From assembly GCF_019392195.1 (NCBI RefSeq), contig NZ_JAHXKI010000002.1, positions 682,001-746,000 of the forward strand: a DNA stretch of 64,000 nt, given 5' to 3'. The position numbers and the translations under genes are program-made. Shown here piece by piece: positions 1 through 64,000 of this stretch (positions are counted from its first letter, which is position 1; every line of letters starts with the position of its first letter). The notes beneath the pieces were generated by a model. That model had not been told where the DNA came from. It worked only from the letters and a program-made list of their open reading frames with translations, and searched no databases. This stretch comes from Marinobacter sp. F4206 (lineage in GTDB: Bacteria; Pseudomonadota; Gammaproteobacteria; Pseudomonadales; Oleiphilaceae).

Positions 1-1385
1 ACACCGTAGAGGCCTCCGACCAGCAAGGTGGTTACCGCCCAGACCGATGAAGTTTCATAGCCGTGCAGCAGCAACCATCCGAGAACCAGCCACACCAGTG
101 GCGATAACAGGGTCAGGGACGCCCAGCGCCGCTGGTCGCTGTGGCGCACCCACTGCCAGAGCCCGACAGCGACGGTGAGAATGGCCGCGGCCACGAGGTA
201 ACCGAAGAAGCCGCCCGGCTGGTCCGCCGGCCAGGGCACCAGATATCCGTCCCCGGGGCCCAGACTGCCCCGGAGCACGAGCCACCCGCCTGCACTGACC
301 ACCACACTCGCCCAGGGTAGATACCAGATCCCACCGCGGCTCTGGGGAATCAACGCGGTTACCGGCAGGATCAGCAACCAGCTCCAGTACACAGGGCTGG
401 TATCAAGCTGGATAGCCATTGAAAAGCCCCAGGCCGCCAGCAACGGCAGGAAGGCCTGCCACAACCTTTGCTCCCCGACCCCTTGATTGCCCCGCAATAC
501 GCCAAAGCCCACCATCAATCCCGCCAGGTACCAGGGTATGGACGCCCCGACAGGCTCCGCCGAGGTCCCCAGGAACCACCATAGCAACGCTCCGGCCAGG
601 GTGGCGTACCACAGCCAGTCGCGGAACACGTAACGCATCAGCAGCAGGGAACTCAATGTAATCAGGAAACTGTACGACAGCACAAAGGCGACACTGCCGT
701 CGTCGCTCCCGATCAGCAGAGGCACCAGGTAAGCGCCGCTCAACCCCATGATGGCGAGTAATGGCCCATGAACCAGCGACAGGGCCATGGTCACCAGAGA
801 CACGGACGCCAGCCCGACCAGCCCCACTGTGGCACTGATAAACCCGAAATGATGCACACCCGCCAGCAGGGCCGCATACAGCGTGATGCTGCCGCCGCCG
901 GCCAGGGCCGCGAACACTTGGTCCGTGCCCATGTGTCGGCGCCTGAGGACCTCGGCACCAAGGTGCAGGGCAAGGCCGCTGATCAGGGCGAGCAACAGCT
1001 GCTGCAGCGGTCCAATCAGACCGGCATTGATGGAGTGGCTGACCATGAAAATACCGGCAAGCCCCACGCTGAGACCGCCCAGCCAGACCATCCAGTTCTC
1101 TTTCAGCGCCTGAACAAGGTGGGCAGACCGAGGAAGTTCCGTTGCCTCTGGTTGGGGGTCAGGTATTTCCGGCTCATCCAGGCTCAATGTGGCCGTTTGT
1201 TCCGGCTGACCAGTCTGGCGCCGAAGATGGACCACTTCCTGGCGGAGTTCATAAAGCTCACGCGCGAGCAAGTCCAGGCGAGAGGCCTGTTCACGACGCT
1301 GACGAAATGCCAGGACGCCAAGAATGGAGCCGACGGGGACCAGAATCAGTATACCAACCGCCAGCAGGATCAATACGACTTCCAA
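1..1385 (-). CDS. DUF2339 multi-spanning membrane protein, 3' part outside window
   Basis: Open without a stop from a TTG at 1385 leftward to the window edge, so about 461 residues of a longer protein are visible. The first residues form a hydrophobic helix (VVLILLAVGILILVPVGS). A charged, coiled-coil-like stretch follows, then a Pro/Glu linker. From the ENWMVWLGGLSVGLAGIFMV segment onward there are many closely packed membrane helices. That layout, with the NW-VWLGG signature after a linker, is typical of DUF2339 (putative inner-membrane proteins of unknown function, often 800-1000 aa). There is no ATG near the beginning. The TTG has a GAGGG about 10 bases upstream and lies 28 bases after the preceding leftward gene, suggesting cotranscription. 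Function is unknown; family assignment is fairly sure. Confidence 0.8.
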   Translation of the reverse strand, partial: MEVVLILLAVGILILVPVGSILGVLAFRQRREQASRLDLLARELYELRQEVVHLRRQTGQPEQTATLSLDEPEIPDPQPEATELPRSAHLVQALKENWMVWLGGLSVGLAGIFMVSHSINAGLIGPLQQLLLALISGLALHLGAEVLRRRHMGTDQVFAALAGGGSITLYAALLAGVHHFGFISATVGLVGLASVSLVTMALSLVHGPLLAIMGLSGAYLVPLLIGSDDGSVAFVLSYSFLITLSSLLLMRYVFRDWLWYATLAGALLWWFLGTSAEPVGASIPWYLAGLMVGFGVLRGNQGVGEQRLWQAFLPLLAAWGFSMAIQLDTSPVYWSWLLILPVTALIPQSRGGIWYLPWASVVVSAGGWLVLRGSLGPGDGYLVPWPADQPGGFFGYLVAAAILTVAVGLWQWVRHSDQRRWASLTLLSPLVWLVLGWLLLHGYETSSVWAVTTLLVGGLYG

Positions 1386-1413
1386 GCCCTGCTCACCCTC
1401 TAACCAGGCCTTT

Positions 1414-1797
1414 TCAGAAACTCGACAGCTCGTCCTGCAGGTCGCGCTTCAGTTCTTCCGGCTCGGTAATCCAGAGGGTACCGTCTGCGCCTGGAAATAC
1501 GCCAACGTCCAGACCGTCCCGGGTCAGACCTGGCACCCATTTCTTGAAGAAATCCGGCAGGGAAATGCTTTTCGGCGAGAGCTCATCCGAGCCGCCCGCA
1601 TAGTTGGCGGCAAACGCGGCGCTCGGCCAGACCGGCAAGTGCGACACGCCCTCGTCTTCCGAAACAATCTTCAGAAAGCGGTTATCGGCGTTGACCAGAA
1701 TCCAGATCTCGCGCTCTTCGAGCACTTCACTCAGAAAGTAGTCATACCGCTCTTCACCGGTCAGCTCGAGTACTTCATTTAACGGATCACTGCTCAT
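1414..1797 (-). CDS. DUF2750 family protein
   Basis: A 127-aa soluble, acidic protein. It resembles the DUF2750 family: an N-terminal helical segment with ERYDYFLSEV, a central strand with REIWILVNADN, a small hydrophobic core with LPVWPSAAFAANY, and a C-terminal LPDFFKKWVPGL block followed by a VGVFPGADGTLWITEPEEL strand. Proteins of this family are small, cytosolic and uncharacterised; a link to immunity-type SUKH-like folds has been suggested only on general shape. It sits directly upstream of the DUF2339 gene on the same strand and probably shares its transcript. No catalytic motif is visible. Confidence 0.8.
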   Translation of the reverse strand: MSSDPLNEVLELTGEERYDYFLSEVLEEREIWILVNADNRFLKIVSEDEGVSHLPVWPSAAFAANYAGGSDELSPKSISLPDFFKKWVPGLTRDGLDVGVFPGADGTLWITEPEELKRDLQDELSSF

Positions 1798-1880
1798 TTC
1801 TATCGACTACTCCCCTGGAAAACTGTCAACGTCTTTCGCTCAGGAGACTAGCACGAATTGCTCCGAAACATCTTTTCCCG

Positions 1881-2336
1881 TTACAGCCCGAGGTGCTGAA
1901 TAATCGCCTCGGGGTCCTGGCGCACCAGGTCCTTATCAATGGACTTTACCACCGCTGTCAGGCAGTCCTTGCTCAGATGATGCCGCAACGCCCCGAGAAA
2001 ATTGGGAGGCGCCACGAGCACCAGCTTTTCGAAGCGTCCCTCATGCCGGGCCTTTTCCAGTTGTTCGCTGAGGTCGCGGGCAAACCGCTCCTCCTCCGGG
2101 TCGTCCGACTTTTCACGGTCATAACTCTGATGCCCGCCGACACCGCCATGGTCGCTCCCGGGCCGGTCGGAATAGCGTTCCGAATCCTTCAGGCGGCCAG
2201 CCGGGTGCTCCCGGGTCATGACTTCATCAAGAGCCCTAACAGGCGTTGTCGCCTGGAATAACCTTGCCTGTGCATTATCCGCCACCAGTACATAAAGCCG
2301 TTTCCGGGCCAGCGGGTCGTCGCTGTCTTTGTTCAT
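1881..2336 (-). CDS. Host attachment protein family (PF10116-like)
   Basis: A 151-aa cytosolic protein. It opens with a strand-rich core (RLYVLVADNAQARLFQ) matching the start of the family annotated as required for attachment to host cells, which is structurally related to eRF1/Pelota-like domains. The middle (about residues 50-85) is hydrophilic, rich in Arg, Asp, Gly and His. The C-terminal half returns to an alpha/beta core with EKLVLVAPPNFLGALRHHL. The family name comes from an Agrobacterium phenotype; in free-living marine bacteria the role is not known. It has its own short upstream gap and could be a separate leftward unit. Confidence 0.8.
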   Translation of the reverse strand: MNKDSDDPLARKRLYVLVADNAQARLFQATTPVRALDEVMTREHPAGRLKDSERYSDRPGSDHGGVGGHQSYDREKSDDPEEERFARDLSEQLEKARHEGRFEKLVLVAPPNFLGALRHHLSKDCLTAVVKSIDKDLVRQDPEAIIQHLGL

Positions 2337-2514
2337 GCCTGTCCCCTCCGAGTGCTTGTCACTCCATCAATCACGATAGCACTCCACCAGAGGGCGTCAA
2401 AACGACTTTGGCGGCCGCCGAAAGAACGGCATCAGCGTTACAATTCCGGGATGACGACCTCCCGCCATCGGGCGATACTGAAGGGACCTGATCAGTGGTG
2501 AAAGGAGTCGACCC

Positions 2515-3213
2515 ATGAACCGTTTAATCCTCTCTCTGGCATTCGCTGCCATCCCCTTCCCGGTCCTGGCCGCCGAATTCGATGTGGAAATCCACAACCC
2601 GACCCGGGGCCTGTATTTCACGCCGCTGCTGGTAGCGGCCCATGCAGAGTCCGTTTCCCTCTTTGAAGCTGGTGAGACGGCGTCCAGTAACCTGCGGGCG
2701 ATGGCGGAAGTCGGTGATCTCTCCGGACTGATTACCTTTCTGGATGCCGCCGGTGCCACCATTGCCGATAACCCGGCCAACGGGCTGTTGGCACCGGGGG
2801 CGAGTACCGTTGTCACGCTCAATACCGGTAACGCCATTGCGAACACCCGACTGTCGATTGTCGCCATGCTGTTGCCCACCAACGATGGTTTCCTGGCTCT
2901 TAATAGCCTCACCCTACCCACCGAGCCGGGTACCTATAGCTACAATCTGAACGCCTACGATGCCGGCACCGAGGCCAACAACGAACTGCGTGGCAGCGAG
3001 ACCGTCGGCCTGCCCGGCATGCCGGTGCCGGCCGAACTGGACTCCGAGCTGGGAACCAACGGTACCGGAGTGACGAGCGACGTCGAGGGCTACGTTCACA
3101 TTCATCGCGGCAACCTGGGTGATAACAACCCAAGCGGCGGACCCAGCGATATTGTCAGCACCCTGCATCGGTGGCTGAACCCGGTGGCTCGCGTCACCGT
3201 GACCGTACGATAA
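2515..3213 (+). CDS. Secreted Spondin_N domain protein
   Basis: A 232-aa protein with a clear Sec signal peptide (MNRLILSLAFAAIPFPVLA, cleavage after ALA-like residues near 19-20). The mature part fits the bacterial Spondin_N fold: an N-terminal strand EFDVEIHNPTRGLYFTPLLVAAH, a middle with APGASTVVTLNT, a conserved YDAGTEANNEL block and a C-terminal VHIHRG...HRWLNPVARVTV. The start is preceded by AAGGAG. The next gene encodes the same domain with a lipoprotein signal 15 bases downstream, so the two form an operon. Bacterial members are uncharacterised exported beta-sandwich proteins; adhesion or matrix binding is inferred from the animal spondins only. Confidence 0.85.
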   Translation: MNRLILSLAFAAIPFPVLAAEFDVEIHNPTRGLYFTPLLVAAHAESVSLFEAGETASSNLRAMAEVGDLSGLITFLDAAGATIADNPANGLLAPGASTVVTLNTGNAIANTRLSIVAMLLPTNDGFLALNSLTLPTEPGTYSYNLNAYDAGTEANNELRGSETVGLPGMPVPAELDSELGTNGTGVTSDVEGYVHIHRGNLGDNNPSGGPSDIVSTLHRWLNPVARVTVTVR

Positions 3214-3227
3214 TCCGGAGGTGCGTC

Positions 3228-3953
3228 ATGGCATTTCGAACACACTTGATTCTGATGCTGTCACTGACGGGGCTGGTCGCAGGATGCAGTTCGAGCGACG
3301 ACGATGGTGACTCGCTGGTCAGTTCGCGCAGCTTCCGCTACCAGGTCAGCATCACCAATCTGTCCGCCGGACAACCCTTTTCGCCCGCCGCAGTGGTTAT
3401 CCATCGCGCCGAGTGGCAAGCATTCAGTCTGGGTGATGGCGCGTCGGTGGAACTGGAACGACTGGCGGAAAGTGGCGACAACGACGCGTTTCTCGCGGCG
3501 GCGGACGCCGACAGCGGTGTGCTGGCGACCGAAACCGGTACCGGCCCCATCCCCCCGGGCGCGACGGCGGAAATCTCGGCCTCTGCCTCGACAACCTCTG
3601 ACAACGGGCTGCTACTGACCTGGCTAGCCATGCCCGTGAATACCAACGATGCTTTGGCGGGGGTCCGCGGCATCGACCTCAGCGATTTTTCGATCGGCGA
3701 CACCAGGACTTATTTTGCGATCAGCTACGACGCTGGCACCGAGGCCAATACCGAAACCGCAGACACCGTGCCCGGCCCCGCTGCCAGTGGACTTGCCGAA
3801 GGATTCAATGCGGCTCGGGATGATGTCCGGAATGCCGTCTATATCCACCCCGGCGTGGTTACACAGGATGACGGGCTCGGCACGTCTACGCTGGAAGGTG
3901 TTCAGCGCTGGGATAACCCCATCGCCCGCGTCCGGGTTGAGCGCCTGCAATAG
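3228..3953 (+). CDS. Spondin_N domain lipoprotein
   Basis: A 241-aa lipoprotein. The signal sequence ends in the lipobox LVAGC at about residues 17-21, followed by a Ser/Asp-rich tether. The mature domain repeats the features of its upstream neighbour: a FRYQVSITNLSAGQPFSPAAVVIH strand pair, a PPGATAEISASAS segment, YDAGTEANTET, and a final VYIHPGV...VQRWDNPIARVRVERL. An in-frame GTG/ATG region upstream overlaps the previous gene, but the ATG at 3228 has GGAGG at 3216-3220 and begins the signal peptide, so it is preferred. An Asp directly after the lipid-bearing Cys is absent (Ser instead), which predicts outer-membrane sorting. Function is unknown. Confidence 0.85.
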   Translation: MAFRTHLILMLSLTGLVAGCSSSDDDGDSLVSSRSFRYQVSITNLSAGQPFSPAAVVIHRAEWQAFSLGDGASVELERLAESGDNDAFLAAADADSGVLATETGTGPIPPGATAEISASASTTSDNGLLLTWLAMPVNTNDALAGVRGIDLSDFSIGDTRTYFAISYDAGTEANTETADTVPGPAASGLAEGFNAARDDVRNAVYIHPGVVTQDDGLGTSTLEGVQRWDNPIARVRVERLQ

Positions 3954-4000
3954 CTATTGGCCACCGGCGCATGGCACGCCGGCGGCCTTTCGCTGAGTAT

Positions 4001-5305
4001 TCAGATCTGCTTGCTGACCATCTCCGACAGTGAGCTTCGATTGCCGTCGGTATCCAGGGTTCGCATGGCAAAGTACCAGGTGCCCTCGCTCAGATCGTCC
4101 ACCAATAGTTCGTCGACAGAGGCATCGCCAATGGCAATCGACTGATCCAGTGCATCGGCCGACTTGCCGTAGACGACTTCAAAGCCTGCAATCTCACCCA
4201 TGCTCAGGCTCACCCCGTTTTCCCGGGTCAACGGAGCCGTCCAGCTGAGCAGCGCCGCGTCCGCCGGGATGGCCGGTTCCGGTGCCGGCTCTGTGGTCGG
4301 GGGCTCGGTCGTGTCCGCAACGCTGGTATCGCCGTCGTCAGAGCCACTGTAAACATCCGCTATGGTTTTGAACCGCTGAACGTTGCGGTACTCCACAATC
4401 ACCAGCTTCTGGTCGATGATGCTCGACTCGGTGACCAGCTGCAGCTCGGATGCCTGGGCAGCAGACGCTGCAACAATATCCGCCAGCGCCAGGCTGGTGC
4501 CATCACCCGTGATATCAAGCCGGCCACTGGCAACGACTTGCGCCGACATGTTGTTCAGCACATCGGAAATGCTTTGCCACTGGTCGTTGTCGTTGACCAG
4601 CGCCAGAAACGCCGCATTGGTGATCGCGACCTGAAGCGCATCCGCCGATACCGCTTCGAGCTCATCAAGTCGCGTCAGATCAGGTGGCACCAGGCTAAGT
4701 GCGCCGACAGACAACCCGAACCAGGCCTCCACGGTCTGGTAGGCGCCCGCCAGTGCTGCTGGCGACAGGCCTTCGTCACTGCGTTCGGCCAATGTCACGG
4801 CCAAATGGGTGAGGGGCGTGAGATGCACGGTCTCGGTAACCAGGTCCCCGGCGCCACGCAATACAAAGTCGCTGCTCAGTTCCAGTGTTTGGCCGAATTC
4901 AACCTGGCCGCCGCCGACCTGATCACAGCTCGGCACGACGTCGCATACCATGCGGGTACTACCGTCAGCCCGCAGCTCCACCAGGGCCCAGCCGTCAGCC
5001 TTGCCCCGCAAACGCAGCTCATAGCTGCCATCGTCGGCGGTTCGAACGGGTTTGGCGGCCAGGCGGTCAGGGAGGTAATAGCCGGATTTGTCTTCCAGCA
5101 ACCGGTTCGCCGTTACCACGCCCTGCTGTATCACCCCTTTAATGGCAGCACCCGCCACCTGTGCGGTGGGCTCGACCGTGCCCGGAGATTGCGCCTCGGT
5201 GATACTGCTGTCGTCCGAAGCATCCAGACCGCAGCCGGAAAGAAATGCTGCCATGGGTACCAGCAGCGCACCTTGCTTCAACAGTTTTTTGCCGAGATTT
5301 GACAT
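4001..5305 (-). CDS. Putative outer-membrane lipoprotein with C-terminal fibronectin-III-like domain
   Basis: Taken from the ATG at 5305 this is a 434-aa protein: a basic start (MSNLGKKLLKQ), a hydrophobic stretch and the lipobox FLSGC. Residues about 50-140 form a carboxypeptidase-regulatory-like beta domain (AGAAIKGVIQQGVV, then DDGSYELRLRGKADG). A long helical domain follows (VHLTPLTHLAVTLAE). A Thr/Pro/Glu linker then leads to a terminal FnIII-like module with ALLSWTAP and GTWYFAMRTLDTDGNRSSLS. In-frame ATG (5329) and TTG (5359) codons lie upstream but would spoil the signal peptide. It is convergent with the Spondin_N pair. Role unknown; a surface-binding function is an inference. Confidence 0.75.
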   Translation of the reverse strand: MSNLGKKLLKQGALLVPMAAFLSGCGLDASDDSSITEAQSPGTVEPTAQVAGAAIKGVIQQGVVTANRLLEDKSGYYLPDRLAAKPVRTADDGSYELRLRGKADGWALVELRADGSTRMVCDVVPSCDQVGGGQVEFGQTLELSSDFVLRGAGDLVTETVHLTPLTHLAVTLAERSDEGLSPAALAGAYQTVEAWFGLSVGALSLVPPDLTRLDELEAVSADALQVAITNAAFLALVNDNDQWQSISDVLNNMSAQVVASGRLDITGDGTSLALADIVAASAAQASELQLVTESSIIDQKLVIVEYRNVQRFKTIADVYSGSDDGDTSVADTTEPPTTEPAPEPAIPADAALLSWTAPLTRENGVSLSMGEIAGFEVVYGKSADALDQSIAIGDASVDELLVDDLSEGTWYFAMRTLDTDGNRSSLSEMVSKQI

Positions 5306-5690
5306 ACTTTTGCACCAGATTATTGACATCTGAGCAAAGCATAGCCCTGGAATAGGCAATATTTTGAGATCTGACTCCTATTTTGGCGGGCAATTTCGTC
5401 AGAAAAATGTCGCTTACAGTTGAAAACACGATGACATCGAATGTAACGCCGAAAAAACCGCGAAAGACGACACCAACCTCCTGTCTTAAATAGAAAAAGG
5501 GATGAGCGACACTCCATGCCCCGACGCAGGGGCAAACTCCGGCAGAATGGCAGGTTACAAATTAAAACAGTCAGATTGACCTTCAGCTTCCGTTTGGCGA
5601 CGAATTCCTCCCGCTTCGACGAATGTCCGACTGAACATAGCGGACTACACTGAGTATCAGCACGGTGCCGAAAACGAGATAACCAAAGCC
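5306..5690. other. Intergenic region between divergent genes
   Basis: A 385-base gap between the leftward lipoprotein gene and the rightward AI-2E family gene, so it should hold both promoters. It is more AT-rich than its flanks (around 5355-5475). A short stem TGCCCC-N6-GGGGCA is at 5517-5534. No open frame here has a ribosome site or recognisable protein, and no promoter hexamers stand out clearly enough to place. Confidence 0.5.
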
Positions 5691-6854
5691 ATGGATAACG
5701 ACGAGCAGAGCCCGGCCACTACGCAGGACGCGAATGGAACTCCATCCACAACGGCACTGATCGAGGCGATCAATATTCGAAGCATGGCGCTGATCGTTCT
5801 GACCAGCATTGCCACCCTCTACTTCATTGACTGGGCCCAGTCCGTTCTGTTGCCGCTAGTGGTCGCGGTACTCATCAGTTACGCCCTCGACCCCGTGGTA
5901 TCGACGCTCGATAAGATCCGAATCCCCCGTCCGCTTGGTGCCGCCATAGCTCTGTTTGCCTTGATTGGCATCATCGCTGCGGCCAGCGTCCCGCTGAAAC
6001 AGGAAGCCATGGCGATGCTCGACAAGATCCCGGTGGCGATGAATGAGTTCCAGCGCAGGGAAGCCCACTCTTCCAACGAAGAAGAGAGCATCATGGAAAA
6101 GGCGCAAACAGCCGCAAAGGAAATCGAAGCCACCGCCGCGCAGGACCAGGAAGATGCCGAGTCCAGCCAGCCAGGCGTCACACGGGTTCGGGTGGTGGAT
6201 AAGCCCATGGATATACAGGAGTATGTCATCAAGGGTTCGCCGGCGGCACTGGTTCTTGTCTCCCAGTTCATCTCCGTACTCTTGCTGGTGTATTTCCTGC
6301 TGGCAGTGGGTTCGCTTTACCGACGCAAGGTTGTAAAGATTTCGGGCCCCTCTTTCGGACGCATGCGAAAGGCGGCCAGAATCATGAACGAACTGCACCA
6401 GCAGGTCCGCCGCTTCCTGTTCGTGACGGTCATTGGCGCCCTGTTCGTGGGCATCGTGACCTGGCTGGCGTTTCTGGCACTCGGCATGGAACAGGCTGCC
6501 CTGTGGGGCGTCGTGGCCGGAGTTGCCAGCGCCGTGCCCTACCTGGGTCCGTTTCTGGTTCTGATTGGCACCGGGGTTGCCGCGTTCATCCAGTTTGGCG
6601 AGTTGGAAATGGCCGTTATCGTATCCGGCGTCTCACTGATCATTACCAGTATCCAGGGCAATCTTCTGACGCCCTGGTTAACCAGCTATATCTCCAGCCT
6701 CAATGCAGTCGCCATCTTCATCGGACTCCTGTTCTGGGGCTGGCTCTGGGGACCTGTTGGATTAATTGTCGCAACGCCGATCCTGATGATCACCAAGTCG
6801 GTCTGCGATCACGTGGTTAACCTGCGCTCCGTTGGTGAGCTGCTCGGCAAATAG
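5691..6854 (+). CDS. AI-2E family transporter (PerM-like)
   Basis: A 387-aa inner-membrane protein of the AI-2E transporter family (PF01594). After a short hydrophilic tail there are two N-terminal helices (MALIVLTSIATLYFIDWAQ; LLPLVVAVLISYALDP), then the typical large central loop (about residues 110-175, here rich in Glu/Gln/Ala). A second membrane block contains the family hallmark GVVAGVASAVPYLGPFLVLIG and QGNLLTPWL...LNAVAIFIGLLFWGWLWGPVGLIVATPI. Despite the family name, members include permeases and Na+/H+ antiporter-like proteins, so substrate cannot be given. The DUF1206 gene follows after 19 bases and is probably cotranscribed. Confidence 0.9.
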   Translation: MDNDEQSPATTQDANGTPSTTALIEAINIRSMALIVLTSIATLYFIDWAQSVLLPLVVAVLISYALDPVVSTLDKIRIPRPLGAAIALFALIGIIAAASVPLKQEAMAMLDKIPVAMNEFQRREAHSSNEEESIMEKAQTAAKEIEATAAQDQEDAESSQPGVTRVRVVDKPMDIQEYVIKGSPAALVLVSQFISVLLLVYFLLAVGSLYRRKVVKISGPSFGRMRKAARIMNELHQQVRRFLFVTVIGALFVGIVTWLAFLALGMEQAALWGVVAGVASAVPYLGPFLVLIGTGVAAFIQFGELEMAVIVSGVSLIITSIQGNLLTPWLTSYISSLNAVAIFIGLLFWGWLWGPVGLIVATPILMITKSVCDHVVNLRSVGELLGK

Positions 6855-6873
6855 AATTGCCACGAGGTGGCAC

Positions 6874-7668
6874 ATGGCAAGATTGACCGAAAACGCCATT
6901 ACCGCGCTGGCGCGAATGGGCTACGCTGCCCGCGGCACGGTCTACCTGCTCGTTGGGGGGCTGGCGGCACTGGCAGCAATTGGGCAAGGCGGCCAGACCA
7001 CGGGCAGCAGGGGTGCTATAGCGCAGCTCCTGACCGCTCCCTTGGGGGATTTCCTGCTTGCCACGCTGGCTCTCGGGCTTGCCGGCTATGCAATCTGGCG
7101 TTGTATTCAGGCAATCGGGGACACCGACCAGCACGGCCTCAGCCCCAAGGGGCTCACCATTCGAGCCGGCTTGCTGGTCAGCGCCATGACACATCTGTTT
7201 CTGGCGTTCTTTGCGATCAGCCTGATTTTCACCCTGAGCAGCAGTTCAGGCGGCGGTTCGGAAGGCTTTGCCAGTTGGTTAATGACACAGCCATTGGGGC
7301 GATGGTTGGTCGGGGCTGTCGGCATCCTCATGATCGGTGCTGGACTGGCTCACGGCTTGAAAGGGGCAAGGGCAACGTTCGACGAGCACTTCGACATGCC
7401 GCCCGAAACACAGCAATGGGCCTACCCGATCTGCCGGTTCGGACTGGTTATTCGCGGCGTCGTCTTCGTGGTTGCCGGAAACTTTTTTGTGATCGCGGCC
7501 TATCACCTGAATCCCAGGGAGGCAGGCGGCCTGGCCGAGGTATTTGACACCTTCGGAAGCCAGCGGTTCGGCGCATGGCTCATTGGCTTCGTTGCGATTG
7601 GTTTGTTGGCGTTTGGTATCTACAGCCTTCTGGAGGCCATTTATCGCCGGGTGGATCCACCTTCCTGA
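6874..7668 (+). CDS. DUF1206 membrane protein
   Basis: A 264-aa integral membrane protein with six predicted helices arranged as three repeated pairs. Each begins with a motif like ARMGYAARGTVYLLVGGLA (residues about 14-32), with equivalents CRFGLVIRGVVFVVAGNFF near residue 190. This repeat of G-x(3)-RG-x(2)-Y/F is the mark of DUF1206. The ATG at 6874 has GAGGTGG just upstream; an in-frame upstream start would add only a non-hydrophobic stretch overlapping the previous gene. It follows the AI-2E gene closely. Its last 28 bases overlap tail-to-tail with the leftward holin-like gene. The family has no assigned biochemical role. Confidence 0.85.
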   Translation: MARLTENAITALARMGYAARGTVYLLVGGLAALAAIGQGGQTTGSRGAIAQLLTAPLGDFLLATLALGLAGYAIWRCIQAIGDTDQHGLSPKGLTIRAGLLVSAMTHLFLAFFAISLIFTLSSSSGGGSEGFASWLMTQPLGRWLVGAVGILMIGAGLAHGLKGARATFDEHFDMPPETQQWAYPICRFGLVIRGVVFVVAGNFFVIAAYHLNPREAGGLAEVFDTFGSQRFGAWLIGFVAIGLLAFGIYSLLEAIYRRVDPPS

Positions 7669-8132
7669 GGGCGGGGGTCTTCAGGAGCATCGCCTTCACG
7701 GCGCTCCGCTTGCTTCATCAACTCCATGCCGCCCTGCATCAGCAGCGATTTGAGCCTGGGGTCCCCTTGCTGAGCAACCCCCACCGCAAAGGCTGTAAGG
7801 GCTGCTTCCAACGGGTTTTCACGAATCAGTTCCCGCACCTGTTCCAGGGAGGAGGTCTCGCCAGAACTCTTGCGGCGCTTTCTCTTCGAGGCCGAATGAC
7901 CACCGGCCAACATCCAGAAAAAGGCCGCCAGCAGAAGCACGCACCCCGCCCCAACGGCGGCCATGGCGGCAGCCTCACCGAGCAGCGGCGTCAGGGCCAG
8001 GAGGGCTGCCCTGATCAGGAGATAGAACCCGGTAACCAGCAGGGCGATAAGCAAGACCATTGCAAGCATTAATCCAGTGACTGCCGCAACGGCTTTGCGC
8101 ACCAATCCCTTGATCTGGGCCGAATCAATCAT
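7641..8132 (-). CDS. Phage-holin-like (Holin-X/PF07332 type) membrane protein
   Basis: A 163-aa protein with two long hydrophobic helices (about residues 15-50 and 52-78), the second preceded by the small loop TPLLGEAAAM. A basic patch SASKRKRRKSS and a C-terminal cytosolic tail with IRENPLEAALTAFAVGVAQ follow. The two-helix hairpin with a charged tail resembles the putative holin / superfamily III membrane proteins found on chromosomes next to DUF883 genes; there is no phage context here, so a lysis role is unlikely. Its start overlaps the stop of the DUF883 gene by four bases (ATGA type), so the two are translationally coupled. Confidence 0.7.
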   Translation of the reverse strand: MIDSAQIKGLVRKAVAAVTGLMLAMVLLIALLVTGFYLLIRAALLALTPLLGEAAAMAAVGAGCVLLLAAFFWMLAGGHSASKRKRRKSSGETSSLEQVRELIRENPLEAALTAFAVGVAQQGDPRLKSLLMQGGMELMKQAERREGDAPEDPRPQEGGSTRR

Positions 8133-8458
8133 CGTTCGCGATCAAGCAGCTTGCCCACCAGAACGCCTACGAGAAACATGATGACAATACTCAGGAACGG
8201 CCGCTCCTCTATTTTGTGCTCAACGTCGTGAACCGCCTTGTCGCCAACGTCCTTCGCCCGGTCCAGTGCGTCATTGCCCTTTTGCCTGACCTGATCAAAC
8301 GCTTCGCGACTTTCCCGACGAATCTCATCCCGAAGGCTGCTGATATTGCCCTTCTGGTTCTCCGAAACCGCCTTCGTCAGTTTGGCGAGATCGTCCCGGA
8401 GCTGTTGTAGATCCTGTTTAACCTGGTTGTATTCGTCTTGACTGGATTTGGCTTCCAT
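8129..8458 (-). CDS. DUF883 (ElaB/YqjD/YgaM-type) membrane-anchored protein
   Basis: A 109-aa tail-anchored protein. Residues 1-85 are strongly helical and charged (KQDLQQLRDDLAKLTKAV and similar heptads). A single C-terminal membrane helix follows (FLSIVIMFLVGVLVGKLL) with the GKLL-R end typical of the family. The E. coli members YqjD/ElaB bind ribosomes or respond to stress in stationary phase; that is family knowledge, not shown here. It is the first gene of a two-gene leftward unit with the holin-like gene. Confidence 0.85.
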   Translation of the reverse strand: MEAKSSQDEYNQVKQDLQQLRDDLAKLTKAVSENQKGNISSLRDEIRRESREAFDQVRQKGNDALDRAKDVGDKAVHDVEHKIEERPFLSIVIMFLVGVLVGKLLDRER

Positions 8459-8625
8459 TTGCTCGTCTCCTTTACCTTTAAATTGACCGCTTACTGGGCA
8501 CCTCCAAAGATCAGGACTTCCCTTCCGCGATATGAAGACCTACAACAGACTATCGGCGGGACCGTTTTAAGCGTAGCACACGGTAAAATTTCCCCTTCAG
8601 AACCGGAACAAAAACCGTCCTCCCG

Positions 8626-9367
8626 CTAGTCGCCCGGTTCGGGGACATCCGCTTTGCTCGCGTCCTTCTCCCGGGCCAGGCTTCGCGCGCGCTCCTGATC
8701 GCCCTCTTCGGCCTCAAGAGGCTCTTGCCCGCCCCCAGGGCCGGGTCGTACAACACGCTCGTCAGCAATGGAAAGTGGTCAGAACCGATGGACGGCAGTC
8801 GGGCAGTCGGGTAGTCGAGGCCAGCGTGAAATGCTTGCTATGGAAAAGATGATCCAGTGGCCATCGCATAACGGGGTAATCGGCGTGAAAGGTACTGTAA
8901 AACCCTCGCCCCACCCGCGGATCCAGCAGGCCACTGACTTTGCGAAACAGACGGGTGGTGGGCGACCAGGCGACATCGTTGAGATCCCCCGTGACGATGA
9001 TCGGCTCATCACTGTCGGCGATACTCCGGCCAACGATCACCAGCTCTGCATCCCGCTACGCGGACTCGGGGTTCTCCGTCGGGCTGGGAGGTGCCGGGTG
9101 GAGAAAATGGATTCGCACTCGATCACCGGAACGCAACTCCACCAGAGCATGCATGGAGGGCACGTCGTCCTCGATAATGTAGGGAACAGTCCACCAAAGC
9201 TGCGCAGCGAGACATAGCCCGGTTACGATAACCAGAAGCCAACTGATGGCGCTACCGAGGTCCAGCCAACCGAGCTCAAGGACCACCAGCGCCAGGAACG
9301 TCGCCAGCGCCACGGCAACCGTGCCGAAACCCAGTACCCAGAGTATGGATGCGTCCACGGTCATCAT
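8626..9367 (-). pseudogene. Decayed endonuclease/exonuclease/phosphatase (EEP) family gene
   Basis: Starts at ATG 9367 with two N-terminal membrane helices, as in membrane-anchored EEP proteins of about 350 aa. The reading jumps from TVPYI straight to EDDVPSMHA, so roughly 120 catalytic-domain residues are missing. An in-frame TAG (9056-9058) lies between ENPESA and [11 protein letters not shown], where relatives usually have a Glu. The frame then continues through [16 protein letters not shown] and [10 protein letters not shown] until an extra 8-bp repeat unit (8794-8817) shifts it. Removing one unit restores [14 protein letters not shown], the catalytic GSDHFP end. A further one-base shift in a G-run near 8730 leads to an acidic tail ending at the TAG complement of 8626-8628. 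Four lesions make this a dead gene. Confidence 0.85.
8794..8817. repeat. 8-bp tandem repeat, three units
   Basis: On the + strand the unit GGCAGTCG occurs twice in a row (8794-8801, 8802-8809), followed by GGTAGTCG (8810-8817). Two units keep the EEP reading frame into the GSDHFP motif; the third unit breaks it. This looks like a slipped-strand duplication of one unit. Confidence 0.9.
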
Positions 9368-9395
9368 GACACGGCAAGCCCTCCCGACCTGTCAG

Positions 9396-9719
9396 TCAGC
9401 CAAAGTAATCCTGCATCCAGTCAACCAGGGTCTGAATTGTCACATCGGCCAGCGCCATACTCTGGAAACTGTCCCCCACTTCGTCCTCGATGGTCACGAA
9501 CTGGTAAAGCAGACTGCCCGGCTGTTCGTCATGGAGGATCAGGTTTATCCGCCGGCGGGTCCGCAGACAGTCAATGGTCATGACATCGGCGGGAATGCCG
9601 GCGTCGCGCATGCCTCGCCGCACCTCCACCACAGGGTTGATGTGCTCGTGAGCCGCCTGGATTCGGGTATGGGCATCGCTGGCCATATCGGACAAGGCTT
9701 TCAGGGGATCTTCAGACAT
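9396..9719 (-). CDS. Small conserved-looking hypothetical protein
   Basis: A 107-aa soluble protein read from the ATG at 9719; earlier in-frame codons give a basic, unlikely N-terminus. The first 45 residues look helical (LKALSDMASDAHTRIQAAHEH). The rest looks alpha/beta, with PADVMTIDCLRTRRRINLILHDE, a strand LLYQFVTIEDE and a final amphipathic helix VTIQTLVDWMQDYFG. No membrane segment, signal peptide or metal motif is visible. I do not recognise the family. It lies 28 bases upstream of the dead EEP gene on the same strand and may once have been its operon partner. Confidence 0.65.
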   Translation of the reverse strand: MSEDPLKALSDMASDAHTRIQAAHEHINPVVEVRRGMRDAGIPADVMTIDCLRTRRRINLILHDEQPGSLLYQFVTIEDEVGDSFQSMALADVTIQTLVDWMQDYFG

Positions 9720-9875
9720 TCGGTGCCGCCTGCGTACTGGTAAATGTAACTCGCTGATCAATGGAGAGAGTCTAGCGGACTGCGTTGCCGATGGCGAAAC
9801 CACACCGCCCATGCCAGACGGAGGTACGGAAATTGCTTAAAATAACAACAACTCGGCCACCCACGAGACTGGCAC

Positions 9876-10988
9876 ATGGAGACACTTCCCTTCAGCGGGC
9901 TGTTCCTGAACCCCTGGGTCATTGCATCCGGCATTTCGCTGGCCACGATGCTGACCCTTCTGCTGCTGAAACGCCTCATTTTAGGACGCACCATTGCCCT
10001 GCTTGGTCGCAGCCGCTTCACGATGGACTCATTGATCGCGTCGGCGCTACCCTGGCCACTGACCCTGCTGATCCTGTGCCTGACGGTGATCGTCTTCAAA
10101 TCGGCGTGCGCCTACCTCGGCATTACCTCAGACCAGCTGGCCGCTTACGCCGGCCCCCTGGAATACTTCCTGCTGATACTCGCCATCGTGGTGTTCGTGG
10201 ATCGGCTGTGCAGCGGCGCCATTCGCTGCTATGCCGAACAATCGGATGTGTTGCGGGGCAGTCGGAGCATCCTGCAGGGTATTACCCGGGGCATTGTCTG
10301 GGGTCTCGGTCTTTTGATACTCATGGGCACCGTTGGTATCTCGATTACGCCCGTAATCGCCTCGCTGGGCATCACCTCACTGGCGGTCGCCCTGGCACTG
10401 CAGCCCACCCTGGAAAACTTCTTTTCCGGCGTTCAGTTGCTGATGGACAAACCGATCCGGGTGGGGGATTTCATCGAACTGGACTCCGGCGAACAGGGCT
10501 TTGTCGACCGCATTGGCTGGCGCTCTACCTGGGTTCGCATGCTACCCAACAACATGGTGATCATGCCCAACAGCAAACTGTCCGGCTCAAAGATCATCAA
10601 CTATTACTATCCGGCCAAGGAACTGTCAGTACCGGTGGAAGTGGGCGTTCATTATGATTCAGATCTGGATCATGTGGAGCGGGTGACCCTGGAAGTGGCC
10701 CGGGAGATCCTGAAGACCCATGAATGGGGCGTTGCGGAATACAACACCTTCGTGCTGTTCCACACCTTCGACAACTCCAGCATCAACTTTACTGTCATGC
10801 TGCGAGCCAAAGAGTACTTCAACCGATTCTGGGTAAAATCCGCGTTCGTCAAAGCGCTGCACAAACGCTACGCCGAAGAGGGCATCCGGATTCCCTATCC
10901 GATCCGCGCCATCAACCTGGACCAGGAGGCCGCACGGGGCGCGTTACATGGTCAGGACAAGGATCCCGACAACGGCGCGCCGTCGTAG
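9876..10988 (+). CDS. MscS-family mechanosensitive channel
   Basis: A 370-aa membrane protein with four N-terminal helices followed by the MscS pore and beta domain. The pore-lining helix and beta entry are clear: ITSLAVALALQPTLENFFSGVQLLMDKPIRVGDFIEL (about residues 165-205). Next come DRIGWRSTWVRMLPNNMVIMPNSKLSGSKIINY and the alpha/beta vestibule with EVGVHYDSDLDHVERVTLEVA. It should release solutes when the inner membrane is stretched by hypo-osmotic shock, which fits a marine organism with a betaine-type carrier elsewhere in this window. It stands alone, divergent from the small hypothetical gene, and ends one base before the convergent gene. Confidence 0.9.
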   Translation: METLPFSGLFLNPWVIASGISLATMLTLLLLKRLILGRTIALLGRSRFTMDSLIASALPWPLTLLILCLTVIVFKSACAYLGITSDQLAAYAGPLEYFLLILAIVVFVDRLCSGAIRCYAEQSDVLRGSRSILQGITRGIVWGLGLLILMGTVGISITPVIASLGITSLAVALALQPTLENFFSGVQLLMDKPIRVGDFIELDSGEQGFVDRIGWRSTWVRMLPNNMVIMPNSKLSGSKIINYYYPAKELSVPVEVGVHYDSDLDHVERVTLEVAREILKTHEWGVAEYNTFVLFHTFDNSSINFTVMLRAKEYFNRFWVKSAFVKALHKRYAEEGIRIPYPIRAINLDQEAARGALHGQDKDPDNGAPS

Positions 10989-11363
10989 TTAGTCGATCGG
11001 CCGGGATTGCGGCACCAGGCAATTCATCAGCGTTATTGAAAGATCGCGGAAGATCCGCTCGGATGCGACAATGCCCGGAAACCGGTCCGCCATCGCCCTG
11101 CGGCAGGCAGGCTCTCGTGCCTCGCTGCCGTCAATACAGCCGGTATGGGCGTCACTACCGGGTGCTGCCCCGGTTGCCTCCGCGCAGAAATCGGAAACCT
11201 GACCGGTCATCCAGTCCACAACCGTGCCCCGCTCCACCGGATTAGCGGACAGATCGGCAAACCGACTGGCTGTCACAGGTTCCGGCTGCTCTCGGGTTTG
11301 CTCCCAAACCACAAAGATCAGGGCCGCTGAGACCAGAGTGACGGTAACGATGGGGAACTTCAT
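10989..11363 (-). CDS. Hypothetical membrane-anchored periplasmic protein with four cysteines
   Basis: A 124-aa protein from the ATG at 11363. One N-terminal hydrophobic helix (FPIVTVTLVSAALIFVVW) should anchor it in the inner membrane or act as an uncleaved signal. The remaining ~100 residues are polar and contain four Cys (in VSDFCAE, AHTGCID, REPACRR and LMNCLVP), a pattern suggesting two disulfides in the periplasm. An upstream in-frame start would add 21 residues without a hydrophobic leader and is less likely. It meets the MscS gene tail-to-tail. I do not recognise the family. Confidence 0.6.
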   Translation of the reverse strand: MKFPIVTVTLVSAALIFVVWEQTREQPEPVTASRFADLSANPVERGTVVDWMTGQVSDFCAEATGAAPGSDAHTGCIDGSEAREPACRRAMADRFPGIVASERIFRDLSITLMNCLVPQSRPID

Positions 11364-11540
11364 GGCAGAGTGTCCGGATTGGTGAGGTGAGCCCGGGATG
11401 ATAAAGGCTGGGCGGGAAGACGCCAAGCCGGGCTGTTTTCACAAATCACCGACTACGCCCTTGCTGACCACTCCGTCTGGTGTCAAGCTCCCCTGTGCTT
11501 TCAAACAGATGCCCAACTGAACCCTATAAGGAACCTTTGA

Positions 11541-11744
11541 ATGGGAAGCTCAAAACTCGTCGGTGTTGTCCTGCTCGTGGTCGGTGTTGCCCTGCTCTAT
11601 TTCGGCTATCAGTCGACCCAGTCCGTTGGGAACCAACTGACCGAGACCGTCACCGGGCGCTTTACCGATGAAACCATGTGGTACCTGATTGGCGGTGCCG
11701 CGGCCGCTGCAGCCGGCGCTTTCCTTACCTTCTTCAAGAAATAG
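11541..11744 (+). CDS. DUF3185 family small membrane protein
   Basis: A 67-aa protein with two membrane helices separated by a polar loop. It starts MGSSKLVGVVLLVVGVALLY-FGYQST, then carries the QLTETVTGRFTDETMWYLIGG segment and an alanine-rich second helix ending in FFKK. This arrangement, with the TG-FTD-TMWY loop, matches the DUF3185 small membrane proteins. The AAGGAA upstream is a reasonable ribosome site. It is followed after 21 bases by another small membrane protein gene (DUF3096). Function is not known for either. Confidence 0.8.
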   Translation: MGSSKLVGVVLLVVGVALLYFGYQSTQSVGNQLTETVTGRFTDETMWYLIGGAAAAAAGAFLTFFKK

Positions 11745-11765
11745 GCCTGACCGGAGACCACCTTC

Positions 11766-11909
11766 ATGACCCTTCATCTGGAGCTCGCTCCCCTGATCAG
11801 CCTTGGCGCCGGTGTCGGCATCCTGGTGTTCCCGAAACTGCTCAATTACATTGTCGCGGGCTACCTGATTGCCCTGGGTGTCCTCGGGTTGCTCGGCCAT
11901 CCAATGTAA
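11766..11909 (+). CDS. DUF3096 family small membrane protein
   Basis: A 47-aa protein that is easy to miss because of its size. It is nearly one hydrophobic hairpin: LAPLISLGAGVGILVFPKLL followed by NYIVAGYLIALGVLGLLG. The P-[KR]-LLNYIVA-YLI-GVLGL pattern is the DUF3096 signature. GGAG lies upstream at about 11753-11756. It sits 21 bases after the DUF3185 gene and probably shares its message. It ends 10 bases before the end of the convergent LysR gene. Role unknown; such proteins are often membrane-stress accessories, but nothing here shows it. Confidence 0.8.
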   Translation: MTLHLELAPLISLGAGVGILVFPKLLNYIVAGYLIALGVLGLLGHPM

Positions 11910-11919
11910 CGGCGCAGTG

Positions 11920-12786
11920 TCACGCAGTGGCTCGCAACACGCTCTGGAAGGCCTCCTTTACATGGGTGGCCAGAGCGTCGTTGATCGGGGTGGAGGCGCC
12001 CCGCACAAGCGCCAGCTGATACGACCCGATATCCGGTAAATCGTCGCTGGAAAACTGTTTCAATGGCGGCCGAATGAGGCTCTGGGGGAACGGCGCAACG
12101 GCAAGGTCTGCCACCATCGCCGCTTCCTGCCCGGAGCAATGCTCACAGGTATAGGCAATTCGATACGGTATGCCTGCCCGATCAAGCGCCCGCAGTGTCA
12201 TCCGCCGCCAGGCACAGCCTTCGTGCGCCATTGCAATGGGCAGGGGCGTGCGCTGAAAGGCTGAGCTGCCTTCCCGGCCAGCCCAGACCAGCGGCTCTTC
12301 ATGCACCACTTCGCCACGAATGTCCCTGGCTTCGTCCGCCACGGTAACCAGCGCCATATCAAGCTGGCCTGCATCTACACGGGCCAGATTCTGCTTGCTC
12401 GAGCCAACCACCACATCCACCAGTACCGCGGGATAAGAACGGGCAAACTGTGCGAGCACCTCGGGCAAAATCCGGGTGCCAACGTCATCCGAGGTACCAA
12501 TACCCACTTTGCCCTCAAGTGTCGGCGCAATGAAGTGCTGGACTGCCTCCTGATTCAGGCGCAGCAACCGACGGCTGTAGTCCAGCAGGATCTCACCTTC
12601 CGTGGTGAGCGTGACCTGCCGGGGCTCTCGAACAAACAGGCTCTTGCCGAGGCTTTGCTCCAGTTGTTTGATCTGCATACTCAGCGCCGAGGGTGTGCGG
12701 TGGACCACCTTGGCAGCACCAGTAAAGGTGCCGCATTCAGAGATCGCAACAAAGGTTCTGAGCACTTCATTATCAAGCAACGGCAT
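11920..12786 (-). CDS. LysR-family transcriptional regulator
   Basis: A 288-aa LysR-type regulator. The winged-helix domain occupies residues 1-60 (LRTFVAISECGTFTGAAKVVHRTPSALSMQIKQLEQ then LFVRE). The effector-binding domain follows, with GKVGIGTSDDVGTRILPEVLAQF. A conspicuous CEHCSGQ in the second subdomain could be redox- or metal-responsive, but that is only an inference. A GTG at 12792 has a better-spaced GAGGAG (10 bases) than the ATG at 12786 (16 bases), so the protein may be two residues longer. It is divergent from a small DUF1127-type gene 157 bases away, its likeliest target. Confidence 0.85.
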   Translation of the reverse strand: MPLLDNEVLRTFVAISECGTFTGAAKVVHRTPSALSMQIKQLEQSLGKSLFVREPRQVTLTTEGEILLDYSRRLLRLNQEAVQHFIAPTLEGKVGIGTSDDVGTRILPEVLAQFARSYPAVLVDVVVGSSKQNLARVDAGQLDMALVTVADEARDIRGEVVHEEPLVWAGREGSSAFQRTPLPIAMAHEGCAWRRMTLRALDRAGIPYRIAYTCEHCSGQEAAMVADLAVAPFPQSLIRPPLKQFSSDDLPDIGSYQLALVRGASTPINDALATHVKEAFQSVLRATA

Positions 12787-12943
12787 GTTCACAGCGGCTG
12801 GTCTCCTCAATCAGAATCCGACAAACACTGACTTAAGCATATTTGAAGGCACAGTTAAAATCTTTTCGTTTGATTGAAGGCAGTCAAGTCGCCATCCTGT
12901 GTCGTGCGATTAAATCCACTCGACCAATAGACAGGTGACGACG

Positions 12944-13174
12944 ATGCCCGACATGAGAAACCACCATCACACTGCCGCACTAGGGCCTCTTTCCCACTGG
13001 ATGGAGAGTTACTCCCGTCGTCAGCAATTCCGGCGTATCGCGAAGTCTCTGCTTGCGGAAAGAGACGACATCCTGCTGGATCTCGGCTACGAGCGCCGCG
13101 AAATCCTGAGCGCCATGCACCTGCCTCTGCGCAGCGATGCGTTGAAATACCTCGAAACCCACCGCTCCAGATAG
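12944..13174 (+). CDS. DUF1127-type small basic protein
   Basis: A 76-aa, Arg-rich protein from the ATG at 12944, which has AGGTGA five bases upstream; a GTG at 12935 is possible but less well placed. The core RRIAKSLLAERDDILLDLGYERREI fits the DUF1127/YjiS-like motif (an amphipathic helix with D-L-G). Characterised DUF1127 proteins in alphaproteobacteria affect phosphate and RNA metabolism and stress responses; no function is established for gammaproteobacterial ones. It is transcribed divergently from the LysR gene and is followed by a strong hairpin, so it forms a monocistronic unit. Confidence 0.7.
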   Translation: MPDMRNHHHTAALGPLSHWMESYSRRQQFRRIAKSLLAERDDILLDLGYERREILSAMHLPLRSDALKYLETHRSR

Positions 13175-13181
13175 CATTCCA

Positions 13182-13209
13182 TGGTGAAGGGTTCCCCCAC
13201 CCTTCACCA
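13182..13209 (+). terminator. Hairpin after the DUF1127-type gene
   Basis: Perfect 10-base stem TGGTGAAGGG / CCCTTCACCA with an 8-base loop, starting seven bases after the stop codon. The downstream tract (GTTTCACTTG) is only mildly T-rich, so termination strength is uncertain. Confidence 0.5.
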
Positions 13210-13313
13210 GTTTCACTTGCGCTCTGCCAAGGCTGTACTAAATATTAAGGAAGGTATTTTAGACGACAGATCAGGCCGTCCTGTCAGCACGATTTCAAAA
13301 CGGGGGCCTGCCC

Positions 13314-14144
13314 ATGAAACCCGATCGCACCGCTTTACTCGCCAGCCTAACCATTGCCATCTGCCTGACTCTTGTTCCGGCCGGCGCTTCTCTTGCCGAG
13401 ACCCGGTACGAAAACCTTCCTGACCGCACCATGCTTCAGCTTGGGGGGCTATTCGTCATTGACTCAAGTACAAGTCTGTCGGCAAGCGCTTCAAGGTCAG
13501 GACTGGGCACCACCATCGATTTCGAACAGGACCTGGACGGCGATACCACCATCACAACCCCGAGCTTCGAATTCTATTATCGCTTCAATAATCGCCACAG
13601 GGTGGAATTGGCGGCCTTTCAGCTTGAGCGCGATGGCAGCCGGGAAATAACACGGAGCATTACCTTCAGGGACCGCGAATTCACCACAAGTACCCGAGTC
13701 GACAGCAGCATAGAGAACGACGTCTACAAAGTGGTATACGGCTACAGCTTCTACCATGTCGACAGAGTCGAACTGGCGTTTTCTGCAGGACTCAACATTC
13801 TGGACTACGAGGCCACACTGGCCTCTTCCGCCGGCGGCTTTGCCGAGACAGCGGCAACGACCGCCCCCATGCCAGTGTTCGGATTTCGAATGGACTACGC
13901 GGCAACCCCCCGTTTACTTGTGCGTTTCCGGACGGACACGTTCTATTTCGATTATGAGGATGAGATCCGTGGATCTCTGCTGGAGCTGCAAGTCGGCGTG
14001 GAATACCGTGCGCTGCGACATTTTGCCCTTGGCGCCTCACTGTCGCGACTCGCCATTGACGTCGACATCAAAGACGACGATTTCAATGGCAGCGTCACAG
14101 ATCTTTATCGCGGGGCTCGGCTGTATGGGGCCTTCTATTTCTGA
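13314..14144 (+). CDS. Putative outer-membrane beta-barrel protein
   Basis: A 276-aa protein with a signal peptide (hydrophobic core ALLASLTIAICLTLVPAGA, cleavage after SLA). The mature part alternates polar and aromatic/hydrophobic residues in repeated strands, for example FEFYYRFNNRHRVELAAFQL, NDVYKVVYGYSFY and LLELQVGVEYRAL. It ends in Phe (GAFYF), the C-terminal signature read by the BAM complex. About eight strands are predicted, close to OmpW/OmpA-sized barrels, but no family-specific motif is clear. The final bases overlap tail-to-tail with the SpoIIAA-like gene by ten bases. Substrate or partner unknown. Confidence 0.75.
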   Translation: MKPDRTALLASLTIAICLTLVPAGASLAETRYENLPDRTMLQLGGLFVIDSSTSLSASASRSGLGTTIDFEQDLDGDTTITTPSFEFYYRFNNRHRVELAAFQLERDGSREITRSITFRDREFTTSTRVDSSIENDVYKVVYGYSFYHVDRVELAFSAGLNILDYEATLASSAGGFAETAATTAPMPVFGFRMDYAATPRLLVRFRTDTFYFDYEDEIRGSLLELQVGVEYRALRHFALGASLSRLAIDVDIKDDDFNGSVTDLYRGARLYGAFYF

Positions 14145-14518
14145 TTCAGCCAGGCAAGTGCGTCAGTTTCATGCTCGAAAAACTTCAGGTCGCCGGCCAT
14201 GAACCAGTTGGCAACCTTCGCGATATTGTCCTGCCAGACCTTGTGACCGAATACCGCAATTTTGTCGATCTGCAGCCCATGCTCCAGGGACAAATTAAAA
14301 TCATCCCAGGCGGCGCGGAGTTCCCAACCTTCGAGGTCCCTCACATCAAATAACACTCTTACCTTGCGTTTTTTGATTCCCGCCAGGGCACCATCGATCA
14401 TCGGGCTGATGGTTTTGAAATCTTCGTGGGTCAGCTTTCCCTGGGCCTTCAAGGCCAGGAAAACATCATCGCCAACCCGATCTATGCCTATGGAAAGGCC
14501 ATGCCGTTGCACAGTCAT
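14135..14518 (-). CDS. SpoIIAA-like / STAS-fold protein
   Basis: A 127-aa soluble protein from the ATG at 14518, chosen for its strong GGAGGAACTGAAG ribosome site over an in-frame start nine codons upstream. The sequence fits the SpoIIAA-like family: DDVFLALKAQGKLTHEDFKTISPMIDGAL, the strand VRVLFDVRDLEGWELRAAWDDFN, then IDKIAVFGHKVWQDNIAKVANWF and a terminal ALAWL helix. In these proteins the STAS-like fold usually lacks the phosphorylated Ser of true anti-sigma antagonists and binds lipids or unknown ligands. It stands alone and its role here is unknown. Confidence 0.85.
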   Translation of the reverse strand: MTVQRHGLSIGIDRVGDDVFLALKAQGKLTHEDFKTISPMIDGALAGIKKRKVRVLFDVRDLEGWELRAAWDDFNLSLEHGLQIDKIAVFGHKVWQDNIAKVANWFMAGDLKFFEHETDALAWLNQK

Positions 14519-14630
14519 CTTCAGTTCCTCCACTGGAAAAGACACCTGAACGATTAGCTCACTCGATATCAGACTGCCAGAAGCCCGTCAGGTTCAAGAA
14601 CAAGGGCATTCGCAACAACGGGGTCGCGGG

Positions 14631-15530
14631 TTAAGCGAGCTGAGAAAACCGAACAAACTCGACATCACCAGCAAATGCTTCCGTAATGTACCGGATGTGG
14701 GCTGGCGTTATCTCGCAACACCCTCCCACGACGAGGGCGCCCTCCGCCAGCCAGCGTCGCACGTGCGAAACATAGGCGCGAGGCGATATGTCATCCCGCG
14801 CCTCCAGCGCATCCACCGAGCCGCCGCTGGCCAGGGGCTCGACAGACTTGAAAGCGTTCGCGTAACCACCAGCACAGGGATACAGATCAACCAGTTCGGG
14901 CATGGTGACCGTCATCACCTCCGGATCGCAGCAATTCAACATCACCGAATTCGGCGAGTAGTGGCTAACGGCCGCAACCGCTTCTGCCAGACTTTCTCCT
15001 GATTTGAGTTTGCCGTCTGCTTCCAGGCGAAAGGCGACCCCGTAGGGTTTGCCCAGCTCACGGGCAGCGGCGCAGGCCGCCTGCGCTTCCAGGGTATTGG
15101 TCATGGTCTCAATCAGGAAAACATCAGCAGCAGCCTGCAAGCGCACCAACGTGACATATTCATCCAGAAGATCTTCAAAAGAACGCTCGGGTTGCCCCAG
15201 GTAACTGCCGGTTAAGGGCGGGAGGCAACCGGCAACGTCCACTTCCGCGCCCGTCCGCTCAATTGCCTGATGTAACACGCGAAAGGCTTGCTCATGAATG
15301 TCGTCGATCCGCTCAAGCAAGCCCTGTTTAGCCAAACGGGTCGGCGTGGCGGCGTAGGTATTGAGCGACAGCGTCTTCGCGCCTGCCAGGATAAAATCGG
15401 TATGCACCGCAGCCACAATTTCGGGCTGCTCCAGCATCACCGCAACAGACCAGAGCGGAGAGCTTACCCGCTGGGCACGCCGGTATATTTCCTGGCCCAA
15501 GCCACCATCAAGAAGTACCACGGATTGCAT
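14631..15530 (-). CDS. Homocysteine S-methyltransferase family protein
   Basis: A 299-aa TIM-barrel methyltransferase. The N-terminus VVLLDGGLGQEIYRR matches the family start (usually DGG-G-ELE-R). Zn-binding Cys residues are present as NCCDP (about residue 200) and the C-terminal GGCCEI near residue 270. The family transfers a methyl group from S-methylmethionine or similar donors to homocysteine, making methionine. A second, clearly different member lies at 42.6-43.6 kb. It is monocistronic by spacing. The exact methyl donor cannot be told from sequence. Confidence 0.9.
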   Translation of the reverse strand: MQSVVLLDGGLGQEIYRRAQRVSSPLWSVAVMLEQPEIVAAVHTDFILAGAKTLSLNTYAATPTRLAKQGLLERIDDIHEQAFRVLHQAIERTGAEVDVAGCLPPLTGSYLGQPERSFEDLLDEYVTLVRLQAAADVFLIETMTNTLEAQAACAAARELGKPYGVAFRLEADGKLKSGESLAEAVAAVSHYSPNSVMLNCCDPEVMTVTMPELVDLYPCAGGYANAFKSVEPLASGGSVDALEARDDISPRAYVSHVRRWLAEGALVVGGCCEITPAHIRYITEAFAGDVEFVRFSQLA

Positions 15531-15652
15531 AGCTCTGTTACTCCGGTTGCAGCTTTCCCGAACATCGTACCGCAGTTTGAGCTCAACTCAGCCCACGGTG
15601 ACTGCCATCATCCCTGAAACCTTTTTTTGATCATGTAGCGATTTGTTCGAAG

Positions 15653-16033
15653 ATGCTTTTGCAATCGGTACTATGGCATCGTATGCGGTTGAAACTCGGT
15701 CCGAACCTATATTCCCGGAAAGCCCCGACTATGCCAGCGAACGTAAAAACGCGAATCCTGCTCCGGTCAAAGCGCCTGAACATCTACCTGGTGCGTTACC
15801 CGCAGGGACACAAAGTGGGTCCTCACCTGGACATGATCGCCGAGGGGCGTCTCTACAAGCTCAACTGCGTGCTTGCCAAGCCCAAAGAAGGAGGCGAATT
15901 CCTGTGCGAGAAGAACATCTTTAACCTGTTCGGGCGAATAGTTCTGTTTCGCCCGGATCTCTATCAGCACAGGGTTTCGAGGATTGAGCGGGGAAACCGT
16001 TGGCTGCTTAGCTTTGCGCTGACCACCCCGTAG
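15653..16033 (+). CDS. Small 2OG-Fe(II) oxygenase superfamily protein
   Basis: A 126-aa protein that is essentially a minimal double-stranded beta-helix. It has an HLD motif (GHKVGPHLD, Fe ligands His and Asp), the second His in DLYQHRV, and an Arg a few residues on (ERGNRW) for the 2-oxoglutarate carboxylate. The stretch YLVRYPQGHKVGPH and the core LYKLNCVLAKPKEGGEF match small marine proteins annotated as 2OG-Fe(II) oxygenases. The ATG at 15653 lacks a strong ribosome site; an ATG at 15683 is a possible alternative. Substrate unknown. It meets the PEP-CTERM-like gene end-to-end with no gap. Confidence 0.7.
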   Translation: MLLQSVLWHRMRLKLGPNLYSRKAPTMPANVKTRILLRSKRLNIYLVRYPQGHKVGPHLDMIAEGRLYKLNCVLAKPKEGGEFLCEKNIFNLFGRIVLFRPDLYQHRVSRIERGNRWLLSFALTTP

Positions 16034-16681
16034 TCAGCGCCGCTGAAGCCTCCCCAGACTGCGGCGCCGCAGCCAGATCAGGGAGAATCCGGCGGCCATC
16101 GTCAACAGGGACGATGGCCCTGGTACTGACTCGACACGCATGCTGGTAATGACACCGTCGAGGCCGTACATGGTGACTACATCGCTCACCACCCCGAGAT
16201 CAATCGCAGTCGAAAACGTTCCACCGATAAACCGGTTGACCGGAAAATCATCCGGGCCGGATGAGAACGGCGCGCCATTGAAATCAAACCCGAGACTGAC
16301 AACATCCGGACCATACCCGCCGGTTGGCACCTCATCGGCGTAATGGAAGGAGTCACTCAGGAAGGTCAGAAAATGGAAAGCACCGCCAGCACCCTGATAG
16401 GTAAGCCCCTGTGTGGAAAAGGACCAAGACAGCACCTCCCCTAACCCCGTTCCGCCCGCGCCGTTTCGGGTGACCACCGGATCAAAGATAATCTGCCCCG
16501 TCATCGAAACGTCGCCATTCGTGACAACGACACCGTCATCACGAATCAGCGGGGTTAACGGGTTCTGATCGCCAACATTGGAGGAAATCCTGGTAGTTTG
16601 GCCCTCAAAAGAGTAGGTGATCGGTGTAGCCCAGCATACTGAGCCAGCGACAAGCAGAAGGATTGAAATAATCGAGCGCAT
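16034..16681 (-). CDS. PEP-CTERM-like exported protein
   Basis: A 215-aa protein from ATG 16681, with a signal peptide (SIISILLLVAGSVCWA). The body is Gly/Ser/Thr-rich and predicted beta. The C-terminus is tripartite: VPGPSSLL, a hydrophobic helix TMAAGFSLIWL and the basic RRRSLGRLQRR. That is the layout of a PEP-CTERM sorting signal, with VPGPS in place of the usual VPEPS. Such proteins are processed by an exosortase and put on the surface or in extracellular polysaccharide. No exosortase gene is in this window. The preceding in-frame codons do not add a better leader. Confidence 0.75.
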   Translation of the reverse strand: MRSIISILLLVAGSVCWATPITYSFEGQTTRISSNVGDQNPLTPLIRDDGVVVTNGDVSMTGQIIFDPVVTRNGAGGTGLGEVLSWSFSTQGLTYQGAGGAFHFLTFLSDSFHYADEVPTGGYGPDVVSLGFDFNGAPFSSGPDDFPVNRFIGGTFSTAIDLGVVSDVVTMYGLDGVITSMRVESVPGPSSLLTMAAGFSLIWLRRRSLGRLQRR

Positions 16682-16799
16682 GGCACTAAGTTCCCTGTGA
16701 GACGCTAGGCCATTTCCCAAGCATTATTAATGCCGGAACCTAAAGAACAATAACTTAGTATGCGCCAGGGATCGACAATGTTTAAAAAGCTGACACTAC

Positions 16800-17105
16800 T
16801 CAACCAACCGGCTGACAGCCTCGAATCGCGAGCGCAACATTCGCGCTGGCGACAATCTGGTCGTAGTATTTGGAGGCTGAATTGACCCCCATTTCGGCAT
16901 AGCTGCCCGCTGCGGGACTGACCAACTGGCTCAGTTGCGCCAGCGCATCTGCAGACTGCCGGTCCTGTTCATAGGCATTGAACGCCTGATAGATTTCACC
17001 GCAGGTGACCCCGTTGCCATCCGTCGCCGCAGAGGTCATGTAAGTGGATGTCTGACAGCCAGCCATCAAGGTGGTGGCTGCGATAGCAATCAAAAAGGGG
17101 CGCAT
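16800..17105 (-). CDS. Small lipoprotein, hypothetical
   Basis: A 101-aa lipoprotein: MRPFLIAIAATTLMAGC gives an n-region, a short hydrophobic region and a lipobox (LMAGC) by residue 17. The mature 85 residues are helical with two further Cys (VTCGEIY and IRGCQP) that could pair. The helix EIYQAFNAYEQDRQSADALAQLSQLV looks regular. Several in-frame codons lie upstream, but only the ATG at 17105 starts a signal peptide. I do not recognise the family. Its upstream neighbour on the same strand is the quinone reductase, 138 bases away. Confidence 0.65.
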   Translation of the reverse strand: MRPFLIAIAATTLMAGCQTSTYMTSAATDGNGVTCGEIYQAFNAYEQDRQSADALAQLSQLVSPAAGSYAEMGVNSASKYYDQIVASANVALAIRGCQPVG

Positions 17106-17243
17106 CACGGGTAGAGTTCTCCAGAGGTTGAACAATGAAAAGGTGTTGAAATCTTGCCGAATGCTACCAGAAAATGCGCCTTCCAACGTGAAAATGGATA
17201 CAGAACCAGCACCTACAGTCCCGACTTTGTGCAGCGTCGATCT

Positions 17244-17993
17244 TCACGGGCGCCAACGCATGGGATGAGTCGGCTTCAGTAATCCGTCATCATCCCAGTC
17301 ATCCCATCCGGTAAACGGGATCGGCGTCTCTCTACCCAATCCCTCAATCCGTGAGGCCCAGGCCTGCTTTGCAGTTTGCAGGTGCTCCCGAAAAACACTC
17401 TCCTCCTGATACCGGATGCCACCTCCCTGAATGCCGTAGCTGACCTGGGGAGGCAGGACATCAAAACCGACGTAATGCAGCGATGAATGAATCGGCCACA
17501 GCCATTCCACCATGTTGCCGGCCCGGCCAAACGGCATGAACGCCTGCTCGGGGGAGCCGGTCGTGACCGAGCAGATCGCCTTTCTGCCATGGAAATGGCC
17601 CCGGTCGTAGCGCCGGCTGCCGGAATACAGCCCTCCGTAAACCAGCACCCGGTCAAACCAGCCCTTCAGGATGGCCGGCTGAGCGTGCCACCAGAGTGGA
17701 AACTGGAAGATGACCAGGTCCGCCCATTCCAGGCGGGTAATCTCACGCTGAACATCGGCGGGAAGCGGCCCCCGCTCATAGTGGGCGCGCTGCTCGGTTA
17801 ACGGTGCGAAGCAGTCTTCATCTACCCGCTCGGCGTAGTGGCCCGCTCGTTCCACCGGATCGAACCCTTCCCGGTAAAGATCGTCGAATTCGACCTCATG
17901 TCTCTCGGCTCGAAGCCTCTCCTCGGCCACGCTTGCCAGACCACCGTTGAATGACGCCCGCTCCGGATGGGCCAGTATAATCAGCACCTTCAT
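17244..17993 (-). CDS. NAD(P)H:quinone oxidoreductase, flavodoxin-like (NQO1/MdaB type)
   Basis: A 249-aa FAD/FMN-binding protein. It begins MKVLIILAHPERASFNGGLA, the phosphate-binding start of the NQO/KefF/MdaB family, and has the central FQFPLWWHAQPAILKGWFDRVLVYGGLY block that binds flavin, followed by SVTTGSPEQAF. These enzymes reduce quinones by two electrons with NAD(P)H and protect against electrophiles. AGGAG lies nine bases before the ATG. The gene is divergent from a LysR regulator 89 bases away, with a palindrome between them, the classical layout of a regulator controlling its neighbour. Confidence 0.9.
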   Translation of the reverse strand: MKVLIILAHPERASFNGGLASVAEERLRAERHEVEFDDLYREGFDPVERAGHYAERVDEDCFAPLTEQRAHYERGPLPADVQREITRLEWADLVIFQFPLWWHAQPAILKGWFDRVLVYGGLYSGSRRYDRGHFHGRKAICSVTTGSPEQAFMPFGRAGNMVEWLWPIHSSLHYVGFDVLPPQVSYGIQGGGIRYQEESVFREHLQTAKQAWASRIEGLGRETPIPFTGWDDWDDDGLLKPTHPMRWRP

Positions 17994-18023
17994 ATCGCTT
18001 CGCTCCTATTGCATCTGTTTCGT

Positions 18024-18039
18024 AACAGCCTAAGCTGTT
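18024..18039. promoter_or_regulatory. Candidate LysR operator between quinone reductase and LysR genes
   Basis: Perfect dyad AACAGC-N4-GCTGTT in the middle of the 89-base divergent intergenic region. Size and place suit a LysR recognition site; assignment to the adjacent regulator is inferred. Confidence 0.45.
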
Positions 18040-18082
18040 CGTTAGCACACAGGAATTGCCTAATACCGAGAACTAACTTTGC

Positions 18083-18967
18083 ATGAATGAACAACGCATT
18101 CGCTGGGACGATCTACAGATCGTCTGGGCCATCACCGAATCCGGCACCCTGTCAGGCGCCGGCCGGCGGCTGGGTATCAGCCATGCCACGGTGTTCCGAC
18201 GACTCACTGACATGGAGGCGCGCCTGGGCGTAACCCTGTTCGAGCGGTCCAGAACCGGCTATGCCCCAACGCTCGCTGGCGAGGATCTCGCGGCCGTTGC
18301 AAACCGGGTTGAAGCCGATATCGTCGGCGCTGAACGCCGGTTGGCCGGAAAGGACCTGAAGCTCTCCGGCACCATTCGAGTGACCACCACCGACACCCTG
18401 TTCACAGGCCTGCTGGCGCCGATCTTCGCCGAGTTCCGCACGAATTACCCGGAGATCAGCCTGGAAGTGGTTATTTCCAACCAGGTTCACAGCCTGAGCA
18501 AACGGGAGGCGGACGTCGCCATCCGTCCGACACAGAATCCACCCGAAACCCTGGTCGGACGGCGAATCGGCAGCATTGAGCAGGCAGTTTATGGTTGTGG
18601 CGAGCACTGGAAGAGCGAGGCCACTCCGTTGGGCGAGCTCGACCGGCACCCCTGGGTAGGCCCGGACAAGCACATGGGTAACAGCGCCCTGGAAACCTGG
18701 ATGACCAAACAGGGACTGGATGAGCGATGCCGTTACCGACTGGATTCCATGTTCGGTATGAAAACGGCCATCAAACATGGTCCGGACCTGGCGGTATTAC
18801 CCTGCTACCTCGGTGACAACACCTCCGATCTCAGGCGCCTGACCGATCCGCTCGAGGAACTGGCGACACCACTCTGGATACTCACCCACCCGGACTTGCG
18901 TCGGGTCAGCCGGATTCGGGCATTCACCCGGGAGATTGGTGAAGGTGTCCGCGGCGCCTGGATTTAA
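18083..18967 (+). CDS. LysR-family regulator, divergent to quinone reductase
   Basis: A 294-aa LysR-type regulator. The helix-turn-helix lies at residues about 10-60 (LQIVWAITESGTLSGAGRRLGISHATVFRRLTDMEARLG then LFER). The effector domain starts with LSGTIRVTTTDTLFTGLLAPIF and includes EADVAIRPTQNPPETLVGRRIG, as in the subgroup that controls nearby oxidoreductase genes. The WDDLQIVWAI start and HATVFRRL recognition helix are typical of that subgroup. It very probably controls itself and the divergent quinone reductase, perhaps in response to quinones or other electrophiles; that ligand is an inference. Confidence 0.88.
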   Translation: MNEQRIRWDDLQIVWAITESGTLSGAGRRLGISHATVFRRLTDMEARLGVTLFERSRTGYAPTLAGEDLAAVANRVEADIVGAERRLAGKDLKLSGTIRVTTTDTLFTGLLAPIFAEFRTNYPEISLEVVISNQVHSLSKREADVAIRPTQNPPETLVGRRIGSIEQAVYGCGEHWKSEATPLGELDRHPWVGPDKHMGNSALETWMTKQGLDERCRYRLDSMFGMKTAIKHGPDLAVLPCYLGDNTSDLRRLTDPLEELATPLWILTHPDLRRVSRIRAFTREIGEGVRGAWI

Positions 18968-18994
18968 CCAAATTTATCAATTCGCCACCCCAAT

Positions 18995-19010
18995 ACCCCC
19001 CAAATGGGGG
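18995..19010. promoter_or_regulatory. C-run/G-run palindrome upstream of the 571-aa lipoprotein gene
   Basis: Six C (18996-19001), AAAT, then five G (19006-19010), preceded by A. It lies about 75 bases before the strong AAGGAG ribosome site of the lipoprotein gene, a promoter-proximal position. It could be an activator site (a LuxR-type regulator is encoded just downstream) or a hairpin; there is no T-run behind it. Confidence 0.35.
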
Positions 19011-19084
19011 CAGTTTGCGCATAAAACCCCGTGCTAGCTTTCCAACGACCCAACCAGTGGTAGTTCCCTCTAAAAGGAGTTGTT

Positions 19085-20800
19085 ATGGATTGTTTCAAGA
19101 AGTTAGCCCTGGCAGTAGCCGTTTCTTCTGCGGCGGTGATCACCGGCTGCGGTGGCAGTAGCGGTGGCGGTGGCTCGTCCACCAATGGTGGCGGCACTGA
19201 CACCACCGCACAGGCCGATACGGAAACCGGCGTTTTTGTCGACAGTGCTGTCGCGGGCATCAACTACTCAACCTCACCCAGCGGCCAGGAAGGCCAGACC
19301 AACGGGCTCGGCGAATATGACTATGCCCCGGGCGATACGGTGACCTTCAGCATTGGGGGCATCGAGCTGCCACCGGTCGAGGCAACCGGCCGCGTCACGC
19401 CTGCCGATATGGGCAGCGGCGCGACAGACTGGAGCACCGATCAGACCGTGGTCAATGTTCTCCGCCTGCTTCAGACATTGGACGATGATGGTAATCCGGC
19501 CAATGGCATCACCATCACCAACGCGATCCACACGGCGCTGCAGGATGTCGACATCGATCCCTCTGTCAGCGAATCCGATTTCGAAACCCAGGCGAGCACC
19601 GCCATCACGGCCACCGGCAAGACACTGGTTTCAAAAGCAGACGCCATCAACCATTTCAAAGCGTCGCAATCTGCAGACCTGACCGGCAGTTGGGTCTATG
19701 TTGAGGACGGCGGAAACGTTAACGTGCTGACCTTCCTGAACAACAGCGAATACCTGATCGTCCACTCCAAGGCCGACGATGATCAGCAAATCGCCGGCAG
19801 CGGAGAACACGGAACCTACCTGTGGGACAGCGCCTCAGGCGAACTCTCGCTGAATCGCGTGGATGACTCCGACGGCAGCGGTGGCCTTGCAGGCAACAAT
19901 GCGACGGCCACCTGGACCATGCAGCTGAAAGACGGTTCCCTGGTTCTCACTTCCTCTGACGCCAGCGAAGAGGTCATCTTTGACGCCGTCCGCAACGACC
20001 GGGACAGCCTGGTCGGGAGCTGGTACCTCGGCGAGGGCGAAGGCGTTCACAACGTGCTGACCATTCTCGATGACAGCACCTATGTGGTCGCCCACAACGC
20101 GAATGAAGGGGCTTACGACTCTGTACCCGTCGCCGTGTCGTCCGAGTGGGGCTCCTACACCTTCGGCAACGGGAACTTTGCCGTATCCGACGTAACAGTG
20201 GATCTGGACGGCCGCGGCGGCCTGTTTGACGACCCGGCCCAGAATGGTGGCGACGGTCCCGTCAACGGTCCTGCGATCCTGCACCCGACGGGCGAACTGA
20301 CCCTGACCGATAATGCGTCCGCATCAGACACCTTCACCCTGCAACGCCTGGGGCGCCACGCCGTGGAACTTCGTGACTTTGAGGGTGACACGAAGGCCGT
20401 CTACGTGGAAAGCAAGCTCTATCCGGGCGCACCCGCCCCGGACAACATTTACTTCACGTTCGCCGATCTCGTGGAGGATGGAGAAGAAGGCACGTTCGAC
20501 CTGACGTTCTCAACCAGCCTGGATATCACCGTGGACATGATGACCGATAACGGATCCCGTGTCGGTACCATGTCATTCGGTGGCAGCGGCGAGGACAACA
20601 TTGCTGGCGAATGGGAAGTCAGCACGTCAGGCACATTGCTGTTCACCGAGACGGACGGCTCTGGAGGCGATTATGGTCATTGGCGTTTTGTCCAACTGAA
20701 CGACGACCAGAGTAGTGAAGTTCTGGTCTACCTGGACGGCGTCGACCCTCTGGAACTGATGTTTATCACTGAGGTGGACTCTGGCGGTTCGGCCCAGTAA
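19085..20800 (+). CDS. Large secreted lipoprotein with repeated beta domain
   Basis: A 571-aa protein with an ITGC lipobox at about residues 19-22 and a long Gly/Ser tether. Residues about 45-145 follow a scheme seen in many marine lipoproteins: GVFVDSAVAGINYST, NGLGEYDYAPGDTVTFSIGGIELP, then VVNVLRLLQTLDDDGNPANGITI. Two related beta units follow, each starting with GSW and then NVLTFLNNSEYLIVH (about 200) or NVLTILDDSTYVVAH (about 315). They look like internal duplicates. The rest is strongly acidic and beta-rich. The ribosome site (AAGGAG) and downstream terminator are strong, suggesting high expression. Likely surface-exposed; ligand unknown. Confidence 0.75.
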   Translation: MDCFKKLALAVAVSSAAVITGCGGSSGGGGSSTNGGGTDTTAQADTETGVFVDSAVAGINYSTSPSGQEGQTNGLGEYDYAPGDTVTFSIGGIELPPVEATGRVTPADMGSGATDWSTDQTVVNVLRLLQTLDDDGNPANGITITNAIHTALQDVDIDPSVSESDFETQASTAITATGKTLVSKADAINHFKASQSADLTGSWVYVEDGGNVNVLTFLNNSEYLIVHSKADDDQQIAGSGEHGTYLWDSASGELSLNRVDDSDGSGGLAGNNATATWTMQLKDGSLVLTSSDASEEVIFDAVRNDRDSLVGSWYLGEGEGVHNVLTILDDSTYVVAHNANEGAYDSVPVAVSSEWGSYTFGNGNFAVSDVTVDLDGRGGLFDDPAQNGGDGPVNGPAILHPTGELTLTDNASASDTFTLQRLGRHAVELRDFEGDTKAVYVESKLYPGAPAPDNIYFTFADLVEDGEEGTFDLTFSTSLDITVDMMTDNGSRVGTMSFGGSGEDNIAGEWEVSTSGTLLFTETDGSGGDYGHWRFVQLNDDQSSEVLVYLDGVDPLELMFITEVDSGGSAQ

Positions 20801-20816
20801 CGGCCTTATCTTCGAG

Positions 20817-20846
20817 AAAAAAAGCCCGCTTCGTGCGGGCTTTTTT
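20817..20846 (+). terminator. Rho-independent terminator
   Basis: An A-run, stem GCCCGC-TTCGT-GCGGGC (20824-20840), then TTTTTT. It begins 16 bases after the lipoprotein stop codon. Because of the flanking A and T runs it can also serve the convergent LuxR gene. Confidence 0.92.
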
Positions 20847-20879
20847 GTGCCTGAGTGAAAGGGTCTCGAATCATCTGAC

Positions 20880-22151
20880 TTACGCCAGCGCTCGAACCAG
20901 GGCGCCCACCAGTTCCGCCTGGCGACGATAGCCATTTTTCGCGAGCAGATTCTTCACGTAGTCGCGTACCGTATGAACGGACAGGTTCTGTACCTCCGCT
21001 ATCTCACCAATACTGAGTCCCTGCATCAGGTACCCCGCCGTGACGCCTTCCGCCCTGGTACAGTTGAACAGGTTGCATAATTTGATGAGATCCGGGGCAC
21101 TTGCAGCCTGGAACGAGATGAGCTCCGCCAGCGCGCCGTATTTCCGACCCTGCTCACCCTGGTCCACGGCCTCCATGGATAGCGGCGTGATGCACACGGC
21201 AATACGGTCGTCACCTACCCGGTCAAACAGGGTAATCATGTCCTGAACGCCATCGCGGGCGTTGAAGATGCTGGTCAGGATGGCGTCATTCAGTTTCCGG
21301 TTAAAGCCGGGATTCCGGCTCTGCAACCGGGACTCGCTGCAGCCCGTCACAAACAGTCGGGGATGCGCCTCCAATATGCTCTCTGCGGCAGCATTGCACT
21401 GAACCACCCGGGCCATTTCATTGATCACGATCATGGGTTTGCTGATGCGATCGAGCGCCATCGACAGCGTCTCGTTCTCGGTCCGTGACTGGTAAAGCTT
21501 ATGGAAAAGACCCACGGCATTTTCGATATGCGGGGCAAGCATGTTCATCTGTAACAGTTCAGAGGGCGTGTAGTGTCCCTCGCTCCGATGCCGGTTAGCC
21601 AGGAACACCACACGGGAACCCTCTCCCCGACTGACCAGCATGCCGGCGCTGTCGCCAAGTCCTGCCTGTTCGACCCATTCGCGGGTTTCGTTGGTCACGA
21701 CATCAAGGATATCGATGCCCGGATCGCATTCGGTGAGAGATTCAAACTGTCGGGGTGGCAAGGCGCTGAATTTCAGGAGCGCCTCATCCTGCTGGGGAAG
21801 GTCGCTGTTCAAAAACCACTGCTCAAAACCCTCTGGATATCCGAACGTCCAGCCATAAACCATTCGGATCGGCTCGCCGGTCAGGCCCAGAATGCCACCT
21901 TGCAGGCAGCGAAAATGACGCTGGAACTCCTCGAAGAATGGCTGAAAGCCTTCATTTGTGTGCAAGCATCTGTAAAGCGTAGAGACTAACTGGTTGTAAC
22001 CGGCAAATTCCTGGACATCAATGCGCGAGATGTTGTCGACCGCTTCCACCGCTTTTTCGCCGGGGCTTTCTCCAAGTGCAGAAACGGAACCTTCAAGTAC
22101 GGGCCTTTCCAATGCATTTACTCCTTTGCTACGGCGCGGTCGCTTTCCCAT
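20880..22151 (-). CDS. LuxR-family transcriptional regulator
   Basis: A 423-aa regulator from ATG 22151, where GGGAG sits at a good distance; a TTG at 22196 would overlap the upstream gene. The C-terminal ~60 residues are a LuxR/FixJ helix-turn-helix: CTRAEGVTAGYLMQGLSIGEIAEVQNLSVHTVRDYVKNLL. The middle (about residues 235-350) looks like a PAS-type sensor (MIVINEMARVVQCNAAAESILEAHP). The first part may be GAF-like. It follows the alkylsulfatase gene by 41 bases, so it is probably in the same operon and may respond to surfactants or their products; that is an inference from position. Confidence 0.85.
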   Translation of the reverse strand: MGKRPRRSKGVNALERPVLEGSVSALGESPGEKAVEAVDNISRIDVQEFAGYNQLVSTLYRCLHTNEGFQPFFEEFQRHFRCLQGGILGLTGEPIRMVYGWTFGYPEGFEQWFLNSDLPQQDEALLKFSALPPRQFESLTECDPGIDILDVVTNETREWVEQAGLGDSAGMLVSRGEGSRVVFLANRHRSEGHYTPSELLQMNMLAPHIENAVGLFHKLYQSRTENETLSMALDRISKPMIVINEMARVVQCNAAAESILEAHPRLFVTGCSESRLQSRNPGFNRKLNDAILTSIFNARDGVQDMITLFDRVGDDRIAVCITPLSMEAVDQGEQGRKYGALAELISFQAASAPDLIKLCNLFNCTRAEGVTAGYLMQGLSIGEIAEVQNLSVHTVRDYVKNLLAKNGYRRQAELVGALVRALA

Positions 22152-22192
22152 AGCGCCGCACTCCCTGAGGGCAACCCAGCATAGACTGTAGC

Positions 22193-24226
22193 TCAAGGCG
22201 TCACAATATTGAAGCGCCCCTCGGGCTTATCCAGCATGCTAAATAGGCCGAGCAGATCCAGCTTACTGCCCTCAAAGCGGATATCGTCACTGAACAGGAG
22301 TTCCTTCAAGCCCGCCTGCCCGATCAGAAGGTCAACAAACAGAGGCCGCGTGAGCACGAGGGTAGCGTCGGCAGGCGAATCGGTGTCCGCCGGCCGGTTA
22401 TGCAGCACGGAGTTTTCCAGGGTCAGCAGGTAGCTTTCCTGCAGATCCGTGAAGGTGACTTTGATCGTCATGGCTTCGCCTTCGGCATCGTCGGCATTCA
22501 GGCGTACTGCCATACTGTCAAAGAACAAGGAAACCGGTGTATTAAGCAGTATCTCCCGCATCATGGCTGGCTTGATACCTTCTTCCGGCGAACCGTGACG
22601 CAACTCATAGGCACCCGTCAGGTAGAAATCCCGCCAGGTCGCTGATTCCGACTGGTAACCAAGCTGATCGTAAACATCCGCCAACAGCGACCTGGCCTCT
22701 TCGTTGTCCGGGTCCGCAAAAACCAGGTGGTTGAGCAACTCGCCGAGCCAGCGGTAGGTATCACGGCCTTCGGAAGCCGCCATATCCGCGGCCGCCTCAA
22801 ATTCTTGCCGGGCCTGTTTGAGAATCTTCTCTGGGCCACCCATGATCGCTACATATCGTTTTGCCGACTCCGTTTCCGGCAGAGGATTGAGTTGGGCAGG
22901 ATTCGCGGTGAACCAGCCCATATAATTCTGATAGACCGCCTTAGCGTTGTGCGAAACGGTGCCGTAGTAGCCTTGGTTGTGGAAATCCTCGTTCAGTGCG
23001 GTGGGCAACTGCAGGTTTTCGGCAATCTCTCGCGGGGTCGCACCTCGGTTCATCAGCCGAACAGTCTGATCATGGATGAACTTGTAGGTATCGCGCTGCT
23101 TGGCCAGGAAATCCTGAATGTTGTCCCGGCCCCACACCGGCCAGTGGTGACTGCCAAAGTAAACGTCCGCATTGGCGAAACGCCGTCTTGCCTCATCGAT
23201 AAAGCCACTCCAGGCTCTTGCGTCGCGCACCTTCGCCCCCCTCAGGGTGTAGAGGTTGTGCATGTTCCGGCTGACCAGTTCGGCACCACAGAAGGCCTTA
23301 TGTTCGGGCAGGTAAAAGGTGAATTCGGAAGGTGCCTCGGAGCCGGACACCATCTGGAAAACCAGCGGCACGCCATCAACGTTGAGTTCGGTGCCGGTCT
23401 CACCGATCACATCGGTCGGTGCAGCGAACCCGAAGGTGCCGAACGCCGGGCCCTTACCCAGGCCGGTGCCGACGTGGCCACGTTCATCCCGCGCCAGGCG
23501 CTTGCCATACATAAACATTGCGCGCCGGGTCATTGCCGGGCCGGCGATGATGTTCTCGCTGGTGGCTTCGTCCTCGAAGCCGGCCGGGGCTATGATACGC
23601 AGGCTCGCCTTTTCGTCATCGGACAGATGCTGCAACACGCCCTGCACGCCGCCGAAATGGTCGATGTGACTGTGGGTGAAGATAATTGCCCGCACCGGCT
23701 TTTTCCCGAGGTGCTCCCGGGCAAACAGGAAGGCCTTGCTGGCCGTTTCCCGCGCAGTCAGTGGGTCCACGATGATCCAGCCAGTGTCGGTCTCGATAAT
23801 GGACATATTGGCCAGGTCGTACCCACGAATCTGGTAGAGCCCATCGGTTACCTCGAACAGGCCATGAATATTGTTCAGGGCCGCTTGTCGCCAGAGGCTG
23901 GGGTTCACAGACGCAGGTGCGCGCTCGCCCTCAGCGTCGACGAAGTCGTAGTCCGACATGCTCCAGACTTCTCCGCCACCGAGGTGATCAATCACTAGCT
24001 TTGGATCCTGGGCAATCAGGCCGCGCCGGGCATTTTCAAAATCGGCTCGGTTGTCGAAAGGTCGTTGCTCCAGCACCTGCTGGTTGGCTTTGCCGGTACT
24101 GGTTGTTGGGGCGCTGTGGCCCGCGTCATTGATCCGGGCAGACTGATCCGGACCGGGATCACAGCCGGCAATGGCGAACGCAATGCCAATGAATGGAACG
24201 AGAAGAACACGGGGAGACAAGGACAT
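22193..24226 (-). CDS. Alkyl/aryl-sulfatase, SdsA1-like metallo-beta-lactamase fold
   Basis: A 677-aa hydrolase with a lipobox (AIAGC, residues 18-22). The dinuclear zinc motif HSHIDH is at residues 185-190; further ligand regions are GAELVSRNMHN and FGSHHWPVWG. After the catalytic domain come an alpha-helical dimerisation domain (LLNHLVFADPDNEEARSLLADVYDQLG) and a C-terminal SCP-2-like domain (LENSVLHNR...ATLVLTRPLFVDLLIG) that holds the alkyl chain. That order is as in Pseudomonas SdsA1. It should cleave SDS-type alkyl sulfates to alcohol and sulfate, anchored in the envelope. The LuxR gene follows it directly. Confidence 0.93.
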   Translation of the reverse strand: MSLSPRVLLVPFIGIAFAIAGCDPGPDQSARINDAGHSAPTTSTGKANQQVLEQRPFDNRADFENARRGLIAQDPKLVIDHLGGGEVWSMSDYDFVDAEGERAPASVNPSLWRQAALNNIHGLFEVTDGLYQIRGYDLANMSIIETDTGWIIVDPLTARETASKAFLFAREHLGKKPVRAIIFTHSHIDHFGGVQGVLQHLSDDEKASLRIIAPAGFEDEATSENIIAGPAMTRRAMFMYGKRLARDERGHVGTGLGKGPAFGTFGFAAPTDVIGETGTELNVDGVPLVFQMVSGSEAPSEFTFYLPEHKAFCGAELVSRNMHNLYTLRGAKVRDARAWSGFIDEARRRFANADVYFGSHHWPVWGRDNIQDFLAKQRDTYKFIHDQTVRLMNRGATPREIAENLQLPTALNEDFHNQGYYGTVSHNAKAVYQNYMGWFTANPAQLNPLPETESAKRYVAIMGGPEKILKQARQEFEAAADMAASEGRDTYRWLGELLNHLVFADPDNEEARSLLADVYDQLGYQSESATWRDFYLTGAYELRHGSPEEGIKPAMMREILLNTPVSLFFDSMAVRLNADDAEGEAMTIKVTFTDLQESYLLTLENSVLHNRPADTDSPADATLVLTRPLFVDLLIGQAGLKELLFSDDIRFEGSKLDLLGLFSMLDKPEGRFNIVTP

Positions 24227-24334
24227 CGAGTAACCTGCAAGGCTTTTGTTATTCGTTTTCCCCTGGAGTTTACCCTATCCCCCGAGTCCGGCGGATCGGA
24301 TTGCAGCACAGAAATCTTCATTTACCCGGGCGCT

Positions 24335-24862
24335 TCATTTTTCCCTGGAACCGGGGGCCTTTGGGTAGATCCTGTGCAGCTGGGAATCCTGCTCCGCCAG
24401 CATCGAGGCCATCGTGATAATGGTTCTCGCCATGCCCCGGGTAAGGTTCAACAGCATCAGGCCGAAGACCTCAGGTTCCTGCAGATGCAGGTCGAGAAAA
24501 TGACCGCAGGTAATCTCAAGGACGACAGAGTCCTCGTCGGCCTTGGTGGTGGCGGGTCGGTCAGAGAGCGAGATCATCGGGACAAATCCCATATCGTCAC
24601 CCGGCTCGTGACAGCGCGCGAGCGTCCATCCGCCATCCTTTCTCGGCATCCAGGAGTTCATTATGCCGCTCAGCACGATGTAGAAGGCTTCGCTGGGCTC
24701 GCCGACCGAATACAGCCGTTCCCCGGCATCAAGCCCGATAATGCGTCCCTTTTTCAGCATGCGCAGTATCGGCTCTTCCGGTAGTGCACCGAAAGTTGAG
24801 AGCTCACTGAAATAGGCGGGGCCTTTCTCCTGCCAGTAGTCCAAGGCATCAATCTCGCGCAT
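24335..24862 (-). CDS. Cyclic-nucleotide-binding domain protein without DNA-binding domain
   Basis: A 175-aa protein with one cNMP-binding beta-roll: FGALPEEPILRMLKKGRIIGLDAGERLYSVGEPSEAFYIVLSGIMNSWM, then HEPGDDMGFVPMISLSDRPATTKADEDSVVLEI. The phosphate-binding cassette lacks the usual Arg-Ser/Ala-Ala of cAMP binders (SDRPATTKA instead). Its C-terminus is helical with no helix-turn-helix, so it is not a Crp-type regulator. A GTG at 24922 with a GAGG would give a 195-aa form; ATG 24862 is preferred because relatives tend to start near REI-ALDYW. It is the second gene after uspA, 69 bases downstream, and should share its FNR-type promoter. Confidence 0.8.
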   Translation of the reverse strand: MREIDALDYWQEKGPAYFSELSTFGALPEEPILRMLKKGRIIGLDAGERLYSVGEPSEAFYIVLSGIMNSWMPRKDGGWTLARCHEPGDDMGFVPMISLSDRPATTKADEDSVVLEITCGHFLDLHLQEPEVFGLMLLNLTRGMARTIITMASMLAEQDSQLHRIYPKAPGSREK

Positions 24863-24931
24863 AGGACTGTCAACCGGTTGAATGGCTATACACACATTAT
24901 AGCTGTCAATCGGGCCCGTCACGGACGAGCC

Positions 24932-25372
24932 TCACTGCCCCACGACGGTCACCGCCCCATGGACATGCCTGACAATCTTCTCGCTGACACTACCAAGGGT
25001 AAGACTGCGCACCAGGGAGTGACCGCGCCGCCCCAGCACCAGGTGAGTACCCGGGTGAGCGTTCATGTATTCGATGATTTCGTGGGCCGGGTCGCCGCTG
25101 AGAAGAATCTCCTCTGTCGCATCGGTCCGTCCACCAATTGCATCTTTCGCAGCATCGAACACTTTCCGACTGTGCTGCTGCTTGCCAGCTTCAATCTCAT
25201 TGTGTTCCACACCGGAAATGACCAGCACCGATTCCTTCGACGCGGGATATACCGTTAACAGTCTGAGCGGGTGCCCGGTGGCCTCAGCCAGTTCCGCGCC
25301 CATTTTTGCCGCACTCAGTGACTGAACCGAACCATCACATGCAACCACAATACTCGGAGAACCCTTGTCCAT
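24932..25372 (-). CDS. Universal stress protein (UspA family)
   Basis: A 146-aa protein from ATG 25372 (AGAGGTG ribosome site). It has the Usp fold: IVVACDGSVQSLSAAKMGAELAE at the start, and the ATP-binding G-2x-G-9x-G-[ST] motif near the end (VLGRRGHSLVRSLTLGSVSEKIVRH). Usp proteins of this ATP-binding class support survival under stress; in pseudomonads several are induced by Anr when oxygen is low. The promoter here fits that well (see the site at 25407-25447). The cNMP-domain gene follows in the same direction. A truncated duplicate of this gene with the same promoter lies at 36.2-36.4 kb. Confidence 0.92.
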   Translation of the reverse strand: MDKGSPSIVVACDGSVQSLSAAKMGAELAEATGHPLRLLTVYPASKESVLVISGVEHNEIEAGKQQHSRKVFDAAKDAIGGRTDATEEILLSGDPAHEIIEYMNAHPGTHLVLGRRGHSLVRSLTLGSVSEKIVRHVHGAVTVVGQ

Positions 25373-25406
25373 GGTGACACCTCTTTTGAATGACGTGTGT
25401 TCTCCG

Positions 25407-25447
25407 ATTATCACCGCTTGAGGATCGGCTTGATTGATTCAGGTCAA
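25407..25447 (-). promoter_or_regulatory. FNR/Anr-type promoter of the universal stress gene
   Basis: Read on the minus strand: TTGAC-CTGA-ATCAA at 25447-25434 (FNR/Anr consensus TTGAT-N4-ATCAA, one mismatch), 21 bases, then GATAAT at 25412-25407 as -10. The box centre falls about 41 bases before the expected start of transcription near 25400, the class II activator position. The same architecture recurs before the truncated copy at 36.4 kb. Confidence 0.7.
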
Positions 25448-25538
25448 CACTGGGCGATTGTATAAAAATCAAACAACCATCTGATCTGTAGGCACAGCTT
25501 CATGCCCGTCAGAGCGAGGCATGTGAGCCAGCGATCCC

Positions 25539-25994
25539 CTAAAAAATGAGCGTTAACCCACCCGTAATAACCGCAAACAGGATAGACAACCCGATCAGGG
25601 TCATCCAGGGGAACGGTTGCCTTGGCGGCACTACCGCGAGCTGTTCTTCAAGGTAGTGTTTGAGCAAACGGGTATTGCGGGTATTGGCTTTGTAGACGGC
25701 ATCGAAGGCATCGCCCACCACCGGCAACAGACCACCCAGAAAGTCGATGCCCATATTGCGCACCATACGCAGTTTGAGCGCCGTGCCGGCGCCCGCGCGA
25801 TGGGCTTCGACGAGCACGTAGCTTGCCAACACCAGGCCGACGAGGTCGCCAATCCCGGGTAACAGACCGATGACCGCCTCCACACCAATCGTTACGCGGG
25901 TAAATGGAATCGGGATGCTGCTGTCGGTAAACCGGCTGAACTTTTCCAGCCGTTCGAGTATCGCCCGCTGCCGGGCTTCCGTGGGCTTTGCCAT
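25539..25994 (-). CDS. DUF4112 membrane protein
   Basis: A 151-aa protein from ATG 25994, which has GGAG upstream. The family hallmark is VTIGVEAVIGLLPGIGDLVGLVLASYVLVEAHRAGAG, followed by RMVRNMGIDFLGGLLPVVGDAFDAVYKANTRN; both repeat a G-LP-x-GD motif within membrane-associated helices. A C-terminal membrane helix (MTLIGLSILFAVITGGLTLIF) closes the protein. DUF4112 proteins are of unknown function. The gene lies 74 bases after the MFS gene on the same strand and may be its operon partner. Confidence 0.88.
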   Translation of the reverse strand: MAKPTEARQRAILERLEKFSRFTDSSIPIPFTRVTIGVEAVIGLLPGIGDLVGLVLASYVLVEAHRAGAGTALKLRMVRNMGIDFLGGLLPVVGDAFDAVYKANTRNTRLLKHYLEEQLAVVPPRQPFPWMTLIGLSILFAVITGGLTLIF

Positions 25995-26068
25995 CTTATC
26001 TCCAGAAACGGGTTTTCGAAGTCTTGCGCCGCCGCCCTGTTGTCCAGGGGGACCTTCCCGAATTCGCA

Positions 26069-27370
26069 TCAGCCAGTTTTCCGGGCCTCCGTCGGAGGAA
26101 CCTTCAGCATCAGCACAAAGCCAATCAGCAGGAACACCAGAATGGTACTCATGCCCCAGCGCTGGCTATCGGTTATCGCCGTCACCCAGCCCACCAGCAA
26201 CGGGCCGGCAAAGGCGGTAGCCTTGCCGGAAAAGGCGAACAGGCCGAACATCTGTGTCTGGAGGTGAGGTGGCGCGACCCGGGCCAGGTGTGACCGGCTC
26301 GCCGATTGCAGAGGCCCCACGAAAATACCGAGGATCATACCCCACACCCAGAACGCAGTGGCGCCATCCACTACCAGGATAGCGAGTGCGCTACTGCCCA
26401 GGCCAATCAGCGCCAGAAGGATAGTGTTGCGCCCGCCAAGGGCGTCATCAATCCAGGCGAACCCCAGTGCCCCAAGGCCCGCCGTCACGTTCAGGGTAAT
26501 GGCAAATTGCAGGACCTCGGTGGGGCTCATATTGAAGGTCCCGGCCGCGTATACGCCCCCGAATGTGAAGATAGTAGCAAGGCCGTCGGTGTACAGCATG
26601 CGAGCGATCAGGAAGCGCACAATGTCTTTGTACTGGCGAACGTGGGCGATGGACTCTTTCAGTTGCGCAAATCCTGCGCGGGTAGCCTCGCCCAGCCCCA
26701 GCCCTGTCGAGGGCCGGTCCGGGGTGAAGATAAAGGCCGGAAGGGCGAAGATCAGGTACCAGACAGCCACGAGAACAAAGGTGGCGCGCACGTGTTCAGC
26801 CTGATCCCGGTCCAGGTTGAAGAGATTGGCGTCGGCCTCGATGAACCCGTACAGGGCAATCACCAGACTGGTGACGCCGCCCACGTACCCCAGACCCCAG
26901 GCCCAGCCCGACCAGCGGCCCGTGCGTTCCTGACTGGCCATATCCGGCAGCATGGAGTTGTAAAAAATGAAGGCAAATTCGGCGCCCAGGGTACCGAGGC
27001 CCACCCAGAGTGCGGCGCTCCAGAACTGGTCCTGATCCGGCGTGATGGTCCACAGCATGGCTGATGAAATGACGCACAGGAGGGTAAAGCTGATCAGCCA
27101 GGGCTTGCGACGCCCGGACTGGTCCGCAACAGCCCCGAGCATCGGTGCAAGGATCGCGATAAAGACCCCGGCGACGCCCACAATATTGCCCCAGGCGTTA
27201 GTGCCGGCGACCTCATCCTGCACCACTGACACACTGAAGTACTGGGCGAAGACGAACGTCAGAATGATGGTAAAAAAGGCGCTGTTGGCCCAGTCATACA
27301 GCGCCCAGGACCAGAGCGCCCGCTTGTCTTCCTCCGCACCCGACGGCTGGACTTCAGTGGGCTGTTCCAT
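26069..27370 (-). CDS. MFS transporter, UMF1 (Atg22-like) family
   Basis: A 433-aa carrier with about 12 helices, from ATG 27370 behind a GGAGGAG. The start LWSWALYDWANSAFFTIILTFVFAQYF and the following GNIVGVAGVFIAILAPMLGAVADQSGRRKPWL (MFS loop 2-3 signature D-x-G-RR) are typical of the bacterial UMF1 family. These are proposed efflux carriers for amino acids or small metabolites, by analogy with yeast vacuolar Atg22; the substrate is not known. There is a second signature-like G-R-N after helix 8. The DUF4112 gene follows. Confidence 0.88.
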   Translation of the reverse strand: MEQPTEVQPSGAEEDKRALWSWALYDWANSAFFTIILTFVFAQYFSVSVVQDEVAGTNAWGNIVGVAGVFIAILAPMLGAVADQSGRRKPWLISFTLLCVISSAMLWTITPDQDQFWSAALWVGLGTLGAEFAFIFYNSMLPDMASQERTGRWSGWAWGLGYVGGVTSLVIALYGFIEADANLFNLDRDQAEHVRATFVLVAVWYLIFALPAFIFTPDRPSTGLGLGEATRAGFAQLKESIAHVRQYKDIVRFLIARMLYTDGLATIFTFGGVYAAGTFNMSPTEVLQFAITLNVTAGLGALGFAWIDDALGGRNTILLALIGLGSSALAILVVDGATAFWVWGMILGIFVGPLQSASRSHLARVAPPHLQTQMFGLFAFSGKATAFAGPLLVGWVTAITDSQRWGMSTILVFLLIGFVLMLKVPPTEARKTG

Positions 27371-27701
27371 TGCTCCTCCACAACCAGTTGACAAAAGTAG
27401 GGCTTGCCAGATTAGTAGCTAACCATTGAATAGGCTCTAAAAATGCCACGAAAGCTCGCTCTTCCGGGCAGTAGCGTCCAGGTCTGCATTGTTCTCCGCG
27501 ATGGCCAGGATAGCCAGCTGGTCGCGGTTATGGAGCGCCAGGCCTTTGATCATATGCGGCTCTCTTTGAGAAATGACATGAGCTTGAGAATTAGCCTATC
27601 ACGCAGGCAGGAAAGCCGCAGGATGTTACCTCATCCCGACAAACCTCACAGAAACTCACTACACTTACAGAACAGTCCACAGTCATCAACGGATCAGGAC
27701 A
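27371..27701. other. Intergenic region with possible transposase relic
   Basis: About 330 bases between the divergent MFS and GGDEF-EAL genes. It should contain both promoters. A reading beginning at ATG 27443 gives MPRKLALPGSSVQVCIVLRD and about 20 further residues. This is faintly like the beginning of REP-associated (Y1) transposases (MPRK-x-LPG-x-V-V-x-R-G-x-x-Q) before the likeness stops. No intact gene is supported. Confidence 0.4.
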
Positions 27702-29516
27702 TTGCCAGGCGTGCGATTCCCCCTCAGAAAATCCGCTCGGTCCGGCCGCCAAGGGAAACAGTCTCTCGGCCGGCGCCGGGATGCGCTGATAGAGCGACAA
27801 CGGGCGCAGCTCGTAGCAACCGAAGAAAATCTCTCTACCCTCCGGAAGCAGTACCAGGCGCTCTTCGAACGCACCGCGGATGCGATGATGATCCTGGAAA
27901 ATGGGGCGTTTACCGACGGCAACCCCGCCTGCCTGGAGCTCTTTGGTTGTCATGACAAGCAGGAATTTCTGGGCGTACATCCCTCCGAGCTGTCGCCGCC
28001 GTTCCAGGCAGACGGGCAACCGTCGAAAGACAGGGCGGATGAAATGATTCGCTGCGCCTTCCAGAAGGGCAGCCACCGCTTTGAATGGCTGCATCAGACC
28101 CGGCAGGGCGATGTGTTTCCGGCCGAGGTCCTGCTGACCGTTGTTGGTGAGGGAGAGTCTCCCGCCATCTGCGCCATCGTCAGGGACATCACCGAACGCA
28201 AGCAAGCCGAGGAAGAGATTCGCTTCCACGCCTATTACGACAGTTTGACCAACCTACCCAATCGCCGCCTGATGACGGACCGAATTGATCAGTCTCTGGC
28301 CAGCAGTCGACGCCATGGCTATTACAACGCCTTGCTGTTTGTCGACCTGGACCGATTCAAACAAATCAACGACTCCCTTGGGCATTCGCTGGGAGATCAA
28401 CTCTTGATCCAGATCGCCGAAGTCCTTCGCGGGCAGGTTCGCGAGGAGGACACGGTGGCCCGCTTTGGTGGCGACGAGTTCGTGATCCTGCTCAAGCACC
28501 TGGGTTCGGACAGGGAAGCCGCCAGCCTGACGGCTGAGCGGATGGGCGAGAGCATACAGAAGAGCATTTCACGTGCCTACGACATAGAACACCAAAGCGT
28601 TTTCGCCACCTCGAGTATCGGCATCTACCTGTTTCCGGACAAAGAAGAGAGCCTCGACGACATCATCAAACAGGCCGACACCGCCATGTATAGCGCCAAG
28701 GACACCGGGCGCAACCGGATCGCGTTCTTCCAGACCAAAATGCAGGAAGCAGTAGTCAAGCGCCTGAACCTGGAAAAGGATCTGCGAGAGGCCGTTAAAA
28801 ACCACGCGCTGGAGGTATACTTCCAGCCCCAACTCAGCTCGGAGCGGAAGATCATCGGCGTTGAGGCGCTCGCGCGCTGGCAGCACCCAGAACACGGCTT
28901 TATTCCTCCCGACGAATTTATTGCCATTGCCGAAGACAGCGGTATCATTTATGACCTGGATGCACATATCCTGAGCCGCAGCATTGAACAGGTAATGGAC
29001 CTGCCGGAACCTCCATCGCGGCTATCTGTGAATATCAGTCCGTACCAGTTTCGGCATCCCAGTTTCATGTCCACCGTTGCCGATCTGATCAAACGCTACA
29101 GCATCCCGCGCCGTTTTTTGATACTGGAGATCACCGAAGGCGTGGTCATCAATGATTTCGAGGACACGGTAGAGCGACTGAAACACTTGCGCGCACTGGG
29201 CATCGGGGTGTCACTGGATGACTTCGGAACCGGCTACTCATCGCTCAGCTACCTCAAGCGCCTCCCTATTGATGAAATCAAGATCGACCGGTCCTTCATA
29301 ATGGATGTGGAAAACGCCCCAAACGATGCCCTTCTCGTCAAAACCATCATCAACATCGCGCACCAATTTAACCTGACAACGGTGGCAGAGGGCGTGGAAA
29401 ACGAGGTTCAGGAGGCTTTTCTGAATCAGCATAGGTGCATGTTGTACCAGGGTTTTTTGTACAGCCGACCGGTTCCGTTGGAAGAGCTGCTCCCCCGATT
29501 ACAAGCCGCGAAGTAA
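27702..29516 (+). CDS. PAS-GGDEF-EAL cyclic-di-GMP signalling protein
   Basis: A protein of up to 604 aa with no membrane segment. A short basic and coiled-coil N-terminus (about 20-50) precedes a PAS domain (YQALFERTADAMMILENGAFTDGN, ending DITERKQAEEE near 168). The GGDEF domain keeps RFGGDEFV at about 253-260 (diguanylate cyclase active). The EAL domain keeps VEALARWQHP at about 385, DDFGTGYSSL and VAEGVE (phosphodiesterase active). It is therefore potentially bifunctional. No ATG suits the start: TTG at 27702 or GTG at 27711 are the choices, the latter 11 bases after AGGA. The PAS ligand is unknown. It is monocistronic. Confidence 0.93.
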   Translation: MPGVRFPLRKSARSGRQGKQSLGRRRDALIERQRAQLVATEENLSTLRKQYQALFERTADAMMILENGAFTDGNPACLELFGCHDKQEFLGVHPSELSPPFQADGQPSKDRADEMIRCAFQKGSHRFEWLHQTRQGDVFPAEVLLTVVGEGESPAICAIVRDITERKQAEEEIRFHAYYDSLTNLPNRRLMTDRIDQSLASSRRHGYYNALLFVDLDRFKQINDSLGHSLGDQLLIQIAEVLRGQVREEDTVARFGGDEFVILLKHLGSDREAASLTAERMGESIQKSISRAYDIEHQSVFATSSIGIYLFPDKEESLDDIIKQADTAMYSAKDTGRNRIAFFQTKMQEAVVKRLNLEKDLREAVKNHALEVYFQPQLSSERKIIGVEALARWQHPEHGFIPPDEFIAIAEDSGIIYDLDAHILSRSIEQVMDLPEPPSRLSVNISPYQFRHPSFMSTVADLIKRYSIPRRFLILEITEGVVINDFEDTVERLKHLRALGIGVSLDDFGTGYSSLSYLKRLPIDEIKIDRSFIMDVENAPNDALLVKTIINIAHQFNLTTVAEGVENEVQEAFLNQHRCMLYQGFLYSRPVPLEELLPRLQAAK

Positions 29517-29648
29517 AGGGGCACAGGTAATCAAAGATCGACTGTAGCCATTAATCGAAAAAAGCAGAGCATAAACCCCAAAAAACCCGATTCTCTAAGC
29601 CTCGGCAAACCGTAAAAATGTGGAAGACAAGAACGGGAGGCAAGGCAC

Positions 29649-30026
29649 ATGAAAGTCACCAACACGTATCTGATCTGCTATGGAAAAGAACCGACAGCTC
29701 TCAAACTTATGCCTGACTTTCGTGTGGTTCTGTGCGAATACCTGGTCGGTGCGCAGGGCGTTTACCTCTGGATAGAGCAGTCCTTAGTGACTTCCCGGGA
29801 GGCCGTAAACAGAAGTTTCATTATCGCTCGCCCCGGCAAATCGGTGCCCGAGAGTTACCAGTACGTCGACTCAGCCATCGACCCATTCGGATCGCGTGCT
29901 CATCACGTATTCCAGCTTCCCGCACAAGCGGCAGACCCGCACTCATTATCCAAAGGAAAATGGCGGGTTTTCCCAATGGCACAGAGCCCCCGGCTGCCGG
30001 AATACCATCGCCCCGTCGCCCCATAG
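29649..30026 (+). CDS. Small hypothetical protein, DUF7352-like
   Basis: A 125-aa soluble protein with a strong GGGAGG eight bases before its ATG. The order of elements (LMPDFRVVLCEYLVGAQGVYLWIEQSL, then RSFIIARPGKSVPESYQYVDS, then RAHHVFQLP) resembles the small beta-rich DUF7352 proteins, where a LWALV-type strand is followed by a GTG-x-IP turn and a final W-HVFE. The likeness is weak, so the family name is tentative. The last 30 residues are Pro-rich. Transcribed rightward alone, converging on the MDR reductase gene 19 bases away. Confidence 0.6.
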   Translation: MKVTNTYLICYGKEPTALKLMPDFRVVLCEYLVGAQGVYLWIEQSLVTSREAVNRSFIIARPGKSVPESYQYVDSAIDPFGSRAHHVFQLPAQAADPHSLSKGKWRVFPMAQSPRLPEYHRPVAP

Positions 30027-30045
30027 GGCAACGGGAACACAGGCC

Positions 30046-31041
30046 TCAGAGCTTCACCATCAGCTTGCCTTTGTTCTCACCGGTCAGGAACAGAGACAAC
30101 CCACTCATGGCCGACTCCAGCCCTTCCAGAACGTGTGTCCGGTATTTGATTTGTCCGTTCTGAACGTAAGGCGTCAGCTTGGCATGCAGCTCTTTCGTCT
30201 TGTCCCTGTGATCGGGCATGGTGAAGCCCTGAATGGACAGGCGTTTCTTGATGATGCGCATCCAGTTCGGGCCAGGGCGCGGGTTGGCTGAGGTGTAGTC
30301 GGCAATCATGCCACACACCACGATACGGCCATGGGCATTCATCCGTTCGAACACATAGTCCTGGATGGGGCCACCGGTGTTCTCGAAATAGACGTCGATA
30401 CCATCCGGCGCCAATTCGTCCAGTTTCGCGCCAAGATCGTCTGTCTTGTAATTTACGGCACCGTCGAAACCGAGTTCATTGACGATCCAGTCCGCCTTCT
30501 CATCGCTTCCGACTACACCGATCACCCGCAGGCCGTCGGCCTTGGCCAATTGACCCACGATCGAGCCGACAGAGCCGGCGGCTCCAGACACCACCAGGGT
30601 CTCGCCCTTCTTGGGGTGACCATAGCCATACAGGCCCTGGGTAGCCGTCAATCCCGGAAGTGCAAAAACCGACAGCGCCATTTCCGGGGGCAGGCTCTTA
30701 TCCACCTTGTTCACGCCCGAGCCATCGGTCAGGGCCATCTCCTGCCAGCCAAACATCCCGATGACCTGATCGCCCACGGCAAAGTCCGGATGCTTGGAGG
30801 CAACGACCTCACCAATGCCCGAGGAGCGCATGACGTCACCCAGCTCCACTCGTGGAATGTAGCTGTCGGTGTCCTCACTCATCCAGCCCATCATCGCCGG
30901 GTCGAGAGACATATAAGTCTGGCGGACCAGCACTTCGCCGTCGGCGGGCTCCGGTACGTCTTTTTCCACCACCTCGAACAGTTCCGGACCGATCGTCCCG
31001 GCTGGCCGCTTCACTAGCTTGATCGCTTTGTAGGTGCTCAT
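30046..31041 (-). CDS. NADP-dependent MDR-family oxidoreductase (CurA/leukotriene-dehydrogenase type)
   Basis: A 331-aa zinc-free medium-chain reductase. The N-terminal GroES-like part has the YMSLDPAMMGWM motif of the CurA / prostaglandin reductase group. The Rossmann part has LVVSGAAGSVGSIVGQLAK (AxxGxxG, NADP) and the later FENTGGPIQDYVFERMNAHGRIVVCGMIADY. These enzymes reduce the double bond of alpha,beta-unsaturated ketones and aldehydes. It precedes no close partner: the next leftward gene upstream, the nitroreductase, is 134 bases away, so cotranscription is possible. Substrate not determinable. Confidence 0.92.
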   Translation of the reverse strand: MSTYKAIKLVKRPAGTIGPELFEVVEKDVPEPADGEVLVRQTYMSLDPAMMGWMSEDTDSYIPRVELGDVMRSSGIGEVVASKHPDFAVGDQVIGMFGWQEMALTDGSGVNKVDKSLPPEMALSVFALPGLTATQGLYGYGHPKKGETLVVSGAAGSVGSIVGQLAKADGLRVIGVVGSDEKADWIVNELGFDGAVNYKTDDLGAKLDELAPDGIDVYFENTGGPIQDYVFERMNAHGRIVVCGMIADYTSANPRPGPNWMRIIKKRLSIQGFTMPDHRDKTKELHAKLTPYVQNGQIKYRTHVLEGLESAMSGLSLFLTGENKGKLMVKL

Positions 31042-31175
31042 CGGTAATTGCCTCCCGTGGTGATTGATAAAACGTTAACACTTACAACCATGGGGGCTTG
31101 AGTCCTTACTTAAAGGACGCCCGGGTTCTGGCGCCGACAACCAACACCATCGACCTGCCGCCCCCCAACCTTTCG

Positions 31176-31826
31176 CTACATCCGGATGACAACATCCTCG
31201 TAATCAAAGCGGACTTTCGCCAATCCGGCACTGTGATCCCGCGCACTTCGATGTCCCAGGGCCACAATAGACGAGCTCTCGAGCCCGCGTTCAGTCAATC
31301 CCAACACCTGGTCGTACGCTTGCCGATCAAAGCCGGTCATCGGGCAACTATCAATTTGAAGAACCGCCGCGGCGGTCAGCAACGTTCCAAGCGCGATGTA
31401 GGCTTGCTGGTGCGCCCATTCTCTTTTTCCCGCCGGTGACTTGGAGGCCAGCGATTGCTTGATATGGCTGGCATAGCCCGCGATATCTTCGTAGCTCCCC
31501 CCTCTGACCTTCAAGTACTGCTCCACGTAGCGATCTACCGTTTGATCGTCGATTGCAGTATCTGCAGCGAAGACAACCAGATGGGAGCTGTCCAGCACCT
31601 TCTCTTGCCCGAAGGAATGCGGCAACAGGTCTCTACGCACCGCGTCGGATTCAACAAGGATCATCTTGTAGGGCTGTAAGCCATAGGAAGAAGCGCTTTT
31701 CCGGGCCGCGTCGATCAGCGTCTCAACGGCCTGGGTGCTCAGCTTTTCTGGCGAGAATTCACGAACCGCATAACGCCAGTCCAGGGCCGCATGGATGGAA
31801 GATAACGGTTTGGCTTGGGGTTTCAT
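31176..31826 (-). CDS. NAD(P)H-dependent nitroreductase family oxidoreductase
   Basis: A 216-aa flavoprotein of the NfsB-like group. It begins LDWRYAVREFSPEKLSTQAVETLIDAARKSASSYGLQPYKMILVES, with the RxxxR-F and S-x-x-x-QP motifs that contact FMN. Later it has HQQAYIALGTLLTAAAVLQIDSCPMTGFD and EDVVIRM at the very end. It should reduce nitro-compounds or quinones with NAD(P)H. The gene is followed by the MDR reductase on the same strand; both deal with electrophilic substrates, so a common regulation is plausible. Confidence 0.92.
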   Translation of the reverse strand: MKPQAKPLSSIHAALDWRYAVREFSPEKLSTQAVETLIDAARKSASSYGLQPYKMILVESDAVRRDLLPHSFGQEKVLDSSHLVVFAADTAIDDQTVDRYVEQYLKVRGGSYEDIAGYASHIKQSLASKSPAGKREWAHQQAYIALGTLLTAAAVLQIDSCPMTGFDRQAYDQVLGLTERGLESSSIVALGHRSARDHSAGLAKVRFDYEDVVIRM

Positions 31827-31961
31827 AACAGTGCCTCCTTCAGGTTGAAGTCGCCACTTTATGAAACCTTCAGAGATGCTTAAACGGATAAAATGGAACT
31901 ATATAGTTTCCTTTCTGAAAAAAATAACCCCTCGAAATTGGTCCCCTTTGAGCAGGCCGAC

Positions 31962-32858
31962 CTACTCCCAATACGGCCTGTCGCCGAGATGTCGGTCAAG
32001 GTGTTCCAGCAACAGCCGCACTTTCGTCGGCTGCTTTCGGCCCGGGGGGAAAAGCGCGAAGACGGTGTAGGGCTGGGGCGGGAAGGCTTCGAGCAGGGGG
32101 ATCAACGCGCCGTTCTCGATATCGTCCTGCACCAGAAAGCGCGGCAACAACCCCACCCCCATGCCTCTTAGCAAGCTCTGGCGGATCGCGAGGCTGCTGT
32201 CGGTCCGGAAATTACCGTTCACGGTGACTTCCTCTCCCCCCAGTTCCCAGACTCGGGGCCGGTCGTGAAAGGTAAAGGCCAGGCAGTTATGCCGCTCAAG
32301 GTCGGCAGGTGAGCGAATCGCTGGCGCACTTTCCAGATAGCGGGGCGAGGCACAGACGATGTTCCTGGATTTCCTGAGCGGCTTGGCAAGCAGACTCGAA
32401 TCGGAAAGCGAACTGCGTACCCGGATCGCAATGTCTACGCCCTGCTCGACCAGATCGACCATGCGATCACTGAGTTGCAGGTCGACCTCAATCTCCGGGT
32501 ATCGATTCAGGAAGCTGTCGATGGCCTCCGTGATGTGGGTCAGGCCAAAGGACATCGGCACGTTGATTCGGATCGAGCCCTTTGGCTCCGCCTGAAAGCC
32601 CCGGGCCTCCAGTTCGGCGTCCTCGAGATCATCCAGTAGGGCCTGGGTCCGCCTCAGAAAAGCGAGGCCGGCATCCGTGAGATTCATGCGACGGGTTGTG
32701 CGGTTGATCAGGCGGGTATCGAGATCCTGCTCCAGAAAAGCGATGTGCTTGCTGACGGTCGAGGCGGTAATGTCCAGATCATCCGCCGCTTTCGTGAAAC
32801 TGCCCAGTTCCGCGACGCGCCGAAAGATCTTCATGGCAACGAGCTTGTCGGTGGCCAC
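31962..32858 (-). CDS. LysR-family transcriptional regulator
   Basis: A 298-aa LysR regulator. The start used is GTG 32858 (AGGGG five bases upstream), giving VATDKLVAMKIFRRVAELGSFTKAADDLDITASTVSKHIAFLEQ, the standard N-terminus of the CrgA/DmlR subgroup. The rest keeps LINRTTRRMNLTDAG and the effector domain GSIRINVPMSFGLTHITEAIDSFL. Earlier in-frame codons would run into the divergent promoter. It faces the EamA exporter across 123 bases carrying palindromes, so it most likely controls that gene. Confidence 0.9.
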   Translation of the reverse strand: MATDKLVAMKIFRRVAELGSFTKAADDLDITASTVSKHIAFLEQDLDTRLINRTTRRMNLTDAGLAFLRRTQALLDDLEDAELEARGFQAEPKGSIRINVPMSFGLTHITEAIDSFLNRYPEIEVDLQLSDRMVDLVEQGVDIAIRVRSSLSDSSLLAKPLRKSRNIVCASPRYLESAPAIRSPADLERHNCLAFTFHDRPRVWELGGEEVTVNGNFRTDSSLAIRQSLLRGMGVGLLPRFLVQDDIENGALIPLLEAFPPQPYTVFALFPPGRKQPTKVRLLLEHLDRHLGDRPYWE

Positions 32859-32876
32859 ACTCACCCCTGATATTTT

Positions 32877-32899
32877 CCAATTTGGAACAAGTATTGTTC
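32877..32899. promoter_or_regulatory. Adjacent palindromes between LysR and EamA genes
   Basis: Two touching dyads: CCAA-T-TTGG (32877-32885) and GAACAA-GTA-TTGTTC (32885-32899). They lie in the divergent intergenic region near the regulator start, the usual place of LysR recognition sites. Confidence 0.5.
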
Positions 32900-32981
32900 G
32901 AGTAGCTCCAATTATCAATCCAATGAACTCCGGCACACTGAGGCTTCCCACGTTCACCGTTTCACGTTGGAGAAGCCGACG

Positions 32982-33890
32982 ATGTTCGCCTCGATACAGC
33001 AGCGCCTAGCCTTACCACCCAAGGCCATTATCTGGGGACTCCTGACGGCCAATGGATTTCTGATTGCCCTGATGCTGGCCCTGGCGAAAACAGCCACGGC
33101 CTATGGTGTGCCCGCCATCACCTATGCGTTCTGGCAGACGCTCATCGCCGGTTCGGTTCTTCTGTTGTGTTCGGCGAATATCAGGCGGGTCCTCGACAAG
33201 CGCCTGACCACCTACTTTGTTATCAGCGGGTTAACGGGCATCGCGATTCCCAACGCAATCGCCTTCTTCCTGGTCACGAAACTGGGCGCAGGCTTCACCG
33301 GAATCATGTACGCGCTGCCACCCATTTTCACGTTCCTGATTGCCACCACAATGGGCCTGGAAAAACGAAGCTGGACGAAGCTTGCGGGCCTGTCGGTCGC
33401 AGTTTCGGCCTGCGCCTGGATTGTCCTGCAACGCCACTCGGAAATGAGCCAGTCGAACGGGCTGTGGTTCGCCCTCGGTTTGGTCATCCCGGCCGCGCTG
33501 TCGATTGGCAATGTTTACCGATCGGTTGCATGGCCAGGTCAAACCAGGCCGATGACACTGGCTGCTGGCACCCTGCTCGCCTCGGCCGCCGCGCTTGGGG
33601 TACTCGCCGGACTATCCGGAACACCGCTGATTGCACCGGAGTTCGGGCTCAGGTTCGTGCCCCTCATCTTCCTGCAAGGCCTCCTCACGGCATTGACCTA
33701 CTACTGCGGGTTCGAGCTCCAGAAGCGTTCCAGTCCGGTTTTCTACAGTCAGCTCGGTGCCGTGGCTGCCGTGTTTGGTTTAATCATCGGGGTGGCGTGG
33801 TTTCACGAGCAATACTCGCTAACCATCTGGCTGGGAGCATTGACGGTAATAGTCGGCTTACGACTGAGCAACCGGGCACCGCAGAAATAA
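32982..33890 (+). CDS. EamA-family (DMT superfamily) transporter
   Basis: A 302-aa protein with ten predicted helices, formed by two EamA units (about residues 15-145 and 160-295). First unit: GLLTANGFLIALMLALAKTA...PAITYAFWQTLIAGSVLLL and the family's AIPNAIAFFLVTKLGAGFTGIMYALPPIFTFLIATTMGLE. Second unit: LTYYCGFELQKRSSPVFYSQLGAVAAVFGLIIGVAWFHE. DMT carriers of this kind export amino acids or metabolites. ATG 32982 has GGAGAAG upstream. It is divergent from a LysR gene that probably controls it. Confidence 0.9.
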   Translation: MFASIQQRLALPPKAIIWGLLTANGFLIALMLALAKTATAYGVPAITYAFWQTLIAGSVLLLCSANIRRVLDKRLTTYFVISGLTGIAIPNAIAFFLVTKLGAGFTGIMYALPPIFTFLIATTMGLEKRSWTKLAGLSVAVSACAWIVLQRHSEMSQSNGLWFALGLVIPAALSIGNVYRSVAWPGQTRPMTLAAGTLLASAAALGVLAGLSGTPLIAPEFGLRFVPLIFLQGLLTALTYYCGFELQKRSSPVFYSQLGAVAAVFGLIIGVAWFHEQYSLTIWLGALTVIVGLRLSNRAPQK

Positions 33891-33919
33891 ACCTTGAGCG
33901 AATAGCCCCATAACAGCCC

Positions 33920-34567
33920 TCAGTAGATGTGGCTGAAGGGGCTTAGAAAGAACACATGCTCAATTCCGAGTTCCCGCCGTGCAAACGCGGCCTCGGGCCA
34001 GAACAGCAGCCAGCCGAGGGCACCAAGGTTGAATATCACGCAAACCCAGAAGCCAAACTGGAAGGAACCCTTGCGGGTTTTGTGGCGGAAAAGCTGCTGG
34101 GCGATCAGGGCGCCGGGCCAGCCACAGAGCAATTCGAACAGGTGCAGGCGATTCTCCGGCACCCGCCGATGGCCTTTCACAGCCGCCGCTTTGTCGATGC
34201 CATACGTCACCAACGCAAGCAGACTCATGCCCGCATAGGCTGCCGGAATAGCAACGGGCAGATAACCGAACACATAAGCACTGCTCAACCCGCCTATCAC
34301 GCCAGCCGCCACGATCAGAGCCAACCAGAAACCGGGCGCAACACTGGCGCCGAGCCTCCCTATGCCCGCGTACTGGAACTTCCCGGCCCGTATTCGGCCC
34401 TGGGGGTCTTCCGTAAGCGAGTACCGCACTTCCCGGTTTGCCGATGGCCGGCCGCGGCCTGTATAGGCACTGATATGTGCGAAGACGCGCTCACCCCCGA
34501 CAGCCGGAGTGATGAAACCGAAGCCTTTATCGTCGCTCCATGCGGTGAGTAATCCTTTGTGATTCAA
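33920..34567 (-). CDS. Cold-shock domain fused to DUF1294 membrane domain
   Basis: A 215-aa two-part protein. Residues 1-70 form a cold-shock (OB-fold) domain: KGLLTAWSDDKGFGFITPAVGGERVFAHISAY, keeping the KGFGFI and VFAH RNA-binding motifs. Residues 80-205 form the DUF1294 membrane domain with YGIDKAAAVKGHRRVPENRLHLFELLCGWPGALIAQQLFRHKTRKGSFQ, the family signature. The start is TTG, with GGGAGAGA seven bases ahead. Such fusions are common in gammaproteobacteria, but their role in nucleic-acid binding at the membrane is not established. Convergent with the EamA gene. Confidence 0.92.
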   Translation of the reverse strand: MNHKGLLTAWSDDKGFGFITPAVGGERVFAHISAYTGRGRPSANREVRYSLTEDPQGRIRAGKFQYAGIGRLGASVAPGFWLALIVAAGVIGGLSSAYVFGYLPVAIPAAYAGMSLLALVTYGIDKAAAVKGHRRVPENRLHLFELLCGWPGALIAQQLFRHKTRKGSFQFGFWVCVIFNLGALGWLLFWPEAAFARRELGIEHVFFLSPFSHIY

Positions 34568-34657
34568 CGGGGTCTCTCCCTTCGATGCCTAATCTTTGTG
34601 GCGATTATAGCCGCGCAGGGAAGCCTCACGAACCACCACCCACAAAACTTGCGCACC

Positions 34658-34681
34658 GTTTCCGGAATTTTCACCGGAAAC
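34658..34681. repeat. Inverted repeat upstream of cytosine deaminase
   Basis: GTTTCCGG (34658-34665) and CCGGAAAC (34674-34681), separated by eight bases, in the 232-base gap between the leftward cold-shock gene and codA. It may be an operator or a leader hairpin. No known riboswitch fold is apparent. Confidence 0.5.
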
Positions 34682-34799
34682 CGCACCAAAGCAATGGGTG
34701 CCATCCCGGACACGTGGCATCAACTACCTTATATTTAGCATTTCGCCGTCCAATTTTTTGAGACCTACTACGGCCCTACAGCTCCCGTAAGGAGACAAC

Positions 34800-36056
34800 A
34801 TGACCGAACACCTGGATGCCATAGTTAATGCCCGCTTACCCGAGCACGAGGGCCTGTATAGGCTCGCCATCACCGATGGCTGTTTCGGTGACATTACGGC
34901 CCAGCCCGATCGGGTGGCGGCCCGGGCCAACGAACTGGACGCAGACAGCAACCTGGTCACCCCCGCTTTTGTAGAACCGCACATCCACCTGGACGCCGCC
35001 CTGACCGCCGGCGAGCCCCGCTGGAACCAGAGTGGCACCCTGTTCGAGGGCATCGAGTGCTGGTCCGAACGCAAGGTAACCCTGAACCGCGAAGACGTCA
35101 TCAACCGGGCCACCCAGACCCTCAAACTGTTCGCTGCCCATGGCATCCAGTATGTGCGAACCCACGTTGATGTGACCGACCCGAACCTGACGGCCCTCAA
35201 GGCCATGCTGGAGGTGCGGGAGCAGACCGCCGACTACGTGGACCTGCAGATTGTTGCCTTTCCCCAGGAAGGCATCTGGTCCTTCCCGAATGGCCGCGAG
35301 CTGATGGAAGAGGCCATACGCCTGGGCGCCGACGTGGTGGGCGGCATCCCCCACTTCGAGTTCACCCGGGATTACGGTGCCGAATCGGTTCGATGGCTGA
35401 TGGAACTGGCCCACAAGCACGACCGGCTGGTGGATGTTCACTGCGATGAAATCGACGATCCGGAATCCCGGTTCCTGGAAATTCTCGCCGCTGAAGCCCT
35501 GAGGCTGGATTACGGTTCACGGGTCTCGGCCAGCCATACCTGCGCCATGGGTTCCTACAACGATGCCTACTGCAGCCGACTTTTCCGGTTACTGAAAAAG
35601 TCCGGCCTGCGGTTCCTGTCCATGCCCACCGAGAGCCTGCACCTGCAGGGCCGCTTTGACGGCTACCCGAAACGTCGCGGCCTGACCCGGGTACCCGAAC
35701 TGCTGGATGCCGGCCTGAAAGTCGCCTTTGGCCAGGACTCGATCCGGGATCCCTGGTATCCCATCGGCAACGGCAACATGCTGCGCACCCTTGATGTCGG
35801 CCTGCACGCCTGCCACATGCTGGGAATGAGCCAGATCAACCGGTCTCTTGAACTCATTACCGACAATGGTGCCGCGGCCCTGGATCTGAAGGAATACGGC
35901 ATTGCCAGGGGGATGCCGGCGCGGTGCATCGTGCAACAGGGACAGACTCCGTACGAGGTATTGCTCGGGCAGCGCCCGGTGCTGGCCTCGGTGCGGGACG
36001 GTAAATTGCTGGTTAAGCGCAGCGCCGTAGACTTCGACGCAGCCCTATCGCTCTGA
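34800..36056 (+). CDS. codA: Cytosine deaminase
   Basis: A 418-aa amidohydrolase matching E. coli CodA along its length. Active-site elements are all visible: metal-binding EPHIHLD, Gln in VAFPQEG, His and Glu of DVHCDEID, the His in SASHTCAM, and the Asp in FGQDSIRDPWYP. The blocks WNQSGTLFEGIE, LQGRFDGYPKRRG and HVRTHVDV-like (YVRTHVDVTDP) confirm the family. It hydrolyses cytosine to uracil and ammonia for pyrimidine salvage. Compared with E. coli, His before the catalytic Asp is Gln. The ribosome site is AAGGAG. No codB permease is adjacent, so transport must be encoded elsewhere. Confidence 0.93.
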   Translation: MTEHLDAIVNARLPEHEGLYRLAITDGCFGDITAQPDRVAARANELDADSNLVTPAFVEPHIHLDAALTAGEPRWNQSGTLFEGIECWSERKVTLNREDVINRATQTLKLFAAHGIQYVRTHVDVTDPNLTALKAMLEVREQTADYVDLQIVAFPQEGIWSFPNGRELMEEAIRLGADVVGGIPHFEFTRDYGAESVRWLMELAHKHDRLVDVHCDEIDDPESRFLEILAAEALRLDYGSRVSASHTCAMGSYNDAYCSRLFRLLKKSGLRFLSMPTESLHLQGRFDGYPKRRGLTRVPELLDAGLKVAFGQDSIRDPWYPIGNGNMLRTLDVGLHACHMLGMSQINRSLELITDNGAAALDLKEYGIARGMPARCIVQQGQTPYEVLLGQRPVLASVRDGKLLVKRSAVDFDAALSL

Positions 36057-36138
36057 ACCCCGATTTCTGTTGTCGTAACCGAAGCGACGCCATGTTCAAC
36101 CCGTATCAGACGAGGGCTCAGGGACTGACTGGCTAACA

Positions 36139-36204
36139 TCAGCTCGCCAACTCCTCCCACAGCTTGGCCCGAACGTTCATCAGAACCTTGCCGTAGCAGT
36201 TGTC
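36139..36204 (-). pseudogene. Orphan C-terminal gene fragment
   Basis: A frame out of register with the truncated usp copy reads GDNCYGKVLMNVRAKLWEEL and stops at 36139-36141. It looks like the very end of a protein, faintly like the LG-x-LM-x-VR-x-EL end of NADAR (YbiA-like) proteins, but it is too short for a firm call. It overlaps the last codons of the usp fragment and marks a recombination junction. Confidence 0.4.
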
Positions 36205-36368
36205 GCCCCGGCGATCACCAGTGGCGACGACTTCGAGTAGGGAAAGACGGATAACAGCGTGAGCGGGCCGCCCAGAGCCTCGGCCAGCTGTGCGGCCATT
36301 TTTGCCGCGTGCACTGATTGAACCGAACCATCACAGGCAACCACAAATACTGGTGAACCCTTGTCCAT
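36180..36368 (-). pseudogene. Truncated universal stress protein copy
   Basis: From ATG 36368, 62 residues match the start of the intact Usp at 24.9-25.4 kb: DKGSPVFVVACDGSVQSVHAAKM and AAQLAEALGGPLTLLSVFPYSKSSPLVIAG, then unrelated residues (ATTATARF) and a stop. The C-terminal ATP-binding loop is missing, so it cannot be a working Usp. The upstream region, including ribosome site, -10 and FNR-type box, is conserved at the same spacing, so the copy includes its promoter. It may still be transcribed under low oxygen. Confidence 0.85.
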
Positions 36369-36402
36369 GGCGACATCTCTCTTACCAGATGTATGTTCTC
36401 CA

Positions 36403-36443
36403 ATTATCACCTTTTAAGCCCTGGCACGCATGATTCATGTCAA
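36403..36443 (-). promoter_or_regulatory. FNR/Anr-like promoter of the truncated usp copy
   Basis: Minus strand: TTGAC-ATGA-ATCAT at 36443-36430, 21 bases, then GATAAT at 36408-36403. This duplicates the spacing of the intact usp promoter; the second half-site differs by one more base from the consensus. Confidence 0.55.
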
Positions 36444-36622
36444 CGCCGCGGAGCGGGGAAAAATCGGGTGTAACTTCGGAACGAAAAGGAGCGATAGCGC
36501 CCCACCGTGAGTGTGTTAAGGTGTTTTGAAGGGCCAACGCCCGGGAAATAACCGTCAGGCGTGCATGAGACAAGGGATGTGCTCGAAGATGCCGCAATCC
36601 AGACCTCAAGCAGGACAATGCC

Positions 36623-37840
36623 ATGATGTACTTTGCCCACGAGATGAGCCGCGCCGCATTAATGCCCGTGCGCATGATGACCGGTGCTCACAGCAAGCTG
36701 CTGCGACATCCGCTGAGCCCCCTGTCCCATCTGCCGGGCGCGCGCAGTGTAGCCTCGGCCTACGGGGTCTTTGGAGACCTGACCCGTCGCTATCCCAAAC
36801 CCGCCTTCAACCTGCACACCACCGTCTGTGATGGCGAGCAGGTCGACGTCCGGGAAGCCATCGTCAAACGCAAACCCTTTGCCCAGCTCAAGCACTTCCA
36901 GCGCAGCGTAGCACGGCCCGACGATCCGAAGCTGTTGATCGTGGCGCCGCTGTCCGGGCACTTTGCCTCATTGCTGCGTGGCACCGTTGAGGCCATGCTG
37001 CCGGAACACGATGTGTACATTACTGACTGGCGCGACGCCTGCCAGGTTCCACTCTCAGCCGGCGATTTCGGCCTCGACGATTACATCGACTACGTCATCG
37101 ACTTCATAGACTACCTGGGGCCGGACACCCACGTCCTGGCGGTTTGTCAGCCCGTGGTGCCCGTGCTCGCAGCCACCGCGATCATGGCCGAAGATCGCCA
37201 CCCGGCGGCTCCTCGCTCACTAGCACTGATGAGTGGCCCCGTTGATGGCCGTGTCGATCCGACCGAGCCCTGCGAACTGGCCACCGAGCATAATCTCGCC
37301 TGGTTCAAGCGCAATCTGGTTCACCCCGTCCCCGCGCCCTATCCTGGCGCAATGCGCAAGGTGTACCCGGGCTTTCTGCAGCTCGCCGGGTTCATGAACA
37401 TGAACCTGGACCGCCACATGGGCGCCTACCGGGGACTGTTCAATTCCATGCGCGACCGCAAGGTCGACAAGATCAGGCGCCACCGCGAATTCTACGACGA
37501 ATACCTGGCGGTGATGGATCTGCCAGCAACCTATTACCTGGATACCATCCAGCGTGTTTTCCAGGAATTTCACCTGGCCCGCGGCTGCTTCCGACACCGT
37601 GGCCGCCTGGTAGATCCGGCCGCCATCCACGACACCGCGCTGATGACGATCGAAGGTGAGAAGGACGACATCTCCAGTCCCGGACAGACCCGGGCCGCCC
37701 ACGACCTCTGTATCAATGTGCCCGATGCGCGGCGCCTGCATCACCTGCAGGCAGGCGTCGGCCATTACGGTGTGTTCAACGGCAGCCGCTGGCGCGAGGA
37801 GATATCGCCACGATTGCGGAACTTCATCCGCGCGTCCTGA
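36623..37840 (+). CDS. phaZ: Intracellular polyhydroxyalkanoate depolymerase
   Basis: A 405-aa alpha/beta hydrolase of the intracellular PHB depolymerase family. The nucleophile elbow is VCQPVVPVLA with Cys175 in place of the usual Ser, as in the Ralstonia PhaZ1 type. Other family blocks: APLSGHFASLLRGTVEAMLPEHDVYITDWRDA, GFLQLAGFMNMNLDRHMGAY, MTIEGEKDDISSPGQT (acidic residue) and HHLQAGVGHYGVFNGSRWREEI (catalytic His). It degrades stored PHA granules in the cytoplasm. The reductase phaB and synthase phaC follow in the same direction (122- and 39-base gaps), forming a storage-polymer cluster. Confidence 0.93.
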   Translation: MMYFAHEMSRAALMPVRMMTGAHSKLLRHPLSPLSHLPGARSVASAYGVFGDLTRRYPKPAFNLHTTVCDGEQVDVREAIVKRKPFAQLKHFQRSVARPDDPKLLIVAPLSGHFASLLRGTVEAMLPEHDVYITDWRDACQVPLSAGDFGLDDYIDYVIDFIDYLGPDTHVLAVCQPVVPVLAATAIMAEDRHPAAPRSLALMSGPVDGRVDPTEPCELATEHNLAWFKRNLVHPVPAPYPGAMRKVYPGFLQLAGFMNMNLDRHMGAYRGLFNSMRDRKVDKIRRHREFYDEYLAVMDLPATYYLDTIQRVFQEFHLARGCFRHRGRLVDPAAIHDTALMTIEGEKDDISSPGQTRAAHDLCINVPDARRLHHLQAGVGHYGVFNGSRWREEISPRLRNFIRAS

Positions 37841-37962
37841 GGGGCGGCCCTGCGCTGATTTCTTGTGAGGTTGTGGGAGCTCTGCTAGCTTCAAGAGTGA
37901 TGGTCTAATCAACAAAAACAATTGCTCGGAAGCAGAATCGTCACGATTCCAAGGAGAGTGTC

Positions 37963-38706
37963 ATGCAGGACCTCAAAGGCAAGGTCGCCATCGTCACCGG
38001 TGCCTCCCGCGGCATCGGCCGACACATCGCACTTCAGCTCGCCCAGCGTGGCGCCGACGTCGCCATCAACTACCGTTCACGCCAGTCCGAAGGGGACGAG
38101 GTCGCCAGGGAAATCGAAGCACTTGGTGTCCGGGCGTTGGCCATCCAGGCGGATCTCTCCCAGATGCCAGAGGCACGCCGCCTTGTGCGTCAGGTCTGTG
38201 ACCAATGGGGGCGCATCGACATCCTGGTGAACAACGCCGGCATCACCCGCGACAAGTCCATGAAAAAGCTCACCGACGAGGACTGGAACGACGTTCTCGA
38301 CACCAACCTGGGAAGCGTCTACGCCACCTGCTCCGAAGTGCTGAAAGTCATGATGGACCAGAAGTACGGCCGCATCATCAACATCACCTCATTCGTAGGC
38401 CAGGCCGGCAATTTCGGACAGGCCAACTACGCGGCCAGTAAGGGCGGCATCATTGCGTTCACCAAAACCCTGGCGCTGGAAATGGCCAAGTACAACATTA
38501 CCGTAAATGCCATTGCCCCGGGCTTTACCGAGACCGAGATGCTCGCCCAGGTGCCCGAGAATATCCGCGAACAGATCATCGCCCGGGTCCCGATGGGCCG
38601 TTTCGGGCAGCCCGAGGAAATCGCCCGGGCAGTGGTCTTCCTGGCGGCGGAAGGAGACTACATCACCGGCCAGCAGATCAACGTGAATGGCGGTGTGTAT
38701 ATGTAG
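37963..38706 (+). CDS. phaB: Acetoacetyl-CoA reductase (PhaB/FabG-type SDR)
   Basis: A 247-aa short-chain dehydrogenase. NADP-binding TGASRGIGRHIA is near the start, then NNAGITRDKSMKKLTDEDWNDVLDTNLGSVY, the Ser-Tyr-Lys triad (NITSFVGQAG...YAASKGG), and the end QQINVNGGVYM. The TRD-x-x-x-x-K-L-x-x-x-W block is typical of PhaB and close FabG relatives. Its position between phaZ and phaC indicates reduction of acetoacetyl-CoA to (R)-3-hydroxybutyryl-CoA. AAGGAGAG precedes the ATG. A role as 3-oxoacyl-ACP reductase cannot be excluded by sequence alone. Confidence 0.88.
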   Translation: MQDLKGKVAIVTGASRGIGRHIALQLAQRGADVAINYRSRQSEGDEVAREIEALGVRALAIQADLSQMPEARRLVRQVCDQWGRIDILVNNAGITRDKSMKKLTDEDWNDVLDTNLGSVYATCSEVLKVMMDQKYGRIINITSFVGQAGNFGQANYAASKGGIIAFTKTLALEMAKYNITVNAIAPGFTETEMLAQVPENIREQIIARVPMGRFGQPEEIARAVVFLAAEGDYITGQQINVNGGVYM

Positions 38707-38745
38707 CCCAGCGGTCCCGGCAGCCCCGGAGTGGAGAGCGTAACG

Positions 38746-40641
38746 ATGTCAAAAAAACCGGTGAAGACCTCACCCGCGTCAGAATTCGAACCCAACGTTG
38801 TGCGCCGGTCACTGGTGCGGGCGGGTGTGCACGGTGGCCATCTGCTGAAACGCACCATCGTGCGCCGGTTACGCGGCGGCCCTCCGAACCCGACCAGCAT
38901 CAAGAGCATCGCCAAACCGTTTGCGACCCTGACCGGCAAGCTCACGACCCAGCCCGATACCCTGGCTTTCGCCCAGATGCGCCTGATCAAGGACACCACC
39001 AGTTTCTGGGCAGGCCTGCTGAGCAGCAGAATAAGCAACAAGCCGCTGGCGGTGGCGGAACCAGAGCCGGGTGACGGGCGTTTCCGGGATCAGGCCTGGG
39101 ATGAGGTCACGGCATTCAATGTCATCAAACAGGCATATCTGCTGTCGAATCGCTGGATTATGGAAACCCTCGACGATGTCCGCGACCTGGACGATCACGA
39201 CAGACGCAAGCTGCGCTTTTTCACCAGCCAGATGACCGACGCCATGGCGCCGAGCAACTTCATCCTGAGCAACCCCGAAGTGCTGCGTGCGACCGTCCAG
39301 ACCCGGGGCAGGAACCTGCTGCGCGGACTGGCCAACCTGCTGCGTGATCTGGATGAAGGCAAGGGCCCCATGCCGTTTCGCATGTCCGACCCGGACGCCT
39401 TTACCGTGGGGGACAACCTGGCCAACACGCCCGGCGACGTCATTTTCCAGAACGAGCTGATGCAGCTCATCCAGTACCGGCCCACCACCGACACCGTGCA
39501 TCGCCGGCCGCTGCTGGTGATACCGCCGTGGATCAACAAGTACTACATCCTGGACCTGGGTGAGAGAAAGTCGTTCATCCGCTATTGGGTGGAACAGGGC
39601 CATACCGTTTTTGTGGTTTCCTGGGTCAATCCCGGTCCGGAACTGGCCCATAAGAGCTTCGAAGACTATATGCTTGAAGGGCCCGTGGCCGCCATGGACG
39701 CCATTGAGCGTGCCACCGGTGAGCGCGAAGTCAACACCGTCGGCTACTGCATCGGCGGTACCCTGCTCGGCTGCACCCTGGCCTGGCTGGCCGCCCGAGG
39801 CGACGACCGGGTCAAGAGCGCGACCTTCCTCAACAGCCTGATGGACTTCTCGGACGTGGGGGACCTGGAAGTGTTCATTGACGAGGACGCCATTGGCAAA
39901 ATCGAAAAAGCCATGGCCAAGCAGGGCTATCTCGAGGGTGCCTCCATGGCGACAGCCTTCAACATGCTGCGGGCCAACAGCCTGATCTGGTCCTTCTTCG
40001 TCAACAACTACCTGCTGGGGCGCGATACCGCACCCTTCGATCTCCTGTACTGGAATTGCGACGCCACCCGCATGCCCTCGGCCATGCACAGCTTCTATCT
40101 GCGCAACATGTACCTGCACAACCGGCTGCGTGAGCCCGGCGCGATTAAACTGGCGGGCACCCCGATCGACCTGGGCAAGATCACGATCCCCTGCTACTTC
40201 GCATCCGCCGTTGAGGATCACATCGCACCCTGGATTTCCTGTTACCGGGGATCGCGTAATCTGGGCGGGCCGGTGCGTTTTGTGCTTGGCGGCTCGGGGC
40301 ACATCGCAGGCATCATCAATCCGCCAGACCGGAAAAAGTATGGCTACCGACTGAACGACGACAGCAACCTGGATCCGGAGGCCTGGTTGGAAGGCGCCAG
40401 GCAATTCGAGGGTTCCTGGTGGCCGGACTGGGTGGCCTGGGCGGAGCAGTTTGGTGGCGGCGAAGTGAAGGCCCGCCATTCCGAGGACGGTAACCTGCCG
40501 GTGATTGAACCAGCGCCCGGGGCTTATGTACGGAACGAGCCGGCGCCACCTGTGCCGGCCGCCAAAAAACGCCCGAAAGCTCCACGCAAGAAGGCAGCGA
40601 CAAGGAAAAAGGCACCGGCGCCTACCAAAGTCAGTCAGTGA
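38746..40641 (+). CDS. phaC: Class I polyhydroxyalkanoate synthase
   Basis: A 631-aa PHA synthase, from ATG 38746 behind GGAG; a GTG five codons earlier is less likely. The catalytic triad is Cys335 in VGYCIGGTLLG (the PhaC box), Asp491 in VEDHIAPW and His519 in GSGHIAGIINPP; the Asp-His spacing of 28 equals that of the Ralstonia enzyme. Class I features include PPWINKYYILDL and VSWVNPGPELAHKSFEDYMLEG. The C-terminal ~35 residues form a Lys/Ala/Pro-rich tail that may bind granules or DNA, an extension beyond most class I enzymes. It polymerises (R)-3-hydroxyacyl-CoA. Confidence 0.95.
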   Translation: MSKKPVKTSPASEFEPNVVRRSLVRAGVHGGHLLKRTIVRRLRGGPPNPTSIKSIAKPFATLTGKLTTQPDTLAFAQMRLIKDTTSFWAGLLSSRISNKPLAVAEPEPGDGRFRDQAWDEVTAFNVIKQAYLLSNRWIMETLDDVRDLDDHDRRKLRFFTSQMTDAMAPSNFILSNPEVLRATVQTRGRNLLRGLANLLRDLDEGKGPMPFRMSDPDAFTVGDNLANTPGDVIFQNELMQLIQYRPTTDTVHRRPLLVIPPWINKYYILDLGERKSFIRYWVEQGHTVFVVSWVNPGPELAHKSFEDYMLEGPVAAMDAIERATGEREVNTVGYCIGGTLLGCTLAWLAARGDDRVKSATFLNSLMDFSDVGDLEVFIDEDAIGKIEKAMAKQGYLEGASMATAFNMLRANSLIWSFFVNNYLLGRDTAPFDLLYWNCDATRMPSAMHSFYLRNMYLHNRLREPGAIKLAGTPIDLGKITIPCYFASAVEDHIAPWISCYRGSRNLGGPVRFVLGGSGHIAGIINPPDRKKYGYRLNDDSNLDPEAWLEGARQFEGSWWPDWVAWAEQFGGGEVKARHSEDGNLPVIEPAPGAYVRNEPAPPVPAAKKRPKAPRKKAATRKKAPAPTKVSQ

Positions 40642-40678
40642 GGCACCGGTGAATATGGTTCAGTAGGATTCTGTTTTC

Positions 40679-41473
40679 CTAGGCCCGCGCCCTAGTTATC
40701 CGGAACAGTGCCTCGGGAGCCACTCGTTTGATCCAGAGCGCGGCCATTTCCTTGCCCTTGCCCACCGGAATCTCCCGCTTCTTAGCCGAGAGCCCTTTGA
40801 AAACCACCTCGGCACATTCCGTCACATCCATGCCTCCGGCAATGTTCTCGTCCACCTCACCAAACGCCGAGCCGTCACCGGCGAGAGCATTTCGTGAAAT
40901 ATCCGTGCGGATGAAGCCCGGCACAATGGTCGACACGTCAATCCCCTGGCCTTCCACCTCGGCGCGCAGGGCATCGAAAAACCCCATCACCGCATGCTTG
41001 GCGGCACAGTACCCGGTACGCAACGACACGCCGACCTTGCCGGCCACACTGGCCGTTACCGCGAGGTGACCGGAACCGCGTTCCAGCATATGTGGCAGCA
41101 CCGCCTTGGTCAGCGCGATCTGGCCCATCACATCCACATCCATCAGCTTCTGGTAGACCGACATGTCGGTGTCCTTGCACAAGGAGCGCTGGGACACACC
41201 GGCGTTGTTGATCAGCAGATCGATGCCGCCAAACGTATCCAGCACGGTCTGGACCGCTCCGGGCAACGATTCCCAGTCGGTCACATCCAGCGGCAGCACC
41301 AACACCTCGTTCGCCGAAAGGCCCGCATCACGGCACAAACCGGCGACGCGCTCCAGTTCGTCCTTGCGCCGGGCGGACAGGACAAGACGGGCACTGTCCT
41401 GGGCAAATCGCAGGGCGAGCGCTTCGCCGATGCCGGCTGATGCGCCGGTAATCCAGACGGTTTGAGCAGACAT
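40679..41473 (-). CDS. SDR family oxidoreductase
   Basis: A 264-aa classical SDR: TGASAGIGEALALRFAQ (cofactor), NNAGVSQR, and the catalytic Ser (TASVAGKVG) with Tyr/Lys in TGYCAAKHAVMGFFDALRAEVEGQGI. The EVEGQGIDVSTIVPGFIRT run places it with SDRs of the DHRS7-like group acting on lipid or steroid-like alcohols. AAGGAG precedes the ATG. It is convergent with phaC, 37 bases apart, and does not belong to that operon. Substrate unknown. Confidence 0.9.
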   Translation of the reverse strand: MSAQTVWITGASAGIGEALALRFAQDSARLVLSARRKDELERVAGLCRDAGLSANEVLVLPLDVTDWESLPGAVQTVLDTFGGIDLLINNAGVSQRSLCKDTDMSVYQKLMDVDVMGQIALTKAVLPHMLERGSGHLAVTASVAGKVGVSLRTGYCAAKHAVMGFFDALRAEVEGQGIDVSTIVPGFIRTDISRNALAGDGSAFGEVDENIAGGMDVTECAEVVFKGLSAKKREIPVGKGKEMAALWIKRVAPEALFRITRARA

Positions 41474-41680
41474 AACAACTCCTTATGAAGGGTTTGGCGT
41501 TTTACAGACGGAGCCTAAGGACTTGGCAACCGAAGCGGGTAATATTGCTGTACGAAGATTAGCAGAGAACGGCGTTGGTCCCGGTTTCCCAATATCACCA
41601 GACTGGATAAACAACGACACAGGGCCCATCATTCAGCCAACCCCATTTCCCAGGGCAATCTGACCGCGAAACGAGGAACC

Positions 41681-42652
41681 ATGGACTTCACCTTTTTGGG
41701 TACATCGGCGGGAACACCGACGCGGTCACGCAACGTGACCGGCCTGGCACTCTCGCACTCCGGCCGCAAGCCCTGGTACCTGGTGGACTGTGGCGAAGGT
41801 ACCCAGCACCAGTTGTTGCGCGCTCACTACTCGGTCATGCAATTGCGGGCGATCTTCATCACCCACATTCACGGCGACCATACCTTTGGCCTGCCGGGCC
41901 TCCTCACCAGTGCTTCCATGCTGGGCCGCACAGAACCGCTGGACATCATCGCCCCCGCCCAGGTGCAACGTTTCATCGACACAACGATCGAAAACAGCGA
42001 CTCCAGCCTCAGCTATCCGCTGAACTTCATTGATTCCGAAGCGCCAGACTTCTCCTGGCAGGATGACCAGGTCAGTGTGACCAACGTGGCGCTGTCCCAC
42101 CGCGTACCCTGCCGGGCCTACGTGTTCACCGAGCGGAACCTGGAGCGGCAGCTGTTGGTGGACAAGCTGCGAGAGGATGGCGTCGAGCCCGGGCCAGGCT
42201 GGGGCAAGCTGCAGAAAGGGCAGGACGTAACGCTGGAGGATGGCCGCGTGCTCCTGAGCGAGGCTTACACGAGCATTCCCCGGGTTGCCCGCCGACTGAT
42301 CGTAGCCGGTGACAACGACAACCCGGGCCTGCTGGCCGACGCCTGTGAGGGCACCCACCTGTTGATACACGAGGCCACCTACACTCAGGAGGTGGCCGAG
42401 CGGGTCGGTCCCTGGCCTCAACACAGCTCCGCCGAACAAGTGGCGCGATTTGCCCAACAGGTCCAGTTGCCCAACCTGGTGCTCACCCACTTCAGCTCCC
42501 GGTACCAGTCCGGGCAGCACGGTACCCCCAACATCAACCAGGTGGCGGCCGAAGCCATGCAACACTACCGGGGCCAGCTATTCCTGGCCCGGGATTTCGA
42601 TACCTACCGGCTGGAAAAGGATTTGTCTCTAAGCTGCATCCTGCCGCACTAA
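41681..42652 (+). CDS. rnz: Ribonuclease Z
   Basis: A 323-aa metallo-beta-lactamase-fold nuclease. It starts MDFTFLGTSAGTPTRSRNVTGLAL, the RNase Z N-terminus. It has the zinc motif HIHGDH (residues about 62-67), the DCGEGTQHQL block, the partial exosite region ERNLERQLLVDKLREDGVEPGP-W-KLQ, GDN (metal ligand), HEATY and a final LTHFSSRYQ. It removes 3' trailers of tRNA precursors. The rightward gene overlaps the end of the convergent methyltransferase gene by 24 bases. Confidence 0.93.
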   Translation: MDFTFLGTSAGTPTRSRNVTGLALSHSGRKPWYLVDCGEGTQHQLLRAHYSVMQLRAIFITHIHGDHTFGLPGLLTSASMLGRTEPLDIIAPAQVQRFIDTTIENSDSSLSYPLNFIDSEAPDFSWQDDQVSVTNVALSHRVPCRAYVFTERNLERQLLVDKLREDGVEPGPGWGKLQKGQDVTLEDGRVLLSEAYTSIPRVARRLIVAGDNDNPGLLADACEGTHLLIHEATYTQEVAERVGPWPQHSSAEQVARFAQQVQLPNLVLTHFSSRYQSGQHGTPNINQVAAEAMQHYRGQLFLARDFDTYRLEKDLSLSCILPH

Positions 42653-43579
42653 TTGCAGGCTGACGTGCTCAATATGGCGTTGATCCGTCCCGCAACAACC
42701 ACCCACCACGTTGATACCGGGGAAGCGGGTCAGCAGGCGCCGGTAGTCCAGCCCGAACTCCTCCGGGTTACCATCGTCCAGCTCTTCCGCCTCATCCAGC
42801 TCGGCGTGACTGCACCGGGATGCATTTGCCCGAATGCCACGTAAACGGTCGATGTGCTTCATCTCGGCCAGGTTCGACTCAAAGTGACTGGGGTGAGCAC
42901 AGTTGACCATGTAATAGGCCGGGTAGCCCTTGCATGCCGTATCGACGATGGCGATGGCCTCATCCAGGGTTTCACCGCTCGGGAGTCGGCCGTCGGTTTC
43001 AACGGTAAAGGATATAATCGCGGGAATACCCTGCTTACGGGCCGCCAACGCAATGCCAGTGGCTTCCTCGACGTAATTCATCGTGACCGCCGTAACGCAA
43101 TCGGCTGCACTCAATGCGAAACTGCTGATTTGCTCCTCGTGATAGTCACGGGCTTCCGCCTCGGTCATCCGGTTCTCGGCCCGATACCCATCACCACGGG
43201 GGCCAATGCATCCGCTGATGACGTACGGCTGGCCGGCACTCTCAAACTCCTCGCGAATGGATTCCAACAATTCGATTGCCGCCGTGTTTATGTCGTGCAA
43301 CTCCGCCCTGGTGTAACCGATTTTTCCCCCCCATTCCGGGCTCGAGCGCCAGGTCGGAGATTCCAGAATGAAGCCAAGACCGGCTTGCTTTGCTATCCGG
43401 GCATAGCTCCGATAATATTTTTTCAAGGCGTCGCGGCCTTGTTGATCCTTCAGTAGAACAAAAGCAGCGAATTCCGGAAGCTCTATTCCTTCATGAAAGA
43501 TCAGACTGGTTTCGAGCCCGCCATCGGTTATGAAAAGCTGGTCTCCCAGCTGTGGAAGTGCTTGTCTGTATACGCTCAT
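42629..43579 (-). CDS. Homocysteine S-methyltransferase family protein (second paralog)
   Basis: A 316-aa TIM-barrel methyltransferase. It starts with LFITDGGLETSLIFHEG and carries the zinc ligands in NCAHPSHF (about residue 218) and GGCCGTDQRHI near residue 294. Blocks FILESPTWRSSPEWGGKIGY and ISGCIGPRGDGY match the family variant acting on homocysteine or related thiols. It differs strongly from the paralog at 14.6-15.5 kb (about 20-25% likeness by eye), so the two probably use different methyl donors or acceptors. It is divergent from a TetR gene across 208 bases. Confidence 0.9.
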   Translation of the reverse strand: MSVYRQALPQLGDQLFITDGGLETSLIFHEGIELPEFAAFVLLKDQQGRDALKKYYRSYARIAKQAGLGFILESPTWRSSPEWGGKIGYTRAELHDINTAAIELLESIREEFESAGQPYVISGCIGPRGDGYRAENRMTEAEARDYHEEQISSFALSAADCVTAVTMNYVEEATGIALAARKQGIPAIISFTVETDGRLPSGETLDEAIAIVDTACKGYPAYYMVNCAHPSHFESNLAEMKHIDRLRGIRANASRCSHAELDEAEELDDGNPEEFGLDYRRLLTRFPGINVVGGCCGTDQRHIEHVSLQLVRQDAA

Positions 43580-43742
43580 GATCCCGTCCCTCCTAGGCCT
43601 GGGGTTGCTGTGAGTCTTTTATCCTAGGCTTCGAGGCCGATTCGGGTAAGCACTTCAGGTGGGGATTGAAATTGAAGTTAAGAGGCTTTAAATCAAGGTT
43701 ATAAGCAGTATTTTGGGCCACTACATCTGATCATTGAGCCGA

Positions 43743-43765
43743 AAACTGTACTCCGGGTACAGTTT
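43743..43765. promoter_or_regulatory. Perfect palindromic operator upstream of TetR gene
   Basis: AAACTGTAC-N5-GTACAGTTT: nine-base arms with no mismatch, 22 bases before the TetR start codon. Such a site is typical for autoregulation by a TetR dimer and could also affect the divergent methyltransferase gene. Confidence 0.75.
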
Positions 43766-43787
43766 CATCAATGAAAGCGAGGCCACC

Positions 43788-44411
43788 ATGTCAAACCGAT
43801 CCCATGCCACGCAGGAACGCATTCTGGCTGCCGCGGAAACTCTGATACTGGGGCGGGGTTTTTCGAGCACCGGCATCGACGAAATCGTGGATGCCGCAGC
43901 CATTACCAAAAGCGGCTTTTTCTATCACTATTCTGATAAAAACGAGATGGCCAGGGCGCTGGTCAAACGATACCTGGAAAAGGACAACCAGGTGTTCACC
44001 GATCTCTTTGCCCGCGCGGATTCACTCTCAGAAGATCCCCTCCAGAAACTTTTGATATTCCTGCACTTATTCGCCGAAACCATGGCCAAGATGGAGATGA
44101 CCCATCCGGGCTGCCTCGTGGTCACCTTCACCTACGAACGCTATCAGGCGGATGAGCAGGTAGCCGACATGGTGCGTCAGGGCGTGCTGCACTGGCGGGA
44201 GCTGATTGCGGATAGGCTGGAAACCATTGCCCAGGTGTATCCACCGCGCCTGGCGGTCGACCTGGAGGAACTGGCGGACATGTTCACGACCGTCGTTGAG
44301 GGCGGAATCCTGTTGACCCGGGTTTTTGATCACAACAAACATCTGGGCAAACAGGTTCTGCTGTACCGCAACTTTCTGCGGATGATATTCAGTCCTGACG
44401 CCAATCACTAA
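43788..44411 (+). CDS. TetR-family transcriptional regulator
   Basis: A 207-aa regulator from ATG 43788 (GCGAGG ahead). The helix-turn-helix occupies residues 5-55: TQERILAAAETLILGRGFSSTGIDEIVDAAAITKSGFFYHYSDKNEMARALV. The ligand domain includes MEMTHPGCLVVTFTYERYQADEQVADMV, as in regulators controlling enzymes for electrophiles or lipids, but the ligand is unknown. An earlier in-frame start would place the operator inside the coding region. It ends next to the convergent DUF1622 stop with no gap. Confidence 0.9.
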   Translation: MSNRSHATQERILAAAETLILGRGFSSTGIDEIVDAAAITKSGFFYHYSDKNEMARALVKRYLEKDNQVFTDLFARADSLSEDPLQKLLIFLHLFAETMAKMEMTHPGCLVVTFTYERYQADEQVADMVRQGVLHWRELIADRLETIAQVYPPRLAVDLEELADMFTTVVEGGILLTRVFDHNKHLGKQVLLYRNFLRMIFSPDANH

Positions 44412-44765
44412 TTACCGAGGGCTGTCTTTTTGCCAGGGCCACCGACCCTCGATTTCGAGGTGCAGCGTTACGCTCAGAAAGCTTCTTATGAGGATGATCA
44501 GCGCAAGGACACCAACGTTTTCCAGGGAATCGGCCACAACAACCGTCCGTATGATGTCCCCGGCAATCAGAAACTCCAGGCCGAGGATGATGGAACGCCC
44601 CAAATCCTTGCGGTATTTTTTATAGGCCACGCCCTCTTCAAGAGTGCGATAGGTGCGCACGAAGACCGTGGTTGATACGCAGGAACCGATGATGACCGCC
44701 AGGATTCCGAAGGCCTCAATCACAAATCCCACAACGGTTATGATTTCAAGGAAGCTGGCTTGCAT
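44412..44765 (-). CDS. DUF1622 membrane protein
   Basis: A 117-aa protein from ATG 44765. Three helices: FLEIITVVGFVIEAFGILAVIIGS, a central LGRSIILGLEFLIAGDIIRTVVV, and VGVLALIILIRSFLSVTLHLEIEGRWPW. The GLEFLIAGDII and IRSFLS-x-x-L-x-x-E-x-x-G-x-WPW blocks are the DUF1622 signature. Function unknown. It lies 87 bases downstream of the disrupted outer-membrane gene on the same strand. Confidence 0.88.
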   Translation of the reverse strand: MQASFLEIITVVGFVIEAFGILAVIIGSCVSTTVFVRTYRTLEEGVAYKKYRKDLGRSIILGLEFLIAGDIIRTVVVADSLENVGVLALIILIRSFLSVTLHLEIEGRWPWQKDSPR

Positions 44766-44852
44766 CTCATCATCCCGGAAGGTAGCAAAAGGTGCTCTCC
44801 GCGCCACCGCTTCTCAAATCATAGTCGACGCCGGCGCGGCTCTCCCGGGTTT

Positions 44853-45800
44853 TTACCAGGCGAAGGATAAATCAACGACCAGAGTCTCAGCGTCAAAGCC
44901 GGTTTCCTCTTCCGTGCGACTGCCCACGTAGGACACCTTGAGCCCGGAGGCGGGCGTGACCGGGTGTGCGTAACTCAGTTTCCAGCCGACATTTTGCCTG
45001 ACATCGTCCTGGTCAACGCCGTTGATGCGGCTTTCGCCGCCGTAGTTATAACCGAGACTAACACCTGCCCACTGCCCGGGTCTGAAAGAATGGATCAGAT
45101 GGCCATGCACAAAGTACAAAGGGTCCTGCTTGAGGGAGTTGCCATTGAAGAAATCGTCATTCTCAGCGTGGAGCGCGACCTCAGCGGTCAGTTCCATTGT
45201 CCAGTTTCCCCGACTGTGAATCGCCCCGAGTTGAGGCCTGAATACGAACCGGTTTTCGCCCAGGTTAAGCAGTTAATCCTTCTCATAGTCGCCGGTTGGC
45301 AGGCGCAGCACCATCCCCACACCCACGATGGTCTCCCTGCCCGCCGTTGCCCGATACCGGGCAAACGCCTCGCCATACAGAGGCGGGGCCCCGTATAGGT
45401 TCATTGCGACTCGCACCAGGGTATCCGACCAACCAGTCCGTGAGGTTGAAGCGGGAACGCCATTCAGTAAGCCCGTCCATTCGGCCGTCTGATAGGCCTG
45501 GGCGATGTCCAGTCGTGACGATTTCCCCCAGACGTCAAAGGTACGTATGTATTTGCCAGCCCAGGTGTCCTGGGTTAACTCGACATTTTCAAGCCGCAAG
45601 GCCGGGTCGAAGTAGATATCCGCTTCGGTGTGTGCGAAGGCAATACCGCCGAAATTTGCGTCCACCGGAAGGTGGTTCCACATACGAGGTTCAGGCTCCA
45701 GAGCGAAACATGGCAGCGCCAGCCCAAGCGCAAACAAGCAGAGGGAGCGATGAACAAGAGCCGCATAAAAAGATCGCAGAATTGTCAGGACAGCAGGCAT
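44853..45800 (-). pseudogene. Outer-membrane transporter (phenol-degradation MetA-like) interrupted by an in-frame stop
   Basis: One continuous frame of 316 codons broken by a single TAA at 45270-45272. Before it: a signal peptide (LCLFALGLALPCFA), then DANFGGIAFAHTEADIYFDPALRLENVE and FARYRATAGRETIVGVGMVLRLPTGDYEKD. After it, in the same frame: LLNLGENRFVFRPQLGAI, NWTMELTAEVALHAENDDFF and a final strand ending in FAW. The whole resembles PF13557 barrels (MetA-pathway of phenol degradation). TAA probably replaced a Lys codon (GDYEKDK-LLNLGENR is the usual run in relatives). It overlaps the J-domain gene by 16 bases, so was coupled to it. Confidence 0.8.
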
Positions 45801-46516
45801 TCCTTTGCCTCATTGATTCGAGCCGCCAGATAGTTACTTCCGCCGTGGTCCGGGTGCACTTTCTGCATCATCCGGCGGTGTGCCTGGATGATCTCGTCCC
45901 GGGTGGCGCCAGGCTGCAACCCGAGAATGTCCAGGGCTTCGCTTTCGGTCAGAGGGCCGCCGGCGTTGCGGTTTTTGGCCTGTTCGCCGTCCTCCTCATC
46001 ACCGCCGCTCGCCTCGTCATCGGCGCGCCAGGAGTCGCCGAACCGTCGGTCCAGGTAGGTTTCCAGTAACCGCGCCGAGTCCTCATCATTTGCCCGGCAA
46101 TACCGCAACAACTCGAGAAATTCGCTCTCGGCCAGATCCGCCAGCTCACGGCCAGCCATCGGCCCCTTGAGGACGGTACCGTTCATGTCGCCGGAATCGT
46201 GGTCCAGAGTCATCTCCAGAATGTCACCGGAGACATGGGACTGATTGCCCGATTTGGCCTTCGCGCCGGCTCTTCCCGTGCCCGCCAGGCTTCCCGACAG
46301 CAGAGACGGCAGCACCCGACGCAGTAACGGATAGAGGAACGCCAACAATGCGAAGATGAAGTGCAATCGCCCGGTAACCGCCAGAACTACCACGATCACG
46401 ATGCCAACGAACAACGCCAACCTGATCGCGGCCGGCCCTCGCTGGCGACGCGGCAAGCTGCGCAGCCACAAAGCTGCAAACAGGGACACCACGAGAAATA
46501 TTAGCGTTATATGCAC
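45785..46516 (-). CDS. Membrane-anchored J-domain protein
   Basis: A 243-aa protein. Two N-terminal membrane helices (HITLIFLVVSLFAALWLRSL; LALFVGIVIVVVLAVTG) are followed by a third hydrophobic stretch, a linker, a helical domain (LAESEFLELLRYCRANDEDSARLLETYLDRRFGDSW) and a C-terminal J domain (ALDILGLQPGATRDEIIQAHRRMMQKVHPDHGGSNYLAARINEAKECL) with the HPD tripeptide. The C-terminal J-domain layout recalls DjlA/Tim14. It should stimulate a DnaK-type chaperone at the membrane. It lies between the VWA-domain gene (45 bases) and the outer-membrane gene (overlap), a three-gene leftward operon. Confidence 0.9.
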   Translation of the reverse strand: MHITLIFLVVSLFAALWLRSLPRRQRGPAAIRLALFVGIVIVVVLAVTGRLHFIFALLAFLYPLLRRVLPSLLSGSLAGTGRAGAKAKSGNQSHVSGDILEMTLDHDSGDMNGTVLKGPMAGRELADLAESEFLELLRYCRANDEDSARLLETYLDRRFGDSWRADDEASGGDEEDGEQAKNRNAGGPLTESEALDILGLQPGATRDEIIQAHRRMMQKVHPDHGGSNYLAARINEAKECLLS

Positions 46517-46561
46517 GCGGAACTCCGGGCTAGTCGACTCAACGACGTCCTGAAACCTGCC

Positions 46562-47257
46562 TTATCGAATCTGCTTGGTCAGACGCTTCACTGCCGCCGA
46601 GCTGCGGCTGGAAAAATCCTCCAGGGCCTTGGCTCCCCCGGAGGCATAGACCGCCACAGCGGCCATAAGATCCTTGAGCACCTGCGGGCTGTTGCGATCA
46701 AACGGCGCGTAGGCACCTCCGGACAGCTTGCTCACCTGCTGGAATACCGCCCGGGCATGGGCATCGTCGCCTTCGTGGAACATGAACACAGGGGTTCTCA
46801 GCATGCCCAGCTCGCCGGCAGTATGGCAGAGCGCGTCCACCGGTTCCTCACAGCAGTCGCCGATAAACACCACCGCTTTCACGGCTTCTTGCCGGGTTTC
46901 CTTAAGTGCGTGCGCCAGTACCTTACTGATCTGGGTGCGGCCACCCAGGCAGAACACGCCATTCATAAGGTTCAGGAGCTGGTCGGTCCCGGTGACGAAC
47001 TTCGTCGCCTTAAATTCGCCAAAGCCCCGGTAGTAGCACAGCTGAATAGCCAAACCGCCCAGATCCCGGGTTGCCATGAACAACTCGCTTTGCAGGTGGC
47101 ACGCCTGATCCCAGGTCGCCTCCCGGCTCGCGGTAGCATCCAGGGCGAATATCAACCGGCCCTGCCCTGCGCCACCCTTGGGCATTTTCTGGACCTGATG
47201 GATAAACTGGTCGATGGACTGTTTATCGGATTTGGGGCGTAGCTCTTTGTCGGACAT
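46562..47257 (-). CDS. VWA-domain protein
   Basis: A 231-aa soluble protein that is mostly a von Willebrand A-like domain. LIFALDATASREATWDQA carries the MIDAS-like D-x-T-x-S. Other parts are FKATKFVTGTDQLLNLMNGVFCLGGRTQISKVLAHALKE (Thr/Ser of MIDAS) and AVVFIGDCCEEPVDALCHTAGELG. The C-terminal tail is Lys/Arg-rich. VWA proteins of this type often act as partners in assembly complexes. The gene starts an operon with the J-domain membrane protein and the outer-membrane barrel. The partner or target is not known. Confidence 0.85.
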   Translation of the reverse strand: MSDKELRPKSDKQSIDQFIHQVQKMPKGGAGQGRLIFALDATASREATWDQACHLQSELFMATRDLGGLAIQLCYYRGFGEFKATKFVTGTDQLLNLMNGVFCLGGRTQISKVLAHALKETRQEAVKAVVFIGDCCEEPVDALCHTAGELGMLRTPVFMFHEGDDAHARAVFQQVSKLSGGAYAPFDRNSPQVLKDLMAAVAVYASGGAKALEDFSSRSSAAVKRLTKQIR

Positions 47258-47352
47258 AAGCGTCTGTTAACCGCCTTGGCTGGCCAAACTCTCGCTACAA
47301 TCCTAGGACAAAGATCTTGCAATTCACAGGCCCCAACCCGGAGGGCAGGATT

Positions 47353-48231
47353 GTGTTCAAGGGCTATCGTTCTCAAACCACAGGCCATACCAAAGAGTGG
47401 TTGATTCCGCTGGCGTTTCTCCTGTTGGTCGCCCTGGCCCTGCCGCGCGCCGCTCCTGCTTCCGGTGATTTCTACCTGATGTTCCGCCAGTGGCAACCCT
47501 ACGACTGGCCGGAAGATGTGCCCTCGGCCACGGAGGTGACCCGCTCACAACGTGGTCTCGGCTGGCATCGTGAGAGGTCCGAGGGTGACGTCGGCCTTGA
47601 TTACGATTACCAGATTCTGGGCATCGACAACGGTGAGCCGGCGCACAACGGCCACTTGCACCGACTGATGGTCGGCGGCCAGTGGCAGCATCGGCTTTAC
47701 CGTGTGGAAGCACGGGCGGGCCTGGCCGGTACGTCGAACATGTTCAAGTATCAGGCTTTCCACAGTGACATAGTGACTGGCCGGGTGGCCGTGTTCCGGG
47801 CGGTCAGTGAGGGCTCACCTCTGAGCCTGGGCGTCGGCGGCGATCATCGCTTCGGCTCGTTTCGCTGGCTTCCCAGGGTGCGCTGGGAGCACACAGGTAA
47901 GCGGGGCCTCTGGCTTGCGGACCTACCTGTTCTGTTGCGGTGGCGCAGCCACGGTGAACGCTGGGCGCTCAGGCTGGAACGGGAAGGGGATCGCTGGGCC
48001 ACGCTGGATGCGGCCCGGACGTTGGAAGGCGCGCTCTATCTGCGCGAGTGGCGAGCGGAGCTGACCTACCGGATCGACCCGGGTAAGGGGCTGTGGCCAG
48101 CGGTGGTACTCGGGATTGGCGCGAGCGTGAATACCCGTCTTCGGTATCAGGACCTCAACGCGGGGACCGTGGATCGACGTCTGGGCGATGCGATATTCGG
48201 GAGCATAAGGTTGAGGTTCGGCGACGATTGA
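47353..48231 (+). CDS. Exported hypothetical protein, beta-barrel-like
   Basis: A 292-aa protein. The GTG at 47353 is chosen for its GGAGG nine bases upstream; it gives a long signal peptide (WLIPLAFLLLVALALPRAAPAS). The mature part is rich in Trp, Arg and Tyr with alternating polar/hydrophobic strands (HRLMVGGQWQHRLYRVEARAGLAG, SLGVGGDHRFGSFRWLPRVRWEH, YLREWRAELTYRID) and ends IRLRFGDD. I read it as a likely outer-membrane barrel, although it lacks a C-terminal aromatic residue. I do not recognise the family. It is divergent from the VWA gene. Confidence 0.65.
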   Translation: MFKGYRSQTTGHTKEWLIPLAFLLLVALALPRAAPASGDFYLMFRQWQPYDWPEDVPSATEVTRSQRGLGWHRERSEGDVGLDYDYQILGIDNGEPAHNGHLHRLMVGGQWQHRLYRVEARAGLAGTSNMFKYQAFHSDIVTGRVAVFRAVSEGSPLSLGVGGDHRFGSFRWLPRVRWEHTGKRGLWLADLPVLLRWRSHGERWALRLEREGDRWATLDAARTLEGALYLREWRAELTYRIDPGKGLWPAVVLGIGASVNTRLRYQDLNAGTVDRRLGDAIFGSIRLRFGDD

Positions 48232-48323
48232 GTCGGGAGGCTCCCTTGCCCTCCGTCCGTGCCTTACAAATGGAATGATTGCCGTCGCGGTACTACCTTT
48301 AAGGAGCGGAGGGAGGATCTGTT

Positions 48324-50408
48324 ATGGACGATCTTGTTTCTTCCAAGGCGTTCGAATTTGCCATAGGCGCAATGTTCGTCGCCTTCCATGCTTATGGGCG
48401 TTACAACACGCCGGAGTCGAACCGAAGCTCGACGACCCGTTTGCGATTCGTCGCCTGCTATATGCTGTACGCAGCGACGCTCCTTGCCATTTACTGGATC
48501 GTCACCGTCATTGCCTGGGTTTCGCCGGAAATCCTGCAAAAGATCATGATGTTACTGGGCAACGGAAGTGGTACCGACGTCGAAAGCCACGACCTGTTTC
48601 GCAGCCCGATTACCACCGCGCTGATTTTTACCGCACTGCTACCAAACTTCCCCATGCTCAAGAAGGGCGACCAGCGCCTGCTGCAAATCTTCTGGGATCT
48701 GGCGGAAATTCCCGGCCACGCCGTCAAACTCGCTCACCGTATGTACCGGGCGCCGTATCACATCTTTCCGAGCAAATACGCAGAAATTGAGAGAGAGGCT
48801 CGATCGTTCGACATCCATTTTGGCCAGGAAGGCTTCAGTGATCATCGCTCCCCTGCGTTTGCCTGGGCTACGGCGTGTTCACTGCTACTGGAAATCAAGC
48901 ACTGGCACAGCGCCGAGGACCTGCGCTACCAGCGTTTTATCTTGAATCGGGAGAGTGACTACGAAGCATTAACGATGCAATTCGCGACCTTGAGCGCCCG
49001 GGTGGCCGCCTATTACCGCAGGGTCGACGAGATGGGCGGCAAGTTGCAGAAAATCGAGCAGGATTTGCGGGAGACACTGGTCAGTGATGGCCGCGACCTG
49101 TTCATGAAGCTCTGCCGCCTCATGGCCCACGCTGTTCTCAATGCCGAGACGGGATTAAGCGCACGACACCGCGCCATTGAAGGACTCGGTTTTGAACTGT
49201 TGGACGACGATCGTGAACTCCTCAGTGCCTCCCAACTCGTTAAATTGATTGCACTGGTGATGCTGGCCTTCATGGGCCTGTCACTGATCAAGTACGCCAC
49301 GGAAGGCGACATCAACGGCGGCATCATCGGCGAGGTTATCTTTCTGGGCTTTCTGATGGGGGCAAACTACGGGGTATCGGCATTCATCGGCATTTATCCA
49401 AAGGACCACTGGCGATTCGCCGATATTGAGGCCACACACCATCGGCCATGGCTGGGTTACGTGGTTTCCGGAGCACTGGCGGTCGCCGCAAGTCTGCTGA
49501 TCATCTCCGCACTGCGCTTCACCCGTTACACCTTCGATGGGCTCGGGTACGACGGTGCCTTCGACCAGTTGCTCGTGGCACTTTCCTGGTCTTACCCGCA
49601 CCTCTACATCTCCTTTGCCATAGGCTTCGGGACAGCCCTGGCCTGCGACATAGAGTGGCGCCAGCAGGTGGCCCAACGGCGACGTATCGCCGACGCTGCC
49701 TTGCTGGCAGGCATCATGGTCGTCGCAGGCTATATTGCCTACAGCGCCATGCACGGCTTCTTTCCCTTTGAGGGCACGAAGGCTCCGCAATGGCAAGACA
49801 AGAGCATGGCCGGCCTCTGGCATTTTCTTGCCAAGAGCCTGGTTGCAGGCTTACTGATTGGCGCACTGGTCCCTTACTGGTTCCGCACCAATCGCTATCG
49901 TTCCCCCACTCAACGGATCGCGCGATTTATTGATCGCTACCACCACGAATTGCGGATCGAGGCCGGAAAGTTGCAGCGTGGCGAACTGCGTCAGGCCCTT
50001 GTGGTCACTGCAGCCGCAATAGCGATGGCGGACGGTCTTCTCGACGACGCCGAGCGTGATGTTTTTCGTGGTGCTCTCGGGAAATTGGCGGAGCATAATA
50101 TTCTGGACTTCCAGATCGAGACCGGTATGGAGGACATGCTCCATCTGATTGATATCTGGCGCGAGGACGATGTAGGTGACCTCCGGGACGACGCCATGAA
50201 TGAGCTCGATCCGCTTCGCAGGAAGGACAAGCTCGGCGAACTGGCCATCAAGCTCACGGTGGCAATCGGATATGCCGACGGCCTGTTTCAGGAGCCCGAA
50301 CAATGCATGCTGGAAAAGATAGTGGCCGCCCTGGACCGAAATGTCGAAAAAGAACTGTCCTCCTGCGGCCTGTCGCCGCACAGGCCCGCTGCTGAAACGC
50401 CGGCGTGA
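48324..50408 (+). CDS. Membrane protein with C-terminal TerB-like domain
   Basis: A 694-aa protein. The first 130 residues contain two helices around LYAATLLAIYWIVTVIAWV and LIFTALLPNFPML. A cytosolic helical region follows, then a second membrane block (about 310-530; LIALVMLAFMGLSLIKYA, IIGEVIFLGFLMGANYGVSAFIGIYP, YVVSGALAVAASLLIISAL). The C-terminal ~130 residues are TerB-like: ALVVTAAAIAMADGLLDDAERDVFRGALGKL and a repeat IKLTVAIGYADGLFQEPEQCMLEKIVAAL, with the D-G-x-x-x-x-x-E pattern. TerB domains link to membrane and metal stress. The patatin gene follows 93 bases later. Confidence 0.75.
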   Translation: MDDLVSSKAFEFAIGAMFVAFHAYGRYNTPESNRSSTTRLRFVACYMLYAATLLAIYWIVTVIAWVSPEILQKIMMLLGNGSGTDVESHDLFRSPITTALIFTALLPNFPMLKKGDQRLLQIFWDLAEIPGHAVKLAHRMYRAPYHIFPSKYAEIEREARSFDIHFGQEGFSDHRSPAFAWATACSLLLEIKHWHSAEDLRYQRFILNRESDYEALTMQFATLSARVAAYYRRVDEMGGKLQKIEQDLRETLVSDGRDLFMKLCRLMAHAVLNAETGLSARHRAIEGLGFELLDDDRELLSASQLVKLIALVMLAFMGLSLIKYATEGDINGGIIGEVIFLGFLMGANYGVSAFIGIYPKDHWRFADIEATHHRPWLGYVVSGALAVAASLLIISALRFTRYTFDGLGYDGAFDQLLVALSWSYPHLYISFAIGFGTALACDIEWRQQVAQRRRIADAALLAGIMVVAGYIAYSAMHGFFPFEGTKAPQWQDKSMAGLWHFLAKSLVAGLLIGALVPYWFRTNRYRSPTQRIARFIDRYHHELRIEAGKLQRGELRQALVVTAAAIAMADGLLDDAERDVFRGALGKLAEHNILDFQIETGMEDMLHLIDIWREDDVGDLRDDAMNELDPLRRKDKLGELAIKLTVAIGYADGLFQEPEQCMLEKIVAALDRNVEKELSSCGLSPHRPAAETPA

Positions 50409-50501
50409 AGACACGGAATGACGGGGAGCCCGGGATAACCTCTCAAGTCTGCTAGAATCGACCCGGACTTTTATCACTGGAACATCGACAGGCTCCCATG
50501 C

Positions 50502-51395
50502 ATGAAACTCAATCCCTTTAATACCCGCATCGGTTTGGCGCTGGGGGGTGGCGCTGCCAAAGGCATAGCTCATATCGGCGTATTGAAGGCCTTCGAGGAA
50601 GAGCAGATCCGGATTCATTGCATTTCGGGCACCAGTGCGGGTGCGCTGGTCGCCAGTTATTACGCCTTCGGCCGGCCGGCAGAATCCATTCTTTCCATTT
50701 GTTCGACGCTGAACCTGTCGAAAATCATCAGCTTTACCTTCGAGCGCGGCGGGCTGTTCAGCACCAATACCATCCGGGAGATGATTCACCGTGATCTGGG
50801 AGATTGCCGGATCGAGGATGCCGAGATTCCCCTGGCCATCTGCGCCACGGATATCGAAACCGGCGAGCAGCTGGTCTTCCGGGAAGGCAATCTGGCGGAC
50901 GCCGTCTGTGCCTCCATGGCCGTGCCCGGATTGTTTGTGCCGGTGGAGGTGGATGGCCGGATTCTGGTGGACGGCGGCCTGGTGGAGAACGTCCCGATTT
51001 CGCCGCTGGCCAAAATGGGCGCGGGCATCACCGTGGCCGTTGATCTGAGCCATGTCAGCCGGTACCCGAAACCGGAAGATACCTTTGATGTGATCAGCAA
51101 CGCCATCAACATCGGCATTGACTTCAATACCCGCAAACAGCTGAAAAAAGCGGATATAGCCGTGCCACTGGATTTAAGCCGTTACAGCCTCACCAACAAC
51201 GCAAAATGTGTGGAAGAGCTATACCAGGAAGGCTACCGGCCCATGAAGGCCAAGATTCAGCGGGTGCTCTGGTACAAGCGGATGAATCCGATTATCTCCC
51301 TGTTCAAGGCGACCGCGAAGCTGTTGCCCCTCAAGGTGCCCGAGGTTATCGAGGACCTCAAACGCCAGGCCTTCGCCCTCCGTAATCGAAACTGA
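50502..51395 (+). CDS. Patatin-like phospholipase
   Basis: A 297-aa lipid acyl hydrolase. It has the oxyanion-hole GGGAAKGIAHIGVLKAFEE, the Ser nucleophile in GTSAG (about residue 47) and the catalytic Asp in DGGLVENVP (about 163). Conserved elements between are YYAFGR, FSTNTIREMIHRDLGDCRIEDAEIPLAICATDIETGE and AVCASMAVPGLFVPVEVDG. It belongs to the bacterial RssA/YchK-like group; no signal peptide, so cytosolic or membrane-associated. Substrates (phospholipids, lysophospholipids) are inferred from family. It follows the TerB-tailed membrane protein in the same direction. Confidence 0.92.
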   Translation: MKLNPFNTRIGLALGGGAAKGIAHIGVLKAFEEEQIRIHCISGTSAGALVASYYAFGRPAESILSICSTLNLSKIISFTFERGGLFSTNTIREMIHRDLGDCRIEDAEIPLAICATDIETGEQLVFREGNLADAVCASMAVPGLFVPVEVDGRILVDGGLVENVPISPLAKMGAGITVAVDLSHVSRYPKPEDTFDVISNAINIGIDFNTRKQLKKADIAVPLDLSRYSLTNNAKCVEELYQEGYRPMKAKIQRVLWYKRMNPIISLFKATAKLLPLKVPEVIEDLKRQAFALRNRN

Positions 51396-51423
51396 CTGTA
51401 TACCCCGGCTTTCAGAGCCGCTG

Positions 51424-51783
51424 TCATCCGACGCCGAGGTGCGTGATTAACTCATCGCAGCTGCAGTCGATGATACTGACGTTACGAAACCCCATATGCT
51501 CCAGGGCCGCCGCAGCCAGAGCTGCACGACCACCTGTGGCGCAGTGCACGAGGATGGTCCGGTCCGGATCCGTGGTCTGATCAGTGATTTTCATCTCGAG
51601 CACACCCCGGGGAATATTGATCGTGCCGGCCGGGCGCTTCTCGGCCACTTCCCCGGGTTCACGCACGTCAATCACCAGGGCATCACTGTTTTCGGAGAGC
51701 AGCTCTTTGGCCGCCTGGGGCGTCAGGCAATGCAGGGATGACTTGGTTTCTGAGACGATTTCCTGCAGGGTTTTCAAACTCAT
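51424..51783 (-). CDS. Single-domain rhodanese
   Basis: A 119-aa sulfurtransferase-like protein. After a 25-residue helical lead, it has ALVIDVREPGEVAEKRPAGTINIPRGVLEM and the active-site loop VHCATGGRAALAAAALEHMGF with the catalytic Cys and a six-residue CATGGR loop, as in thiosulfate or persulfide-handling rhodaneses. A C-terminal CSCDELI adds two Cys that could form a metal or redox site. It is divergent from the DUF6635 gene and convergent with the patatin gene. Confidence 0.92.
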   Translation of the reverse strand: MSLKTLQEIVSETKSSLHCLTPQAAKELLSENSDALVIDVREPGEVAEKRPAGTINIPRGVLEMKITDQTTDPDRTILVHCATGGRAALAAAALEHMGFRNVSIIDCSCDELITHLGVG

Positions 51784-51863
51784 GGTGAATTACTCCGTTT
51801 TGATTGATGGCCCGACTTCCTCGATTGCGGTTTAATGCGCCAGACACTCATTTACCTGCTGAT

Positions 51864-52838
51864 ATGTCTGCCATTATGCCCATTGTCACATCGCCCGAGC
51901 AAAACGTCTCCGAAGTGGAGATCGAACAGGCAATCCGCTCAGGCATTGCGCGCTACTTCGACGACTGCCGGGCGAGGGTACCGGCGTTTATTGACCGACA
52001 TTTCCATTACCCCGGTGCCATCACCACCAACCGGAAAGCGCTGGGCTGGGACATGTTGCGAGCGCCCATCAACTTGCTGTGGGCGCCGGTATACGCCCTG
52101 GCGTGCCTGATAAAAATTCCGGCTCGCAACATTCCAGGCCTGATGTGGCTGCACAACCTCGCAGATCGTGTACCTGCGGGGCTTACCACCCGGGTACAGC
52201 AGCACATCTCAAACCTGATCCTGGTCGATCTGTTGAACAATGGCCAGGAGGATCCACTGCTGGAACGCTACCTGGTTGAGGCCCTGGAGGCGGCCTATGC
52301 CCGCCATACCCTGGATCCCGTGGACCACCAGAAGTTCAGCAAAATGATTGAGCCACTGGTCGCGGACGCTCTCGGTCAATACCGGGTGAGCCGCACCGCA
52401 TCTGCGGATATCACCAACAGCATTTCATGCACCGTGTTGGGGGCGTTTGCGTTCCAGAAGTTCACTCCGGGGGGAATCGGGCTCGGGGTGGTGCTCGCGT
52501 CCATGCTCGCAAAAACCCTGGCCGCCCGGGACTTTATCCTCGGGGAAACCATTGGCGGGTGGTACTACAGTTTCTTTCCACCCGAGCCCTCTCTGGCCAC
52601 CACGGTCAGCGTGATGGTCGCGGTCATGGCCGCACTGGCAGCCTTTGCGGCTTTATCCGGGGTTATTTTCGATCCCGTTCAGGCGGCGGTCGGTTTGCAT
52701 CGGCGGCGCCTGAACAAACTGCTGGATCACCTGCAGAGAGACGTCACCGTCAGCACCCAAAGCAGCTTCCGCCCGAAAGACCAGTTTGTGGCGCGCATTC
52801 TGGACACCTTCGATATGATCAAATCGGGCTTGAGCTAG
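51864..52838 (+). CDS. DUF6635-like membrane protein
   Basis: A 324-aa protein from ATG 51864; starts at 51807 or 51804 are possible and none has a clear ribosome site. The N-terminal part EIEQAIRSGIARYFDDCRARVPAFIDRHFHYPGAI and NRKALGWDMLRAPINLLWAPVYALACLIK fit the DUF6635 pattern (soluble helix, then RALGWD-x-LR-P-N). Membrane helices lie around 60-85 and near the end (TVSVMVAVMAALAAFAALSGVIF). The middle, LADRVPAGLTTRVQQHISNLI, is helical. Function unknown. It is convergent with the YqeY gene, 17 bases apart. Confidence 0.65.
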   Translation: MSAIMPIVTSPEQNVSEVEIEQAIRSGIARYFDDCRARVPAFIDRHFHYPGAITTNRKALGWDMLRAPINLLWAPVYALACLIKIPARNIPGLMWLHNLADRVPAGLTTRVQQHISNLILVDLLNNGQEDPLLERYLVEALEAAYARHTLDPVDHQKFSKMIEPLVADALGQYRVSRTASADITNSISCTVLGAFAFQKFTPGGIGLGVVLASMLAKTLAARDFILGETIGGWYYSFFPPEPSLATTVSVMVAVMAALAAFAALSGVIFDPVQAAVGLHRRRLNKLLDHLQRDVTVSTQSSFRPKDQFVARILDTFDMIKSGLS

Positions 52839-52855
52839 CCTGCGCTGGCTCTTAC

Positions 52856-53311
52856 TTAGCCCGCCAGCGCCGCTTTCACCTTCTTGCTCAGATGGCCCAT
52901 ATCAACCCGACCAGTCACCTGGGGGCGCAGCTCGTTCATCACGCGCCCCATGTCCTGCATGCCCTGGGCGTCGGTTGAGCTGATGGCCATGCGGATCAGG
53001 GCGTCGAGGTCATCCTCGGTCAGCGCAGCCGGCATGAATTCCTCGATAATCACCATCTCCGCCCGTTCCTTATCCGCGAGTTCTTCACGGCCGGCATCAT
53101 CGTACTGACTGGCGGCATCGCGACGCTGCTTGAGCATCTTCTCCAGCACCTTCAGAACGTCCTCGTCCGACAAATCCCGGCGCTCATCAATCTCGATCTG
53201 TTTGACCGCGGCCTGGGCCATACGCAGAGTGACAAGCCGGGTTTTATCCTTGTTCCGCATCGCGTCTTTAACCGCGGCGTTCAGTTGTTCCTTGAGTGAT
53301 GCGTCCGCCAT
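52856..53311 (-). CDS. GatB/YqeY domain protein
   Basis: A 151-aa cytosolic helical protein of the YqeY family. It runs LKEQLNAAVKDAMRNKDKTRLVTLRMAQAAVKQIEIDERRDLSDEDVLKVLEKMLKQRRDAASQYDDAGREELADKERAEMVIIEEFMP and ends with the tRNA-binding-like tail (MGRVMNELRPQVTGRVDMGHLSKKVKAALAG). In most gammaproteobacteria yqeY lies between rpsU and dnaG; here it does not. It is a stand-alone relative of the GatB tail; function is not settled. It lies leftward after the terminator of the BCCT gene. Confidence 0.92.
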   Translation of the reverse strand: MADASLKEQLNAAVKDAMRNKDKTRLVTLRMAQAAVKQIEIDERRDLSDEDVLKVLEKMLKQRRDAASQYDDAGREELADKERAEMVIIEEFMPAALTEDDLDALIRMAISSTDAQGMQDMGRVMNELRPQVTGRVDMGHLSKKVKAALAG

Positions 53312-53376
53312 GGCCGAGCTCCTGTTCGTGAGTTAAAGGGACTGACTTCGCAGTGTGCGAGGCGGTAGATTTAACG

Positions 53377-53426
53377 GAAAACCGGAGCAGGTTCAATCGG
53401 GGAGGCGATAAACCGCTCCGGTTTTC
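53377..53426 (-). terminator. Likely terminator of the BCCT transporter gene
   Basis: On the minus strand, five bases after the stop codon: GAAAACCGGAGC ... GCTCCGGTTTTC, perfect 12-base arms around a 26-base loop. The U-run is within the second arm, so it could terminate or protect the 3' end. Confidence 0.5.
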
Positions 53427-53431
53427 GCGGA

Positions 53432-55024
53432 TCACATCTTGCCTTCGGCAACCAGCAGGCCGCGCTCGTGGTGCAGGCCTTTGAACAGGCTGTAACTCAT
53501 CACCAGCAGCACCAGGGTGAACGGGAGACCGACACTCAAGGCGCCTGCCTGCAGGGCATTCAATGCTTGTTCACCACCAACAAACAGCAGCACACCGGCA
53601 ATCGAGCCCTCGGTAACCGCCCAGAAGACACGCTGGGCTTTCGGGGCGTCAATCTTGCCACCGGAAGTGATGCTATCGATGACCAGGGAGCCCGAGTCCG
53701 AAGACGTCACGAAGAACGTGAGGACCAGCGTAATACCAATGAACGAGGTGATCCCCGAGAGCGAAATGTTCTCCAGTGCCTGGAACATCGCCAGGGACAC
53801 CTCGGTCAGTCCCTCGGACGCCAACACCCCGACATCGTTGCGGACCTGGTCCAGCGCACTGCCGCCAAACGCACTCATCCAGAAAACGGTAATAATCGTG
53901 GGAATGATCAGAACCGCGGTGACAAATTCGCGCACCGTGCGGCCCCTGGATACGCGTGCGATAAACATGCCCACGAACGGCGACCAGGAAATCCACCATG
54001 CCCAATAGAACACCGTCCAGCCGTGGAACCAGGTGGTATCTTCCTCGCGCCCGAACGGATTACTCAACGCCCCCATGTTGGAGGCATAGGAAACCGTGGT
54101 GTCCCAGAGCCAGTTGAAGATGGCGAGCGTGGGCCCGGCAAATATCACAAACACCAGCAGCAGACCTGCCATTACCATGTTGGCGTTACTCAGCAACCTC
54201 ACACCACCATGGATACCGCGGATGACGGAAAAGGTTGCGACCGCGGTTACACCCGCGATTACGCCTATCTGAGCGCTGAGGCCGCCCTCGATATCGAACA
54301 GGTAGGACAGCCCGGATGCGGCCTGCTGGGCCCCGAAGCCGAGCGAGGTGGCAAGCCCGAAGATGGTCGCCAGAACGGCCACGGTATCAATGACATTGCC
54401 GGGCCAGCCCCACACCTTGTCACCCAGGATGGGGAAAAACGCGGAGCGGATGGTTAACGGCAGGCCCTTGTTGTAGGCGAAAAACGACAACGACAGGCCA
54501 ACAATGGCATAGATCGCCCAGGGGTGCAGACCCCAGTGATACATCGTCGCCCCCATCGCCAGACGGGCGCCTTCAGTGGTGTTCGGTTCCACCCCCAGGG
54601 GCGTGCCATACCAGTCAGTGTAATAGGCAACGGGCTCGGCAACCGACCAGAACATCAGCCCCGTGCCCATGCCGGCCGCAAACAGCATGGCAAACCAGGA
54701 CATCATGGAAAACTCGGGTTTGGCGTCTACCCCGCCAATTCGAATCTTGCCCACCGGCATGAAAATCAGCGCCAGGCAGAAGAGAACAAACAGGTTTGCA
54801 CTGAGGAGGAAGCCCCAGTCAAAGATAGCGATCGCACCGTTCTTGGCGCTATCAAGGAGCTCTTTCGCTCCGGACGGGAAAATCAGCGTTGCCACGACAA
54901 ACGCGACGATCAGCAGCGCCGTTAACGGAAACACGATGTTGTGGATATCGAAACCGAACTTGGCGATATTGTCCTGCCCCGCCACGTAGTCGGTCTGATA
55001 ATCATCTATAGCGACGTCACCCAA
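53432..55024 (-). CDS. BCCT-family (betaine/carnitine/choline) transporter
   Basis: A 530-aa carrier with 12 helices. The start is TTG 55024 with GAGGAG eight bases upstream; the frame is open further back, but no better start is seen. Family marks: FAAGMGTGLMFWSVAEPVAYY (helix 3 substrate region), YHWGLHPWAIYAIVGLSLSFFAYNKG, WTVFYWAWWISWSPFVGMFIARVSRGRTVREF (helix 8 signature) and TSSDSGSLVIDSI. It takes up compatible solutes such as glycine betaine with Na+. It is divergent from the GST gene over 239 bases containing a perfect dyad. Confidence 0.93.
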   Translation of the reverse strand: MGDVAIDDYQTDYVAGQDNIAKFGFDIHNIVFPLTALLIVAFVVATLIFPSGAKELLDSAKNGAIAIFDWGFLLSANLFVLFCLALIFMPVGKIRIGGVDAKPEFSMMSWFAMLFAAGMGTGLMFWSVAEPVAYYTDWYGTPLGVEPNTTEGARLAMGATMYHWGLHPWAIYAIVGLSLSFFAYNKGLPLTIRSAFFPILGDKVWGWPGNVIDTVAVLATIFGLATSLGFGAQQAASGLSYLFDIEGGLSAQIGVIAGVTAVATFSVIRGIHGGVRLLSNANMVMAGLLLVFVIFAGPTLAIFNWLWDTTVSYASNMGALSNPFGREEDTTWFHGWTVFYWAWWISWSPFVGMFIARVSRGRTVREFVTAVLIIPTIITVFWMSAFGGSALDQVRNDVGVLASEGLTEVSLAMFQALENISLSGITSFIGITLVLTFFVTSSDSGSLVIDSITSGGKIDAPKAQRVFWAVTEGSIAGVLLFVGGEQALNALQAGALSVGLPFTLVLLVMSYSLFKGLHHERGLLVAEGKM

Positions 55025-55167
55025 TGTGAAGTCTCCTCGGCCGCATGGTCTCGCAGCCTGTTTGAAAGTGAACCTCCCTAAAATCACCCTAATATTTTGA
55101 CCTCTAAGAATCAAACACCCCCTCCGACCCGGAACAGTCGATGGGTGGATCACCTGAAATACCCCAA

Positions 55168-55189
55168 TTCTGTGTCAGAAAACACAGAA
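55168..55189. promoter_or_regulatory. Perfect dyad between BCCT and GST genes
   Basis: TTCTGTGT-N6-ACACAGAA, eight-base arms without mismatch, about 145 bases from the BCCT start and 75 from the GST start. A regulator site is likely; no regulator gene is adjacent, so its protein is unknown. Confidence 0.5.
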
Positions 55190-55263
55190 GTAGTGAACCA
55201 AAACGGCATTTGCAGACTACTCTGCTAACCTGCCCAATCTTTTGATGCGAATGGAGTTTCTGC

Positions 55264-55932
55264 ATGATTACAGTTCATCACCTGAACAATTCCCGCTCAC
55301 AGCGCGTTCTCTGGATGCTGGAGGAGCTGGGCGTGCCCTACGAGATCCAGCGTTACGAACGTGATCCCCAAACCATGCTGGCGCCGGAAAGCCTCAAAAA
55401 GGTACACCCACTGGGTAAATCCCCGGTGATCACGGATGGCGATCTGACCGTAGCCGAATCCGGCGCGATCATCGAGTACCTTGCCCACACCTATGGCAAC
55501 GACACCATGCTGCCGGAAGCCGGGGGCCAGGCGTGGCTGGATTACACCTACTGGCTGCATTACGCCGAGGGCTCCCTGATGCCCCCGCTGGTAATGCGCC
55601 TGGTGTTCGAGAAGGTAAAAACCAGCCCAATGCCGTTTTTTATCAAGCCGGTGGCAAAAGGCATCTCAGACAAAACCAATGAAATGTTCATCGGCCCGAT
55701 GATCAAGACCCACCTCGACTTTGTCGAAGATCACCTGTCGAAAAATACCTGGTTTCTCGGGGATAACCTCAGCGCGGCCGATATCCAGATGAGCTTTCCG
55801 CTGGAAGCCTCCGTGGCGCGGGGCATCGTCGGCAAAGACCGGCCTCATATCACCGCCTGGGTGGATCGGGTGCATGCGAGACCTGCCTACCAAAGGGGCC
55901 TTGAGAAAGGCGGGGAGTATGATTTCGCCTGA
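55264..55932 (+). CDS. Glutathione S-transferase
   Basis: A 222-aa GST. The N-terminal thioredoxin-like domain MITVHHLNNSRSQRVLWMLEELGVPYEIQRYERDP holds the Ser/Asn glutathione region; VHPLGKSPVITDGDLTVAESGAIIEYLAHTYG holds the cis-Pro and the glutathione carboxylate-binding ESGAI. The all-helical C-terminal domain ends with DNLSAADIQMSFPLEASVARG. The Arg-rich start is typical of the beta/theta-like bacterial GSTs. The NUDIX gene overlaps its last 14 bases, so the two are translated together. Confidence 0.93.
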   Translation: MITVHHLNNSRSQRVLWMLEELGVPYEIQRYERDPQTMLAPESLKKVHPLGKSPVITDGDLTVAESGAIIEYLAHTYGNDTMLPEAGGQAWLDYTYWLHYAEGSLMPPLVMRLVFEKVKTSPMPFFIKPVAKGISDKTNEMFIGPMIKTHLDFVEDHLSKNTWFLGDNLSAADIQMSFPLEASVARGIVGKDRPHITAWVDRVHARPAYQRGLEKGGEYDFA

Positions 55933-56530
55933 ATCCTTGAGACCCAGCCGTTGGGCGCAATCCTTGCGCCCACGCAAATTACCGTTCCGGCGTCGCCTGA
56001 CCCGGGCCTCCGTGGCTTTGATCTACCGACACACTGAAGACGGTGGCACGGAGCTGCTGTTCATCCAGCGCGCCCGCCGCGAAGGCGATCCCTGGTCCGG
56101 GGACATGGCTTTTCCCGGAGGGCGCATGGAACCGGGTGATGCCACACCCCGGGCGACTGCAGAACGGGAAACCCTCGAAGAAACCGGCGTCGACCTGATC
56201 CGCCATGGCCACTTTCGGGCCCGGCTGTCTGACCTGGTTACCCGCCACCACAGCCGCTGGCGACCGATGGTGGTCACGCCCTACGTGTATGAATGGCCGG
56301 GAACACAGCCCGTAAACCTGAACCATGAAGTCGAGCAGGTAGTGTGGGTTCCCCTCGCTTACCTTGCAGCCAAAGAGAACCAGAGCAGGCTTCCCTGGCG
56401 CACGCCTCTGGGCACCTTGAACATGCCCTGTTGCCGATATGAGGGGTACTGCATCTGGGGGCTGAGCTACAGCATGCTGCAGGAGCTGCTGGCGCTGGAC
56501 CTTGGGCCCAACGCAGTAACCATGCCCTGA
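55919..56530 (+). CDS. NUDIX hydrolase, CoA-pyrophosphatase-like
   Basis: A 203-aa NUDIX enzyme from ATG 55919, where GGGGAG lies just upstream. A NUDIX box is seen as GGRMEPGDATPRATAERETLEETGVD (G-x5-E-x7-RE-x2-EE-x-G pattern). The preceding MAFPGGRMEPGD and the following HFRARLSDLVTRHHSRWRPMVVTPYVYEW, with VWVPLAYLA, match the CoA-diphosphatase (YeaB/NudL) group. It hydrolyses nucleoside diphosphate-linked compounds; substrate preference is inferred. Coupled to the GST gene by a 14-base overlap. Confidence 0.9.
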   Translation: MISPESLRPSRWAQSLRPRKLPFRRRLTRASVALIYRHTEDGGTELLFIQRARREGDPWSGDMAFPGGRMEPGDATPRATAERETLEETGVDLIRHGHFRARLSDLVTRHHSRWRPMVVTPYVYEWPGTQPVNLNHEVEQVVWVPLAYLAAKENQSRLPWRTPLGTLNMPCCRYEGYCIWGLSYSMLQELLALDLGPNAVTMP

Positions 56531-56730
56531 CAAGAGTGAAAGGAACCAGATTATCTTCCCGCACTGATTGGAATTCCTCTGTCTCATGAACTTAACTCGT
56601 AAATAACAAGGCCTGCTCTGACCTGCCGCCACAATCGGGGTTAACGCAGTGGGCAAAGCCATAACCGGCACCACCCCATGCACCTTCGGGCCGGTGCCCA
56701 CGGCGTTCACCAACCCAAAGCAGCAGCCAC

Positions 56731-58164
56731 GTGAGACTGACAAGAAAGGGCATGATCGGAATCCTGGTAACCAGCTTCTATGTCATGGGTATCATCATGG
56801 CCATGCACGCTGCCCTGACGACACGCACGTCCACGGGGGCCGTGGCCTGGACCGTGTCTCTGGTCACCATGCCCTTTGTCGCCGTCCCGGCTTACGCGGT
56901 ATTCGGCAGAAATCAGTTTGAGGGCATGGCGGAGGCCTTCGAGGAACGGGCCGATGAAGTCGACCATGTTCTCGACGGGTACGGCCAGGAACTGGCGCCG
57001 TGGAGGGTCCCCACGAGTCAGGCGCCGTCCTGGTATAACGCCGTAATCCGGCTCGCAGAATTTAGCCTGGTCAAAGGCAATGCCGTGGAATTGCTGGTCG
57101 ATGGTGAGGCGACCTTCGACAGCATCCTTGAGGGCATCGCTGGCGCAGAACGCTATGTCCTGTTCCAGTTTTACATGATCCACGACGACGGTCTGGGAAG
57201 ACGGGTCAAGGACGCCCTGGCGGAGCGTGCTCGTGCGGGCGTGAAGGTTATGGTGCTGTATGATGAGGTCGGCAGTTCCGGTTTGCCTGACGAATACCTG
57301 GCCGACATGCGCGCCGCCGGTATCAAGGTCAGCTCCTTCAAGCCCAATCAGGGCTGGCGAAACCGGTTCCAGCTCAACTTCCGCAATCACAGGAAAATGG
57401 TGGTGGTCGATGGCCGCGAGGCCTGGGTGGGCGGTCACAACGTGGGTGATGAATACCTGGGACTCGACCCGGATTTAAGCCCCTGGCGCGACACCCACGT
57501 GAAGATTACCGGGCCCGCCGCGACCCAGGTTCAACTGACCATCCTCTCTGACTGGTACTGGGCAACCCGGGAGATCCCGGATCTGGAGTGGGCACCGACA
57601 CCGGCCCCCGACGCCGATCAGCAGGTGATGATATTCCCCACTGCGCCCACCGGCCATCTGGAAAAGGCCAGCCTGTTTTTTGTCTCTGCACTCAGCGCCG
57701 CCCGCGAGCGCATCTGGCTGTCCGCGCCCTACTTTGTTCCCGATGAGGCGGTCATGAAAGCGCTCCAGCTGGCCGCCCTGCGCGGCGTCGACGTGCGGAT
57801 CATCACCACCGGAAAGGGCGACAGCCTGCCCGTGTACCTGGCAGCCTTCCATTACATCGAGGAACTGCGCGGGCTCGGCATTCGCTTTTACGCCTATCGG
57901 CCCGGCTTGCTTCACGAAAAGGTCATGCTGATCGACGATCACGTCTCCAGCGTCGGCACGCACAATTTTGACAACCGCTCCTTCCGCCTCAACTTCGAGG
58001 TGGCCGCGGTGATCGTCGATGAGGAATTCGCCACCCAGATGGAAGCCATGTTTGAACGGGACTTCGACCACGCAGAGCCGATCGATCCCGACAGCCTGGA
58101 AGATCGCCCGCTCTGGTGGCGGTTGGGTGTAAAGTTGTCGAGGCTGGCGTCGCCTGTGCTGTAG
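56731..58164 (+). CDS. cls: Cardiolipin synthase (PLD superfamily)
   Basis: A 477-aa PLD-family phosphatidyltransferase. Two N-terminal membrane helices (MIGILVTSFYVMGIIMAMHA; TGAVAWTVSLVTMPFVAVPAYAVFG) are followed by the two HKD motifs: NHRKMVVVDGREAWVGGHN (near 215) and LHEKVMLIDDHVSSVGTHNFDNRS (near 390). It joins two phosphatidylglycerol molecules (or PG and PE) into cardiolipin at the inner membrane. The GTG at 56731 begins a basic leader; ATG 56752 is an alternative. It is not coupled to neighbours. The GTG and HKD order agree with bacterial ClsA-type enzymes. Confidence 0.92.
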   Translation: MRLTRKGMIGILVTSFYVMGIIMAMHAALTTRTSTGAVAWTVSLVTMPFVAVPAYAVFGRNQFEGMAEAFEERADEVDHVLDGYGQELAPWRVPTSQAPSWYNAVIRLAEFSLVKGNAVELLVDGEATFDSILEGIAGAERYVLFQFYMIHDDGLGRRVKDALAERARAGVKVMVLYDEVGSSGLPDEYLADMRAAGIKVSSFKPNQGWRNRFQLNFRNHRKMVVVDGREAWVGGHNVGDEYLGLDPDLSPWRDTHVKITGPAATQVQLTILSDWYWATREIPDLEWAPTPAPDADQQVMIFPTAPTGHLEKASLFFVSALSAARERIWLSAPYFVPDEAVMKALQLAALRGVDVRIITTGKGDSLPVYLAAFHYIEELRGLGIRFYAYRPGLLHEKVMLIDDHVSSVGTHNFDNRSFRLNFEVAAVIVDEEFATQMEAMFERDFDHAEPIDPDSLEDRPLWWRLGVKLSRLASPVL

Positions 58165-58197
58165 GGGAATAACCCCAGATCACCGTGCCAGAGCCTG

Positions 58198-58638
58198 TCA
58201 GGCTACGTAGGCCTGGCCCTGCTCGAAGCGGTTTCGCACCCAGGCAATGCCAAAATTATGGTTACTATGCCCTCCCCGCGCTTTCGTGATGACCGGGCCC
58301 GGATTGCCGTAGCGGCCCTGGCGAAAGAGCTGATTCTGCTCTTCGTAGGTGCGGGTTCCGGAAATGATTTTCACATTCACACCCTGACTTAATGCGCGAG
58401 TCATAAACCCACGAGCTTCCCGTTGCGCCCGGATAGACAGAGAGGCAATCTGCTGCTCTGTGCGCCGGTCAAACGTGCCCAGTTCGTCCTTCAGGTTTTC
58501 GTATTCGGCATCGAGGGCGGTAGCGGCTGCCTCGGAAATGCGGCCCCATAACCCGTCCAACGCACCGCGGTAAAAACCCTCTGACTTCAGCAGACGTTGA
58601 AAAAACAGCACATCCTCGCCAAACAATCGGTCGCTCAC
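58198..58638 (-). pseudogene. Truncated M15-family peptidoglycan peptidase (CwlK-like)
   Basis: A 146-aa frame. The start has a peptidoglycan-binding-like helix pair (LFFQRLLKSEGFYRGALDGLWGRISEAAATALD). The peptidase part begins RGFMTRALSQGVNVKIISGTRTYEEQNQLFRQGRYG and reaches GGHSNHNFGIAW, where intact enzymes continue with a zinc-binding Asp and, later, His. Here it turns to VRNRFEQGQAYVA and stops. Without the second and third zinc ligands it cannot act as a peptidase. Intact relatives run about 100 residues longer. The end abuts the cardiolipin synthase gene, 33 bases away. Confidence 0.65.
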
Positions 58639-58802
58639 CCTGAACCTCCGGAGTGATCAGCGCAGTAACAACAATGCCCGACCACGGGTTCCCACTTTCT
58701 CTGGGCTCCACGACTTCAGAATAGATCATTGCTCAGTTTTGTTGACGGATCGCCCCACGGAGGCCTGAATAAGAGATACATCACTGTGCGGAGGAAACAG
58801 GC

Positions 58803-58988
58803 ATGAAATGGATCATATTGATCATTATTATCGCTGGTGTGGCCTACTGGCTTAATACAGGCCGTCGCAAGAACAAAATTGAAGATCCTGATGTGAAGAC
58901 CTTCGACGAAAAGGACTACTACCTCACACCAGACGACAACGCATCCGAGGATGAGTCATCCCCTGATAAAACCAATCCCCGTCACTGA
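58803..58988 (+). CDS. Small single-pass membrane protein
   Basis: A 61-aa protein with one helix (WIILIIIIAGVAYWL) at the N-terminus and an acidic cytosolic or periplasmic tail (DPDVKTFDEKDYYLTPDDNASEDESSPDKTN). GGAGGAAACAGGC before the ATG makes a strong ribosome site. I do not recognise the family. The MOSC gene follows after 24 bases, so it probably belongs to the MOSC-phosphate transporter transcript. Confidence 0.65.
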   Translation: MKWIILIIIIAGVAYWLNTGRRKNKIEDPDVKTFDEKDYYLTPDDNASEDESSPDKTNPRH

Positions 58989-59012
58989 GCAGTGACCTGG
59001 AGAAGTAATCGC

Positions 59013-59498
59013 TTGGCTACACCACTTCAAACCTTGCTGGACACTCTTCCCCAACGCGGCCGGGTCGAGTGGATTGGTATCCGCCCCGCCCGTGGCGAGA
59101 CCATGGAAGCGCTGGACCGCGTGGCGGTCATCCCGGGCAAGGGCCTGGACGGCGATCGCTTCAAGGGCCGCGAAACCAGCAAACGGCAGGTTACTCTGAT
59201 CCAGAAAGAGCACCTGCACGCCATCGCCTCCTGCTTGCAGCGGGAGGCCATTGGCCCAGAGGTTTTCCGGCGCAACATCGTGGTCTCCGGCCTGAACCTC
59301 TTGGCCCTGAAAGGCAAAACCTTCCGGATCGGGAGTGTGGTACTGGAATACACGGGGCTCTGTCACCCCTGCAGCAAGATGGAAACCACCCTTGGGCCGG
59401 GTGGTTACAACGCCATGCGCGGGCATGGCGGTATCACGACCCGAGTGGTTGAAGAGGGTGAGCTGGCGCTTGGTGACGACGTGCAGGCCTGCCTATGA
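59013..59498 (+). CDS. MOSC-domain protein
   Basis: A 161-aa protein. TTG 59013 is preferred (GGAG 10 bases upstream); a GTG at 58992 would extend it by seven residues. The MOSC domain shows VEWIGIRPARGETMEALDRVAVIPGKGLDGDRFKG, LIQKEHLHAIASCLQREAIGPEVFRRNIVVSGLNLLAL and the conserved Cys in YTGLCHPCSKMETTLGPGGYNAMRGHGGI. MOSC proteins bind a molybdenum cofactor or carry sulfur on the Cys. The stop overlaps the start of the Na+/phosphate transporter gene by four bases (ATGA), so the two are coupled. Confidence 0.92.
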   Translation: MATPLQTLLDTLPQRGRVEWIGIRPARGETMEALDRVAVIPGKGLDGDRFKGRETSKRQVTLIQKEHLHAIASCLQREAIGPEVFRRNIVVSGLNLLALKGKTFRIGSVVLEYTGLCHPCSKMETTLGPGGYNAMRGHGGITTRVVEEGELALGDDVQACL

Positions 59499-61303
59499 AC
59501 TACCGCCGACTGGTTCTCGCCGGAATACTGGGACTCCTGGCTTATGCGCTCTGGGCGAGCCCCGAGTTCAAACAGATTGCCGCCGGCGTTGCGATCTTCC
59601 TGTCTGGCATGCTTTCGCTCGAGAACGGGTTTCGCCAGTTCACCGGCGGATTCCTTGAGAAAGTGCTTCGCCGCACCACGGACACGGTGCCGAAGAGTCT
59701 CGGTTTCGGTGTTCTCAGCACCGCCATCATGCAATCCAGCTCCCTGGTCTCAGTCATCACAATATCGTTCCTCAGTGCGGGCCTGCTCCCCCTGATCACC
59801 GGCATCGGCATCATATTCGGAGCCAACCTGGGCACAACAACCGGCGCGTGGCTATTCGCCACCGTCGGCATGAAGATGAGCCTCTCGGCTTTCGCATTGC
59901 CGATGCTCGTCTTTGGCGTGGTACTGAGTTTCCAACGATCCGGCGCACTGAAAGCTGGCGGCGCGGTCCTGGCCGGTCTGGGCTTTCTGTTTCTCGGCAT
60001 CGATTTCATGAAGGAGGGATTCGAAAGCTACCAATCGGCGGTCGATCTGCGCGAATATGCGATGACGGGCCTGGCAGGACTGCTCGTTTATACGGCGCTC
60101 GGCATTCTGGCAACCGTCGTGATGCAATCAAGCCACGCGACGCTGGCCCTCACCCTCGCCGGCCTGGCCACAAACCAGATAACCTACGAGAACGCTCTGG
60201 CTCTGGCTATCGGTGCCAACATCGGCACCACGGTGACCGCGCTGATCGGCGGTCTCGGCGCGAACATCGCCGGCAAGCGCCTCGCAGGCGCCCACCTTTT
60301 GTTCAACGTGACGACGGCAGTAATCGCTCTGGTGCTGATCGAGCCCTTGCGCTGGTCCGTCGACAGCCTGTCAGCGCTTATGTCGATGCCTGACGATGAC
60401 TATACGGTCAAGCTCGCCATGTTCCACACCCTGTTCAACTGCCTCGGTGTTGCCGTCATGCTGCCATTGATCTCTCAGATGTCGCGCGCACTGGAGCGCT
60501 GGATGCCGGAACGGGCGGAAGAGGCCGCAGCGCAGCCCAGGTACCTGAATCCGGCTGCGATGGATTCCCCCGATAGCGCGAACGCCGCCGTTCGCAGGGA
60601 GGTCTGGCACCTGTTCGACCAGGCGTTCATCATCCTCGCCCACGGTCTCCACCTGCACCGTGAACAGATCCGCAACTGCGATGACCTCGAAGTCATGATC
60701 AACAACAGCCGAGAGCGCATCGACATCGACATCGACCTGGTCTACCGACAGCGTGTCAAGCGCCTTTACAATGCCATCCTCGATTTCATTTCCGGGCGCA
60801 TGACGCGCGCGTCACCGGCCAGTTCCACCGAATCACTCTACCGTCTGCAGCACGCCGCCGCCGAGATGGTGGAAGCCATCAAGCACGTCAAACACCTGCG
60901 CAAGAATCTAACGACTTACATGGCTGCGGATAACGCCGCTATCCGTAAGGAATACAATGATCTCCGGCTGCGGGTCGCGATGGTACTCCGGGAAACCCAT
61001 CGATTTTACGAGGGCAGATTTGACGACCCCAGCACGGCAATACTGGAACTCGACGAGATCGCTGTGAGTGCCCGGGTGGACCGTGAATCCATGGTCGCGC
61101 GCGTGACGAAACTCCTCGGTGCAAAGCGGATCGATTCGGCAATGGCCACGTCCCTGCTCAACGACTCGGCCTATGCCAGCGAGACAGTAGATGCTATTTT
61201 GACAGGGACCCGAGAGCTCCTTACAGCCATGGATGTGGAGGCAGCCCGGACCACGGAAGCCCTGTCAGTGAGCGATGAGGGTCAGGCTGAGGTCTCCATC
61301 TGA
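59495..61303 (+). CDS. Na+/phosphate cotransporter family protein with PhoU-like C-terminus
   Basis: A 602-aa carrier of the NptA/YjbB family. Two inverted Na_Pi_cotrans repeats: SLGFGVLSTAIMQSSSLVSVITISFLSAGLLPLITGIGIIFGANLGTTTGAW and a second with LATVVMQSSHATLALTLAGLA...ANIGTTVTALIGGLGANIAGK (QSS motifs for Na+ and phosphate). The C-terminal ~250 residues form a PhoU-like helical bundle (ERIDIDIDLVYRQRVKRLYNAI, AAAEMVEAIKHVKHLRKNL). It couples Na+ and phosphate transport; direction (uptake or export) is not certain. Coupled to the MOSC gene; a small helical protein gene follows. Confidence 0.92.
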   Translation: MNYRRLVLAGILGLLAYALWASPEFKQIAAGVAIFLSGMLSLENGFRQFTGGFLEKVLRRTTDTVPKSLGFGVLSTAIMQSSSLVSVITISFLSAGLLPLITGIGIIFGANLGTTTGAWLFATVGMKMSLSAFALPMLVFGVVLSFQRSGALKAGGAVLAGLGFLFLGIDFMKEGFESYQSAVDLREYAMTGLAGLLVYTALGILATVVMQSSHATLALTLAGLATNQITYENALALAIGANIGTTVTALIGGLGANIAGKRLAGAHLLFNVTTAVIALVLIEPLRWSVDSLSALMSMPDDDYTVKLAMFHTLFNCLGVAVMLPLISQMSRALERWMPERAEEAAAQPRYLNPAAMDSPDSANAAVRREVWHLFDQAFIILAHGLHLHREQIRNCDDLEVMINNSRERIDIDIDLVYRQRVKRLYNAILDFISGRMTRASPASSTESLYRLQHAAAEMVEAIKHVKHLRKNLTTYMAADNAAIRKEYNDLRLRVAMVLRETHRFYEGRFDDPSTAILELDEIAVSARVDRESMVARVTKLLGAKRIDSAMATSLLNDSAYASETVDAILTGTRELLTAMDVEAARTTEALSVSDEGQAEVSI

Positions 61304-61364
61304 CGGGTAACGGGCTCGGATGGCGTCCCGGCCGACCAACCTTCGAACACAGCGGAGTTGGACA

Positions 61365-61637
61365 ATGGGTTTCAAGGATCTGGTAGCGAAGCTCGACGAT
61401 GCACTGGGCGAACTCGACAAGGGTAAGTCCCTCAAGCGCAAGGAACTGAAGCGCCTCGAGCAGGCGTTGAAGAAAAAGCGCGCAACCTATCGCGATCGGC
61501 TGAAATCGGGCTCGTCAGAGGAAACACGCGCTCAGACCGAAGTACGCCTACGCGTGGTCGAGGCGCAACTCGCCAAGCTGCGAGAGCTTCTGAAAGAGGA
61601 CACGGCCCCGGCCGGCGGCACAGGCGAGCACAACTGA
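61365..61637 (+). CDS. Small coiled-coil protein downstream of Na/Pi transporter
   Basis: A 90-aa, highly charged helical protein from ATG 61365 (GGAG upstream). Nearly the whole chain is heptad-like: FKDLVAKLDDALGELDKGKSLKRKELKRLEQALKKKRATYRDRL, then EVRLRVVEAQLAKLRELLKE. No membrane segment. It resembles no family I can name. It follows the Na/Pi transporter by 61 bases and precedes the convergent PiT gene, so it may be a phosphate-transport accessory; that is positional inference only. Confidence 0.7.
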   Translation: MGFKDLVAKLDDALGELDKGKSLKRKELKRLEQALKKKRATYRDRLKSGSSEETRAQTEVRLRVVEAQLAKLRELLKEDTAPAGGTGEHN

Positions 61638-61658
61638 CTGGCGTCCCTACCCGGGCTC

Positions 61659-63230
61659 TCAGGGCAGAAGCATCCCTCTAATGGTAAAGAACAGCATGGC
61701 CGCCAGCAGCCCCGATAACGGTACCGTAATCAACCAGGCAGCCACGATCTTGAACACCGCCGATCGCTTGACGAGCTCTTGCCGGTACAACCTTTTCAGG
61801 CCCTTGCGGTCACTTTTCGAGATCGGCGCCGGACGACCATTTTTCCCTTTCAGGTTCTTGAGGATTTCTCCTTTTTCCTCAAACGATGCCTCGTCGAATT
61901 CCTTCAGCACACGCTCGACTTTCTCCCGGTCCTCCCCGGCATGGTGTGCCTCGATCTCATGAATCTTCTGTCGATAGGTGGTTTTGAGATGCTCGCGCAG
62001 AAAGCCGACTCCGAACACCCCCCCGATGGCAATATGGGTCGAGCTCACAGGAAGGCCCAGCTGGCTCGCGATGATGACCGTTATCGCCGCCGCCATGGCA
62101 ACGCAGAAGGCACGCATTCGGTCGAGTTCCGTAATCTCCGAGCCGACGGTGCGTATGAGCTTGGGGCCGAACAGTGCCAGGCCGAGGGCAATCCCGAGTG
62201 CTCCCACCAACAACACCCAGCTGGGAATCGCCGCCTTCGTCGCGACGCCCCCCTGAAGGACGGCTTCATTGATTGCGGCCAGCGGGCCCACCGCGTTCGC
62301 GACGTCATTGGCTCCGTGCGCGAAGCTTAGAAGCGCAGCCGAAAAAATCAGCGGGAAGGTAAACAGGCTGTCGACGCCCGCTTTACTGTTTTCCACCTCG
62401 GCCGAAGGTCGGGCAACCAGCCATTTTGTAAGTCGCCATACGATGACACCGACGATCGCGCCGAATCCAACGGCAGGTAGTATCCCGACGTCGACGACCT
62501 TACCGAGCCCCTTTATCATCAAATACGTGGCAAAGGCCCACGCCATGATGGCGACGAAGAGCGGCACGTTGTGTCTGGCGGCCTGAGCAATGTCCCGTTT
62601 GTAAGTGATTCGGCGCTTTAGCAGATACAGGGTAAGTGCTGCGATGCCCCCACCCAGTACCGGCGAGATAACCCAGCTGGCGGCGATTTGGCCAAACTGG
62701 GCCCAGTCCACGATGTCCACACCGCCCGCCGCTATGCCTGCGCCCATGACACCGCCGACGATTGAGTGGGTCGTGGAGACGGGGGCTCCAACGTAGGTGG
62801 CCGTGTTCAACCAGAGCGCCGCGGCAAGCAGCGCGGCTATCATGAGCCAGATAAACGTATCGGAATCTCCGATCAGCGCCGGATCGATGATCCCCTTTTT
62901 GATGGTGCTGACGACATCGCCACCCGCGATCAACGCGCCACTGGCCTCAAAGATCGCCGCTATCGCGATTGCCCCGGCCAGGGTCAAGGCCTTGGATCCG
63001 ACGGCAGGCCCCACGTTATTGGCGACATCGTTGGCGCCGATGTTCATCGCCATGTACCCACCGATCATGGCCGCCGCCACCAGAATGACCATGTTCGGAG
63101 CATCCGCCCCGATCGAGCGGACATACAACATAATCCCGGCAAGAAAGACCACCGCCACGCCGATCCGAAATACCTCGGCCCGACCGTAACGCGTCGCTCT
63201 TTCTATGGCATTGATCTGCTCCAGTTCCAT
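61659..63230 (-). CDS. PiT-family inorganic phosphate transporter
   Basis: A 523-aa carrier with two PiT signature motifs: MAMNIGANDVANNVGPAVGSKALTLAGAIAIAA near residue 65 and LSFAHGANDVANAVGPLAAINEA near residue 300. GAPVSTTHSIVGGVMGAG and LPVSSTHIAIGGVFGVGF are the mirrored second halves. A long cytosolic loop near the end (about 420-480) is rich in Glu/Lys, larger than in E. coli PitA. It imports phosphate with H+ (or metal-phosphate). It faces the Na/Pi transporter end-to-end: two different phosphate systems side by side. Confidence 0.93.
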   Translation of the reverse strand: MELEQINAIERATRYGRAEVFRIGVAVVFLAGIMLYVRSIGADAPNMVILVAAAMIGGYMAMNIGANDVANNVGPAVGSKALTLAGAIAIAAIFEASGALIAGGDVVSTIKKGIIDPALIGDSDTFIWLMIAALLAAALWLNTATYVGAPVSTTHSIVGGVMGAGIAAGGVDIVDWAQFGQIAASWVISPVLGGGIAALTLYLLKRRITYKRDIAQAARHNVPLFVAIMAWAFATYLMIKGLGKVVDVGILPAVGFGAIVGVIVWRLTKWLVARPSAEVENSKAGVDSLFTFPLIFSAALLSFAHGANDVANAVGPLAAINEAVLQGGVATKAAIPSWVLLVGALGIALGLALFGPKLIRTVGSEITELDRMRAFCVAMAAAITVIIASQLGLPVSSTHIAIGGVFGVGFLREHLKTTYRQKIHEIEAHHAGEDREKVERVLKEFDEASFEEKGEILKNLKGKNGRPAPISKSDRKGLKRLYRQELVKRSAVFKIVAAWLITVPLSGLLAAMLFFTIRGMLLP

Positions 63231-63258
63231 GATTCTGGCGCCATCCGTGAGTTACCGT

Positions 63259-64000
63259 TCATCCCAATACACTGTAGTCTATAGCCACACAATCTCTAGC
63301 CCCACGGTCCAGAGCGCTCAGGCCGGGCACGAATTCGATGCCTAACCCATACATTTCCAGAATCTCGCCGAGCTGCCCATTCTCTCGAATAGTCTTAAAG
63401 CCGCGCTCAAAAGCCCGGGCAATGGCGTTTGATCGGTCCGGCTCCTGCGGGGAAAGTGCCAGGTAACCCGCATGGCGCTCCTCGAGACAGCCGGCATTCA
63501 CCAGACCCACCCGGTTCTGACTGGATTCGAACAGAAGCCGGTCATCGAGAAGTGCGTCGAAGCGCTCCCGTTTTACAAGCTCCCGGAGGCGATTGGACAC
63601 GTCACCGCCCCCGATCAGAGTGACGCGCTCACCCTGATGGGTGGCAATATAAGCATCCATTTCTTCACCGTAACTGTAGCCTGAAGTAGCCACGAAACGC
63701 AGATTCTCGAGTGAATCCTGGCCGGTGTAGCGGTGGGGGTCATCTTCCGGGACGTAGAAACAGTATTCGGTGAGCGACACCGCATCGGCGGGAAAGATAA
63801 AATCGGGGGCCTCGCCCCTGAACGCAGGGACGATGGCGTCAATACGACCGTTCTCTGCCTCCCGAAGAGCCCGGTCGTAGGGCAGGTTCTTATACACGAC
63901 CTCATATCCCTCGGACTCCAGCGCAGCACGGGCGATATCGACGCTGAACCCCGAGCGGGATCCAGCCGCATCACAGGCATACGGACACCAATAGGCCGGT
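63259..64000 (-). CDS. Periplasmic solute-binding protein (SBP_bac_3 type), 5' part outside window
   Basis: Partial: about 246 C-terminal residues are visible and the frame is open to the right edge. The reading from the edge is PAYWCPYACDAAGSRSGFSVDIARAALESEGYEVVYKNLPYDRALREAENGRIDAIVPAFRGEAPDFIFP, with the YWCPY and GEAPDFIFP-type block of the marine SBP_bac_3 subgroup. SYGEEMDAYIATHQGERVTLIGGGDVSNRLRELVKRERFDALLDD follows, and EILEMYGLGIEFVPG ends the fold. It should bind a small polar ligand, amino-acid-like, for uptake or sensing. No permease genes are within the window. Confidence 0.85.
   Translation of the reverse strand, partial: PAYWCPYACDAAGSRSGFSVDIARAALESEGYEVVYKNLPYDRALREAENGRIDAIVPAFRGEAPDFIFPADAVSLTEYCFYVPEDDPHRYTGQDSLENLRFVATSGYSYGEEMDAYIATHQGERVTLIGGGDVSNRLRELVKRERFDALLDDRLLFESSQNRVGLVNAGCLEERHAGYLALSPQEPDRSNAIARAFERGFKTIRENGQLGEILEMYGLGIEFVPGLSALDRGARDCVAIDYSVLG

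Follow-up and report, generated by a model that had tools for sequence, protein, structure and literature searches.

A truncated universal stress protein gene joined to the end of a NADAR gene in Marinobacter: a likely deletion scar, probably not a copy of the neighbouring usp gene

A remnant of a universal stress protein (usp) gene lies on the minus strand of the window, a 64,000-nucleotide stretch of a Marinobacter genome (G000, C2:682001-746000). The usp part, which is the first third of the gene and has a candidate FNR/ANR-like box and a putative -10-like element in front of it, breaks off and is followed, in another frame, by the end of a NADAR-family gene (Table 1). The remnant is convergent with an amidohydrolase gene and divergent from a phaZ-like gene, and an intact usp gene is located in the same window. 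Other Marinobacter genomes are designated by G numbers. The genus searches covered 124 genomes, one per species, with the remnant's own included.

Table 1. Positions of the remnant, its parts, the neighbouring genes and comparable usp loci
Feature	Position	Strand	Remark
usp remnant region	36139-36443	minus	box, 21-base spacer, GATAAT, leader, 54 usp codons, abrupt break
FNR/ANR-like box TTGACATGAATCAT, candidate	36430-36443	minus	1 base off TTGACATGAATCAA of G100 usp
-10-like GATAAT, putative	36403-36408	minus	21 bases past the box
First 54 usp codons, rest of domain gone	36207-36368	minus	alignments, Pfam, tree
Junction GTGATCGCCGG	36208-36218	minus	11/11 bases as in G100 NADAR; 10/11 as in G100 usp
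NADAR-family gene end, last 25 codons and stop	36139-36216	minus	not in the usp reading frame
Amidohydrolase gene	34800-36056	plus	convergent with the remnant; adjoins intact NADAR in G016 and G063
phaZ-like PHB depolymerase gene	36623-37840	plus	divergent from the remnant
Intact usp gene, 146 aa from ATG	24932-25372	minus	clusters with the G016 and G063 usp genes; unlikely parent of the remnant
FNR/ANR-like box TTGACCTGAATCAA of intact usp, candidate	25434-25447	minus	pattern match
usp remnant of G004	L072:8926-9196		
usp remnant of G028	L059:4882-5100		

The two usp copies of the window were aligned, as the first-pass annotation had suggested. The minus-strand interval 36444-36208 matched the intact usp region (24932-25414) with a score of 175, compared with at most 28 among 500 three-base-block shuffles. 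The similarity ends after 54 codons, at a glycine, and these codons contain no stop. The called ORF encodes 76 residues (36180-36410, minus strand) from a GTG start that overlaps the -10 region; the true start is probably the ATG at 36368, at the same place as the MDKGSP start of the intact gene. The ORF scored above the cut-off of the Pfam Usp profile (E 8.8e-7, 30 bits, cut-off 24), covering only profile positions 6-53 of 141, and its frame ends ahead of the C-terminal motif, leaving an incomplete domain. The intact usp carries GRRGHSLVRSLTLGS near its C-terminus (G2XG9XG(S/T); GRRG-X9-GS), which we take to be the nucleotide-binding motif.

The second frame reads DRRGDNCYGKVLMNVRAKLWEELAS from 36216 and closes with TGA at 36139. 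This peptide matched the Pfam NADAR profile weakly and below the cut-off (E 0.0049, 17.6 bits, cut-off 35.1), and it reaches only profile positions 145-163 of 163, far from a complete domain. It was 95% identical to the G100 NADAR over 22 residues and 79% identical to the intact NADAR of its own genome (C2:1630091) over 24 residues. The first-pass description, a shortened usp gene that retains its start and promoter region and runs into the tail of an unrelated gene, is upheld, with NADAR as the partner.

The distance from the start of the box to the ATG is 75 bases both in the remnant and in the intact usp. The first-pass annotation had the two copies agreeing in box, spacer, GATAAT, leader and about 55 codons, and the alignment bears this out apart from the box, which reads TTGAC-N4-ATCAT in the remnant and TTGAC-N4-ATCAA in the intact gene. 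Relative to TTGAT-N4-ATCAA, the remnant's box has 8 of the 10 letters and the same spacing, with TCAT replacing TCAA. In a survey of the box, 56 usp places besides the remnant were listed, and 30 of these Marinobacter loci were examined. A WTGAY-N4-RTCAA box starting 74-77 bases before the ATG was present at 24 of the 30 loci, and the remaining six had no such box at that position. All of the 24 boxes end in TCAA, and the remnant was the sole addition under a looser pattern that allowed any last base. Because nine of the 24 boxes carry ATGA in the first half-site, the mirror of the remnant's change, one half-site change may be tolerated, and FNR/ANR-type binding may occur at the remnant's box. 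The spacing, the GATAAT and the position of the box are as proposed for a kept oxygen-type promoter; the last base of the box departs from TCAA. The window holds four TTGAY-N4-ATCAW matches against 0.47 expected, and at least four were obtained in 2 of 100 shuffles. Two further FNR-like boxes (TTGAT-N4-ATCAT) are located at 5961-5974 and 21421-21434.

The identical spacing had been read as showing duplication of the promoter and start of the intact usp. Most of the examined Marinobacter usp loci share this spacing, so that it does not prove duplication. We regard it as improbable that a copy of the promoter and start of the 24.9-kb usp arose within this lineage and inserted into a NADAR gene at 36.4 kb. 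Such copying would fit the presence of two equally spaced copies 11 kb apart in one genome, the intact NADAR that G016 and G063 carry at the corresponding position, and the protein comparison, in which the remnant was 73.5% identical over 68 residues to its own usp and equally so to the G100 usp. At the DNA level, however, the coding, spacer and leader sequences are all nearer to the G100 usp. The coding DNA was 80.2% identical to the G100 usp and 73.5% to the own usp, and the alignment over spacer, leader and codons scored 240 and 171, respectively. In the search of the 124 genomes, with at most four candidates scored for each, G100 was the best match to the usp part (80%; own usp 75%) and also to the NADAR-derived tail (88% over 67 bases), for which G096 came next (85% over 68 bases). 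For the NADAR tail, G100 also ranked first among 33 loci with a NADAR match, several of which are overlapping copies of one place. In a tree of promoter plus coding DNA, for which 23 of the 31 aligned rows were used, the sister of the remnant was the G100 usp (support 94/94, just below the tool's 95 mark), and not the 24.9-kb usp, which joined those of G016 and G063 (99/97). Coding DNA alone (162 columns) did not resolve the place of the remnant. Two clades chosen after seeing a tree were forced: that of the remnant with its own usp was disfavoured (p-AU 0.0175), while that of the remnant with the own, G016 and G063 usps was not rejected (p-AU 0.092). An older paralogue of the own/G016/G063 group is a possible origin of the remnant, because this wider clade was not rejected, a result that would also fit local copying. 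Judged from these comparisons, the remnant is unlikely to have been copied from the 24.9-kb usp.

In G100, a NADAR gene, two further genes, a usp gene and an SDR gene all lie on one strand. Its usp and NADAR are intact and 2.6 kb apart, and G100 is the only genome with them this close among those whose places were compared. By eye, the two intervening genes are lipase-like and lipoprotein-like. We consider it likely that the stretch in the window is a deletion scar derived from a G100-like layout. The ancestor would have had a usp gene with a NADAR gene downstream on the same strand, as in G100 today. Two short stretches of similar sequence (GTGRTCGCCGG) would then have bounded a deletion that removed the remainder of usp, everything in between and all of NADAR except the last 25 codons, with an out-of-frame join, and the leftover usp promoter region and 54 codons would be drifting, probably useless to the cell. 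The mechanism and size of the deletion and the absence of function are what we infer. At the junction, TCGCCGG is a 7-base exact run common to the G100 usp and the G100 NADAR. Runs of at least 7 bases occurred at a fraction of 0.0003 of 20,000 random breakpoint pairs, a figure counted on G100 stretches around the known breakpoints and not on all possible deletions. The junction across both halves was found in the own genome alone, with no match in the other genus genomes (at most four candidates scored for each of the 124). On the G100 map, the deletion amounts to 3,283 bases. The larger intervening gene was matched in 8 of the 124 genomes searched, but not in the remnant's own; six of these matches, that in G100 among them, were close (77-100%). 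The true deletion may therefore have been smaller than 3,283 bases, as would be the case if the two intervening genes of G100 came later, and the deleted stretch may have differed from that of G100.

Between the NADAR remnant and rnz, the window contains phaZBC and an SDR gene (36623-41473). The fused usp-NADAR piece, already broken or breaking, could have come together with this block from a Marinobacter resembling G100 and entered a backbone of the G016/G063 type. We hold this only tentatively, at somewhat less than even chances; it overlaps the deletion explanation and is not in competition with the deletion itself. It is in line with the regions examined in G016 and G063: there, amidohydrolase, NADAR and rnz are consecutive and pha genes are absent among the listed matches of at least 35% identity, whereas in the window that place is occupied by the fusion, phaZBC and the SDR gene. 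No match to phaZ was found in G016. The phaZ is 91% identical to that of G100, the highest value seen, but phaB is closer to G096 (95%) than to G100 (92%), the SDR gene gives 90% with G102, 89% with G011 and 89% with G100 (the last two nearly equal), and the pha genes of G100 are 7-11 kb away from its NADAR. A broken second phaZ with stops was observed in G027 (C90:34620-35212), about 5 kb before the intact phaZ.

Transcription from the remnant under low oxygen had been suggested to run antisense into the phaZ upstream region. The direction is wrong for this, as the promoter points away from phaZ and toward the 3' end of the amidohydrolase gene. RNA from the remnant promoter would leave phaZ behind, since phaZ lies on the plus strand, with its start at 36623. 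Antisense control of phaZ was rejected on this geometry; the conserved stretch before phaZ (about 36530-36622, in several of 13 aligned relatives) ends short of the remnant and contains no TTGAY-N4-ATCAW. Transcripts reading through would instead be antisense to the amidohydrolase gene, whose stop (36056) is about 340 bases from the remnant promoter.

It is very unlikely that the putative promoter would still fire at low oxygen and yield a 62-residue peptide or a short RNA, such as one antisense to the 3' end of the amidohydrolase gene, and we give hardly any credence to a low-oxygen ANR-type promoter RNA running into that end and kept as a regulator. The nearly intact box, spacing and GATAAT, the stop-free codons and the lack of a minus-strand terminator-like site between the putative promoter and 35900 would agree with retained function. 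They are opposed by the altered last base of the box, by GAGA ahead of the ATG in place of the GAGG of the G100 and own usps, and by the failure of the genus searches to show a second genome with the same junction. In addition, the Rfam search of 35900-36700 returned no known RNA family at E up to 1, and a simple scan of this interval found no sigma-70-type site, although such a site is not required in an FNR-type promoter. The same interval gave two overlapping terminator-like sites, each located upstream of the box, compared with 0.7 in shuffles. A terminator-like hairpin lies at 36488-36507 on the minus strand, upstream of the remnant box, in a stretch that shows no alignment with the DNA upstream of the G100 usp. 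The remnant-specific changes numbered 5, 3 and 4 at the three codon positions, whereas third positions held 46 of the 77 changes of five intact usps combined; this contrast was not significant (Fisher p 0.12). The dN/dS of the remnant versus G100 was 0.15/0.50, about 0.30, and that of G100 versus the own usp was 0.15. The truncation may be young, because the ratio versus G100 is not like that of a long-dead gene, and we infer that part of the divergence between the remnant and G100 is older than the truncation. The effect of the remnant on the cell is probably nil.

Matches to the remnant were found in 54 of the 124 genus genomes, the own genome included. G004 and G028 also contain usp remnants with internal deletions, the frame being shifted in G004 and two deletions being present in G028, and besides these remnants they have only distant usp matches (28% identity). 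The additional remnants in these two genomes suggest that deletions have eliminated the usp gene on more than one occasion within Marinobacter. Paired usp genes with starts about 0.6 kb apart occur in G085 (C6:258303-259049) and G142 (C42:257897-258659). In a wider scan of named genomes, the remnant gave 421 pattern-matching stretches, none of which encoded a relative, and four intact usps gave 9 loci, of which 4 were from Marinobacter. No paper joining Marinobacter, universal stress protein and polyhydroxybutyrate was found in the open-licence PMC literature.

Anr-dependent usp genes have been reported from Pseudomonas aeruginosa (PMC8509486), and another report describes usp genes controlled by FnrL and the Fnr site TTGAT-N4-ATCAA (PMC5398030). 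The remnant is like the Anr/Fnr-dependent usp family (Pfam PF00582) in its sequence, its start and an FNR-like box at a fixed spacing. Unlike these genes, it has 54 codons only, lacks the GRRG-X9-GS stretch and carries a changed base at the end of its box. According to PMC11125620, the NADAR family (Pfam PF08719) reverses guanine ADP-ribosylation. The 25 codons of the remnant tail match the ends of intact Marinobacter NADAR genes, but nothing else of the gene is left and the tail is in a different frame from the usp codons. Deletion between short homologous stretches is a general route of pseudogene formation. Pseudogenes of this kind have a junction with shared bases and an out-of-frame fusion, and the remnant has both, with no notable difference. 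The remnant looks like an ordinary pseudogene, the scar of a dead gene and not a new kind of regulator, and it exemplifies how a remnant whose nearest DNA kin sit together in another species may be mistaken for a local duplicate.
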